Virus record (IMG/VR): IMGVR_UViG_3300028388_004358
Location: 1 to 33,690 of that record
Length of the DNA: 33,690 nucleotides
Reading direction: 5' to 3' (one strand)
Origin: a virus
Below, one piece after another: positions 1 through 33,690 of the stretch (within the stretch, counting starts at the first letter, position 1; the number at the start of each line of letters is the position of its first letter). Below the pieces are notes generated by a model that worked only from the letters and a program-made list of their open reading frames with translations, did no database searches and was not told the DNA's origin. A program made the position numbers and the translations under genes.

Positions 1-23
1 TTTTAACTTTTTTTTGCTCTGGC

Positions 24-43
24 ATATGAGTTTTTACTCATAT
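24..43. promoter_or_regulatory. Palindromic operator-like site O1 upstream of capsid gene
   Basis: A perfect inverted repeat with 8-bp arms (ATATGAGT / ACTCATAT) around a TTTT spacer. It lies about 40 bp before the capsid start and follows a T-rich stretch. The same palindrome recurs at 14163, 25898, 33255 and 33271, always in front of a gene block, so a shared repressor or activator site is the simplest reading. A TATGAG -10-like hexamer lies inside it; I see no convincing -35. Confidence 0.65.
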
Positions 44-84
44 TAGGTGTCAGGGCTGTTGCTATGTAAGGAAGGACTTAAAAA

Positions 85-1326
85 ATGGCCGCAACAACTG
101 AAAGCTTTAATGCGATTTTAAAAAGATACACGCCCTTTACTCTCCATATGGAGATGTTAAAACGCCATAATTGGCTAGTAGAGTGGCTCCCAAAGAAGAC
201 TGACTGGTATGGTGGCACGATGGAGATACCCTTCGAAGCTGCGCAAGCTGCCAACTTTTCTTGGGGCGCTCTGAGTGCTGCTAACGATTTGGGTGAAGAC
301 AAATTCTTAATGGGAACTCTTTCAAACTCTGATTTAAAAGAGTTATGGGGCACATACAAGATACATTCGAAGGATCTTCGTCGTCACAATGGGGACATGA
401 AGCGCTCTTATTTGCAGATTTTGCCCCAGCGTTTAACTCGTTTCACTGAGCTTATGAGCCAAATGGTTTCTATCTCTTTTCTTGGAGACGGGTCAATTGA
501 TTCTGCCACCGATGATGGAACCTCAGGCGGTATCATTACTGTGAACTACCCTCACCGCTTTAACATCGGTCAGAAGGTGGTTGTTGATGATGACAACTCA
601 TCAAGTGCCAGTGGTTACATTGTGGCTATTGACATCAACACGAAACAACTTCACATCCAGGACGCTCGGTCTAGTGGATCTGATGTTGACTTGTCTGGTT
701 ACACTGTAGCTCAAAGCGCCAAGATTTATAACCCCGGTCAAGCTGATATTCCTGTGGCCTTGAAAGACATTTTGCTTTCAAACACTAACGGTGGATCAGC
801 CAACTATTTTGGTTACACGAAGGCAACGTATCCTGCACTTCAGGCCAAAAACATTGATGGGTCTGGCTTTACTCAGGCGACTCTTTTAGATGACCTTTAC
901 GATGCTTACTACCAAGTTCTTGATCAAGGTAAAGGCTCTCTTGATAAGACCATGGTTATGCCTCTTAAATATATGCAGTACATCTCAAGTGGCCTTGAGA
1001 ACAACAAGCGCTATGAAGCTAAGCAAACAAAAGTTGGTTACGGTATGCGTGAAGTTGAGATTTACGGACCAGACGGTATGGCTAAGTTTGTTGCGATTCG
1101 TGACATGGACCCAAGCCTTTGTTTTGTGCTCGATAAAAAGGGTATGTGCTTAGCTGGAAACAGCTTTTTTAAGCGTGATGTGGATGCTAACGGAAATGAA
1201 TTTTATGTGACTCGTGACACCACTGGTAAGGTCAACATCGTTGATACTTGCTTTGAGGGTGCATTGGTTGTTCAGGCTCCAAGTCATCAAGGTGTTATTC
1301 ACTCTATTCCGAATCCATTAGTTTAA
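85..1326 (+). CDS. Major capsid protein
   Basis: 413 aa. Builds the phage head. Recognised from the general pattern of phage capsid proteins: an N-terminal segment on opening a Y/F-rich helix and a 'GG..EIPF' turn (about residues 43-51), a long middle helix rich in basic residues, an inserted beta-rich segment (about 150-235, with 'RFNIGQKVVVDDD' and 'YIVAIDINTKQLHI'), and a C-terminal half with 'YGPDGMAKFVAIRDMDPS'. An HK97 fold is inferred from family and gene order, not shown. It is the first gene of the structural block, has a good ribosome site (aaggaagg) before ATG, a palindromic operator upstream and a terminator downstream that would let it be made in excess. Scaffold and portal genes are not in the window. 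Confidence 0.8.
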   Translation: MAATTESFNAILKRYTPFTLHMEMLKRHNWLVEWLPKKTDWYGGTMEIPFEAAQAANFSWGALSAANDLGEDKFLMGTLSNSDLKELWGTYKIHSKDLRRHNGDMKRSYLQILPQRLTRFTELMSQMVSISFLGDGSIDSATDDGTSGGIITVNYPHRFNIGQKVVVDDDNSSSASGYIVAIDINTKQLHIQDARSSGSDVDLSGYTVAQSAKIYNPGQADIPVALKDILLSNTNGGSANYFGYTKATYPALQAKNIDGSGFTQATLLDDLYDAYYQVLDQGKGSLDKTMVMPLKYMQYISSGLENNKRYEAKQTKVGYGMREVEIYGPDGMAKFVAIRDMDPSLCFVLDKKGMCLAGNSFFKRDVDANGNEFYVTRDTTGKVNIVDTCFEGALVVQAPSHQGVIHSIPNPLV

Positions 1327-1337
1327 TAATTTGGGGG

Positions 1338-1400
1338 AAGCCCTTTTGAGTGTAGCAGAGAGTATTTTGGTTACGAGATGCTTGCTCGAAGGGGCTTTTT
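1338..1400 (+). terminator. Intrinsic terminator after capsid gene
   Basis: Arms AAGCCCTTTTGAG (1338-1350) and CTCGAAGGGGCTT (1385-1397) pair over 13 positions with two G-T wobbles, closed by a 34-nt loop region and followed by a run of five T (1396-1400). Placed between the capsid and the next rightward gene, it would lower downstream transcription relative to capsid. Confidence 0.65.
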
Positions 1401-1420
1401 AAAATCAAGGAGAAATTTAA

Positions 1421-1873
1421 ATGTCTTTAACAGATAAGCAAAAAGAAAGATTAAAGAATACGCATCGGGTTTATGAGAGTGAACAGATTGGTGATGCTCT
1501 GGCTCGTACTGAGCAGGTTGTAAGTTGTGTTTATGACTTTTCTGATGGTGCTGGCACCGGGGACGTTACTCTTGCAACGACCTATACTTTTCCCGAGGCC
1601 ATGATTGTTACAAAAGTTATTGCAAGTGAGTTAACGACTCTTACGAGTGGTGGCTCTGCAACCGTTCAGTTGAAAGCGGGAAGTACAGCCTTAACGGATG
1701 CTGAAGCTTTTGATACGGGTTTCACGGGCGCTGATGAATTAGCCCTTGCTTCAAGTGCCACGGCCATTGAAGTGGCGGCTGATGATACTTTGCAAGTGGC
1801 TATTGCCACTGCGGCTCTCACAGCCGGTAAGGTTCGTTTTTACGTTTACGCAATCCCAAAAAGGGATATGTAA
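1421..1873 (+). CDS. Small virion-associated protein, function unknown
   Basis: 150 aa. No specific family recognised. The N-terminal 35 residues are charged and helical; the rest is a Thr/Ala/Gly-rich beta pattern (runs such as 'TVQLKAGSTALTD' and 'VRFYVYAIPKRD') typical of head-decoration or head-to-tail accessory proteins. It sits between capsid and fibre genes, with a strong ribosome site (aaggag) before ATG, and is followed after 3 bp by the fibre gene. Role as decoration or fibre-attachment protein is inference from position and composition. Confidence 0.6.
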   Translation: MSLTDKQKERLKNTHRVYESEQIGDALARTEQVVSCVYDFSDGAGTGDVTLATTYTFPEAMIVTKVIASELTTLTSGGSATVQLKAGSTALTDAEAFDTGFTGADELALASSATAIEVAADDTLQVAIATAALTAGKVRFYVYAIPKRDM

Positions 1874-1876
1874 GCT

Positions 1877-4201
1877 ATGAAGGTTAAGTCTCAGCTCATT
1901 GACGCACAATTAGAAGCTCGCAATTCAGACCCCACTAAACGTGGGGAGATTGTTTATCATACTGGAGATGATGAGGTTAAGGTTGGAGATGGGTCTGGGA
2001 CTAAGGACCTTGTAACAAAGGATGATTCCCAAACATTAACGAATAAAACGCTCACCGCTCCTGTGCTTAATGGCTCTCTGACCGGCTCAGGGGTTTTGGA
2101 TGAGGACAACATGGCCTCAGACTCTGATACTGCGGTTCCCACTCAACAAAGTGTTAAGGCTTATGTTGATGCGCAAGTGGCAACGCACGATGAGGCTGAT
2201 GAGATTCCTTATGATAATGCAACAAGTGGTTTATCGGCCACTGATGTGCAAGCTGCCATAGATGAGGTTGATGGAGATCTTGACACTCATATTGCCGCGA
2301 GTGCCGCTCACGGTGTTTCAGGCTCAGTGGTGGGGACTACGGACACCCAAGACCTCTCAAACAAAACTTTCACTGATTCGGTGACTCTTGAAGAGCAGGG
2401 AAGCACCCCAAGCACCCCGGCAAGTGGTGATAAAAAGCTTTACGCTAAAAATGATGGCAAGCTTTACACCCTTGATTCAAGTGGCAACGAGATTCTTGTT
2501 GGCAGTGGTGCCGGAGGGGGTTCGAAAAACTATATTGATAGTGATTCAGCCCAAATGGAGACGGGTGTCGGCTCATGGGGCACTGATGATGGCGCAGGGA
2601 GTGCTTCGGGTGTTATAACGCTTACGCAAAACACTACGACTCCACTCAGTGGTGACGGTGATTTATCTTTTGCTAAGAGTGCGGCAGATGGTGATGGGCA
2701 CTATGCCGAGCTTACAACCCAAACGATTGACCGCAGTGATCGCGGTAAGATCTTATTTTTCAGTTGTAACTTTGATGCAAGTGACTCGAATTATGCCTCG
2801 AACCTTGAGTTTGAGTTTTACGACAACACCAATAGTGCTGTGCTGTATGCTGGCTCAAGTGATGATTTAGCGGTCACAAAGACTCAGGGCAAGTTCACTG
2901 CCCCTGTTTACCTTGAAGACACGACAGCAGAGATTGAGGTTCGCATCAAGATTAATGACACCGATGCGACTGCTTACACTGTTTACTTTGATGACTTCAA
3001 GTTCGGTCCTGCGGCTCAGGTGCAGACGGTATATAGGAAGTCTCAGACTATTGACTTGACTGGCAGTGGGGACTTTACAGGCGGTGAGATTCAGGTTGAG
3101 CGTGTTGGGAATATTGTCACGGCAACGGTTCGAGATTCAACCTTTTCCGCATCTTCTAGTGTTTCTTCTGCGATAGGACTTTTGCCTGAATGGGCAAGGC
3201 CAAGTGCATCTCTAGACACACCGACAAATGTATTTTTTCAAGATGCTACTAGAGTTTACAAGATTCAATTTGATAACGATGGCTCGGTTAAGGGCTCTTT
3301 TAATGACTGGGCTGGTAGCCCGAGTGCCACAACAGCTATCAATTTTGCTACAATATCCTACACAGTCCCCGACACGACAGGCCCGACACTGACCGAGAAC
3401 GAGCTAAGTCTTCAGACTGTGCGGGTGAGTGGGGCTGGTAATGGTGGCACTTCAATTACAGCGGGTACGACTGACATTGATTTCACTGAAGTTACGGACA
3501 CCCATGGCGCTTGGGATGGCACGGGCTTTACAGCTCCTAAGTCTGATGTTTATAGATTTACTGGTTTTATCGCATTAACCACCGCTAACCCTGGGGCATA
3601 TCGGGCGTATATTGACGGGACTGGTTCAACTTATGCAACCATCACACCTTCAAACGCTAGGTATATTCCTTTTGTCTGGGAAGGACGGCTGGAAAAAGGC
3701 GAGGTATGGTCGTTGCGTTCAGACAATGCCGTGACTCTACAGAATGCTCCGGATCTCCATTGGATAGAAATCTCATCCCTCCCCGACTACACAGTGCTTG
3801 GGGCGGTTAAAGAGCGCAATCGGATTCAGACTAAGACTGTTGCTGCCGATGCAACTGACGGTGACTTGTCAGAGTTAAATTTTTCTAATCTAGTAGTGGG
3901 GAGATGGTATGAGATGACTGGCGTTATTAAGCTTCTCCTTGATGGAAGTTCGTCCGACACAGGGGTGACGGTCACGGCTACACATGATGGTTCATCCTTG
4001 GTGAGTGTTATTTATCAGGTTGCAGAGACAACCGATACTTCTGCGGATGCTGTGAGTGTGCCGATGAATTATAAGTTTAAAGCCACAGCTACGACTCTAA
4101 CCTTTAGTTCTGGTAGCGCCTCAGCGAGCGCTTATGCTTCTGCAGGAGGTCACATCCAACTAGAAGAACGCAACGACCTAATCGAAACGAGTGACTTTTA
4201 A
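1877..4201 (+). CDS. Tail fibre / receptor-binding protein
   Basis: 774 aa. The N-terminal part has the phage fibre signatures 'KRGEIVYHTGDDEVKVGDGS' and 'SQTLTNKTLTAPVL', then 'VPTQQSVKAYVD', followed by a second 'TQDLSNKTFTDSVTL' segment and 'ASGDKKLYAKNDGKLYTLD', all common in trimeric tail-fibre shafts. The rest (about residues 215-774) is Ser/Thr/Gly-rich beta sequence in several blocks; two segments near 535-630 and 640-765 look like compact jelly-roll-like C-terminal domains, which is inference. It likely binds the host surface. Spacing to the upstream gene is 3 bp and to the next 11 bp, in one operon with other structural genes. Confidence 0.75.
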   Translation: MKVKSQLIDAQLEARNSDPTKRGEIVYHTGDDEVKVGDGSGTKDLVTKDDSQTLTNKTLTAPVLNGSLTGSGVLDEDNMASDSDTAVPTQQSVKAYVDAQVATHDEADEIPYDNATSGLSATDVQAAIDEVDGDLDTHIAASAAHGVSGSVVGTTDTQDLSNKTFTDSVTLEEQGSTPSTPASGDKKLYAKNDGKLYTLDSSGNEILVGSGAGGGSKNYIDSDSAQMETGVGSWGTDDGAGSASGVITLTQNTTTPLSGDGDLSFAKSAADGDGHYAELTTQTIDRSDRGKILFFSCNFDASDSNYASNLEFEFYDNTNSAVLYAGSSDDLAVTKTQGKFTAPVYLEDTTAEIEVRIKINDTDATAYTVYFDDFKFGPAAQVQTVYRKSQTIDLTGSGDFTGGEIQVERVGNIVTATVRDSTFSASSSVSSAIGLLPEWARPSASLDTPTNVFFQDATRVYKIQFDNDGSVKGSFNDWAGSPSATTAINFATISYTVPDTTGPTLTENELSLQTVRVSGAGNGGTSITAGTTDIDFTEVTDTHGAWDGTGFTAPKSDVYRFTGFIALTTANPGAYRAYIDGTGSTYATITPSNARYIPFVWEGRLEKGEVWSLRSDNAVTLQNAPDLHWIEISSLPDYTVLGAVKERNRIQTKTVAADATDGDLSELNFSNLVVGRWYEMTGVIKLLLDGSSSDTGVTVTATHDGSSLVSVIYQVAETTDTSADAVSVPMNYKFKATATTLTFSSGSASASAYASAGGHIQLEERNDLIETSDF

Positions 4202-4212
4202 GGGGGAATAAA

Positions 4213-4449
4213 ATGGAACTAATTAAACACGAACTACAAGTGCCAAAGGAAACAAAAGAAGTCATTGATCTGCTTGAGCAAATCTATGTTCAAGTTCAAG
4301 ACGGCGTGCAGGTGACTGATCTTGCGGAGATCTTTGACGAGCTATCTCGCGCTGTAAAAGGCATTGATCAAGTTGATGATGAAATGAAGTCAAAACATCG
4401 CGCAGATGCTCTTTCCTACCTTGCACTTAAGATCGGGAGTAAGTTCTAA
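4213..4449 (+). CDS. Small hypothetical acidic helical protein
   Basis: 78 aa, not recognised. Helical, acidic, no membrane segment, no cysteine. Strong ribosome site (agggggaa) before ATG. Its stop overlaps the start of the next gene by one base (TAATG), so the pair is translationally coupled. The place between fibre and nozzle genes suggests a small virion or assembly factor, but nothing in the sequence proves this. Confidence 0.55.
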   Translation: MELIKHELQVPKETKEVIDLLEQIYVQVQDGVQVTDLAEIFDELSRAVKGIDQVDDEMKSKHRADALSYLALKIGSKF

Positions 4450-4646
4450 TGAATTGGCTCTATGTCCTCCGCGCGCTTCCTGAAATTATTAAGTTAATCA
4501 AGTCTATGGTCCGACAAATGGAAGTGCGTGGGGACGCAGAGCAAATCAATAAGCCAAAAGAGGTCAAGAAAAACCTAGACCGAATCGCTCAAGCCATCGA
4601 GGAAGGTGATGAAAAAAAACTTAATGACGTTTTTAATTCTTTGTAG
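4449..4646 (+). CDS. Small hypothetical protein with amphipathic N-terminal helix
   Basis: 65 aa, not recognised. Residues 1-24 form an amphipathic or weakly membrane-seeking helix; the remainder is a charged helix ('EVKKNLDRIAQAIEEGDEKK'). The 3' end overlaps the start of the small lipoprotein gene by 38 bp in another frame. That overlap resembles Rz/Rz1 spanin pairs, but this protein lacks a clear transmembrane segment, so I do not call it a spanin. Confidence 0.5.
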   Translation: MNWLYVLRALPEIIKLIKSMVRQMEVRGDAEQINKPKEVKKNLDRIAQAIEEGDEKKLNDVFNSL

Positions 4647-4794
4647 CTGTGTAGCTCCCCAAAAGCGGGATGAGTTCACGCCAACCTTCCGCATCCTGCA
4701 AAACGAAAAGGGCGAGAACATGGCTTGCATTAATTCTGAAGACACTCAAAAGCTTTGGGAAGTTCTTAATCAATGCCAAGGGGGTAGCCAGTGA
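4609..4794 (+). CDS. Small lipoprotein
   Basis: 61 aa. Starts 'MKKNLMTFLILCSC': two lysines, a short hydrophobic core and a lipobox-like L-C-S-C with the lipidated cysteine probably residue 14 (Cys12 is the alternative). The mature part is about 47 residues, polar, with two more cysteines. ATG at 4609 is chosen over the in-frame GTG at 4606 because GAGGAAGG lies just upstream and Met-Lys-Lys fits a signal peptide. A tiny lipoprotein partly nested in the preceding gene is the layout of an outer-membrane spanin, but placement among tail genes also allows a superinfection-exclusion or virion role. It points to a Gram-negative host. Confidence 0.55.
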   Translation: MKKNLMTFLILCSCVAPQKRDEFTPTFRILQNEKGENMACINSEDTQKLWEVLNQCQGGSQ

Positions 4795-5174
4795 GCACCA
4801 CACTCTCAAAAGGATATAAAAAGCCCGACACCGGAGACCGGGGCTCGGTCTGGTTTAAAAACCTTGAAGATAACATTGATCAAATTAATGACCATGAGCA
4901 CGATGGCACTGACGGGGAAAAAGTAAAATCTAAGAATATCTCCTCCACAACAAGTGCGATTGCCAGTGCTGATTGGGGAGCTGACTCAGGGGGATCCACT
5001 TACGCTGCGACAGTGACCTTTCCAAGTGGTGTGACCTATGAAAACCACACTCTTACTTTTATTGATGATGCCACGGGTGATCAGATCTTTCCGACTGTGA
5101 CTAAAGCTTCAAGTACAACAATGACCGTGACCGTGAACGACAACTCATTGGATTTAACAATCGTCTATGGATAA
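4791..5174 (+). CDS. Small virion protein, fibre- or tail-associated
   Basis: 127 aa, GTG start in a GTGA overlap with the upstream stop. Begins 'KGYKKPDTGDRGSVWFKNLEDN' and continues with 'HEHDGTDGEKVKSKNI', a pattern I associate with the N-terminal anchoring parts of phage tail-fibre and baseplate accessory proteins; the C-terminal half is Ser/Thr-rich beta sequence. It overlaps the nozzle gene by 8 bp. Function as a tail-appendage component is inferred. Confidence 0.55.
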   Translation: MSTTLSKGYKKPDTGDRGSVWFKNLEDNIDQINDHEHDGTDGEKVKSKNISSTTSAIASADWGADSGGSTYAATVTFPSGVTYENHTLTFIDDATGDQIFPTVTKASSTTMTVTVNDNSLDLTIVYG

Positions 5175-7779
5175 TCTTCAGGCCCTTCCCATTGATGATT
5201 TCTCAGGCGGGATGACCGACTTTATTGTTGGCGCGAATCCTAGCCAAAACGAGATGATCAAAAATATGGTGATTGATGAGAACAAAGATCTTGTCACTCG
5301 CAATGGCTCAAGGCCCAAGTTTGAATACCGTATCACAAGTGCCGAGGTGCCAAGGGCTATTTTTCGATTTGGCACAAACTTTCTTGTGCAAGCCGAAGAA
5401 AAACTTTATGAGCTTGGCTCTTCAAGTGCCACAGCGATAACTGTCACCGGGGGCTCTGATGCCTTTGTTGGTGGGTCAACGAGCACAAGGGTTTATGGCT
5501 CTTCCTGGAATGGGTCAAAAATTATCACATCAAATGATCTTATCAGACCACTAAGGCTCTGGGAAAACGCTTCAAATAACTTTGAAATTGAGACTCTCGG
5601 TATGCCCTATATTCTTTTGGGCTATCTCATCACTCTTGCAAACGAGCTTAAGGCTGACCTCAATGCTCATATTGCTGATACTGGGGAGCACTCAAGTGCT
5701 GGCTCAAACACCGTCACGTCGGCTGATGCGACTGACCTCGACACCCTTTTTACTCTCGGCCAAGAACTCCTCACCAACTACGAGCTTCACCTTGATAACA
5801 CCGGCATTCATCCAGGCGCTATTGATAGCGCTGACAGATTGGAGGAGCGAAGCTTTGAAACAATCTATGGTTTAGCCACAGCCCTTGCTGATATGAAAAC
5901 AAAATACAATCAGCATGATAACGATTCTACAGCGCACACTTCTGGCGGCGGATCGCACCAAATAGCAAGCCCTTCGGCCACAAGCGAGCTTGCCTCAAGT
6001 GCAGGGGGCACAGGAAACACTTATGTTTACGCCCTTCATTATAAGTACAATTTCTCAACATCTGATAAGACGTTTCTTGAGCGCTCAGACATTCTTTACA
6101 TTGAGCTTACAGATGTTGGGGCCCCTGATGCCAATAATGTCACCCTGACTCTCCCCGCCCTTTCAAGCCTTGAGGGTTATGACATGAGCAATATCAAGGT
6201 GGCAATATATAGAACCTTTAATGACTCAGCCACGGCCTTTTATAAGCTCGATGAAGTGGCAGCAAGCACAGCAAGTTATGTTGACGCCAAAAGTGACACT
6301 GATATTGAAAACAATCAGCCCCTTTATGCTGATGGTGGTGAGCTTGCTGATGAACCCCCGCCAAGGGCTAAATACTCAGCCGTAGTTAATGACACTCTTG
6401 TTTTGGGTCACATTAAGGCGGGCGTGAGCGAACTTCCCAACATCTTGCAATTGTCAAAGCCCGCCAAACCCTATTCTTGCCCAAGCTCTTTCCGGGTTGA
6501 TTTTGAAGGGGATATTAAGGGGGTGGGATATTACAACACCTACCCTATTGTTTTCCTTGATGACAAGGTCTACCGGGTTGAGGTGTCTTTTGACTCCTTT
6601 GGGAAAGGCTTTGCTAGAAAGCGTCTTGTCACTGATTCTATTGGCGCACTTAATCACAGATCTATTGTGAATACAAAACGGGGGGTCTTTTTTGCAGGCT
6701 CTGACGGTTTTTATTTTACCGATGGCTTTAAGGCTAAAAGGGTCTCACCTGACATTAATGATACTTTCTCTAATCTTAGTGACAAAGCGGAGATCGAGGG
6801 AACCTATGATCGATTCAATAATAGAGTCATGTGGTCCGCAAGGCGTAACTCTTCTAACAATTATAATGACTCTATTTTTGTGGCTGATCTTGATTATAAT
6901 ACCCCTAAGGGGGGAGTGCCCTTTGCCATATTCGATGGGGGAGAAGATCCTGATAACTTTTCTATCAGTGGCATCGGCTTTGATGATAACGATGGCAACA
7001 CTAACTTGCTAAGGATTGATCCCAATGGATATCTCATCTATCACGACTCTAGTTTTTCTGACGATTGTTATGTATCAAACGACAAGACCCCGGATAATTG
7101 GGACACCCAAACAATCTTTTATCAAATCGACAGTGTCGCCCTTGATTTTGGGAATTCAAAAACAAGGAAATGGGTTCCAAAGCTTAATATCAACGCTCAG
7201 AATGTCTCCACCCTTGGTCTTCGGATTCAAAGTGCTAATGACAACACTGGTTCTTTTGAGAATCTAAAAGAGATCGTTGATCAATCAAACCTTTCTTGGG
7301 GGGATGCTTCGGTGGTTTGGGGTGATGATGATATTTTGTGGAATCTCATCCCTATTATTTCTTCTTGGCGCTACTTCCCGGCCATCAGGCAAAAAATCCG
7401 GTGTATGTATAAACAGCTTCGATTCAAAAACGCCTACACTGAAGTTGACAATTCGGACTCTCTTGGCACAGCCTCGGTCGTGGCCAGTACAACAACAGTC
7501 ACCTTGGACAGTTATCCCACAACCGCATGGGGCTCAGATAACGTCAACTATTTTATAAGCTTTGAAGATCAGGACTACGCCTTTGATTATAGAATCACCG
7601 CTATTAGCGGGGCTGATTTGACGATCACTGACTCGGCCAACACCTTGATTGATATGACAAGTTCAAACTTTAAGATCAAGGGGTATAAGAAAGGAGAGGT
7701 CATGAATCTCTCAAACTATGTTTTGAGTTATGCGCCAATCACTATGACCCAGAGCACAGAGCAAGGGGGCTCGCCGTGA
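5167..7779 (+). CDS. Tail nozzle / packaged-DNA stabilisation-type protein
   Basis: 870 aa, the largest protein here. The start 'LPIDDFSGGMTDF.....PSQNEMIKNMVIDENKDLVTRNGSRP' is the typical opening of podovirus tail tubular B / stabilisation proteins (D-F-S-G-G, then N-[ML]-V-[IV]-[DE] and R-[NKP]-G). Beta-propeller-like repeats follow ('VNDTLVLGHIKAG', 'NTYPIVFLDDKVYRVE', 'GVFFAGSDGFYFTDGF'). In the family this protein closes the tail below the adaptor. The next two genes include the adaptor, which supports the call. Residues 160-260 contain a helical insertion with repeated His/Asp segments. Confidence 0.7.
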   Translation: MDNLQALPIDDFSGGMTDFIVGANPSQNEMIKNMVIDENKDLVTRNGSRPKFEYRITSAEVPRAIFRFGTNFLVQAEEKLYELGSSSATAITVTGGSDAFVGGSTSTRVYGSSWNGSKIITSNDLIRPLRLWENASNNFEIETLGMPYILLGYLITLANELKADLNAHIADTGEHSSAGSNTVTSADATDLDTLFTLGQELLTNYELHLDNTGIHPGAIDSADRLEERSFETIYGLATALADMKTKYNQHDNDSTAHTSGGGSHQIASPSATSELASSAGGTGNTYVYALHYKYNFSTSDKTFLERSDILYIELTDVGAPDANNVTLTLPALSSLEGYDMSNIKVAIYRTFNDSATAFYKLDEVAASTASYVDAKSDTDIENNQPLYADGGELADEPPPRAKYSAVVNDTLVLGHIKAGVSELPNILQLSKPAKPYSCPSSFRVDFEGDIKGVGYYNTYPIVFLDDKVYRVEVSFDSFGKGFARKRLVTDSIGALNHRSIVNTKRGVFFAGSDGFYFTDGFKAKRVSPDINDTFSNLSDKAEIEGTYDRFNNRVMWSARRNSSNNYNDSIFVADLDYNTPKGGVPFAIFDGGEDPDNFSISGIGFDDNDGNTNLLRIDPNGYLIYHDSSFSDDCYVSNDKTPDNWDTQTIFYQIDSVALDFGNSKTRKWVPKLNINAQNVSTLGLRIQSANDNTGSFENLKEIVDQSNLSWGDASVVWGDDDILWNLIPIISSWRYFPAIRQKIRCMYKQLRFKNAYTEVDNSDSLGTASVVASTTTVTLDSYPTTAWGSDNVNYFISFEDQDYAFDYRITAISGADLTITDSANTLIDMTSSNFKIKGYKKGEVMNLSNYVLSYAPITMTQSTEQGGSP

Positions 7780-8093
7780 GTGTTGTCTTTCTTGATAGTG
7801 AACAGATTGAAGATCCAATCGTTAGGGAGTGCATGGAGAAGGTTAGCGAAGTTTTAAACGCCTCACCCTTTAACACTGGAAACCTTAAGGTTTTTAGCTT
7901 CGATGTCACCAATACGGCTTCAACAATCAAGATCAGGCATCGCTTCAACTTCACCCCGACTGATGTTTGGGTTTCTTGGGTGAGTAAGGGCGCAACGATT
8001 TCAATTAAATATGATGAGATTGATGAGACTTTTCTTGCTTTTACGGCTAGTGCGGCCTGCAAGGTTAGGCTTCTCGCCGGGAGGATTGATTAA
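7776..8093 (+). CDS. Small virion protein of unknown role
   Basis: 105 aa, GTG start in a GTGA overlap with the nozzle gene stop. The sequence is beta-rich with 'IKIRHRFNFTPTDVWVSWVSKGATISI', a layout seen in small accessory virion proteins of short-tailed phages. The gene is followed by the adaptor with a one-base overlap (TAATG). No catalytic motif is visible. Confidence 0.55.
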   Translation: MSVVFLDSEQIEDPIVRECMEKVSEVLNASPFNTGNLKVFSFDVTNTASTIKIRHRFNFTPTDVWVSWVSKGATISIKYDEIDETFLAFTASAACKVRLLAGRID

Positions 8094-8785
8094 TGGCAAA
8101 AACATGGGCCACTCTATTAGAAGAGATTAAAGATGACATGAACCTTCACGGCGAGGACTTTGTTTCTGATGCGGAGCTTTTAGCTTGGGCTAATGATGGC
8201 ATTGAGCAAGCTGAAAAAGAGATCGTTAGCCTTTACGACAAATATTTTGAGACTGACACCACCCTGACTTTGGTGAGTGGCACAGCAAAGTATGATCTTC
8301 CCTCGGATATTATGGCCAACAAGATCACTCATCTTGAATACGACAATGGCACTGTGGAATATGAGGTCCGGTATTTAAAAAGAAAAGATCAGGTTCGCTA
8401 TGTCGATCAGAATGAAAATTATTATTCTTATCGCTTAAGAAACGATTCTGTGAACGGGATGCAAATTGAGGTTTTCCCAACCCCTGATGAGAATGGGGCC
8501 AATATGAAGCTTTATTATATTCGGTCGGTGACAAGGCTTGCGCTTACCACTGATACCATTGAGATCCCCATTGCTGATGCTTTTATCAAGCAATATATTA
8601 AAGACCAAGTGAGGGGAAAGGAGTTAGGCCCCATGTGGGATCATTCCGAAACCCAATCGCTGCAAAAGCAAAGAGCTCTCATGATTGAGGCTCTGCAGAA
8701 CATGGTGCCTGATGATAGTCGAGACGAAATTAGGCCCGATATGAGTTATTACGAAGATCTTTATGACGATTACGAGGTGATATAA
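8093..8785 (+). CDS. Head-tail adaptor protein (phage adaptor / gp11-like)
   Basis: 230 aa. Starts with 'LLEEIKDDMNLHGEDFVSDAELLAWANDGIEQAEKEIVSL', the usual helical N terminus of phage adaptors that ring the portal, then a beta segment ('TTLTLVSGTAKYDLPSDI') and the 'MKLYYIRSVTRL......IPIADAFIKQYIKDQV' part. The acidic C terminus contains 'YYEDLYDDYE'. In podoviruses the adaptor connects portal and nozzle, and here it sits two genes after the nozzle. The stop and the next start overlap (TAATG). Confidence 0.65.
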   Translation: MAKTWATLLEEIKDDMNLHGEDFVSDAELLAWANDGIEQAEKEIVSLYDKYFETDTTLTLVSGTAKYDLPSDIMANKITHLEYDNGTVEYEVRYLKRKDQVRYVDQNENYYSYRLRNDSVNGMQIEVFPTPDENGANMKLYYIRSVTRLALTTDTIEIPIADAFIKQYIKDQVRGKELGPMWDHSETQSLQKQRALMIEALQNMVPDDSRDEIRPDMSYYEDLYDDYEVI

Positions 8786-9930
8786 TGTTAATGAACCCTG
8801 GATTTGAAGGTAAGGGCTTCCATCCCCAAGAAGTCGAGATTGATGGCAAGACTTATACGGCCAAAACCCCGGCAGAGCTTGAGCAATTAAAAACCAAAAA
8901 GCGTAATGCCCAACTGAAAAAAGAGGGCAAGAACCCTGATGGCTCACCAATTAGGCCAGAGTGGGATTCTATGCTCGGCTCTGATGATATGATCGACGAA
9001 AAGTATCAGCTCAATCAGGCTGTGCAAGACTCAATGGCTGATGATGTCGGTTTTGAAAAATTTCAAGATGAGGCGCTAAGAGATGGGCCATCAACTTTTG
9101 CACAATTGATGATGGATCGCCGAGACCTTGATCGCAGAGATCAGTTGGGTGATATAAGTTCGCAGTATCAAATGGGCCTTGCAAACTCCATGGATCAAAT
9201 GGCCGCGCAAGGCGGGATTGGGAGTGGTGCAAGAGAGCGTATGGGGGCTAATTCAATTCGCTCACTCCTTGAAGCAAGACAGGGGGCCCGAAGGGATTAC
9301 AACCGCGATAAGCTTGGCATTATGGCTCAGGATGAACAAAACCGCATTGGTCAACTGCAGAGCTTAACGGGCATGGAAATGGACCGCAATCGCATGGGTC
9401 TACAGGGACGAGAGTTTGATATCACCAACTCACTTCAGGAGCGCGATGCGAGAAGGCAGGCTGACCTTGATAAGTGGACTCAGGAGCGTCAAGACTGGGC
9501 CGGTATTAAGCAGGCCGAGGCTCAAAAAGGGGCTAGTGGTGGATGCTTCCCGGCAGGCACTCTTGTCAAAATGGCTGATGGATCTCAAAAGGCTATTGAG
9601 AAAATTGAGATCGGTGAAGAACTCGAAAGTGGCGGCAAGGTCACTAAAACTATTCAGGGCATAGGCCGCAACGCTGACTGGTATCAGTTCGGGCAAACCT
9701 TTGTTACTGGAGATCATGCGGTGCTGGTTAATAACCAGTGGCTTCGGGTAAAAGACGCCAAGGGCTCTGTGCTCATTGGTGAGACCTTTGATCGTTACTA
9801 CAATCTCTCAACCGAGAATCATGAGATCATTATAAATGACACTGTTTTTTCTGATTTTGATGAGGTCGATGACGTAACGCTTAGTTATGAGGAGTCGTTG
9901 AAGCTCAAGAATGAGGGCGTTTATGTTTGA
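8785..9930 (+). CDS. Virion protein with C-terminal Hint (hedgehog/intein) domain
   Basis: 381 aa. Residues 1-253 are Gln/Arg/Asp-rich helices ('DRRDLDRRDQLGDISSQYQM', 'GGIGSGARERMGANSIRSL') like internal virion proteins. At Cys254 a Hint domain begins: 'CFPAGTLVKMADGSQKAIEK' is block A, and 'VTGDHAVL' carries the block-B T-x-x-H (Thr308, His311); 'YYNLSTENHEIIINDTVFSD' matches the closing block. The usual C-terminal His-Asn followed by Cys/Ser/Thr is absent (Ser-Asp instead), so N-S acyl shift and N-terminal cleavage or transfer could occur, but not protein splicing. Only about 20 residues follow. In hedgehog-type proteins such a domain releases the N-terminal part; that this happens here is inference. 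Confidence 0.65.
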   Translation: MLMNPGFEGKGFHPQEVEIDGKTYTAKTPAELEQLKTKKRNAQLKKEGKNPDGSPIRPEWDSMLGSDDMIDEKYQLNQAVQDSMADDVGFEKFQDEALRDGPSTFAQLMMDRRDLDRRDQLGDISSQYQMGLANSMDQMAAQGGIGSGARERMGANSIRSLLEARQGARRDYNRDKLGIMAQDEQNRIGQLQSLTGMEMDRNRMGLQGREFDITNSLQERDARRQADLDKWTQERQDWAGIKQAEAQKGASGGCFPAGTLVKMADGSQKAIEKIEIGEELESGGKVTKTIQGIGRNADWYQFGQTFVTGDHAVLVNNQWLRVKDAKGSVLIGETFDRYYNLSTENHEIIINDTVFSDFDEVDDVTLSYEESLKLKNEGVYV

Positions 9931-10276
9931 GATGTTCGCAGGCTATATGAAGGAAGAGTACAAGAAAGATACTTTTGTTAATCAGTATGGGTTTTGTTGT
10001 TACAAGCTAAACCTCTCGTCACATGAGCTTTTCTTTTCTGATCTCTACATTAGTCCTGAGTATCGAGGTGGTCTTGAGGCCAAGAAGTTTTTCACAAAGT
10101 TTATGGAGTTTGCAAAAGAAAATGGCTGCAAAATGATAACGGGGATTGTGGCTTTGGGTTTAGGTGATGAGGAGAATAAAAGGAAAGCAAAGCTTCTTCG
10201 ATGCTATCTCTCCCTTGGCTTTGTCCCCGTTAAGACCTATGAGAACAACCAGATTTTGCTAAAGATGGATTTATGA
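9923..10276 (+). CDS. GNAT-like acetyltransferase-fold protein
   Basis: 117 aa from ATG 9923, chosen over ATG 9911 because GAGGG stands 5-6 bases before it; it overlaps the Hint gene by 8 bp. 'ELFFSDLYISPEYRGGLEAKKFF' followed by 'FMEFAKENGCKMITGIV' and 'CYLSLGFVPVKTYENNQILLKMDL' is the GNAT layout: strand, cofactor-binding loop of the R-G-G type, helix, then the 'LGF' strand near the C terminus. Similar GNAT-fold proteins occur among internal virion genes of podoviruses, where enzymatic activity is unproven. The acetyl-CoA loop is incomplete (no full Q-x-x-G-x-G/A), so a structural role is possible. Confidence 0.55.
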   Translation: MFEMFAGYMKEEYKKDTFVNQYGFCCYKLNLSSHELFFSDLYISPEYRGGLEAKKFFTKFMEFAKENGCKMITGIVALGLGDEENKRKAKLLRCYLSLGFVPVKTYENNQILLKMDL

Positions 10277-10779
10277 GTGAAGCGCCAGAGCCGATAAATT
10301 TTAATATGTTTTTGGCTGATTTTAATTCTAATTTGCCTTTGACTGAGGAAGTTATCAAGCATCGCAGGGCTAGAATCTGTGAGCTTGAGAAAGCGCTTGA
10401 GAGCCTAGATGGTTCTGAGAATATGGAGGAGTATAATGAGGGGAGAATACATCACCATTTTGGCACTGGGGTTTATGGTCGTGAGTTATTTATTCCTGCC
10501 GGTCAAGTTATTGTGTCAAAAATTCACCGAGGCAAAACGCTTTCTGTTATTGCTCAGGGGGAAATTACGGTGATTAGCGAAGAAGGGGCAAATCTTTATA
10601 AAGCTCCCCATGTCTTCGTCTCCCCGCCTTTTACCAAGCGGGTTGTGGTGAGCCACACTGATGTTGTGTGGGTGACAAGCCATGAGAATCCTGAGAACAG
10701 TGAAGATCTCAAAGAAATTGAACATCGAATTATTGCAAAAGATTTTACAGAACTAAATCAGATTAAAGGGGGTCAGTGA
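10273..10779 (+). CDS. Cupin-fold protein in virion operon
   Basis: 168 aa, ATGA overlap with the upstream gene. After a helical N terminus, residues 57-145 read 'IHHHFGTGVYGRELFIPAGQ', 'VIVSKIHRGKTLSVIAQGEI' and 'PFTKRVVVSHTDVVWVTSHENP', the alternating strand and turn pattern of a small cupin barrel with a His cluster (residues 59-61) and later His residues that could bind a metal. Cupin proteins with this 'AGQ.i.sK.H' signature are common in phage structural modules; their role is not established. No signal peptide or membrane segment. Confidence 0.6.
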   Translation: MSEAPEPINFNMFLADFNSNLPLTEEVIKHRRARICELEKALESLDGSENMEEYNEGRIHHHFGTGVYGRELFIPAGQVIVSKIHRGKTLSVIAQGEITVISEEGANLYKAPHVFVSPPFTKRVVVSHTDVVWVTSHENPENSEDLKEIEHRIIAKDFTELNQIKGGQ

Positions 10780-11180
10780 TGGCATGGGTAGGAGTTGCAG
10801 TTGGTGGTAGTGCGCTATTAGGTATGCACCAAGCAAACGAACAGCAACGGGCACAGAATAGGTATAACAACGCGGCGGCTGAGAGTAATAAGTATGCTCA
10901 TATTACCGGGAATCGAATGCAACAGCGCTTTGGTGCGCCGAGTGGTTTAACAGGCGCTCTTAAGGGCGGGTTGGCTGGCTTTGGTGCAGCAAGAGCTTTT
11001 CTTGGTGGTGGCGGTGCCGAAGATGCTGCCAGTGGTGCTAGTGGTGGCGGCGGTGGAGGAATAGGCGGTCCGCAAAGCCTTGCTGGGGCATCAACAAAAA
11101 CAGGCCTTGGTGCAAAGGACCCTTATACCGATATGCTGAAGCGTGGCCAGGACCCAAGAACAAGAACTTTTTTTGATTAA
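10779..11180 (+). CDS. Small Gly/Ala-rich probable ejection protein
   Basis: 133 aa from ATG 10779, preferred over GTG 10776 because aaaggggg lies 7 bases upstream. The N terminus has a short hydrophobic Gly/Ala segment ('VGVAVGGSALLGMHQAN'), then a Gln/Asn-rich helix, and the middle contains a glycine-rich stretch with four- to five-Gly runs. Small proteins of this composition precede the large internal virion proteins in many podoviruses and are taken to be ejected with DNA. That role is inferred from composition and order. Confidence 0.5.
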   Translation: MAWVGVAVGGSALLGMHQANEQQRAQNRYNNAAAESNKYAHITGNRMQQRFGAPSGLTGALKGGLAGFGAARAFLGGGGAEDAASGASGGGGGGIGGPQSLAGASTKTGLGAKDPYTDMLKRGQDPRTRTFFD

Positions 11181-11192
11181 GAGGTAAGAAAA

Positions 11193-12347
11193 ATGGATAA
11201 CCCTTTTTTGCAAAACCTATATTTGAGCTTAGCTCAGCAATCTCCCCAAGGGCAGCAAGCCCCTGAGGATTATGTGACAATGGCACCGATGGCCCCTGTG
11301 GGGTCGTCTAGGAAAAAGCTTCCTGAGGTGGCCGACCTTGCAAGCAAAGCCCCCTCGCGTGCTCGCAACATGGTATCAAGCTCAATCTCTCAGACCACAA
11401 GACAAAGGGTGCCTGAGGCCGGGATGCCAAACTATCCCGATTTTATGAAAGAGGTTTTGGCAGAGAAAAGAGGTTCCATTGAAGGCATTGAAAAACAACT
11501 TGAGAACGTGCGAGAAAACCAGCATTGGTCTGATCGTATTGATCTTGGGCCGATTGCCGCTTACCTTGACTCTGTTGGTGACACCAATTTGGCACAGAGC
11601 TTTAGGGGGCCAACGCCTTTTGAAAAAGAGCAAGCCCTGGAGCAAAACCTTGTGGATGCACTTGCTGACCAAAAAGATGAGTATGCAAATCAGGCGCTAC
11701 AGTTTTTTAGAAACAAGGCGTACATGGATCAAGTCAGGGCCCAGGGGGCTAATCAGGCCGCCAATCAATCTTATCGCGACAAGATGCTTGCTTTGAAAAA
11801 AAGAGCGCTTGATCAGAAAAATGCTCCCCAAGGCAAGGAGCTCACCCAAAATATGATCAGGACCTTGAATGAGGGGAACCAGATCCCTCAAATGCTTAAT
11901 GATGTTCGAGTGGCTCTTGATGCCTCAAAAGATATCATGGGACCTTTTGAGGGTCGAAGAAGGTCTATGAACCCTTGGGATGAGAGAAGCCAAACTCTTG
12001 AGTCCCAGGTGCGAGCAACCTCTCAAGCTTTTGGTCGCTACATGGAAGGCGGGGTTTTGAGAAAAGAAGATGAAGCCAAGTATCGCCGAATGTTTCCTAA
12101 TGCTTCGGACACCCCTGAGGTGGCGAGAAACAAGCTTGCCATTGTTGAGCGAATGCTTAAGCAAAAACAACGCTCTGATATGGAGGCCTTTAGAGCTCAA
12201 GGCTATAATCTAAAGGGCCTTGACCGTGGTTTTGAGGTTCCTGCAATGCCAGGGGTTATTGGTGGGGGCATGGCTCCTCAAGTAACAGAAGACGCTTTAG
12301 ATAACATGAGTATTGAAGAGTTGGAGGCTTTCTTAGATGGGCAGTAG
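11193..12347 (+). CDS. Probable internal virion protein
   Basis: 384 aa, no specific family recognised. Gln/Arg/Glu-rich, almost wholly helical with coiled-coil tendency (residues 90-240), no membrane segment or cysteine cluster. The C-terminal third contains 'ATSQAFGRYMEGGVLRKEDE' and 'YRRMFPNASDTPEVARNKLA', a segment I have seen near the C termini of phage structural proteins and that is of unknown role. Ribosome site gaggtaag before ATG. It overlaps the next, larger internal protein gene by 11 bp, consistent with a pair acting together in DNA ejection. Confidence 0.55.
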   Translation: MDNPFLQNLYLSLAQQSPQGQQAPEDYVTMAPMAPVGSSRKKLPEVADLASKAPSRARNMVSSSISQTTRQRVPEAGMPNYPDFMKEVLAEKRGSIEGIEKQLENVRENQHWSDRIDLGPIAAYLDSVGDTNLAQSFRGPTPFEKEQALEQNLVDALADQKDEYANQALQFFRNKAYMDQVRAQGANQAANQSYRDKMLALKKRALDQKNAPQGKELTQNMIRTLNEGNQIPQMLNDVRVALDASKDIMGPFEGRRRSMNPWDERSQTLESQVRATSQAFGRYMEGGVLRKEDEAKYRRMFPNASDTPEVARNKLAIVERMLKQKQRSDMEAFRAQGYNLKGLDRGFEVPAMPGVIGGGMAPQVTEDALDNMSIEELEAFLDGQ

Positions 12348-14103
12348 GCGCGAAGAATTATTGAGGAAGGCTAGAAGAAAAATCCTTTTGCAAAAAGCAA
12401 AGCAAAAGCTTTCAGGCTATGTTAGAGACCTTGGCTCTACTGTTCAAGAACAACATCCTGATATTTCAAATAAAGACCGCTGGGTAGTAAAGAATTTTTC
12501 TCAGTCTCCTGAGGCCGCAATTAATTATTTAAAGCAAGAGCACCCCAATCTTGAGGTTGAGATGAGCGGTGATGGTCAGCTTCGAGCCAAATCAAAAGAT
12601 GGCCGGTGGATGGCTGTTGATCCCGACAATACTGGAGCTAATTACAGTAAGGGTGGTCTAAGCGAGTTTGGAAAAGATGTTGGTGATCTTGGTTACGATC
12701 TTTATGCCGGAGCCACTGAAGGAGCCGCAGCCCTTGGTGGTGCCGCTGTTGGCGCTGGAGCAAGTCTCCCCGCACTTGGAACGGCAGCGATCCCCGGTGC
12801 TATGGTGGCCGGAGGTGCGGCGACCGCTGCAAACGAGGCGATGAGGCAGAAGCTCGGGGCTTACTTGGGAATCCCTCAGGAAGTTAGTGGTGAAGATGTT
12901 GCAATTGCAGGGGGCATTGGTGCTGTGGCTCCAATGATTACTGGCGCTGGTAGGGTGCCAGGTGTTGCGCAAAAAGCCATGAAGTACACTGGCAAGGCGA
13001 CAAGGGCCATAAACCCCCTTCCCTACTTTGGTGAGAAGGTTAGCGGAGTTCCAAGGCAGATTTTAAGAGACTACGCTGATGATGGCATTAGGGAGACTGT
13101 TAAGCGCCTTGAAAAAGAGGGTATGACTGAGTTCTCAGGAAAGGTTTTTGATAAGCTCAAAAACTACATCGAGGGCAACAAAGAAAAGGCTGGGCAAGAG
13201 CTCGTTGAAGTCATGGAAAACATGGGCCAGGATGTTAATATCAGTGAGGCCAAGCAAGCCTTTAGAGCCGCACAAGATGAGATCATGTCGCGTGGGGACC
13301 TCACCAATGCTGATGCTAAGAAACTTGAGAAGCTCGACAATATTTATAATGAGTATTTTGGTATGGCCGATGACATGGATACGCCAAGCTTTCTTCCGGA
13401 CCAAGTGCCATCAGGGAAGGCTTGGCAATTACAAAAGGACCTAAAGCAAACGGCAAAGTATGAGCAAGGAATGAAGCCTGAGGAGCTTTATACAAAGGGC
13501 GTTTCAAGGGATGCTTATTCAAAGCTTAATGAGGCCTTTGACAAGGCCAGCGAGGGCGCTTCAACCACGGCAAAAGATCGTTACCGTGCGGCTGTGCAAG
13601 AGGAGGCCGAACTTCTCCCCCGCTTTGAAGGCTCGGATCGTTCAAAGTCTATTCAGAAAACATACGATGAGATGAGTAGGCTTGATCGGCAAAGCAGAAA
13701 GGTTCTACAAGAAAAGCTCTCAAAACTTTCTGATGATGAAATTCTTGATCTTGCTGATGAAGCAAAAATTCTTTCGACTTACCGTTGGATGGGCAAGCCA
13801 AACGTGGCCCCCGTCTCAAGTGCCGGGACAACATCAACATCTCGAACGGTTCCCTTAGCGATTGCCGGAGGATCGCTTGGCTCTTTGGCCGGTTATAACA
13901 CTGGTCATGGTTACGCCGGGGCCACTGTTGGCGGCGCTGGCGGCGCTTTACTTGGAACAATGCTTGGAAGTCCTGCGGCCATGAAAGCGTACATTCGTGC
14001 TATGAGAAAAGCCGGTCGAGCGCGTGAACTTATGACTCCAAGAGCAACCCCTGTGAATCAAGCCATAAGCTCAGGAGTTCTCACTGAAGGTCTGAACAAA
14101 TAG
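12337..14103 (+). CDS. Probable internal virion / DNA ejection protein with hydrophobic segments
   Basis: 588 aa, last gene of the virion block. Residues 125-215 are a long Gly/Ala-rich hydrophobic region ('GAAALGGAAVGAGASLPALG' and onward), and a second Gly/Ala-rich stretch lies at about 500-550 ('LGSLAGYNTGHGYAGATVGG'), with charged coiled coil between. This amphiphilic design is typical of ejected proteins that insert into the host envelope to form a DNA conduit. No lytic transglycosylase motif is seen. The N-terminal 'KDRWVVKNFSQSPEAAINYL' also occurs in phage virion proteins I recall, without known function. Confidence 0.6.
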   Translation: MGSRREELLRKARRKILLQKAKQKLSGYVRDLGSTVQEQHPDISNKDRWVVKNFSQSPEAAINYLKQEHPNLEVEMSGDGQLRAKSKDGRWMAVDPDNTGANYSKGGLSEFGKDVGDLGYDLYAGATEGAAALGGAAVGAGASLPALGTAAIPGAMVAGGAATAANEAMRQKLGAYLGIPQEVSGEDVAIAGGIGAVAPMITGAGRVPGVAQKAMKYTGKATRAINPLPYFGEKVSGVPRQILRDYADDGIRETVKRLEKEGMTEFSGKVFDKLKNYIEGNKEKAGQELVEVMENMGQDVNISEAKQAFRAAQDEIMSRGDLTNADAKKLEKLDNIYNEYFGMADDMDTPSFLPDQVPSGKAWQLQKDLKQTAKYEQGMKPEELYTKGVSRDAYSKLNEAFDKASEGASTTAKDRYRAAVQEEAELLPRFEGSDRSKSIQKTYDEMSRLDRQSRKVLQEKLSKLSDDEILDLADEAKILSTYRWMGKPNVAPVSSAGTTSTSRTVPLAIAGGSLGSLAGYNTGHGYAGATVGGAGGALLGTMLGSPAAMKAYIRAMRKAGRARELMTPRATPVNQAISSGVLTEGLNK

Positions 14104-14162
14104 CGTTAGGCCTACGAAAGTAAACTTTTCAAGTTTAGTGTGTAACCAATTCAAAATATTTT

Positions 14163-14176
14163 TGAGTAATTACTCA
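14163..14176. promoter_or_regulatory. Palindromic operator-like site O2 upstream of integrase
   Basis: TGAGT-AATT-ACTCA, arms of 5 bp, 40 bp before the integrase start. A degenerate second copy (ATGGGT-TTC-ACTCGT) follows directly at 14176-14190. The surrounding 14104-14215 gap also holds a weak AT-rich hairpin (AAACTT-TTC-AAGTTT, 14122-14136) with no T run. It matches the palindromes before the capsid, resolvase and leftward early operon. Confidence 0.6.
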
Positions 14177-14215
14177 TGGGTTTCACTCGTGTAGCCTATC
14201 TTGTGGAGGTTTGTT

Positions 14216-15238
14216 TTGCGTATTGGTCGGGACAATGTGGCTCATTTCGATCTTTTTGGATATGAGTTTGAAAAAGAGTTTTCATCAAAAAAAGAAGCTC
14301 AAATCTTTTTTGAAAACCTAAAGAGGTCATATGTCACTGAGCTTTACCCTGTCGATCATTGCATAGAGAAATACATAAACCTTGTTTCAAAAAAGAAGTC
14401 AAAGGGGTCTTACAGGTGGGATAAGTTTATTTTAAATACCTTCCTTACCTTTCTTGTTCGGGGTGGGATGAAGGAAGATGAGCCGATAACAAGTCTAAAC
14501 CAGTCGCACTTTGAGGGCTTTCAGTCTTATCTTCTGTATGAAAAAGGGCTTAACCCAGCTACCGTGAACCGCTATTTCTCAACGATTAAGAACCTATTTA
14601 ACAAGCTTGTTCAGTGGGAGATGCTCTTAAAGTCCCCGGCCCGTTATGTGAAAAAGCTCCCTGAGAACCCAAAGCCTAAGGCCGTTTGGGGAGAGGAAGA
14701 GTTCTTGCAAGTTAAAAAATCTCTTCACTCAGAAAAGGATAAAGACATTTTTGAGTTTCTTTGGCTGACTGGCGCAAGGATCTCTAGTGCTGCGGATGTA
14801 AGGCTTACTGATATTGATTGGCAACAGGGCTTAATTGCGTTTCGTACAAGTAAAGGGCCAAAGCAAAGCGTCAAGACCTACTATTTCCCGCTTCATGACA
14901 AGCTGTTTAAATTGATAAAAAGAGTTCTTGAGAAAAGGAAAAAATTAACAATTTCTCATAATTACCTTTTTTACGATGACGAACAAAATCCAATAAACTC
15001 AAAAAATTTCACAGGCAGGGTGAGAAAAGTCTTGCTCCGATCAGGGCTCAGGAATAATCATGAGGGCCTTCTTAGCCTTCATGGATTGAGACACTCTCTC
15101 GCTTCAAGGCTTCATGAGGGGGGACTAACGGTCAATGAAATAAAGGGCCTACTCGGTCACTCCTCAGTTACGGTCACAGAAGGGTATATTCATTCTGATG
15201 CCAGCCTACTGAAGTCTAAGATTGAAAATATTGCGTAA
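14216..15238 (+). CDS. int: Tyrosine-family integrase
   Basis: 340 aa from TTG 14216, selected because GGAGG stands 6 bases before it; the upstream in-frame TTG at 14201 has no ribosome site. The enzyme would recombine phage attP with host attB. N-terminal arm-type segment, then a SAM-like core-binding domain (about 60-150, 'NPATVNRYFSTIKNLFNKLV'), then the catalytic domain: Arg in 'WLTGARISSAAD' (about residue 188), a Lys turn ('TSKGPKQSVK'), 'HGLRHSLASRLHEGG' with H-x-x-R, 'LLGHSS', and nucleophile Tyr in 'TEGYIHSD' (about 324). All six catalytic positions are present. The likely attP lies just downstream. Confidence 0.88.
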   Translation: MRIGRDNVAHFDLFGYEFEKEFSSKKEAQIFFENLKRSYVTELYPVDHCIEKYINLVSKKKSKGSYRWDKFILNTFLTFLVRGGMKEDEPITSLNQSHFEGFQSYLLYEKGLNPATVNRYFSTIKNLFNKLVQWEMLLKSPARYVKKLPENPKPKAVWGEEEFLQVKKSLHSEKDKDIFEFLWLTGARISSAADVRLTDIDWQQGLIAFRTSKGPKQSVKTYYFPLHDKLFKLIKRVLEKRKKLTISHNYLFYDDEQNPINSKNFTGRVRKVLLRSGLRNNHEGLLSLHGLRHSLASRLHEGGLTVNEIKGLLGHSSVTVTEGYIHSDASLLKSKIENIA

Positions 15239-15273
15239 AAAAGACCCGCAAGGATTCGCAGTCCAAGCGGGTC
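15237..15273 (-). terminator. Intrinsic terminator for leftward transcription
   Basis: Read on the minus strand: GACCCGC, a TT/TT internal loop, GGA/TCC, a 7-nt loop, GCGGGTC, then six T. On the plus strand no T run follows the hairpin, so it serves leftward RNA. It lies right at the integrase stop codon and would stop antisense RNA from entering int, for example RNA from a host tRNA promoter after integration. Confidence 0.75.
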
Positions 15274-15277
15274 AGAA

Positions 15278-15309
15278 GCTAGAGACAAAGTTTAACAGAC
15301 CTCTCTAGC
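15278..15309. other. Hairpin between terminator and half-tRNA
   Basis: GCTAGAG (15278-15284) and CTCTAGC (15303-15309) form a 7-bp stem around an 18-nt AT-rich loop. It may be a structural or recombinase-binding part of the attP region. No coding content. Confidence 0.4.
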
Positions 15310-15416
15310 AAGAAAATTCTTTAGTCAGGGCCGCGCCTTTTACGCAGCGCTCCACCACCCCAAGGTGGCGCGCTACCAGGCTGCGCCACGGGCCGACTAA
15401 AGTTTTAATTTTCTTG
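15309..15416. repeat. Long inverted repeat enclosing half-tRNA
   Basis: Left arm CAAGAAAATT-CTTTAGTC (15309-15326) and right arm GACTAAAG-(TTTT)-AATTTTCTTG (15395-15416) are complementary over 18 positions except for a 4-nt TTTT bulge in the right arm. The enclosed 68 nt holds the tRNA-Pro-like half. Symmetric arms around a core are consistent with integrase binding sites, or with one large folded RNA. Confidence 0.55.
15350..15395 (-). other. 5' half of tRNA-Pro(GGG), probable attP core
   Basis: On the minus strand, positions 1-45 of a tRNA-Pro are canonical: acceptor 5' strand CGGCCCG, T8-G9, D-stem GCGC/GCGC with loop AGCCTGGTA (A14, G18, G19, A21 present), G26, anticodon stem CCACC/GGTGG, loop TTGGGGT with anticodon GGG (15359-15361), A44, G45. 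The match then ends: no T-arm, no TTCRA loop, no 3' acceptor strand or CCA. It is therefore not a working tRNA gene. Next to an integrase, a truncated tRNA is the usual sign of attP. Unusually, the phage keeps the 5' half rather than the 3' end. Confidence 0.65.
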
Positions 15417-15443
15417 TTTTGAGGTCATGGGGGTTGATTAACC

Positions 15444-15959
15444 TTGAAACAGGACCAAGACAAGGAAATTTGGAAAAAGCTGCCTAATCCTTATGCAGAT
15501 TACGAGGTTTCTAGCCTCGGAAGAGTAAAATCTCACAAATTTAGAGAGCCTTATTTTATGAGCCCATGGTTGGACCCAAAGGGATACCTCAATATTAGCT
15601 TAAGTCACCGAAACAGAGTAAAAAAAATAAGAGTTCACCGGTTGGTTTTGCTCTGCTTCGTTGGTGAGTCTGACCTCCATGTAAATCACAAAAATGGAAT
15701 AAAAACCGACAACGAGCTTACTAACCTAGAATACTGCACACCCTCAGAAAACAACCAGCATGGATATGATGCCGGATTGTTAGCTCCTAAAAAGGGGAAA
15801 AAGCAGAGCCTTCTCAAAAAAGAAGATGTCATAAAAATTTTTAAATCCAAAGACTCTGCGGTTTCGTTGTCTCGAAAATATGGAGTCGTTCCGACGACAA
15901 TTACTAACATTAAAAGAGGATTAACTTGGTGCTCAGTCACAGAGAGGCTTACCAAATGA
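15444..15959 (+). CDS. HNH homing-type endonuclease with NUMOD4 domain
   Basis: 171 aa, TTG start with GGGGG about 10 bases upstream; weaker start than its neighbours. 'EIWKKLPNPYADYEVSSLGRVKS' is a NUMOD4 DNA-binding opening; 'VHRLVLLCFVG', 'LHVNHKNGIKTDNELTNLEY' and 'CTPSENNQHGYDAG' form the HNH nuclease core (H in VHR, N-H in VNHKNG, N in ELTNLEY). The C-terminal 'SAVSLSRKYGVVPTTITNIK' is an HTH-like NUMOD segment. Such free-standing nucleases are mobile in phage genomes, and its place between attP and the replication genes fits a later insertion. It ends in an ATGA overlap with the next gene. Confidence 0.82.
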   Translation: MKQDQDKEIWKKLPNPYADYEVSSLGRVKSHKFREPYFMSPWLDPKGYLNISLSHRNRVKKIRVHRLVLLCFVGESDLHVNHKNGIKTDNELTNLEYCTPSENNQHGYDAGLLAPKKGKKQSLLKKEDVIKIFKSKDSAVSLSRKYGVVPTTITNIKRGLTWCSVTERLTK

Positions 15960-16132
15960 ATGAAAAACACAAAGTCATAATTTTGCTCCCAGGCGACAAC
16001 GGAATGCTTATTCGTTGCAAGCTTGAGGACTTCCGAAACCCAGACAAAATGTTTAAGGCCTACTTAAATCTAAAGGCCCATCTTGAAACCCAAATACCAA
16101 AAGGAAATAGCGATGTTCATACAGTCAACTAA
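15956..16132 (+). CDS. Small hypothetical protein
   Basis: 58 aa from ATG 15956, which overlaps the HNH stop (ATGA); earlier in-frame starts inside the HNH gene are unlikely. The sequence 'HKVIILLPGDNGMLIRCKLE' is a beta-hairpin-like start followed by a charged helix. No family recognised. Its 3' end overlaps the Sak4-like gene by 20 bp, so it belongs to the same operon. Confidence 0.5.
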   Translation: MNEKHKVIILLPGDNGMLIRCKLEDFRNPDKMFKAYLNLKAHLETQIPKGNSDVHTVN

Positions 16133-16856
16133 GGGGGCTAGTGCCGACCGTATTAAGGGTGTAATCCTTGGTCCAAGTGGTGTGGGGAAAACCTATCTTG
16201 CGTCCACAGCCGGACCAAACACTCTTTTAATATCAGCGGAGTCAGGGCACCTTACTCTAAATAAATTCGACATCCCGATGATTGATCTCACGGTTGATAA
16301 GCAGGATGGCAAAGTCATGGCTCTTGATGAGGCTGGACGCTATCAGAAACTCCTTAAGGTCTTTGATTGGCTTAAGACCGAAGAGGCCAGCAAAAAGTTT
16401 AAAACCATTTACGTTGATGGCATCACCGAGCTTGGTGGGATTGTCATCCGTATGCTTGAAAAGAGCGACAGGTTTGGCTCTCAGAAGATGGCTAAGCCCC
16501 GATATGGTGAGTACACAAAAAAAATGACCAACCTCATTCTGGGGTTCAGGGATCTTCCTTATTACAACATCTGGTTCACGGCCCTTGTTGAGCACAAAGA
16601 AGACGTTGACGAGAAAAGCCAGAAGGTGATCAGAAGACACCCGGCTTCAGTCCTTATGCCGGGGCAAAAGATTCCCGAGAACCTCCCCGCCTTCTTTGAC
16701 GAGATCCTTTATTACGGAATCAAGGGAGATAAGCGCTACATCCTAACCCAGGCGACCGATGAGGCCTTTGCCAAGGACCGCTCTGGGAACCTAGAGAAAT
16801 TTGAAAAACCAAACCTTGCGGAGATCGCAATGAAGATAAAAGGAGTGAACAAATGA
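16113..16856 (+). CDS. Sak4-like RecA-fold ATPase, phage recombinase
   Basis: 247 aa from ATG 16113 (AAGGA 7-8 bases before); the longer reading from TTG 16083 has no ribosome site. Walker A 'GPSGVGKT' at residues 20-27, Walker B region '[12 protein letters not shown]', and the family's '[20 protein letters not shown]' and '[13 protein letters not shown]' segments with a late '[20 protein letters not shown]'. This is the Rad51/RecA-core AAA_24 type of phage single-strand annealing protein or recombinase (Sak4). Family members work with an SSB, and one overlaps this gene by 4 bp, with an exonuclease next. Confidence 0.75.
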
Positions 16857-17242
16857 GTGGAGTTAATAAAGTCATTATCGTGGGCCGACTTGGAACGGAC
16901 CCTGAAACCAAGACCCTTGATGGTGGAAATACAGTCACCAACATGAGCCTAGCGACAAGTGATCGTTGGACTGACAAGGATGGTAATAAGCAGGAAAAGA
17001 CCGAGTGGCACAAGGTCACTTGCTGGGGGAAGACCGCTGAGAACTGCGCCAAGTATCTTAAGAAAGGTTCTCAAGCTTACATTGAAGGGAAGCTTCAAAC
17101 CCGGTCCTGGGAAGATGATCAAGGTAACAAGAAGTACATGACCGAGGTCGTAGCACAAACTGTGCAGTTTCTTGATTCAAAGGGCGCGTCATCATCATCA
17201 GACAAACCGACTGAAGACAGCAATTCCGAGATTCCGTTTTAA
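16853..17242 (+). CDS. ssb: Single-stranded DNA-binding protein
   Basis: 129 aa, ATGA overlap with the Sak4-like gene. OB-fold of bacterial SSB type: '[20 protein letters not shown]', '[11 protein letters not shown]', '[20 protein letters not shown]' and '[20 protein letters not shown]'. A short Ser/Asp linker leads to the tip 'SNSEIPF', which keeps the terminal Ile-Pro-Phe that docks partner proteins, with fewer acids than the usual D-D-D-I-P-F. Coats ssDNA in replication and supports the Sak4-like annealing ATPase. Confidence 0.92.
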
Positions 17243-17254
17243 GGGGGGGGATAA

Positions 17255-18133
17255 ATGAATCAATTGTTTGATTGGGAGGGAGAACTCCCCAAGGAAAGCA
17301 TCGAAGAGTATCATCAAAGGGGCGAGTTTTTCTCCTCATCAAACATTAAGGAAATGGGAAAATCGCCATGGCATTACTATAAGAACGTAATCTGTGGCGA
17401 GGGAGAGCCATCCACAAGCCAAGCTCTGGGGACCATTGTTCATGGAGCCCTTCTAGAAGATCGGTTCTCAGAGCTTGTGGCGATCCCGACAAAATGGGAA
17501 ACCATGGCTGATCAAAAAAAGCGCGGGGTGGAAACACCCCGATCAGTCGCTGACCAAAAACAAGACTTCATTAATCACCACGAGGGCTTTGCGGTCTCTC
17601 AAGCTGATTATGAAAAGGTTGAAGGGATGTATGATGCCTTTCACAAAGACTCGCTAGCTCAGTCACTCATTGATAAAGACAACCTCGTTGAGCGTGGCTA
17701 TGCCTATTGGGATAAAGACAGCGAAGTAAAGTGCCGCTTTCGGCCTGATATCATTAACCTCAAAAAGGGTTACATTGTCGATTATAAGACCGCTCGCTCA
17801 GCACGCGAGTCCTCATTTAAGTGGGCTGTCATAAACTATGGTTATCACATCAGTGCGGCTCACTATATGATTGGGGCCGAGAGGCTTTTTCCAGGTGCCA
17901 TTGATACATTTTATTTTATAGTGCAAGAAAATTCACACCCCTTCGCGTGCGCCACCTACCGCTTGTCGGCCACAGACATCATGTTCGGGGCCACACTCCG
18001 CTCTCAATATATTAAGAAAATCCAAAAGTACGCCAAGCTTGAAGAGTGGCCTGGTTACACCATAGACATCAAAGAGTTACAGCTTCCCGATGCGGGATAT
18101 GACATGGAGGATTTCGACAGTGAAGCTCAGTAA
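17255..18133 (+). CDS. PD-(D/E)XK exonuclease, RecE/YqaJ-like
   Basis: 292 aa, strong ribosome site (aaggggggg) before ATG. 'GTIVHGALLED' (His64) is the helix before the catalytic core; 'CRFRPDIINL' gives Asp165 and 'YIVDYKTA' gives Asp176 and Lys178, the D-x-K part of the PD-(D/E)XK site; 'YHISAAHYMIG' is the following helix with the conserved Tyr/His and Gln-like position. This is the layout of RecE-like exonucleases (DUF3799 type) that resect dsDNA ends to give ssDNA for annealing. It completes a recombination set with the Sak4-like ATPase and SSB. The 3' end overlaps the next gene by 14 bp. Confidence 0.75.
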   Translation: MNQLFDWEGELPKESIEEYHQRGEFFSSSNIKEMGKSPWHYYKNVICGEGEPSTSQALGTIVHGALLEDRFSELVAIPTKWETMADQKKRGVETPRSVADQKQDFINHHEGFAVSQADYEKVEGMYDAFHKDSLAQSLIDKDNLVERGYAYWDKDSEVKCRFRPDIINLKKGYIVDYKTARSARESSFKWAVINYGYHISAAHYMIGAERLFPGAIDTFYFIVQENSHPFACATYRLSATDIMFGATLRSQYIKKIQKYAKLEEWPGYTIDIKELQLPDAGYDMEDFDSEAQ

Positions 18134-18371
18134 CCTCAACGCTTTGATCTCAAAAAAAATTGCCGATAGTGACCTTACTAAAACCGAGATGGCAGATGCC
18201 CTTGGTGTAAGCCTTCAGACATTTAACTACCGCTACCAGCAAGGGATATTGGAGTGGAGCGAGATCGCAAAGCTTAAAAAGATTGGTCTTCCAATTACTT
18301 TAAAAGAATTCAGTGAGGCTATGACAAAAGACCTTGGCGCCCCTGTAACAGTTAGAAGGCCTAGAACATGA
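18120..18371 (+). CDS. Helix-turn-helix DNA-binding protein
   Basis: 83 aa from GTG 18120, chosen because GGAGG stands 9 bases upstream; the ATG at 18090 has no ribosome site and lies inside the exonuclease gene. 'LTKTEMADALGVSLQTFNYR' is a helix-turn-helix with recognition helix 'SLQTFNYRYQQG', followed by 'EIAKLKKIGLPITLKEFSEA'. It resembles small phage Cro- or CII-like regulators. It ends in an ATGA overlap with the next gene. Its operator is unknown. Confidence 0.6.
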   Translation: MKLSNLNALISKKIADSDLTKTEMADALGVSLQTFNYRYQQGILEWSEIAKLKKIGLPITLKEFSEAMTKDLGAPVTVRRPRT

Positions 18372-18670
18372 GCGTTGATGATTCTCTAAAGCAATACGAG
18401 ACTTATTTGCAAAATATCCCCCCTCGCGTGCAGGAAGAGTGGATCAGATACTATGGCGTTGAGTTTGTTTTAGAGCACATTGGTGAGGCCAGAATCTTTG
18501 AAATGAGCGACCCAAAGCCTGACCGCATTCGGGCTAAATTCATAACCAATTGGCTTATTAAGGCCAGGAAAGACCAGAAGACCGTCCACGCCCAAGCCCA
18601 GTATGCCGAGGAGCTTCGGCGCAAGCGCGAGGCTGACCGGGTGATCGAAGAAAACCAGGGGTACATGTAG
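18368..18670 (+). CDS. Hypothetical replication-module protein
   Basis: 100 aa, ATGA overlap. Charged and helical, C terminus very basic/acidic ('QYAEELRRKREADRVIEENQ'). No family recognised. Position between an HTH regulator and the primase suggests a replication accessory or loader-type role, but no ATPase motif is present. Confidence 0.55.
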   Translation: MSVDDSLKQYETYLQNIPPRVQEEWIRYYGVEFVLEHIGEARIFEMSDPKPDRIRAKFITNWLIKARKDQKTVHAQAQYAEELRRKREADRVIEENQGYM

Positions 18671-18671
18671 A

Positions 18672-19514
18672 ATGCTCTATGCGATGGCTGAAAACATAGG
18701 GGATAATTTTACCCCTCCGCGCCCGGTTTCACTTGATGAGGCCCGAAGGCTAAATGAGAGCTCAAACACTGGGATCTTTCGGGCTGTGAATGAATTTAAT
18801 GGCCGCAGAAAAAAAGAGTGTCTCAAGGCCATTAAGGCTTGGCACGTTGATATAGATGAGGGCACTAAGCGTGAGCAAATCTTAAAAATCAACAGCTCCC
18901 CAATTTGGCCCTCCCGCGTGGTCGAAAGCAAGAACGGATTCCACGTTTATTTCAACGCAATTGATGCGGAACTCTGTTATCACCGCCTAATTGTGGATGG
19001 TCTGAATCGTTTCTTCGGTGGGGATGAAAAGGCCAAGATGGTGACAGTCCTTTTAAGAGAGCCTGGGTTTTGGCATAAAAAAGACCCTCGCGCGCCCTTT
19101 AAGGTGACAGAACGGATGAATCTTCAGACCCGCTACACCGATGAAGAGATGATGTACTTTTTCCCTGTTGAAAAGAAAAAGGGTCCTCCGATCACCGCTC
19201 TAGAGGCCGAAAAAGCTAATATCAACTTAGACAAGCTGACTGAGTTTTTAGATAACCTGGATCATGAGTGGGCTTTATCAAGGCTCTCAGGGACTGCTTG
19301 GGTTGGTGGTGAGACCTATGAGTTTAAAGATGTGGCCAATGGACATAAGAACATCTGGGTTAATGGGCGCTCGACAAGCTGTTTTATTGACAAGGACAAG
19401 ATGATTGGCGCTGTCCCTGGGGGGCCGAGTATTTTCCAGTGGCTCAAGTATTTCAATTATGACAATCGACAAGTGTACCGAATTTTAAAAGAGGTCTTTA
19501 GTGGGAGAGTCTAA
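18672..19514 (+). CDS. Archaeo-eukaryotic-type DNA primase (RepB-primase-like)
   Basis: 280 aa, starting one base after the previous stop. The three AEP motifs are in order: 'AWHVDIDEG' with Asp60 and Asp62 (metal-binding D-x-D), 'SKNGFHVYFN' with His91, and 'LLREPGFWHKKDPRAPFKV' (128-146), the third motif with its Pro-Gly-Phe and His. The C-terminal region ends with 'GHKNIWVNGRSTSCFIDKDK' and 'PSIFQWLKYFNYD', a pattern also seen ahead of phage helicase domains. It would make primers for replication and overlaps the helicase gene by 14 bp. No polymerase gene is seen. Confidence 0.72.
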   Translation: MLYAMAENIGDNFTPPRPVSLDEARRLNESSNTGIFRAVNEFNGRRKKECLKAIKAWHVDIDEGTKREQILKINSSPIWPSRVVESKNGFHVYFNAIDAELCYHRLIVDGLNRFFGGDEKAKMVTVLLREPGFWHKKDPRAPFKVTERMNLQTRYTDEEMMYFFPVEKKKGPPITALEAEKANINLDKLTEFLDNLDHEWALSRLSGTAWVGGETYEFKDVANGHKNIWVNGRSTSCFIDKDKMIGAVPGGPSIFQWLKYFNYDNRQVYRILKEVFSGRV

Positions 19515-20475
19515 AGATGCTCGGCTTAAAAACTATGATGGCTTCAAATCAGCGAAGGTCTCGGCAAAAGATATTCAGAACCGTCTTCAGCACGCCAAGA
19601 ACAAGGCTATCAAAACAGGCATTGAGGTTGTTGATGATGTCTTTGGTGGGATTTTGCCAAACGACATTGTGCTCCTGGGTGCAAAGACTGGGGTTGGAAA
19701 AACGGCCCTTGCTTCAAAGGTCGCACTTCACAACACGATGCTTGGTAAAAAAATCTATATGTACGCTCTTGAGGCTGAGCCAGAGGAGATTCAGATGAGA
19801 ATTCTCTATGAGCGCTTAGTGGCAAAGGCCAGGGCTTTTAACCCAAAGAAGAAGTATAATTTCAAGCACTGGAGACTTGGAAAGTACGAAGAGCTAAATC
19901 ACTATTATGATGAGTGCCTTGAAGAGCTCAATAACTTTGAAAACCTCTTTATCTATTACCGAAAGCAAGAGTTCGGCATTGATGAATTCATAAAGCTCAC
20001 GATGAGTGTCAAGAACGACGCAGACCTTATCATCATTGATCACATCCACTATTTCGATGGCGTTAACGAAAACGAGGCGCTGAGTGAAGCGATAAAGAAG
20101 ATCCGCGATATCTCTCTTTTAACTGGCGTGCCGGTGGTGATCTTGGCTCACTTGAGAAAGTCTCAGGGAAATGAGTTTAAGTTGGTGCCAAACCTTGATG
20201 ATTTTCATGGGTCCTCAGATCTCTCAAAGGTGTGTACTAAGGGCGTGATCTTGGCCCCTGGGAATCAAAAAGGTGACAGCACGCAGACTCTTTTTTCGTT
20301 TCCAAAGTTTCGGGGCTTTTCAACGCCATCAAAGTTTTTATTTCGCTGTGATTACGACATTTATTTAAACCAATACGCGCCGACCTATACGGTGCATCGA
20401 TTTAAGTACAACACTGTGAAATTAAATTTAGACGAAAACCTAGTAGACCCGGAGGAACTATCGTGGCTTGGCTAA
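19501..20475 (+). CDS. DnaB-like replicative helicase (RecA-fold, SF4)
   Basis: 324 aa, GTG start inside the end of the primase gene. Only the C-terminal ATPase core of DnaB is present: Walker A 'GAKTGVGKT' (60-68), 'IYMYALEAEPEEIQMRIL' (H1a-type Glu), Walker B 'ADLIIIDHIHYFDG' and 'VPVVILAHLRKS' (H3/H4 region with the sensor), then 'LDDFHGSSDLSKVCTKGVIL'. It lacks the DnaB N-terminal domain, like T7 gp4 and plasmid-type helicases paired with a separate primase. Unwinds the fork with the primase encoded just before. Confidence 0.8.
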   Translation: MGESKDARLKNYDGFKSAKVSAKDIQNRLQHAKNKAIKTGIEVVDDVFGGILPNDIVLLGAKTGVGKTALASKVALHNTMLGKKIYMYALEAEPEEIQMRILYERLVAKARAFNPKKKYNFKHWRLGKYEELNHYYDECLEELNNFENLFIYYRKQEFGIDEFIKLTMSVKNDADLIIIDHIHYFDGVNENEALSEAIKKIRDISLLTGVPVVILAHLRKSQGNEFKLVPNLDDFHGSSDLSKVCTKGVILAPGNQKGDSTQTLFSFPKFRGFSTPSKFLFRCDYDIYLNQYAPTYTVHRFKYNTVKLNLDENLVDPEELSWLG

Positions 20476-20654
20476 CAGAGGCTGAATTGAAGACGTTGGA
20501 AAAGAAGGCGGGCTTCATCGGCGTGATTCATAGAGAGGGTTATGAGGAGACTCGTATCGAAGTGCAAAGGCTTATTGATGAGTACAGGCAGCTAAGAAAG
20601 GAGTTGGAAAATGAGAGTTCCAGTCGGGATTTATCTTCGCGAAAAGAGGATTGA
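20463..20654 (+). CDS. Small coiled-coil hypothetical protein
   Basis: 63 aa, GTG start with GGAGG eight bases before, overlapping the helicase end by 13 bp. Mostly charged helix ('EAELKTLEKKAGFIGVIHRE', 'RIEVQRLIDEYRQLRKELEN'). Not recognised. Part of the replication operon. Confidence 0.5.
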   Translation: MAWLTEAELKTLEKKAGFIGVIHREGYEETRIEVQRLIDEYRQLRKELENESSSRDLSSRKED

Positions 20655-20859
20655 GTCTGGCTTGCGCCAGGTTGATGTGAGCCGAGCCATTGGCTACACG
20701 AGTGCGCAGTTTGTCTCGAATGTTGAGCGTGGGCTCTGTGATCCACCACTAGCAGTCATTGGGGTGTGGTCGGATCTTGTTGGCGCAAACAAGAACACTG
20801 TTTTTAATAAAATGATGAACAACTATAGAGGTAAGGTTCGGGAGGGCCTGGGCTTATGA
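20611..20859 (+). CDS. XRE-family HTH regulator
   Basis: 82 aa, overlaps the preceding gene by 44 bp, with AAGGAG before ATG. 'YLREKRIESGLRQVDVSRAI' and 'GYTSAQFVSNVERGLCDPPL' are a textbook XRE/Cro helix-turn-helix (turn at 'GYT', recognition helix 'SAQFVSNVE'). No dimerisation or cleavage domain. It may be a Cro-like control protein and is one candidate reader of the palindromic operators. Confidence 0.75.
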   Translation: MRVPVGIYLREKRIESGLRQVDVSRAIGYTSAQFVSNVERGLCDPPLAVIGVWSDLVGANKNTVFNKMMNNYRGKVREGLGL

Positions 20860-21473
20860 TTAGGAATCAAGGGGGAAACATGGTTTTAGATATGATTATA
20901 TTGGGTCTGATAGTGGCAACGCTTGTGGTGATATTTTGGGTCAAAGGTTATTCGGAAAAACCATCAAAGGTTTCATTGAGTAACGAGGCCTCAATCCGCG
21001 ACATGAGTGGCCACTTAAACGAGCACGATGAGGCCATTAAGAGCATTGAGGGTAAGCTCGATGAGTTGGATACAGGCCTTGAGGAAATCGATAATTTTGC
21101 TAAGGCCAATAAGGCTGAGATCGACACGGTAAAGGAAGCTAGAGGTAAGATTGAGGACCGCATTGAACGCCTTGAGGCTGTTGTGGCAGAGCTCAGTGAG
21201 CGGGTGCAGAGCGTCCCTAGAGAGATGAGCTTTAAAATCCAGGCCCTAAAGGAGAGCATTCCAATGGAGATTCAGAACGCGAAGTTTATTTCCAAGTCTT
21301 GGATTGATTACGAGCGCCGCGAGGTAACTGGAAGAAATGGCAAGCGGATTGAGCGCATGGTGCCGGTGAGAAAACAATATATGAAGTCGATTCACCCAAA
21401 GACGAAGCGCTCTAAATTTAATATGCCGGGAGTCAGGGAGGCTAAGGATCAGATTGTGGAGGCTGGACTGTGA
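20856..21473 (+). CDS. Single-pass membrane protein with long coiled coil
   Basis: 205 aa from ATG 20856 (ATGA overlap); an alternative start ATG 20880 has aggggg five bases before and may be the true one (197 aa). Hydrophobic segment at 'MIILGLIVATLVVIFWV' near the N terminus, then a heptad-rich coiled coil to about residue 150 ('LNEHDEAIKSIEGKLDELDT', 'IEDRIERLEAVVAELSERVQ'), and a basic C-terminal tail ('YMKSIHPKTKRSKFN'). Not recognised. Could be a replication-complex anchor; no evidence beyond topology. Confidence 0.6.
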   Translation: MIRNQGGNMVLDMIILGLIVATLVVIFWVKGYSEKPSKVSLSNEASIRDMSGHLNEHDEAIKSIEGKLDELDTGLEEIDNFAKANKAEIDTVKEARGKIEDRIERLEAVVAELSERVQSVPREMSFKIQALKESIPMEIQNAKFISKSWIDYERREVTGRNGKRIERMVPVRKQYMKSIHPKTKRSKFNMPGVREAKDQIVEAGL

Positions 21474-21631
21474 TCGAGGTCACGATTGCGCCCGCCGTTA
21501 ACGGGTACATTGTTCTGTATGATGATGGCGAGGTTGTTCGCCGCCATGTCTTCGCCACCATCGAGTCTGCATTCAGGTTTATCAGAGAGCATTTTGAGGG
21601 GGATCAGGATGGTGAGAAAAGAGACGAGTGA
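21470..21631 (+). CDS. Small hypothetical protein
   Basis: 53 aa, GTG start in a GTGA overlap with the membrane protein stop. Sequence is a beta hairpin-like start ('APAVNGYIVLYDDGEVVRRH') followed by a helix and acidic tail, a common pattern of tiny phage proteins. The same DNA after 21609 also encodes the start of the next small membrane protein in another frame. Confidence 0.55.
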   Translation: MIEVTIAPAVNGYIVLYDDGEVVRRHVFATIESAFRFIREHFEGDQDGEKRDE

Positions 21632-21728
21632 GATGCTAATGATACTGGGTGTAGCCCTAGGCTTTGGCTGTGGCTTTGCCTTTGGGTTTTTTGTTTTTGT
21701 CATTAGTTTGAATACGCCTATTAATTGA
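21609..21728 (+). CDS. Very small membrane protein
   Basis: 39 aa: 'MVRKETSEMLMILGVALGFG' followed by a Phe/Gly-rich hydrophobic helix to 'VFVISLNTPIN'. One membrane segment with a positively charged N terminus. GAGGGGG lies about 6 bases before ATG. It overlaps the previous gene by 23 bp. Could be an early inner-membrane peptide; no function assigned. Confidence 0.5.
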   Translation: MVRKETSEMLMILGVALGFGCGFAFGFFVFVISLNTPIN

Positions 21729-21744
21729 TTAAGGGGGCTGTGTG

Positions 21745-22005
21745 ATGGACGAGTTTGAAAAGCCAAGAGTCATCTGGCAAGTGGTGGACTTTGAAGATTT
21801 CCCTAGGCGATGGGTTTTAGAGACTGAGTACGACAAACTCCGCACCGAAAACCAACGCTTGAGAGAGGCGCTTGAGATCATTGAAAGGATGGGAATAATA
21901 ATGATTCCATGCCCTGATAATAAACCAGGCTGCTTAGTCGCTCACTATCGTTATAATGATCAGGCGAAAAAAGCCAAACAAGCCCTAGAGGGCGAGGGGG
22001 AGTGA
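21745..22005 (+). CDS. Hypothetical coiled-coil protein
   Basis: 86 aa from ATG 21745 with AAGGGGG 7 bases before; GTG at 21742 is less likely. 'EYDKLRTENQRLREALEIIE' is a short coiled coil of the type seen in many small phage proteins, followed by a Cys-Pro segment and 'RYNDQAKKAKQALEGEGE', which is the usual C-terminal tail of such proteins. No function known. The next gene starts directly after its stop codon. Confidence 0.6.
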   Translation: MDEFEKPRVIWQVVDFEDFPRRWVLETEYDKLRTENQRLREALEIIERMGIIMIPCPDNKPGCLVAHYRYNDQAKKAKQALEGEGE

Positions 22006-22833
22006 TTGTTGCACTCACTTGATTTATTTACAGGATACGGGGGGATTACGCTTGCACTAGAACCCTGGTGCAAGCCAATAGCTTATGTCGAAATTGAAGA
22101 ATACGCGCAAAGGATTATCGCAGAGAGAATGGCCGATGGGTCTCTCCCAAGAGCTCCAATACTTGCAGATGTCAAAAACATCAAAGGTGAGCCTGGGGAC
22201 TGTGACATCATCGTTGGGGGATTCCCCTGCCAGGACATCAGTGTTGCAGGAAATGGCGCTGGCTTGGAAGGGGAGCGAAGCGGTCTTTTTTACGAAATTG
22301 CTCGCCTTACCAAAGAAATACAGCCCCGTTTTGTTTTTCTCGAAAACGTGCCGGCAATACGCACTAGAGGATTATATCATGTCGCCGAAGAATTTTCCTC
22401 AATGGGGTATGATTGTCGATGGACAATTGTGTCTGCCAACTATGCTGGAGCCCCTCACCAGAGGAAGAGATTTTTCATGCTTGCCCACTCCAGCGGCGAC
22501 AATGGGGGGAGGAAACAGGGGCGGAGCTCAAGGGAGAGTGGGCAAGTTCCGCCCGAGCCTCGAAACAATGGCAAGCAAGGGGATGCTCCCGACTCCGCTG
22601 AGTCGGGATTGGAAAGGTTCAAGTGGAAAAAATCGACACACTCAACAATTACCCAATTTAGTGGAGTCAGATGGCAAGAAATTAAGCCCACGGTTTGTCG
22701 AGGCGATTATGGGCCTAAGACCCGGGTGGACCGAATTAAAGCCCTTGGGAACGGAGTCGTGCCAGCACAAGCAAGATTAGCATTTGAATATTTGTTGGGA
22801 TTGATCGAAACCCAAGACCAAGAGGAGAAGTAG
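22006..22833 (+). CDS. dcm: DNA (cytosine-5) methyltransferase
   Basis: 275 aa, TTG start (a second TTG follows at 22009) after GAGGGGGAG. Motif I 'SLDLFTGYGGITLAL', motif II acid 'YVEIEEYA', motif IV 'GGFPCQDIS' with nucleophile Cys75, motif VI 'FVFLENVPAI', motif VIII 'APHQRKRFFMLA', motif X 'IKALGNGVVPAQA'. All catalytic parts are present, so it should methylate C5 of cytosine and protect phage DNA from host restriction. The recognition region (about 160-235) is short and hydrophilic ('GRKQGRSSRESGQVPPEPRN'). This fits its other role: the complementary frame carries a 231-codon ORF across the same DNA. No cognate restriction nuclease is seen. Confidence 0.88.
   Translation: MLHSLDLFTGYGGITLALEPWCKPIAYVEIEEYAQRIIAERMADGSLPRAPILADVKNIKGEPGDCDIIVGGFPCQDISVAGNGAGLEGERSGLFYEIARLTKEIQPRFVFLENVPAIRTRGLYHVAEEFSSMGYDCRWTIVSANYAGAPHQRKRFFMLAHSSGDNGGRKQGRSSRESGQVPPEPRNNGKQGDAPDSAESGLERFKWKKSTHSTITQFSGVRWQEIKPTVCRGDYGPKTRVDRIKALGNGVVPAQARLAFEYLLGLIETQDQEEK
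22085..22780 (+). CDS. Overlapping-frame ORF nested in the methyltransferase gene
   Basis: 231 aa in the +1 frame relative to dcm and wholly inside it. The protein is not random-looking: 'SPARTS' (47-52) lies opposite motif IV, 'LPTPAA' (133-138) and 'LPTPLSRDWKGSSG' (168-181) lie opposite the recognition region, and 'LSPRFVEAIMG' with 'RPGWTELKPLGTES' (200-225) lies opposite motif X. I recall stand-alone phage proteins next to cytosine methyltransferases with the same elements (SPARTS; LPTP-x-A-x-D-x-K-G; P-x-F-V-E-x-x-M-G-x-x-x-G-W-T-[DE]-L). ATG 22085 has no clear ribosome site, so a later start or coupled re-initiation is possible. Function unknown. Confidence 0.55.
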   Translation: MSKLKNTRKGLSQREWPMGLSQELQYLQMSKTSKVSLGTVTSSLGDSPARTSVLQEMALAWKGSEAVFFTKLLALPKKYSPVLFFSKTCRQYALEDYIMSPKNFPQWGMIVDGQLCLPTMLEPLTRGRDFSCLPTPAATMGGGNRGGAQGRVGKFRPSLETMASKGMLPTPLSRDWKGSSGKNRHTQQLPNLVESDGKKLSPRFVEAIMGLRPGWTELKPLGTESCQHKQD

Positions 22834-22835
22834 AG

Positions 22836-23150
22836 ATGAGCAAGACTAGACCGAGGGAGTTTTGGGTTGAAGTTTATAAAAGTGGAATGCCAGCACAGGC
22901 TGTAAAGCGAGACCTCAAGCCTTCTCTGTACTCAATCGGAGGCCGTGAGTGGATTCGCACCATCGAACACCAAGCCTACGCTGAGGCCTGCGAGTTGATT
23001 GGGGAGGTTGAGGAGCATCTATTGACTTTAAGTAGAGTCGGACAACCTTTGGACTATGATAAATTTCCGCAGAGAATTGAAAGCGTCAAAGAAATAGCCA
23101 GACAAGCCCTAGAAAAAATCAAGGCGTGGAGGACCACCAATGAAAGGTGA
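22836..23150 (+). CDS. Hypothetical phage protein
   Basis: 104 aa, GAGGAGAAG before ATG. Begins 'REFWVEVYKSGMPAQAVKRD', then a helical region with 'HQAYAEACELIGEVEEHLLT'. The tail 'ESVKEIARQALEKIKAW' is the same type of C-terminal helix seen in neighbouring small early proteins. Not recognised. It overlaps the next tiny gene by 11 bp. Confidence 0.55.
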   Translation: MSKTRPREFWVEVYKSGMPAQAVKRDLKPSLYSIGGREWIRTIEHQAYAEACELIGEVEEHLLTLSRVGQPLDYDKFPQRIESVKEIARQALEKIKAWRTTNER

Positions 23151-23259
23151 AGCCATAGTCTACGATGCTCTAATCAATGAACTGTTCATCATGCCTTGGG
23201 GTTTTTGGTTAGGTGCGCTGACTGCTTATCCAAGATTTGAAATTGTGGGGGAGTTATGA
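23140..23259 (+). CDS. Very small hypothetical protein
   Basis: 39 aa, ATG inside the end of the preceding gene and stop overlapping the next start (ATGA). 'AIVYDALINELFIMPWGFWL' is a hydrophobic beta-type pattern common in tiny early phage proteins of unknown function. Tight overlaps on both sides are the main support. Confidence 0.5.
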   Translation: MKGEAIVYDALINELFIMPWGFWLGALTAYPRFEIVGEL

Positions 23260-23609
23260 CCAAGACACAGAAGAAAAAGAAAGTTGAATCGCTTGCCAAA
23301 AAATACGCCGAGAAACTTAATCTTGGCCATTGGAAAATTAATGTGATTCTATCCGACCAAAAAGACTCCGATTGCTGTGCTGAGATCAAATCAGATGATC
23401 GATATTTATTTATGACTATCACAGTTTATCCAGAGGCTTTTATTGAACCGAACGATATCGACCACATTATTAAGCACGAGGTTTGTCACTGCTTAACTGA
23501 CCCTTTTTACAAGGCATTCATGGATCTTTTAAACGCCAAGTTTAGAACACATTATGAGATTGAGGACATTAGAGAAAGACTGACTGAGCAGATAGCGGGG
23601 CTTATATGA
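23256..23609 (+). CDS. Zincin-like (HExxH) putative metallopeptidase
   Basis: 117 aa. 'LAKKYAEKLNLGHWKINVIL' opens a small alpha/beta protein; 'DIDHIIKHEVCHCLTDPFYK' contains H-E-V-C-H (74-78), the zinc-binding helix of SprT/ImmA-type zincins, and a later 'YEIEDIRERLTEQIAGL' can supply the third ligand, Glu. Length is minimal for the family. Similar proteins are widespread in phage early regions; the substrate is unknown. ATGA overlaps on both sides. Confidence 0.6.
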   Translation: MTKTQKKKKVESLAKKYAEKLNLGHWKINVILSDQKDSDCCAEIKSDDRYLFMTITVYPEAFIEPNDIDHIIKHEVCHCLTDPFYKAFMDLLNAKFRTHYEIEDIRERLTEQIAGLI

Positions 23610-23923
23610 CCGACCAAGAAAAGCGCGATGAGATGGCCTATAATTACAGGTTAAAACCTGCGGACGTTGCCCCAGGAACAATGCTAGAACAGTCATTTCG
23701 AGCTGGCTGGAACTCAGCCCTCAAGCACAGCCCGGTGGTTAAGGAGTTGGTGGAGGCGCTTGAGAAAATAGACAAATATACTTTTAGAAGTGCAGGGCCA
23801 GCGGGTTGCGACAGTCATGGAGTAACTCATCCTTGTGGTAAATGCGCTGGCTTCCATAACGAAAAGTGGATAGCCAAACAAGCCCTGAGCGCCTACAAAA
23901 AGGAAACCAATGGACCTGACTAG
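23606..23923 (+). CDS. Hypothetical phage protein with Cys/His cluster
   Basis: 105 aa, ATGA overlap. 'MLEQSFRAGWNSALKHSPVV' followed by 'KELVEALEKID' is a widespread motif of small early phage proteins, and the C terminus 'WIAKQALSAYKKE' fits it. Between lie Cys and His residues ('GCDSHGVTHPCGKCAGFH') that could bind a metal. No function known. It overlaps the next gene by 14 bp. Confidence 0.55.
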   Translation: MTDQEKRDEMAYNYRLKPADVAPGTMLEQSFRAGWNSALKHSPVVKELVEALEKIDKYTFRSAGPAGCDSHGVTHPCGKCAGFHNEKWIAKQALSAYKKETNGPD

Positions 23924-24683
23924 ATACCTGGATGATTGGAGTTTAATAGACAAAATAGTGGGCCGTGACGGTGGTGATTGCTGCCACAAAGAATCTCGCT
24001 ATTGGGTCGCTCTTGGGCTTATGAGTGAAGCCAATCAACTTAAGTGGCTCAATGCTCTTGAAAGGAACACAAGCGATGCCCACAGAAACCTTGCTCTCTT
24101 TCAGCCTCATCCTGGCATCTTGCTTAGACACCCAAACCCAGAGCTAGACGCTGGAGACTGGGACCGAGGCTCAAGAGATATGTATAAGCCCTATATCATG
24201 GCTTGCGGGCTTTGGGATAAAAAACAATTGTGGCGAATGATCAAAGGCCACGCCAAAAGACTTTTTTTGCTCGCCAATAATTCAAGGCAGAATGGCGCTA
24301 CAAAATTCAACCACAGCGAAAACGGCTACAGCTACGCACCTAAAATGCCCGACCTTACAGGCCCCAAGGTTTGGAACTGCTACCTTAGAGCCCTCAATAA
24401 GTGGTATCTATGGCCTCTGGTTTTTCTGTTTGATATTGAACTTCTTGCCGGGGCCATCAACTGGAAATTTTTTAAGAAATCAAACCTTGCGCAAAACCAA
24501 TGCGCCGAACAGGTCTATGCCACAAAAAGACTACCGACTCCTTTCTCGTGGCTTTCAAATAAAATCATGCCAGTGGAAAAACTTATTGATCTTTGGGCCG
24601 ATCACCTTGACGATCACCACCCAACTGATGACACAAGGTTTTTAGCTAATATTTTTAAAGACGCCTGGGAGAATATTAAGTGA
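23910..24683 (+). CDS. Uncharacterised phage protein
   Basis: 257 aa, not assigned to a function. 'VGRDGGDCCHKESRYWVALG' near the N terminus, 'LRHPNPELDAGDWDRGSRDM' and 'YKPYIMACGLWDKKQLWRMI' in the middle, and an aromatic region with a possible membrane-associated helix ('WYLWPLVFLFDIELLAGAIN'). I recall uncharacterised phage proteins with the same R-D-G-G-D, R-H-P and S-R-D elements. Acidic C terminus with several His-Asp pairs. Starts inside the previous gene and ends in GTGA overlap with the next. Confidence 0.6.
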   Translation: MDLTRYLDDWSLIDKIVGRDGGDCCHKESRYWVALGLMSEANQLKWLNALERNTSDAHRNLALFQPHPGILLRHPNPELDAGDWDRGSRDMYKPYIMACGLWDKKQLWRMIKGHAKRLFLLANNSRQNGATKFNHSENGYSYAPKMPDLTGPKVWNCYLRALNKWYLWPLVFLFDIELLAGAINWKFFKKSNLAQNQCAEQVYATKRLPTPFSWLSNKIMPVEKLIDLWADHLDDHHPTDDTRFLANIFKDAWENIK

Positions 24684-24886
24684 ACGGTGAAGACCAAGAA
24701 GAGATCGACTATTTAAGAGAGGTCATTCAGATTTATGAGGAAAGACTCAAAGAACACCGAGAACTCTTAAAGATCGCCAAAAATCTTCTGACTGATAACA
24801 AAAACATCGTGGTGCTAAAAAAGGACGATGACTTCCTCTCAGCCCTTGACCTATTCAAAGAAAAGCTAACAGAGCTTGGTGTTTGA
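24680..24886 (+). CDS. Small coiled-coil protein, last gene of rightward module
   Basis: 68 aa, GTG start in a GTGA overlap. 'EEIDYLREVIQIYEERLKEH' is a coiled coil; the remainder is charged. Not recognised. The 58 bp that follow (24887-24944) separate it from the convergent lysis genes and include a short GAGGC/GCCTC hairpin (24941 region) without a T run. Confidence 0.5.
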   Translation: MNGEDQEEIDYLREVIQIYEERLKEHRELLKIAKNLLTDNKNIVVLKKDDDFLSALDLFKEKLTELGV

Positions 24887-24944
24887 TTTAATGGAGCACC
24901 ATGCTAAAATCCGAGGCAAGGTTTAAACCCCCGAGTGTTGAGGC

Positions 24945-25454
24945 TCATGGAAGGGCCTCGCCTCGATCCTTTTCATTGGCAAAAGAAGAGAGCAAAGCCA
25001 CATCTAAAAGCCTTCTTGACCAACCCTTACCGAAAACTCCCCAAGTCCCCAGCCCCTGGTAGTGCTTAAGTCTAAGCTCTGCGTACTTTGAAAGAACAAT
25101 CATTGATTGAGTGGTGTGAAGTGCTGCCAAAGTCTTTGGTCCAATCACCCCGTCTACCTTTACCCCACAAGCGGCTTGTAAAAGCTTTGCCGCTCGGTCT
25201 ACACCCTGGTTAATGGCAGCATCAAGCGTGATGAGCTTAAGTTGTGGAGGGAGCTCCTCGCCTCTTATCTTTTGCCAGTAATGCAGGCGATAGATCTCTT
25301 TGGCCTGCTCTTTGGTGAGCCCTCTAATATCAAGCTCAGGAAATGCCCTTTTACTAATACCGTATTTCGTCAGACCACCTGGGTCATCCTTATGATCAAC
25401 AAGGCCACCCTCGTGGGCATCAATAATATAATCAATGTAATCATTGAAGTTCAT
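24945..25454 (-). CDS. Endolysin, GH108 muramidase with peptidoglycan-binding domain
   Basis: 169 aa from ATG 25454. 'IIDAHEGGLVDHKDDPGGLT' and 'KYGISKRAFPEL' are the GH108 catalytic segment with Glu15; 'LITLDAAINQGVDRAAKLLQ' follows, then 'ACGVKVDGVIGPKTLAALH', the family's peptidoglycan-binding part (PG_binding_3). It would cut the glycan at lysis. The reading frame stays open to ATG 25595, which would add 47 residues starting 'MWDLLVQWLSRLLELFG'; I take the shorter start because family members begin about ten residues before H-E-G-G. It overlaps the holin-like gene by 14 bp. Confidence 0.82.
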   Translation of the reverse strand: MNFNDYIDYIIDAHEGGLVDHKDDPGGLTKYGISKRAFPELDIRGLTKEQAKEIYRLHYWQKIRGEELPPQLKLITLDAAINQGVDRAAKLLQAACGVKVDGVIGPKTLAALHTTQSMIVLSKYAELRLKHYQGLGTWGVFGKGWSRRLLDVALLSSFANEKDRGEALP

Positions 25455-25668
25455 AGAGCTTGGTTTCGATCCCTCGGATTTTTTCATGGGCGTTGTTGAC
25501 ATCTTTTCTGTTGGACTCGATTCGAGAGTCGAGCTTTGAGACAAACCAAATAACTCTAAAAGCCGCGACAGCCATTGAACCAATAGATCCCACATTCATC
25601 ACCACCAATGCGCCAATAACCCAGTAGAACTGGGAGACATCAATCGCTTCCATTCCCTCGGGCATCAT
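25441..25668 (-). CDS. Holin-like membrane protein
   Basis: 75 aa. One or two hydrophobic stretches ('WVIGALVVMNVGSIGSMAVA' and 'AAFRVIWFV') and then a charged coiled coil ('IESNRKDVNNAHEKIRGIET'). Size, topology and the place just before the endolysin fit a small holin or pinholin, but many phages put a similar coiled-coil membrane protein here and no holin family signature is seen. ATG 25668 has AAGGTGAG upstream. It overlaps the preceding gene by 29 bp. Confidence 0.5.
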   Translation of the reverse strand: MMPEGMEAIDVSQFYWVIGALVVMNVGSIGSMAVAAFRVIWFVSKLDSRIESNRKDVNNAHEKIRGIETKLYELQ

Positions 25669-25864
25669 TTCTCACCTTTTCTCTCAGACCTGGGTTTTCT
25701 TTTTCCAACCGCCGCTCAAGATTTCTCAAATGGTTCTCGACCAAATAGCGGATCTCTCCACTTGCGTCATATCCATACACATTCTTTAATCGAAACCAAC
25801 GGTGCCTTGTTTCAAGAGCCACTCGAATAGGAAGTTGAGGACGCGCTGCCATATTTCTAATCAA
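25640..25864 (-). CDS. Small basic protein, ribbon-helix-helix-like
   Basis: 74 aa. 'RPQLPIRVALETRHRWFRLK' (strand then helix) followed by 'GYDASGEIRYLVENHLRNLE' resembles the ribbon-helix-helix fold of Arc/MetJ-type repressors: a basic strand with alternating residues, then two helices. The match is by pattern only. First gene of the leftward lysis unit, 33 bp from a palindromic operator shared with the divergent resolvase gene, so autoregulation and control of the other palindromes is a testable idea. Confidence 0.4.
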   Translation of the reverse strand: MIRNMAARPQLPIRVALETRHRWFRLKNVYGYDASGEIRYLVENHLRNLERRLEKENPGLREKVRNDARGNGSD

Positions 25865-25870
25865 ATAGCA

Positions 25871-25899
25871 TTGTCAGCCTAGGGTCAAGTCGATAGTAT
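25871..25899 (+). promoter_or_regulatory. Putative sigma70-type promoter for resolvase/virion island
   Basis: TTGTCA (25871-25876), a 17-bp spacer, and TAGTAT (25894-25899), a fair match to -35/-10 boxes. The -10 abuts the palindrome at 25898, whose 3' half covers the expected start site. A leftward -35-like TTGACC lies on the other strand but its -10 is weak. Confidence 0.45.
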
Positions 25900-25913
25900 G
25901 AGTTTTTACTCAT
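25898..25913. promoter_or_regulatory. Palindromic operator-like site O3 between divergent units
   Basis: ATGAGT-TTTT-ACTCAT, perfect 6-bp arms. It lies 12 bp before the TTG start of the RuvC-like gene and 33 bp from the start of the leftward lysis unit. A protein bound here would cover the rightward start site and could act on both directions. Confidence 0.65.
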
Positions 25914-25925
25914 GGGGGCGAGAGT

Positions 25926-26447
25926 TTGAAAGTCATCGGGATTGACCCAGGAAAAGATGGAGCATTCGCCATTGTGGAGGACACCACACTTTTACTGGCT
26001 GAGACTTTTCCAAAAGTCGGGGCCACAAAGGAGCTTTGCTTCAGATCTCTTAACAAAAGACTGCAATCTCTATGTATTCGAGTGGACTTAATTCTCATTG
26101 AAAGAGTGCAGGCCATTAGGGGCTCAGCCGCAGGCGCCACATTTTCCTTTGGGAGAAGTTATCAAATGGCCATTGATGCCGCGACTCTAGCCCCAGCGCC
26201 ACAAGAGTTTGTAAAGCCCACTGAATGGCAAAAGGCGATGTTCAAGGGCGAGACCCCGCAGTATAAGATCACCAAATCAGGCAAGAGAAACGCCAAGGAC
26301 ACCAAGAAAATGGCACAAGTTGTGGCCTCAAGGCTTTTTCCGGATGAAACATTTTTAAGAAGTGATCGGTGCAGTAAGCCCCATGATGGTATGATCGATG
26401 CCGCTCTCATTGCTTATTGGGGAGCTAATTTTAGAAGGAGAAACTAA
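25926..26447 (+). CDS. RuvC-like Holliday junction resolvase
   Basis: 173 aa, TTG start with GGGGGCGAGAG directly upstream. RNase H-fold acids in order: 'VIGIDPGKDGAFAI' (Asp7), 'LILIERVQAIRGSA' (Glu59), and 'KPHDGMIDAALIAYW' (Asp154 and Asp158). The length is that of RuvC, and 'GATFSFGRSYQMAIDAA' is the RuvC-type helix after the second acid. It would resolve branched phage DNA before packaging. It lies outside the recombination genes, in a unit with two virion-type proteins. Confidence 0.75.
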   Translation: MKVIGIDPGKDGAFAIVEDTTLLLAETFPKVGATKELCFRSLNKRLQSLCIRVDLILIERVQAIRGSAAGATFSFGRSYQMAIDAATLAPAPQEFVKPTEWQKAMFKGETPQYKITKSGKRNAKDTKKMAQVVASRLFPDETFLRSDRCSKPHDGMIDAALIAYWGANFRRRN

Positions 26448-26449
26448 CT

Positions 26450-27244
26450 ATGGCAATTACTTTTGCGGTGAGAGGCGACTCTCTTGATGCGAGATACTCA
26501 AGTGCTGGGAAAACCCCGGCAATTTACGGCAGTAACGACCCGGCTGAGGTGAACACTGACCAGGCTGGCATTAATGGTACAAGCTCCATTGACATGGCCG
26601 GAAGCTTTCTAACTTTCAGGGCCTTGAGTTACATTGGCCGAGAGAACACACCAAGCGGGAGGCCGAGAAGTGTTTTGATGCGGGCCAAGATTGCCAGTGC
26701 AGGGGGTAACGTAGCTCTTTTCGGGGTTGGTCACTTGAACAGAAATCCGATTAATTTTATGGGCGCTTATTTGGACACAAGTGGCGATGTGAACGTCACA
26801 GTTTCTAACGAATCTGCACAGACTGACACGAGTAAAACCACCGCCGGAACCATTACTAACATTGCCACCGATGCGGGGAGTGCTGTTTGGCATGACATTG
26901 TTGTCACCTGGGATGGCACCACTGGAACAAACGCCTTAGAGATTTGGATTGATGGCACTCGTGAAATTCAAGACACCATGACTCGCGACCTGCCCACCTA
27001 CAATGCCAACCAACAGCTTGCTTGCGCTTCAATAAACATAGGCACTGAGTTCGTGCAGACCAACACCCATCTCTTCTTAGATGAGTTTGTTATTTGGGAT
27101 GAGGTGATCACTCCAACGAGTGTGGGGCTTACATCAGGAAGCGGGTCTCTTAATGGAAACTCACGCTCAGCCTATGTGGATGTTGCAAGTTTTGATGGCC
27201 TCTCTAGTGCCGGTGGCGTGGCAAACCTTGGATCTTTTGGATAA
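26450..27244 (+). CDS. LamG-like beta-sandwich virion protein
   Basis: 264 aa. Starts 'AITFAVRGDSLDARYSSAGK' and has the LamG/concanavalin landmarks 'VWHDIVVTWDGTTGTNALEI', 'WIDGTREIQD' and 'HLFLDEFVIWDEVITP'. This fold in phages occurs in tail fibres, head decorations and glycan-binding appendages. No signal peptide. It starts 3 bp after the resolvase stop with AAGGAG upstream, and is followed by another small structural-type gene. It is separated from the main virion module, so it might be a decoration or fibre under separate control. Confidence 0.6.
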   Translation: MAITFAVRGDSLDARYSSAGKTPAIYGSNDPAEVNTDQAGINGTSSIDMAGSFLTFRALSYIGRENTPSGRPRSVLMRAKIASAGGNVALFGVGHLNRNPINFMGAYLDTSGDVNVTVSNESAQTDTSKTTAGTITNIATDAGSAVWHDIVVTWDGTTGTNALEIWIDGTREIQDTMTRDLPTYNANQQLACASINIGTEFVQTNTHLFLDEFVIWDEVITPTSVGLTSGSGSLNGNSRSAYVDVASFDGLSSAGGVANLGSFG

Positions 27245-27267
27245 AAAATAAAAAGGAGAAATAAAAA

Positions 27268-27609
27268 ATGAAAATTACATCTTATAAAAGAACAGTGACC
27301 ACAGCCGGAACCGCAGTGAGGCTTGCCACATCAACTTTCAAGGTGCAAAAGGTGGCAATCAAAGCTCTCGCCTCAAATAGCGGCGTAGTTTATGTTGGCA
27401 AAACCCACAATGCCGACGATGTTTCAAGCGCTGATGGATTTGAGCTCTCGGCTAAAGAGTCCGTCTCTCTTGATCCTTTCGATGTGAATGGCCAAGACAC
27501 CGTAATTGATCTCTATGATATATGGGTCGATGCAGCGACAAGTGGTGAGGGAGTCTCGGTTATTGTTGGAACAAAACCAAGCACCGACATCCCCGATCCT
27601 GTGGCCTAG
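27268..27609 (+). CDS. Small structural-type protein
   Basis: 113 aa, AAGGAG upstream of ATG. 'FKVQKVAIKALASNSGVVYV' followed by 'GKTHNADDVSSADGFELSAK' is the pattern of small beta-rich phage proteins found next to decoration and fibre genes. No enzyme motif. Its stop codon (TAG) interlocks with the stop of the convergent HTH gene in the tetramer CTAG at 27606-27609. Confidence 0.6.
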   Translation: MKITSYKRTVTTAGTAVRLATSTFKVQKVAIKALASNSGVVYVGKTHNADDVSSADGFELSAKESVSLDPFDVNGQDTVIDLYDIWVDAATSGEGVSVIVGTKPSTDIPDPVA

Positions 27610-27899
27610 GGGCTCTCTACATACTCATCCATAAGGGAGTAGAGCACGAGCATAAGCTCTGTTTTTTCCTCAACAGTGAGCACTCTCTTATATAAATCTT
27701 TTACAAAACCTAGGGGTGGCTTTTGCCAGCGGCCCCCTTCAACCATTGAGATATAACTCTGATCATAGTCCCCGCAGGCCTTAGCAAGATCAGCCTGGAA
27801 CCAGTCTCGGGCCTGTCTTACATCTTTAATAAACTCACCAAGGGAGTTGGCCTTAGCCTTATGCGCAGTTGGGGACATGGAGAGGCTATTAGCTGACAT
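27606..27899 (-). CDS. XRE-type HTH protein
   Basis: 97 aa from ATG 27899, with AGGAGAG just upstream; the ORF is open further but that part lies inside the recombinase gene. 'LGEFIKDVRQARDWFQADLA' and 'KACGDYDQSYISMVEGGRWQ' form the helix-turn-helix, then 'KPPLGFVKDLYKRVLTVEEK' in the usual C-terminal extension. It overlaps the recombinase gene end by 11 bp and is likely co-transcribed, so it may control that cassette or be a lysogeny regulator. Confidence 0.65.
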   Translation of the reverse strand: MSANSLSMSPTAHKAKANSLGEFIKDVRQARDWFQADLAKACGDYDQSYISMVEGGRWQKPPLGFVKDLYKRVLTVEEKTELMLVLYSLMDEYVESP

Positions 27900-28419
27900 G
27901 ACTCTCTCCTGGCAAGAAAATCTCCCGGATTCTCTCTGTTGAGTCCACAAACTGGGCATACACAAGGGTGTTCTGAATGGAGCGGTGCCCCAGACACACT
28001 TGCACCATGCGAATGTCCCGGGTTCTCCGGTACAGATTCACTGCGAACGTGTGGCGCAAAGAATGCACACCTTTTAGGCAGGGCCTCACTCGATACCAGA
28101 GTTTTTTAAGGCCACTTGCTGAGAGCGCGAAAATTGGCTCGTGTGGGGCGCAGTCTAAGGACCTAACATAAGCCTCAAGTTCTGCTCGAAGCGCCGGGAG
28201 AATTGGAAATTGGCGGGATTCTGAGCCTTTCTTGCCACCGATGGTGATGGTCTGAGCCTCAAGATCGATGTCAGAGCGTAAAATCTCTCTTAGCTCTGCT
28301 CCCCTTGGACCATAGTCGAGAAGGATCTTGACAATAAGCCGGTCTCGGGGCGTGCAAAACTTTAGGCTCTCTCTTAGTTTTTCTTCCTCAGATTGAGTGA
28401 GCATCTTAAACTTACTCAT
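27889..28419 (-). CDS. Minimal tyrosine recombinase
   Basis: 176 aa, catalytic domain only. Arg39 in 'LLDYGPRGAELREIL', Lys63/64 in 'TIGGKKGSE', His119 and Arg122 in 'VHSLRHTFAVNLY', His145 in 'CLGHRSI', and Tyr154 in 'NTLVYAQF': all catalytic positions are there. No core-binding or arm-binding domain, unlike the 340-aa integrase of this phage. FimB/FimE-type invertases are also short tyrosine recombinases. Good ribosome site (AAGGAG) before ATG. It is flanked by an HTH gene after it and a tiny membrane protein before it. It could resolve or invert DNA, or help excision. Confidence 0.78.
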   Translation of the reverse strand: MSKFKMLTQSEEEKLRESLKFCTPRDRLIVKILLDYGPRGAELREILRSDIDLEAQTITIGGKKGSESRQFPILPALRAELEAYVRSLDCAPHEPIFALSASGLKKLWYRVRPCLKGVHSLRHTFAVNLYRRTRDIRMVQVCLGHRSIQNTLVYAQFVDSTERIREIFLPGESHVS

Positions 28420-28555
28420 GGCTTAGGCTCCTTGTGCTTTCTTGTGGTGGCTCCCCGTGGTGGCCATCAAGCCAATCGTAGTGGTAAGATACGATCACTC
28501 CGAGCACGAAAATATTAAAAATAATAGAAAGGGCTATTAAAATTTTCTTAAGCAT
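28412..28555 (-). CDS. Very small membrane protein
   Basis: 47 aa. One hydrophobic segment 'ILIALSIIFNIFVLGVIV' followed by a His/Asp/Glu-rich tail, with AAAGGAG about 8 bases before ATG. The stop overlaps the start of the recombinase gene by 8 bp, which supports coupled translation. No family recognised; N-terminal Lys-Lys favours cytoplasmic N terminus or an uncleaved anchor. Confidence 0.55.
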   Translation of the reverse strand: MLKKILIALSIIFNIFVLGVIVSYHYDWLDGHHGEPPQESTRSLSHE

Positions 28556-28572
28556 TATAAAATCTCCTTTGT

Positions 28573-28932
28573 ATGGACCCGGTTAAAAACGACCCCAATT
28601 CTTGGCACGATGAGATGCAGCGCTGGGCACGGCGCCGGCAAGAACAGCTTGACCTGGCTCGTGAAAAAGGCGGTCTCTCCCTTACCGATAAAATCTGGTA
28701 TGGACCAAAGAACCTCTACTCTTCGATAGCCCTTGATTTCTCTAAGCGCTGGCATAAGGGTGAAGACGATTACCGAAAAGAGGGAGTCGACCCAAACGCC
28801 ATTGATAACATGAAAGTCTATGAGTCTTTGCTGGAAAAAGCCTCTCGCGGTGAAAAGCCCACCACAAGAGAAGCTGTCGAAGAAAAATGGCTCTTTGAAG
28901 ACTTGGCAAGACATGGCTACCCTAAGCGCTAA
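28573..28932 (+). CDS. Hypothetical charged protein
   Basis: 119 aa. Hydrophilic and helical ('NSWHDEMQRWARRRQEQLDL', 'LLEKASRGEKPTTREAVEEK'), Trp- and Arg-rich, with no membrane segment. No recognised domain. The start has no clear ribosome site (the upstream AAAGGAG belongs to the leftward gene), so it may be translated leaderless or weakly. It is the only rightward gene among leftward ones, just after the recombinase cassette. The overlapping minus-strand frame is also open but hydrophobic and low in charge, and I judge it a shadow. Confidence 0.5.
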   Translation: MDPVKNDPNSWHDEMQRWARRRQEQLDLAREKGGLSLTDKIWYGPKNLYSSIALDFSKRWHKGEDDYRKEGVDPNAIDNMKVYESLLEKASRGEKPTTREAVEEKWLFEDLARHGYPKR

Positions 28933-28937
28933 CATTG

Positions 28938-29336
28938 TCACTGATACACCAAGCAATCACTAGCATCGTTAACATCACAAGCGGTCATCGTCGTATCGAC
29001 AATCTCATAACTACTTGTTTCAACCAGTGCCGCGCAGCCTGGGTCACCACTACCACCACCGGCATAGGTCGAACCAGTGATCTGGATCTCCCCACTGCAA
29101 TTGCCACCGACAATTTGGCCGGTGAGCTCGCAAGTCTCTCCACCACCAAACACAATAAAGTAGCTTCCCGTCACTCCAAGCTGTACGTCTCTAAGGTCGG
29201 CTGTAAAATCAACACTCGTAGCCGTCCACTCACTCTGAATGGTCTTAGTGCACTGAGCGGCACCGCCACCACCATCACCGTCTGAACCACAAGCTCCTAA
29301 AATTAATAACGATAAAAATAAAACTGTTTTTTTCAT
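28938..29336 (-). CDS. Lipoprotein
   Basis: 132 aa. Signal 'MKKTVLFLSLLILGAC' with a perfect lipobox L-G-A-C and lipidated Cys16; Gly at +2 favours the outer membrane in Gram-negative bacteria. A Gly-rich linker ('GSDGDGGGG') and a Cys-rich beta-type domain follow (cysteines in 'ETCELTGQIVGGNCSGEIQI', 'DPGCAALVE', 'CDVNDASDC'). AGGAGAGTGA precedes ATG. It may alter the lysogen surface (superinfection exclusion), or act with the preceding membrane protein as a spanin pair. Confidence 0.7.
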   Translation of the reverse strand: MKKTVLFLSLLILGACGSDGDGGGGAAQCTKTIQSEWTATSVDFTADLRDVQLGVTGSYFIVFGGGETCELTGQIVGGNCSGEIQITGSTYAGGGSGDPGCAALVETSSYEIVDTTMTACDVNDASDCLVYQ

Positions 29337-29339
29337 TGT

Positions 29340-29693
29340 TCACTCTCCTTGTATCTTTACTTTGTTTAAACAATCGAGCATCATCTCCCGACTCGTTGAG
29401 GTCTCCTCACAAAACCTAGCGTGTTCATTGACCAATTCTTTTTTTGCTTCAAGCACCATCGCTTTGTTGCGCTCATAGAGGCGATCCCTCTCTTTAGAGA
29501 TCTCAGCAATCCTCGCGCTCTCTGCACGCTCAATGGTCCAGCGCTCATAAAGGCCCGGCAATTCAAAGCGCACAAAGTAAATCCCGCCAATTAAAAGGCT
29601 CATACTAAGCGCGATCTTTAAGGCCTCACTTGTCCAGTGCCCGGACTCAAGCCACCGCACTATTGGGTTTGTCTCTTTATGTTTTTCACTCAT
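29340..29693 (-). CDS. Single-pass membrane protein with periplasmic coiled coil, i-spanin-like
   Basis: 117 aa. Short cytoplasmic N terminus, one membrane segment ('ALKIALSMSLLIGGIYFVRF', about 25-45), then a charged helix ('ERAESARIAEISKERDRLYE') and a Cys near the end. This is the topology and size of inner-membrane spanins, and the next gene codes a lipoprotein 3 bp further. But the lipoprotein is larger and Cys-rich unlike Rz1-type proteins, and both lie away from the lysis genes. AGGAG before ATG. Confidence 0.5.
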   Translation of the reverse strand: MSEKHKETNPIVRWLESGHWTSEALKIALSMSLLIGGIYFVRFELPGLYERWTIERAESARIAEISKERDRLYERNKAMVLEAKKELVNEHARFCEETSTSREMMLDCLNKVKIQGE

Positions 29694-29749
29694 TTTTTTT
29701 GCTCCTGTTAATTATACTTATCGGATGATTCTCACCAAGGCTAAAGGCC

Positions 29750-30133
29750 TTAGGATTCACCTCGGGCTCTGGCCAGGGCTTTAATAGCGGATTCAATGAT
29801 CGGTCCGATAACCGGATCGTCGGTGTGCTGATCGATACAAGACAGCGTTTCCACTAGGCTTGAATAAAGCTCCGGCGCACTGGCTATTAGATGGGCGTTT
29901 GCCTTAACCTCATCATCATAGGGTAATTTTGCTAACATTCTACGACCTCGCCCTTGATTCCATATCATGTAATATTTACCGCCAGGCATAGCTGGTTGGT
30001 TAGTCGAGCTAACTGACCAGGGGCCTTTAGTAAAGCTAGGGCTAGGCAATGCAAAACTATCATCAATTATCTGTTGGGTTTCTTCTGCTGTGAACCCTGT
30101 TGCTGGTGTGAATTTCTCTTTCTTATTTTTCAT
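29750..30133 (-). CDS. Hypothetical phage protein
   Basis: 127 aa. The C-terminal half 'ANAHLIASAPELYSSLVETL' is a very common signature of small phage proteins of unknown role. N terminus is 'MKNKKEKFTPATGF', nearly the same as the two genes before it. A 'GPWSVSS' and 'YYMIWNQGRGRRMLA' region precedes the signature. GGAGGTAAG stands before ATG. It overlaps the upstream gene by 11 bp. Confidence 0.6.
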   Translation of the reverse strand: MKNKKEKFTPATGFTAEETQQIIDDSFALPSPSFTKGPWSVSSTNQPAMPGGKYYMIWNQGRGRRMLAKLPYDDEVKANAHLIASAPELYSSLVETLSCIDQHTDDPVIGPIIESAIKALARARGES

Positions 30134-30350
30134 TTCTTACCTCCAGTCCTGAAATTTCATTTACAGGATATTCAACTAATAAACTCATAGCCGATATTTC
30201 TAATCCGTCTCTCCAATCAACCTCACTATAAGGCACCCAATCATCTGAGCGGTCTCGATTAATCTCTTCTAATATTTCTGGCACGGTTAATAAACGGATC
30301 TCTTTAAAATCGACGAGCTCTATTAAATATTTCTCTTTTTTATTATCCAT
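30123..30350 (-). CDS. Small acidic hypothetical protein
   Basis: 75 aa, acidic, with 'LIELVDFKEIRLLTVPEILE' and 'SDDWVPYSEVDWRDGLEISA'. Starts 'MDNKKEKY', sharing its opening with both neighbours. GAGGTGAAGC stands directly before ATG. No function known. Overlaps on both sides. Confidence 0.5.
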   Translation of the reverse strand: MDNKKEKYLIELVDFKEIRLLTVPEILEEINRDRSDDWVPYSEVDWRDGLEISAMSLLVEYPVNEISGLEVRNEK

Positions 30351-30750
30351 GCTTCACCTCGCTATTGGCTGGAAATTCATTAGCGCAAGAGTCACAAAAC
30401 ACCTTGCCATTACTTGTTACCCACTGAGGGTCCCACACCACGGCGTTACAATGGGGGCAGTCGGCGGTCTCTAATTCTTTGCATAATTCGTTGGCCTCAA
30501 TAGTCGAGGCCCGATCAATCTTTTTTCTATCGAGCTTTTCAAGTAACTCGTAAAACTCATCGGATGCCGCGCCACTACTAGCAAAGCAATCAATCGCGTG
30601 GACTGAATAACCGTGGTCCATTGCCACGCTCATTGAGCACGTGGATTGATCACAGCCACCATGCTCTGCCTCGAATAAGCCATCCAATTGCTCTAATATT
30701 GCTAATTCTTTTTTATTAAAATTTGGATACTTCTCTTTTTTATTTTTCAT
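30343..30750 (-). CDS. Hypothetical protein with C-terminal zinc-ribbon pair
   Basis: 135 aa. Two Cys-x-x-Cys pairs ('DCPHCNAVVW' and 'FCDSCANEF') near the C terminus are spaced as in zinc ribbons; further Cys and His residues lie in the N-terminal half ('GGCDQSTCSMSVAMDHGYSV'). Starts 'MKNKKEKY'. Function unknown, binding of nucleic acid or a protein partner is possible. GAGGTAAAC before ATG. Confidence 0.55.
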   Translation of the reverse strand: MKNKKEKYPNFNKKELAILEQLDGLFEAEHGGCDQSTCSMSVAMDHGYSVHAIDCFASSGAASDEFYELLEKLDRKKIDRASTIEANELCKELETADCPHCNAVVWDPQWVTSNGKVFCDSCANEFPANSEVKHG

Positions 30751-30764
30751 TGTTTACCTCACTT

Positions 30765-30869
30765 TTAATAAATCATTTTACAATCTGAACATTTCCAACG
30801 ATCGGAAACTCCACCATACCAATTCAATACTTTTTTATAGAGCCAACCGCCGCAACGCCTACAGCGCAT
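30765..30869 (-). CDS. Very small zinc-ribbon protein
   Basis: 34 aa: 'MRCRRCGGWLYKKVLNWYGG' and then 'VSDRWKCSDCKMIY'. Two Cys-x-x-Cys pairs 22 residues apart form a minimal zinc ribbon. GAGGTGAAGC precedes ATG, the same leader as before 30350. It overlaps the preceding gene by 11 bp. Confidence 0.6.
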   Translation of the reverse strand: MRCRRCGGWLYKKVLNWYGGVSDRWKCSDCKMIY

Positions 30870-31083
30870 GCTTCACCTCTCTGTATTTATTAAAACTATT
30901 AAAGTGACTAAGCGCCTCGACCAGTGATGAAAAGTACTTTCCATACCCGCCGGATTTGTCCTTGAATAAGACTAAATATTTATTTGTTTCACTAAAACCA
31001 CGTTTTAAGGTGACTTTGCATTTAATAGAACCACCGAACGGCCCACGGTCAATTATAATATCCATTGTCTTCACTTCACTCAT
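30859..31083 (-). CDS. Small hypothetical protein
   Basis: 74 aa. 'SIKCKVTLKRGFSETNKYLV' and 'YGKYFSSLVEALSHFNSFNK' suggest a small beta-beta-helix domain, basic overall. Not recognised. AAGGAGAG lies before ATG. It overlaps the zinc-ribbon peptide gene. Confidence 0.5.
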   Translation of the reverse strand: MSEVKTMDIIIDRGPFGGSIKCKVTLKRGFSETNKYLVLFKDKSGGYGKYFSSLVEALSHFNSFNKYREVKHAL

Positions 31084-31095
31084 TGTCTTCTCTCC

Positions 31096-31362
31096 TTAAA
31101 TCACTTGAAACTTGGCCGCTTTATATTCAGCCATTACTTGTCCGGTTTTTTGGTCCACTATTTTTGCGCTGTTAAGATATGGAACGAAGCCCAAACCCTT
31201 GCTGATATGTTCATTCACTCCGCCGAGCTCCAGACTCCGATGGTAAGACTCAATCCAGTCTTGCAGTCGTTTTTCAGTCGCCTTGCCTTTCCATGACAAA
31301 GTGTAAGGTCCCCTGTTGTCTCTGCACTCAATACGATATTTAGGTGTTCTAATTTTTCCCAT
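31096..31362 (-). CDS. Small hypothetical protein
   Basis: 88 aa from ATG 31362, picked because AGGAGAGAG stands before it; the ORF is open to 31404 but that part runs through a terminator-like hairpin. 'RTPKYRIECRDNRGPYTLSW' then 'ATEKRLQDWIESYHRSLELG' and 'KIVDQKTGQVMAEYKAAKF': a small alpha/beta protein. No family recognised. Confidence 0.5.
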   Translation of the reverse strand: MGKIRTPKYRIECRDNRGPYTLSWKGKATEKRLQDWIESYHRSLELGGVNEHISKGLGFVPYLNSAKIVDQKTGQVMAEYKAAKFQVI

Positions 31363-31389
31363 GTCTCTCTCTCCTGTTTTATTGGTTTT

Positions 31390-31464
31390 AAAAAATCCAC
31401 TCAAGGCGGCACCACGAGACCTCGGAGCACTACTTCTTAGGTCCGATGGTGCCGGTTGAGGGGA
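31390..31464 (-). terminator. Intergenic hairpin A with T6, terminator-like
   Basis: On the minus strand: outer arms TCCCCTCAA / TTGAGTGGA, inner arms GGCACCA / TGGTGCC, a symmetric CGA-type internal loop, then AGGTC / GACCT... closing pairs, and six T after the last arm (31390-31395). It begins directly after the PcfJ-like stop codon. It can be an intrinsic terminator, and its outer arms match hairpins B and C. Confidence 0.6.
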
Positions 31465-31466
31465 CC

Positions 31467-32645
31467 TTAAGCCGCCTCAATTAATTCAATAAACTTCTGC
31501 TTCACGTTTTCTGGTGTCCGCTGATTGTGTCTCCCATGGGTCTCGATTAATTCACAATCAGGGCTTAAGAAAAACGTATAGCCCTTAAAGTGGACAGCCT
31601 GATATCCGGCCCGACACCTCTCTTGATAAGACTTTGAACCTATACAATGAGACTGCTTACGGCCTTCGCATCTAAGGTCCTTATCGGTTTTAATCACCCG
31701 GAGCTCCTTAACCTTACTCTCAAGGCTTAAAAGTCTAGGGTGCACTGGAAAAGCTACCGGCTCTTTTGGTTGATAGTGTCGGCGCTTTTCTGCATCGATC
31801 AAGAGGGTGTGAATTTTGTCTAGTTCTAAGGTGGTGAGACTGTCGGGCTCTATCTTAAGACGCTTAATCTGCTTTAAAAGCCTCAAATATTCAGCACTAT
31901 CACGGTCCGGTAACATCCCATTAAGATCATTAGTGAAACGATAAACCAACAGCGGGGTGATATCATGATAGGACTTGAAACCTAAGAGCTCTTTAATCCT
32001 GTCTATTTCCGGAGCATCTTTATCAGGCGTTGTGATATTAAATAGTCGCTTAAGCCCCTGAATATCGACCTTACCGTTTGGCTTTGTAAAGTACTTAGCC
32101 TCAAAAGACTGAATAGACTCAACTCTAGACTTATCAATATCACCATCATAAGGACAAACCCTTAGCTCCATTAGGCTCTTTTGCTTGTGTGGCACCGGGG
32201 CTTTGTCTAAATATTGGTCTCGGATACGTCTTAAGTCCTTAATCTGAAACCAATGATCACGGATCTCGCCGCGTCTTTTAATATTGGTTCTCTTCCAAGA
32301 CCCTTTTTTTCTGATAGCCTGGATCAAGTCCTTAACCGACTGTTGGTGCTCTTTAATCGATGCATCGATAACCGTATCAATACCCTCGCCAAAGTGTGTT
32401 AAGGTGTTATTGATTAAAACATCGACCTTAATACCGAGACGCTTTAAGATATACCGACAGTCCGATTGGTGAGTTGAGGTGGAACTACTATAACTAGTGT
32501 TATTAAAGTAGACGTTGCCGACTGAATCGGTGGCCACAAACTTCCACCACTGAAAACTCCACGCCTCAATGGATTTTAAATCATCACTTAAGATCATATA
32601 CCGGTTGCCGGCTACGTATTTATTAATAGCTGTTCGTAGTTTCAT
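31467..32645 (-). CDS. PcfJ-like protein
   Basis: 392 aa. The C-terminal part has the PcfJ-family signature: 'LRCEGRKQSHCIGS', 'YQERCRAGYQAVHFKGYTFF', 'LSPDCELIETHGRHNQRTPE', i.e. a conserved E-G-x-x-x-x-H-C-[IV]-G, later basic/aromatic turn and G-x-x-N at the end. PcfJ-like proteins are found on conjugative elements and phages; no activity is established. The N-terminal 250 residues are basic and unlike anything I recognise. Cys/His of the 'SHC' turn might bind metal. AAGGAGCACT before ATG is also used for 33234. Confidence 0.65.
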   Translation of the reverse strand: MKLRTAINKYVAGNRYMILSDDLKSIEAWSFQWWKFVATDSVGNVYFNNTSYSSSTSTHQSDCRYILKRLGIKVDVLINNTLTHFGEGIDTVIDASIKEHQQSVKDLIQAIRKKGSWKRTNIKRRGEIRDHWFQIKDLRRIRDQYLDKAPVPHKQKSLMELRVCPYDGDIDKSRVESIQSFEAKYFTKPNGKVDIQGLKRLFNITTPDKDAPEIDRIKELLGFKSYHDITPLLVYRFTNDLNGMLPDRDSAEYLRLLKQIKRLKIEPDSLTTLELDKIHTLLIDAEKRRHYQPKEPVAFPVHPRLLSLESKVKELRVIKTDKDLRCEGRKQSHCIGSKSYQERCRAGYQAVHFKGYTFFLSPDCELIETHGRHNQRTPENVKQKFIELIEAA

Positions 32646-32669
32646 AATAGTGCTCCTTGTTTAGTTAAG

Positions 32670-32714
32670 TCCATTCAAGACGGAGCTCCGCTTAAAGAGC
32701 TCCGGTTCAATGGA
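32670..32714 (-). repeat. Intergenic hairpin B
   Basis: Outer arms TCCATT / AATGGA and a perfect 8-bp inner stem CGGAGCTC / GAGCTCCG around an 8-nt loop, between the 80-aa protein gene and the PcfJ-like gene. No T run, so it is less likely to be a simple terminator. Outer arms match hairpins A and C. Confidence 0.6.
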
Positions 32715-32720
32715 GCCTGT

Positions 32721-32963
32721 TTAGCTGTCACTGACCTCAACAGTGCAAGTTAAGCAGTCACCGGCGAGGCCTTTTAAATCACAACGCTCGAATGTTGTTT
32801 CCGTTTCGCTCGGGCAGTAGACATGGAAGACAGGGCCATAAGCCTCAATCGCATCATCAATCGCTTTAATGTCTTCAGGCTCAAGGCCCGACTCATCTGC
32901 ATTCACTAGAGCGCAAACTAAATATTGGCAAATTTTCAGTTCAATTTGTTTTGTATTTTTCAT
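32721..32963 (-). CDS. Small acidic hypothetical protein
   Basis: 80 aa. Acidic helix-rich N-terminal half ('ICQYLVCALVNADESGLEPE') and a Cys-bearing C-terminal part ('CDLKGLAGDCLTCTVEVSDS') with a C-x-x-C. Opens 'MKNTKQIE', similar to the MKNKKEK proteins of the same operon. Function unknown. GAGGTG stands before ATG. Confidence 0.5.
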   Translation of the reverse strand: MKNTKQIELKICQYLVCALVNADESGLEPEDIKAIDDAIEAYGPVFHVYCPSETETTFERCDLKGLAGDCLTCTVEVSDS

Positions 32964-32986
32964 ATCAACACCTCACTTATTATTAA

Positions 32987-33032
32987 GTCCACTCACCCAG
33001 ACCCACCAAAGCAGTGGGTCAAGTCAATGGAC
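32987..33032 (-). repeat. Intergenic hairpin C
   Basis: Outer arms GTCCA / TGGAC and inner stem GACCCAC / GTGGGTC (33000-33006 / 33014-33020) around a 7-nt loop, placed directly after the stop codon of the first gene of the leftward operon. No T run. Related to hairpins A and B by the outer arms. Confidence 0.6.
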
Positions 33033-33033
33033 C

Positions 33034-33234
33034 TTAATCGTTAAGATCAATGAGGATATCAGCGCTTAAGTTCTCAGCCTCAAAAACGCGATCGTCGGTT
33101 GAAGGAAGTACCACCGGCTCAGCTTTGTGAGTCGAATAATCGCCGGTAGACATGGTAAGAACCACGGCCTCATAGGCCTCAGTGGTGAGAAGGGTTGACT
33201 CGAAATTATCTGAAGTAAGTTTGATTAAAATCAT
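33034..33234 (-). CDS. Small acidic hypothetical protein, first gene of leftward operon
   Basis: 66 aa, acidic ('TSDNFESTLLTTEAYEAVVL', 'DDRVFEAENLSADILIDLND'), no membrane segment. Not recognised. AAGGAGCACT stands before ATG and two palindromic operators lie 20-52 bp upstream, so it is likely made early. Anti-host or DNA-mimic-type roles are possible for acidic first-early proteins but nothing here shows it. Confidence 0.5.
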   Translation of the reverse strand: MILIKLTSDNFESTLLTTEAYEAVVLTMSTGDYSTHKAEPVVLPSTDDRVFEAENLSADILIDLND

Positions 33235-33254
33235 TCAGTGCTCCTTGGTTTGGT

Positions 33255-33286
33255 ATGAGCTTTTACTCATATGAGTAATTACTAAT
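33255..33286. promoter_or_regulatory. Tandem palindromic operator-like sites O4a and O4b
   Basis: ATGAGC-TTTT-ACTCAT (33255-33270) and ATGAGT-AATT-ACTAAT (33271-33286) touch end to end. Each has one mismatch to the perfect palindrome. They lie before the first gene of the leftward early operon, so two dimers could bind side by side. Confidence 0.65.
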
Positions 33287-33355
33287 GCACTCACCATGCC
33301 AAAAGTGATTTCAATAACTTAAGGCGCTTAGTGTGAAATTAATACGTCATCATGG

Positions 33356-33619
33356 TTGTCGAACGACTGTATTGTTGTGTTGCAAGTGGAAGAGAAGACT
33401 CACCTTTTATTGGATCGTAAAAATTATGTACAGTGTAAGAAAAATGTACACTATTGTTTGGATTTGGGATATACTGGTTGGTTTGCTGAATCGGTGGGTG
33501 GAAATTGCAAGCGGCAACGGCACCGGACCCCTATTTTTCCAATATACATAGACAGCGATGGAGCTAATGTAATCAGAATAGCTACTCAATGTTTAGTGAT
33601 ATCAAGACCTTGGACCTAG
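33356..33619 (+). CDS. Uncertain Cys-rich ORF in end segment
   Basis: 87 aa, TTG start without a clear ribosome site. Six cysteines ('CIVVLQVEEK', 'VQCKKNVHYCLDLGYTGW', 'GGNCKRQRHR', 'TQCLVI'). It could be a real small protein or the remains of one, but codon use and base composition differ from the phage genes on its left. The 33287-33355 gap before it holds only AT-rich DNA, and 33620-33690 has no gene. Confidence 0.25.
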   Translation: MSNDCIVVLQVEEKTHLLLDRKNYVQCKKNVHYCLDLGYTGWFAESVGGNCKRQRHRTPIFPIYIDSDGANVIRIATQCLVISRPWT

Positions 33620-33655
33620 ACCTTACTTGGCACTGGCCCTTGAGACACACGAGGA

Positions 33656-33676
33656 GCTCAGATCAAGGCTCAGATC
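33656..33676. repeat. Short direct repeat at window end
   Basis: GCTCAGATC is repeated twice with a 3-bp spacer AAG (33656-33664 and 33668-33676). Meaning unknown; such pairs occur at junctions and binding sites, but the unit is short. Confidence 0.35.
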
Positions 33677-33690
33677 GAACCTGTTTCAAT

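Follow-up and report, generated by a model that had tools for sequence, protein, structure and literature searches.

A conserved gene in the +1 frame of a phage cytosine methyltransferase gene, probably encoding the recognition and motif IX subunit of a two-chain enzyme

The locus and its two reading frames

Roughly 700 bases that encode two proteins are rare in prokaryotic DNA, and the C5-cytosine methyltransferase gene (dcm) studied here raises the question of whether it is such a case: does its +1 frame encode a protein of its own, and what would that protein do beside the enzyme? The gene lies in a stretch of 33,690 nucleotides from a virus (IMG/VR record IMGVR_UViG_3300028388_004358), which is called the window throughout. 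Genes for an integrase (14201–15238), a DUF3799 (PDDEXK-like) protein (17255–18133) and a DnaB-like helicase (19501–20475) indicate that the window belongs to a temperate-type phage or prophage. At 8785–9930 a 381-aa protein is encoded, with a sub-threshold Hint / Hom_end_hint match at residues 243–293 that is possibly an intein or a Hint remnant.

The methyltransferase frame, named alpha, occupies 22006–22833 of the + strand, on which all the features described for this locus lie; it starts with TTG and encodes 275 aa. Motifs I, IV (PCQ), VI (ENV), VIII (QRxR) and X are all on this one chain, in the order motifs I–VIII, spacer and motif X. The AdoMet-binding motif I, LDLFTGYGG (22018–22044), was recognized by sequence and alignment; motif IV, GGFPCQDIS (22216–22242), carries the catalytic Cys; and motif VIII, QRKRF (22459–22473), is the final catalytic motif upstream of a switch of frame. 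It is followed by a spacer (22486–22725), weakly conserved in the dcm-frame reading yet free of stops, and by motif X, IKALGNGVVPAQARLAFEYL (22735–22794). Motif IX and the recognition domain are missing from the alpha frame and are located in the +1 frame.

This second frame, named beta, extends from an ATG at 22085 to 22780 and encodes 231 aa entirely within alpha and exactly in its +1 frame, as the original prediction described. The sequence blocks quoted there were all found: SPARTS at beta residues 47–52 (about 22223–22240), over the alpha PCQ block, where the bases of motif IV read DSPARTS; two LPTP blocks, at 22481 and about 22586; FVEAIMG..GWTEL; and KPLGTESC over the ALGNGVVP of alpha motif X. 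The N-terminal extension of beta (22085–22480) lies opposite alpha up to motif VIII, and there both frames are constrained, with alpha dominant. The putative target-recognition region (22481–22681) is positioned between motifs VIII and IX, the codon phase flips there, and conservation is higher in beta than in alpha. It is followed by LSPRFVEAIMGLRPGWTEL (FVEAIMG..GWTEL; 22682–22738), a block which in actinophages stands in the alpha frame right before motif X. It had been taken for a partner opposite motif X, but it occupies the place of, and behaves as, the motif IX missing from dcm. The bases of motif X also encode the beta tail, KPLGTESCQHKQD, and here the phase is back to alpha.

Occurrence of the overlap

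A tblastn search of phage records with beta returned eight matches, which came from environmental phages, Bacteroides phages and a cyanophage. When five of the matched regions and an IMG/VR relative were read in all frames, every one proved to have a cytosine methyltransferase gene enclosing a long +1 ORF in which the blocks recur. Single-protein searches of IMG/VR gave one near relative only. Through alignments of beta, 165 loci were gathered, the window included, and beta was exactly +1 to alpha and overlapped it in 165/165. Since these loci had been found through beta, the survey was redone through alpha: among the best 80 IMG/VR relatives of the window alpha, beta was present in +1 in all 80; 74 of them had the motif IX block in beta with motif X in alpha, and no alpha frame contained a canonical motif IX. 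Bacterial and archaeal genomes, searched via beta, showed the same overlap in 80/80 retained loci, ranging over Pseudomonas, Acinetobacter, cyanobacteria, Chloroflexi, Patescibacteria and one archaeal MAG; in all these counts the sequences are related, hence the loci are not independent events. Beta was always accompanied by alpha in every survey, whether made via beta, via alpha or in bacterial and archaeal genomes. The overlap arrangement recurs across hundreds of phages and prophages and in many phyla.

Homologues with the same motifs had no stops in this frame (open in 165/165, 80/80 and 80/80), as against 8–23 stops in the corresponding frame of ordinary enzymes used as controls (E. coli Dcm, a Priestia enzyme and three NotI-type methyltransferases); Dcm and the NotI-type enzymes gave no real match to beta. 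A methyltransferase of a Bifidobacterium longum plasmid (L367, 1492–3192) has a canonical motif IX (RRLTPRECERLQGFP), yet presents a 48-bit match to the N part of beta in +1.

Selection on the two frames

Synonymous shuffling of the alpha codons in 136 distinct loci would put about 557 stops into the beta frame, against an observed count of zero; this figure is partly a matter of ascertainment, as beta had been delimited as an open frame, an effect of which the profile, beta-shuffling and codon-phase tests are free. In the window, the same shuffling gave a mean of 3.8 stops in the +1 frame, and the frame was open in 0 of 300 trials.

Cross-validated profiles were trained solely on unrelated clusters, with alpha-synonymous shuffled DNA as the null. 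Real beta N parts scored 119.5 bits vs 72 in this null (median z 5.4), and the recognition part together with motif IX scored 71 vs 6 bits (median z 12). The corresponding values for the window were 72 bits vs 51 ± 9 in synonymous-shuffled DNA for the N part, and 57 bits vs 7 ± 6 for the recognition part and motif IX. The view that the second frame is a conserved gene is borne out both by the missing stops and by profiles that exceed the shuffled null, and 22085–22780 is, on these sequence comparisons, a real overlapping gene.

The frame of the recognition region and motif IX

The recognition region was compared by frame-free DNA alignment; alignment through the alpha protein proved unreliable. 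In the frame-free alignments, the change rates at alpha codon positions 1/2/3 were 0.181/0.105/0.384 up to motif VIII, 0.385/0.147/0.116 in the recognition region and 0.129/0.050/0.230 in motif X. The third-position substitutions follow the alpha frame up to motif VIII, the +1 frame from VIII to X, and the alpha frame again after that. The switch of phase is sharp, lying no more than six codons past motif VIII, and it is reversed at the GN of motif X; the comparison of the window with one relative (L006), which gave 34/31/60 by beta codon position, is consistent with it. The stretch where beta motif IX lies over alpha RVDRLKA is doubly constrained. This switch at motifs VIII and X indicates that it is the +1 frame, and not dcm, that encodes the recognition region and motif IX.

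The frames were also compared in pairs of loci whose catalytic parts are 80–99% identical, each frame being aligned independently. In the recognition region, the alpha frame showed 30% identity (21–22% when shuffled) and a score of 40, and the beta frame 37% identity and a score of 81. The phase flip and the weak conservation of the alpha frame argue that the alpha stretch is a spacer which must stay open in order to reach motif X. The dcm recognition region had been thought of as merely limited by the other frame; instead, this part of dcm is a poorly conserved spacer, and the recognition region lies in +1. These comparisons make it very probable that beta serves the methyltransferase as its recognition and motif IX subunit; "recognition domain" is here a label given by position, variability and fusion and not by a solved structure. 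Among the functions guessed at for the product, the setting of target choice is the best supported, with the recognition region predicted in the +1 frame.

Database matches and predicted structures

Alpha matched PF00145 (1.9e-38, confined to residues 4–200) and TIGR00675 (5.8e-32, residues 5–172). Beta matched phrog_1008, "DNA methyltransferase" (4.2e-13), which also matches the extreme end (motif X) of alpha, and pieces of beta were spread across several PHROGs, part of them of unknown function. A Pfam search with beta matched no family, and PDB sequence searches with beta profiles gave no match. AlphaFold produced a poor model of beta alone (pLDDT 60.7, pTM 0.37), with which Foldseek found no PDB neighbour. 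A natural single-frame homologue (L264) was modelled instead of an alpha–beta pseudo-fusion, for which there was no sound alignment. The model of this fused protein had a pTM of 0.66, with a confident motif IX/X part (pLDDT 79–95) and an LPTP part (residues 161–279) that was not modelled with confidence (pLDDT < 50); its top Foldseek match was M.HhaI (E 1.4e-12, 383 aligned columns, TM 0.50, rmsd 12.8). The Pfam C-terminus gave no match to the fused actinophage proteins, and motif IX is for this reason named by its place, its fusion and its mobility between frames.

Fused, split and intermediate relatives

Matches of the 231-aa product extend to relatives that do not overlap, in which it corresponds to a second "DNA methylase" gene of actinophages or to an in-frame fusion. 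In mycobacteriophage Wachhund, gp69 is a single ORF of 473 aa with motifs I–VIII, LPTP blocks, F.EWMMGWPAGWVT and IIGNGVVP in that order. In MeeZee (gp78/gp77), Bora (gp6/gp5) and Colucci (gp82/gp83), the gene is split past motif VIII, and the second gene, with LPTP blocks, motif IX and motif X, belongs to those annotated as "DNA methylase". Most of 32 IMG/VR relatives (L254–L285) have LPTP, F.EWMMG..GWVT (motif IX), motifs I–VIII and motif X in one ORF, and in 4/32 LPTP and motif IX are outside the alpha frame. A block which can be used in either frame at one place is best read as motif IX. Three IMG/VR sequences (L276–L278, about 1491–2370) have motifs I–VIII, IX and X in the alpha frame and the LPTP part in +1, and are apparent intermediates in which motif IX has moved to the catalytic frame.

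An overlapping beta has 0–4 LPTP blocks, and actinophages have as many as 7; the blocks are spaced about 30–40 residues apart and differ in number between close relatives, a variation that would fit exchangeable recognition modules.

Insertions were also observed among these proteins. One single-ORF actinophage homologue (L280) has an insertion of more than 50 residues just past the ENV motif, absent from its relatives. Among L257, L258, L262, L268 and L169 (Wachhund), a segment with paired cysteines, LQPGLCQHCAAALRRAEAGEPAL..NDDYCPDP, comes and goes between closely related methylases, and looks like a mobile insertion.

In Wachhund (L169, 1327–1860) and most of L254–L285, the N part of beta is still open and conserved in +1 (50–120 bits), and is kept despite the fusion of the recognition domain and motif IX to alpha. 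Beta might then be a real overlapping gene whose product does not belong to the methyltransferase but has a function of its own, such as inhibiting a methylase or nuclease of the host: its N part is selected beyond alpha and stays in +1 in these actinophages, so that the N part may do something extra. As an account of beta this is improbable, since alpha is without motif IX and without a conserved recognition region while beta has both in the correct order, the same blocks are elsewhere fused in frame to motifs I–VIII and X, and beta was found together with alpha in all surveys. The inhibition of a host enzyme, raised in the original prediction, finds no support.

The start of beta and the double reading of the DNA

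A beta ATG placed 4 bases past the alpha start was seen in 59 of 191 loci, as part of a tandem NTG-A-ATG in which the alpha start codon varies (ATG, GTG or TTG). Asn at alpha codon 2 is AAT, which creates the beta ATG, in 63/66 loci, and AAT accounts for 32% in the remainder of the same genes; this excess indicates that the start of beta is kept. In the window, the beta frame is closed at +4, where many relatives start it. The annotated ATG at 22085 is not preceded by a Shine-Dalgarno sequence and is a tentative start; another candidate is the GTG near 22202, which has AGGTG ahead of it. A later start is possible in the window, for which the start is the weakest point.

Beta-synonymous shuffling of the recognition region in 178 loci led to an expectation of 477 stops in alpha, and none was observed. 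An alpha frame free of stops through this region points to two readings of the same DNA, not one shifted reading. Programmed frameshifting would make a single chain by a +1 shift past motif VIII, reading of the recognition domain and motif IX, and a shift back for motif X; the alpha–beta–alpha phase pattern is as expected of such a chain, and actinophages carry all the parts in one ORF. It is nevertheless very improbable: a shifting ribosome would gain nothing from an alpha frame kept open through the recognition region, nor from a beta frame that is open and under selection long before motif VIII, and the NTG-A-ATG double start indicates two initiations.

That the +1 conservation is a lineage-wide artefact, merely reflecting the conserved methyltransferase frame and its composition, is scarcely credible, for although SPARTS is partly dictated by FPCQDIS and the alpha-derived null already reaches 72 bits in the N part, in the recognition region alpha is barely above shuffled sequence while beta is conserved, the codon phase flips, stops are absent from the beta frame, and ordinary methyltransferases are full of them in the corresponding frame. 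Judged by selection, alpha and beta are a probable same-strand dual-coding pair, in which both frames are selected and neither is explained by the other; for translation of both products, the double start in relatives is an indirect indication.

Comparison with known systems

Multispecific phage C5-methyltransferases, reportedly the subject of work by Trautner et al. in 1996, are said to carry arrays of recognition domains on a single chain in one frame. The present family resembles them in that the interval from motif VIII to motif IX contains several short modules, with an LPTP block every 30–40 residues; those enzymes are single-chain and one-frame, and the LPTP blocks are here putative recognition units.

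M.EcoHK31I is the closest known enzyme, and its small chain is encoded in another frame within the large-chain gene. According to the published description of this enzyme (YGGCCR; Lee, Kam and Shaw 1995, as cited in PMC3404938), motifs I–VIII and X are on the large chain and motif IX is on the smaller one, and both are needed; the predicted recognition domain is described on the large chain, and the small chain has motif IX only. Compared by this description, the window pair has the same division, with motifs I–VIII and X on the large chain and motif IX on the second, but its recognition region evolves in the frame of the small chain. M.EcoHK31I is part of a restriction-modification system, whereas no nuclease was identified beside the window gene. 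M.AquI (CYCGRG) also consists of two polypeptides, the second of which has part of the recognition region, motif IX and motif X (PMC3404938). It is like the present family in being a natural split with recognition region and motif IX on the second chain, and is closest to the actinophage pairs MeeZee gp78/gp77 and Bora gp6/gp5. Unlike in M.AquI, where motif X is on the small chain, in the window it stays on alpha, and the beta gene is wholly inside alpha; motif X on the small chain is found in the split actinophage relatives only.

A second reading frame within the same actinophage methylase gene family has been described as the ShiLan domain, an out-of-frame HNH endonuclease hidden in mycobacteriophage methylases as a mobile insertion (PMC11855218). 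As a nuclease-encoding mobile insertion it is a different element, and the passages describing it contain no account of the beta frame (PMC11855218). The open literature, taken outside subscription journals and REBASE, gave no description of the overlap family, and only M.EcoHK31I, M.AquI and the ShiLan insertion were found there. The original prediction spoke of an attractive new system. This is to be tempered, as motif IX already stands on a second polypeptide in M.EcoHK31I; new with respect to that enzyme are the placing of the recognition domain in the beta frame, the NTG-A-ATG double start, the shuffled LPTP modules and the breadth of the family.

The proposed two-chain enzyme

We consider it highly likely that the overlapping frames specify one two-chain C5-cytosine methyltransferase, with alpha as the catalytic chain and beta as the chain with the recognition domain and motif IX. 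Alpha would supply the AdoMet-binding and catalytic core (motifs I–VIII), the spacer and the terminal motif X; beta, translated separately, would provide the target-recognition domain and the motif IX missing from alpha; and the two would assemble into the usual enzyme of motifs I–VIII, recognition domain, IX and X. In many relatives, one ribosome-binding site may serve both chains via the tandem NTG-A-ATG. The LPTP recognition modules would be swapped and repeated, by which the phage would change its methylation target, most probably as a means of evading restriction by the host. For the window phage we infer the translation of beta, its assembly with alpha, methylation and an anti-restriction purpose.

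A wider proposal, to which we give an even chance, is that the LPTP modules are interchangeable recognition cassettes of a detachable specificity subunit, which move, multiply and change frame (in beta, in alpha or in a separate gene), while the catalytic frame is merely an open spacer. Such a subunit would be the C5 counterpart of HsdS, and would define a large unnamed class in phages.

Significance

This dual coding is found again and again across many phyla, in phages as well as prophages, yet the beta frame has no name of its own. If the two-chain enzyme is real, the specificity of many phage methyltransferases could not be read from the annotated protein, and the enzyme expressed from a recoded construct of the annotated gene alone would be inactive, with consequences for specificity tables and for phage engineering. 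The family also offers a clean and testable case of the domains of one enzyme distributed across two frames, in which fused, split and overlapping forms found in nature serve as intermediates.
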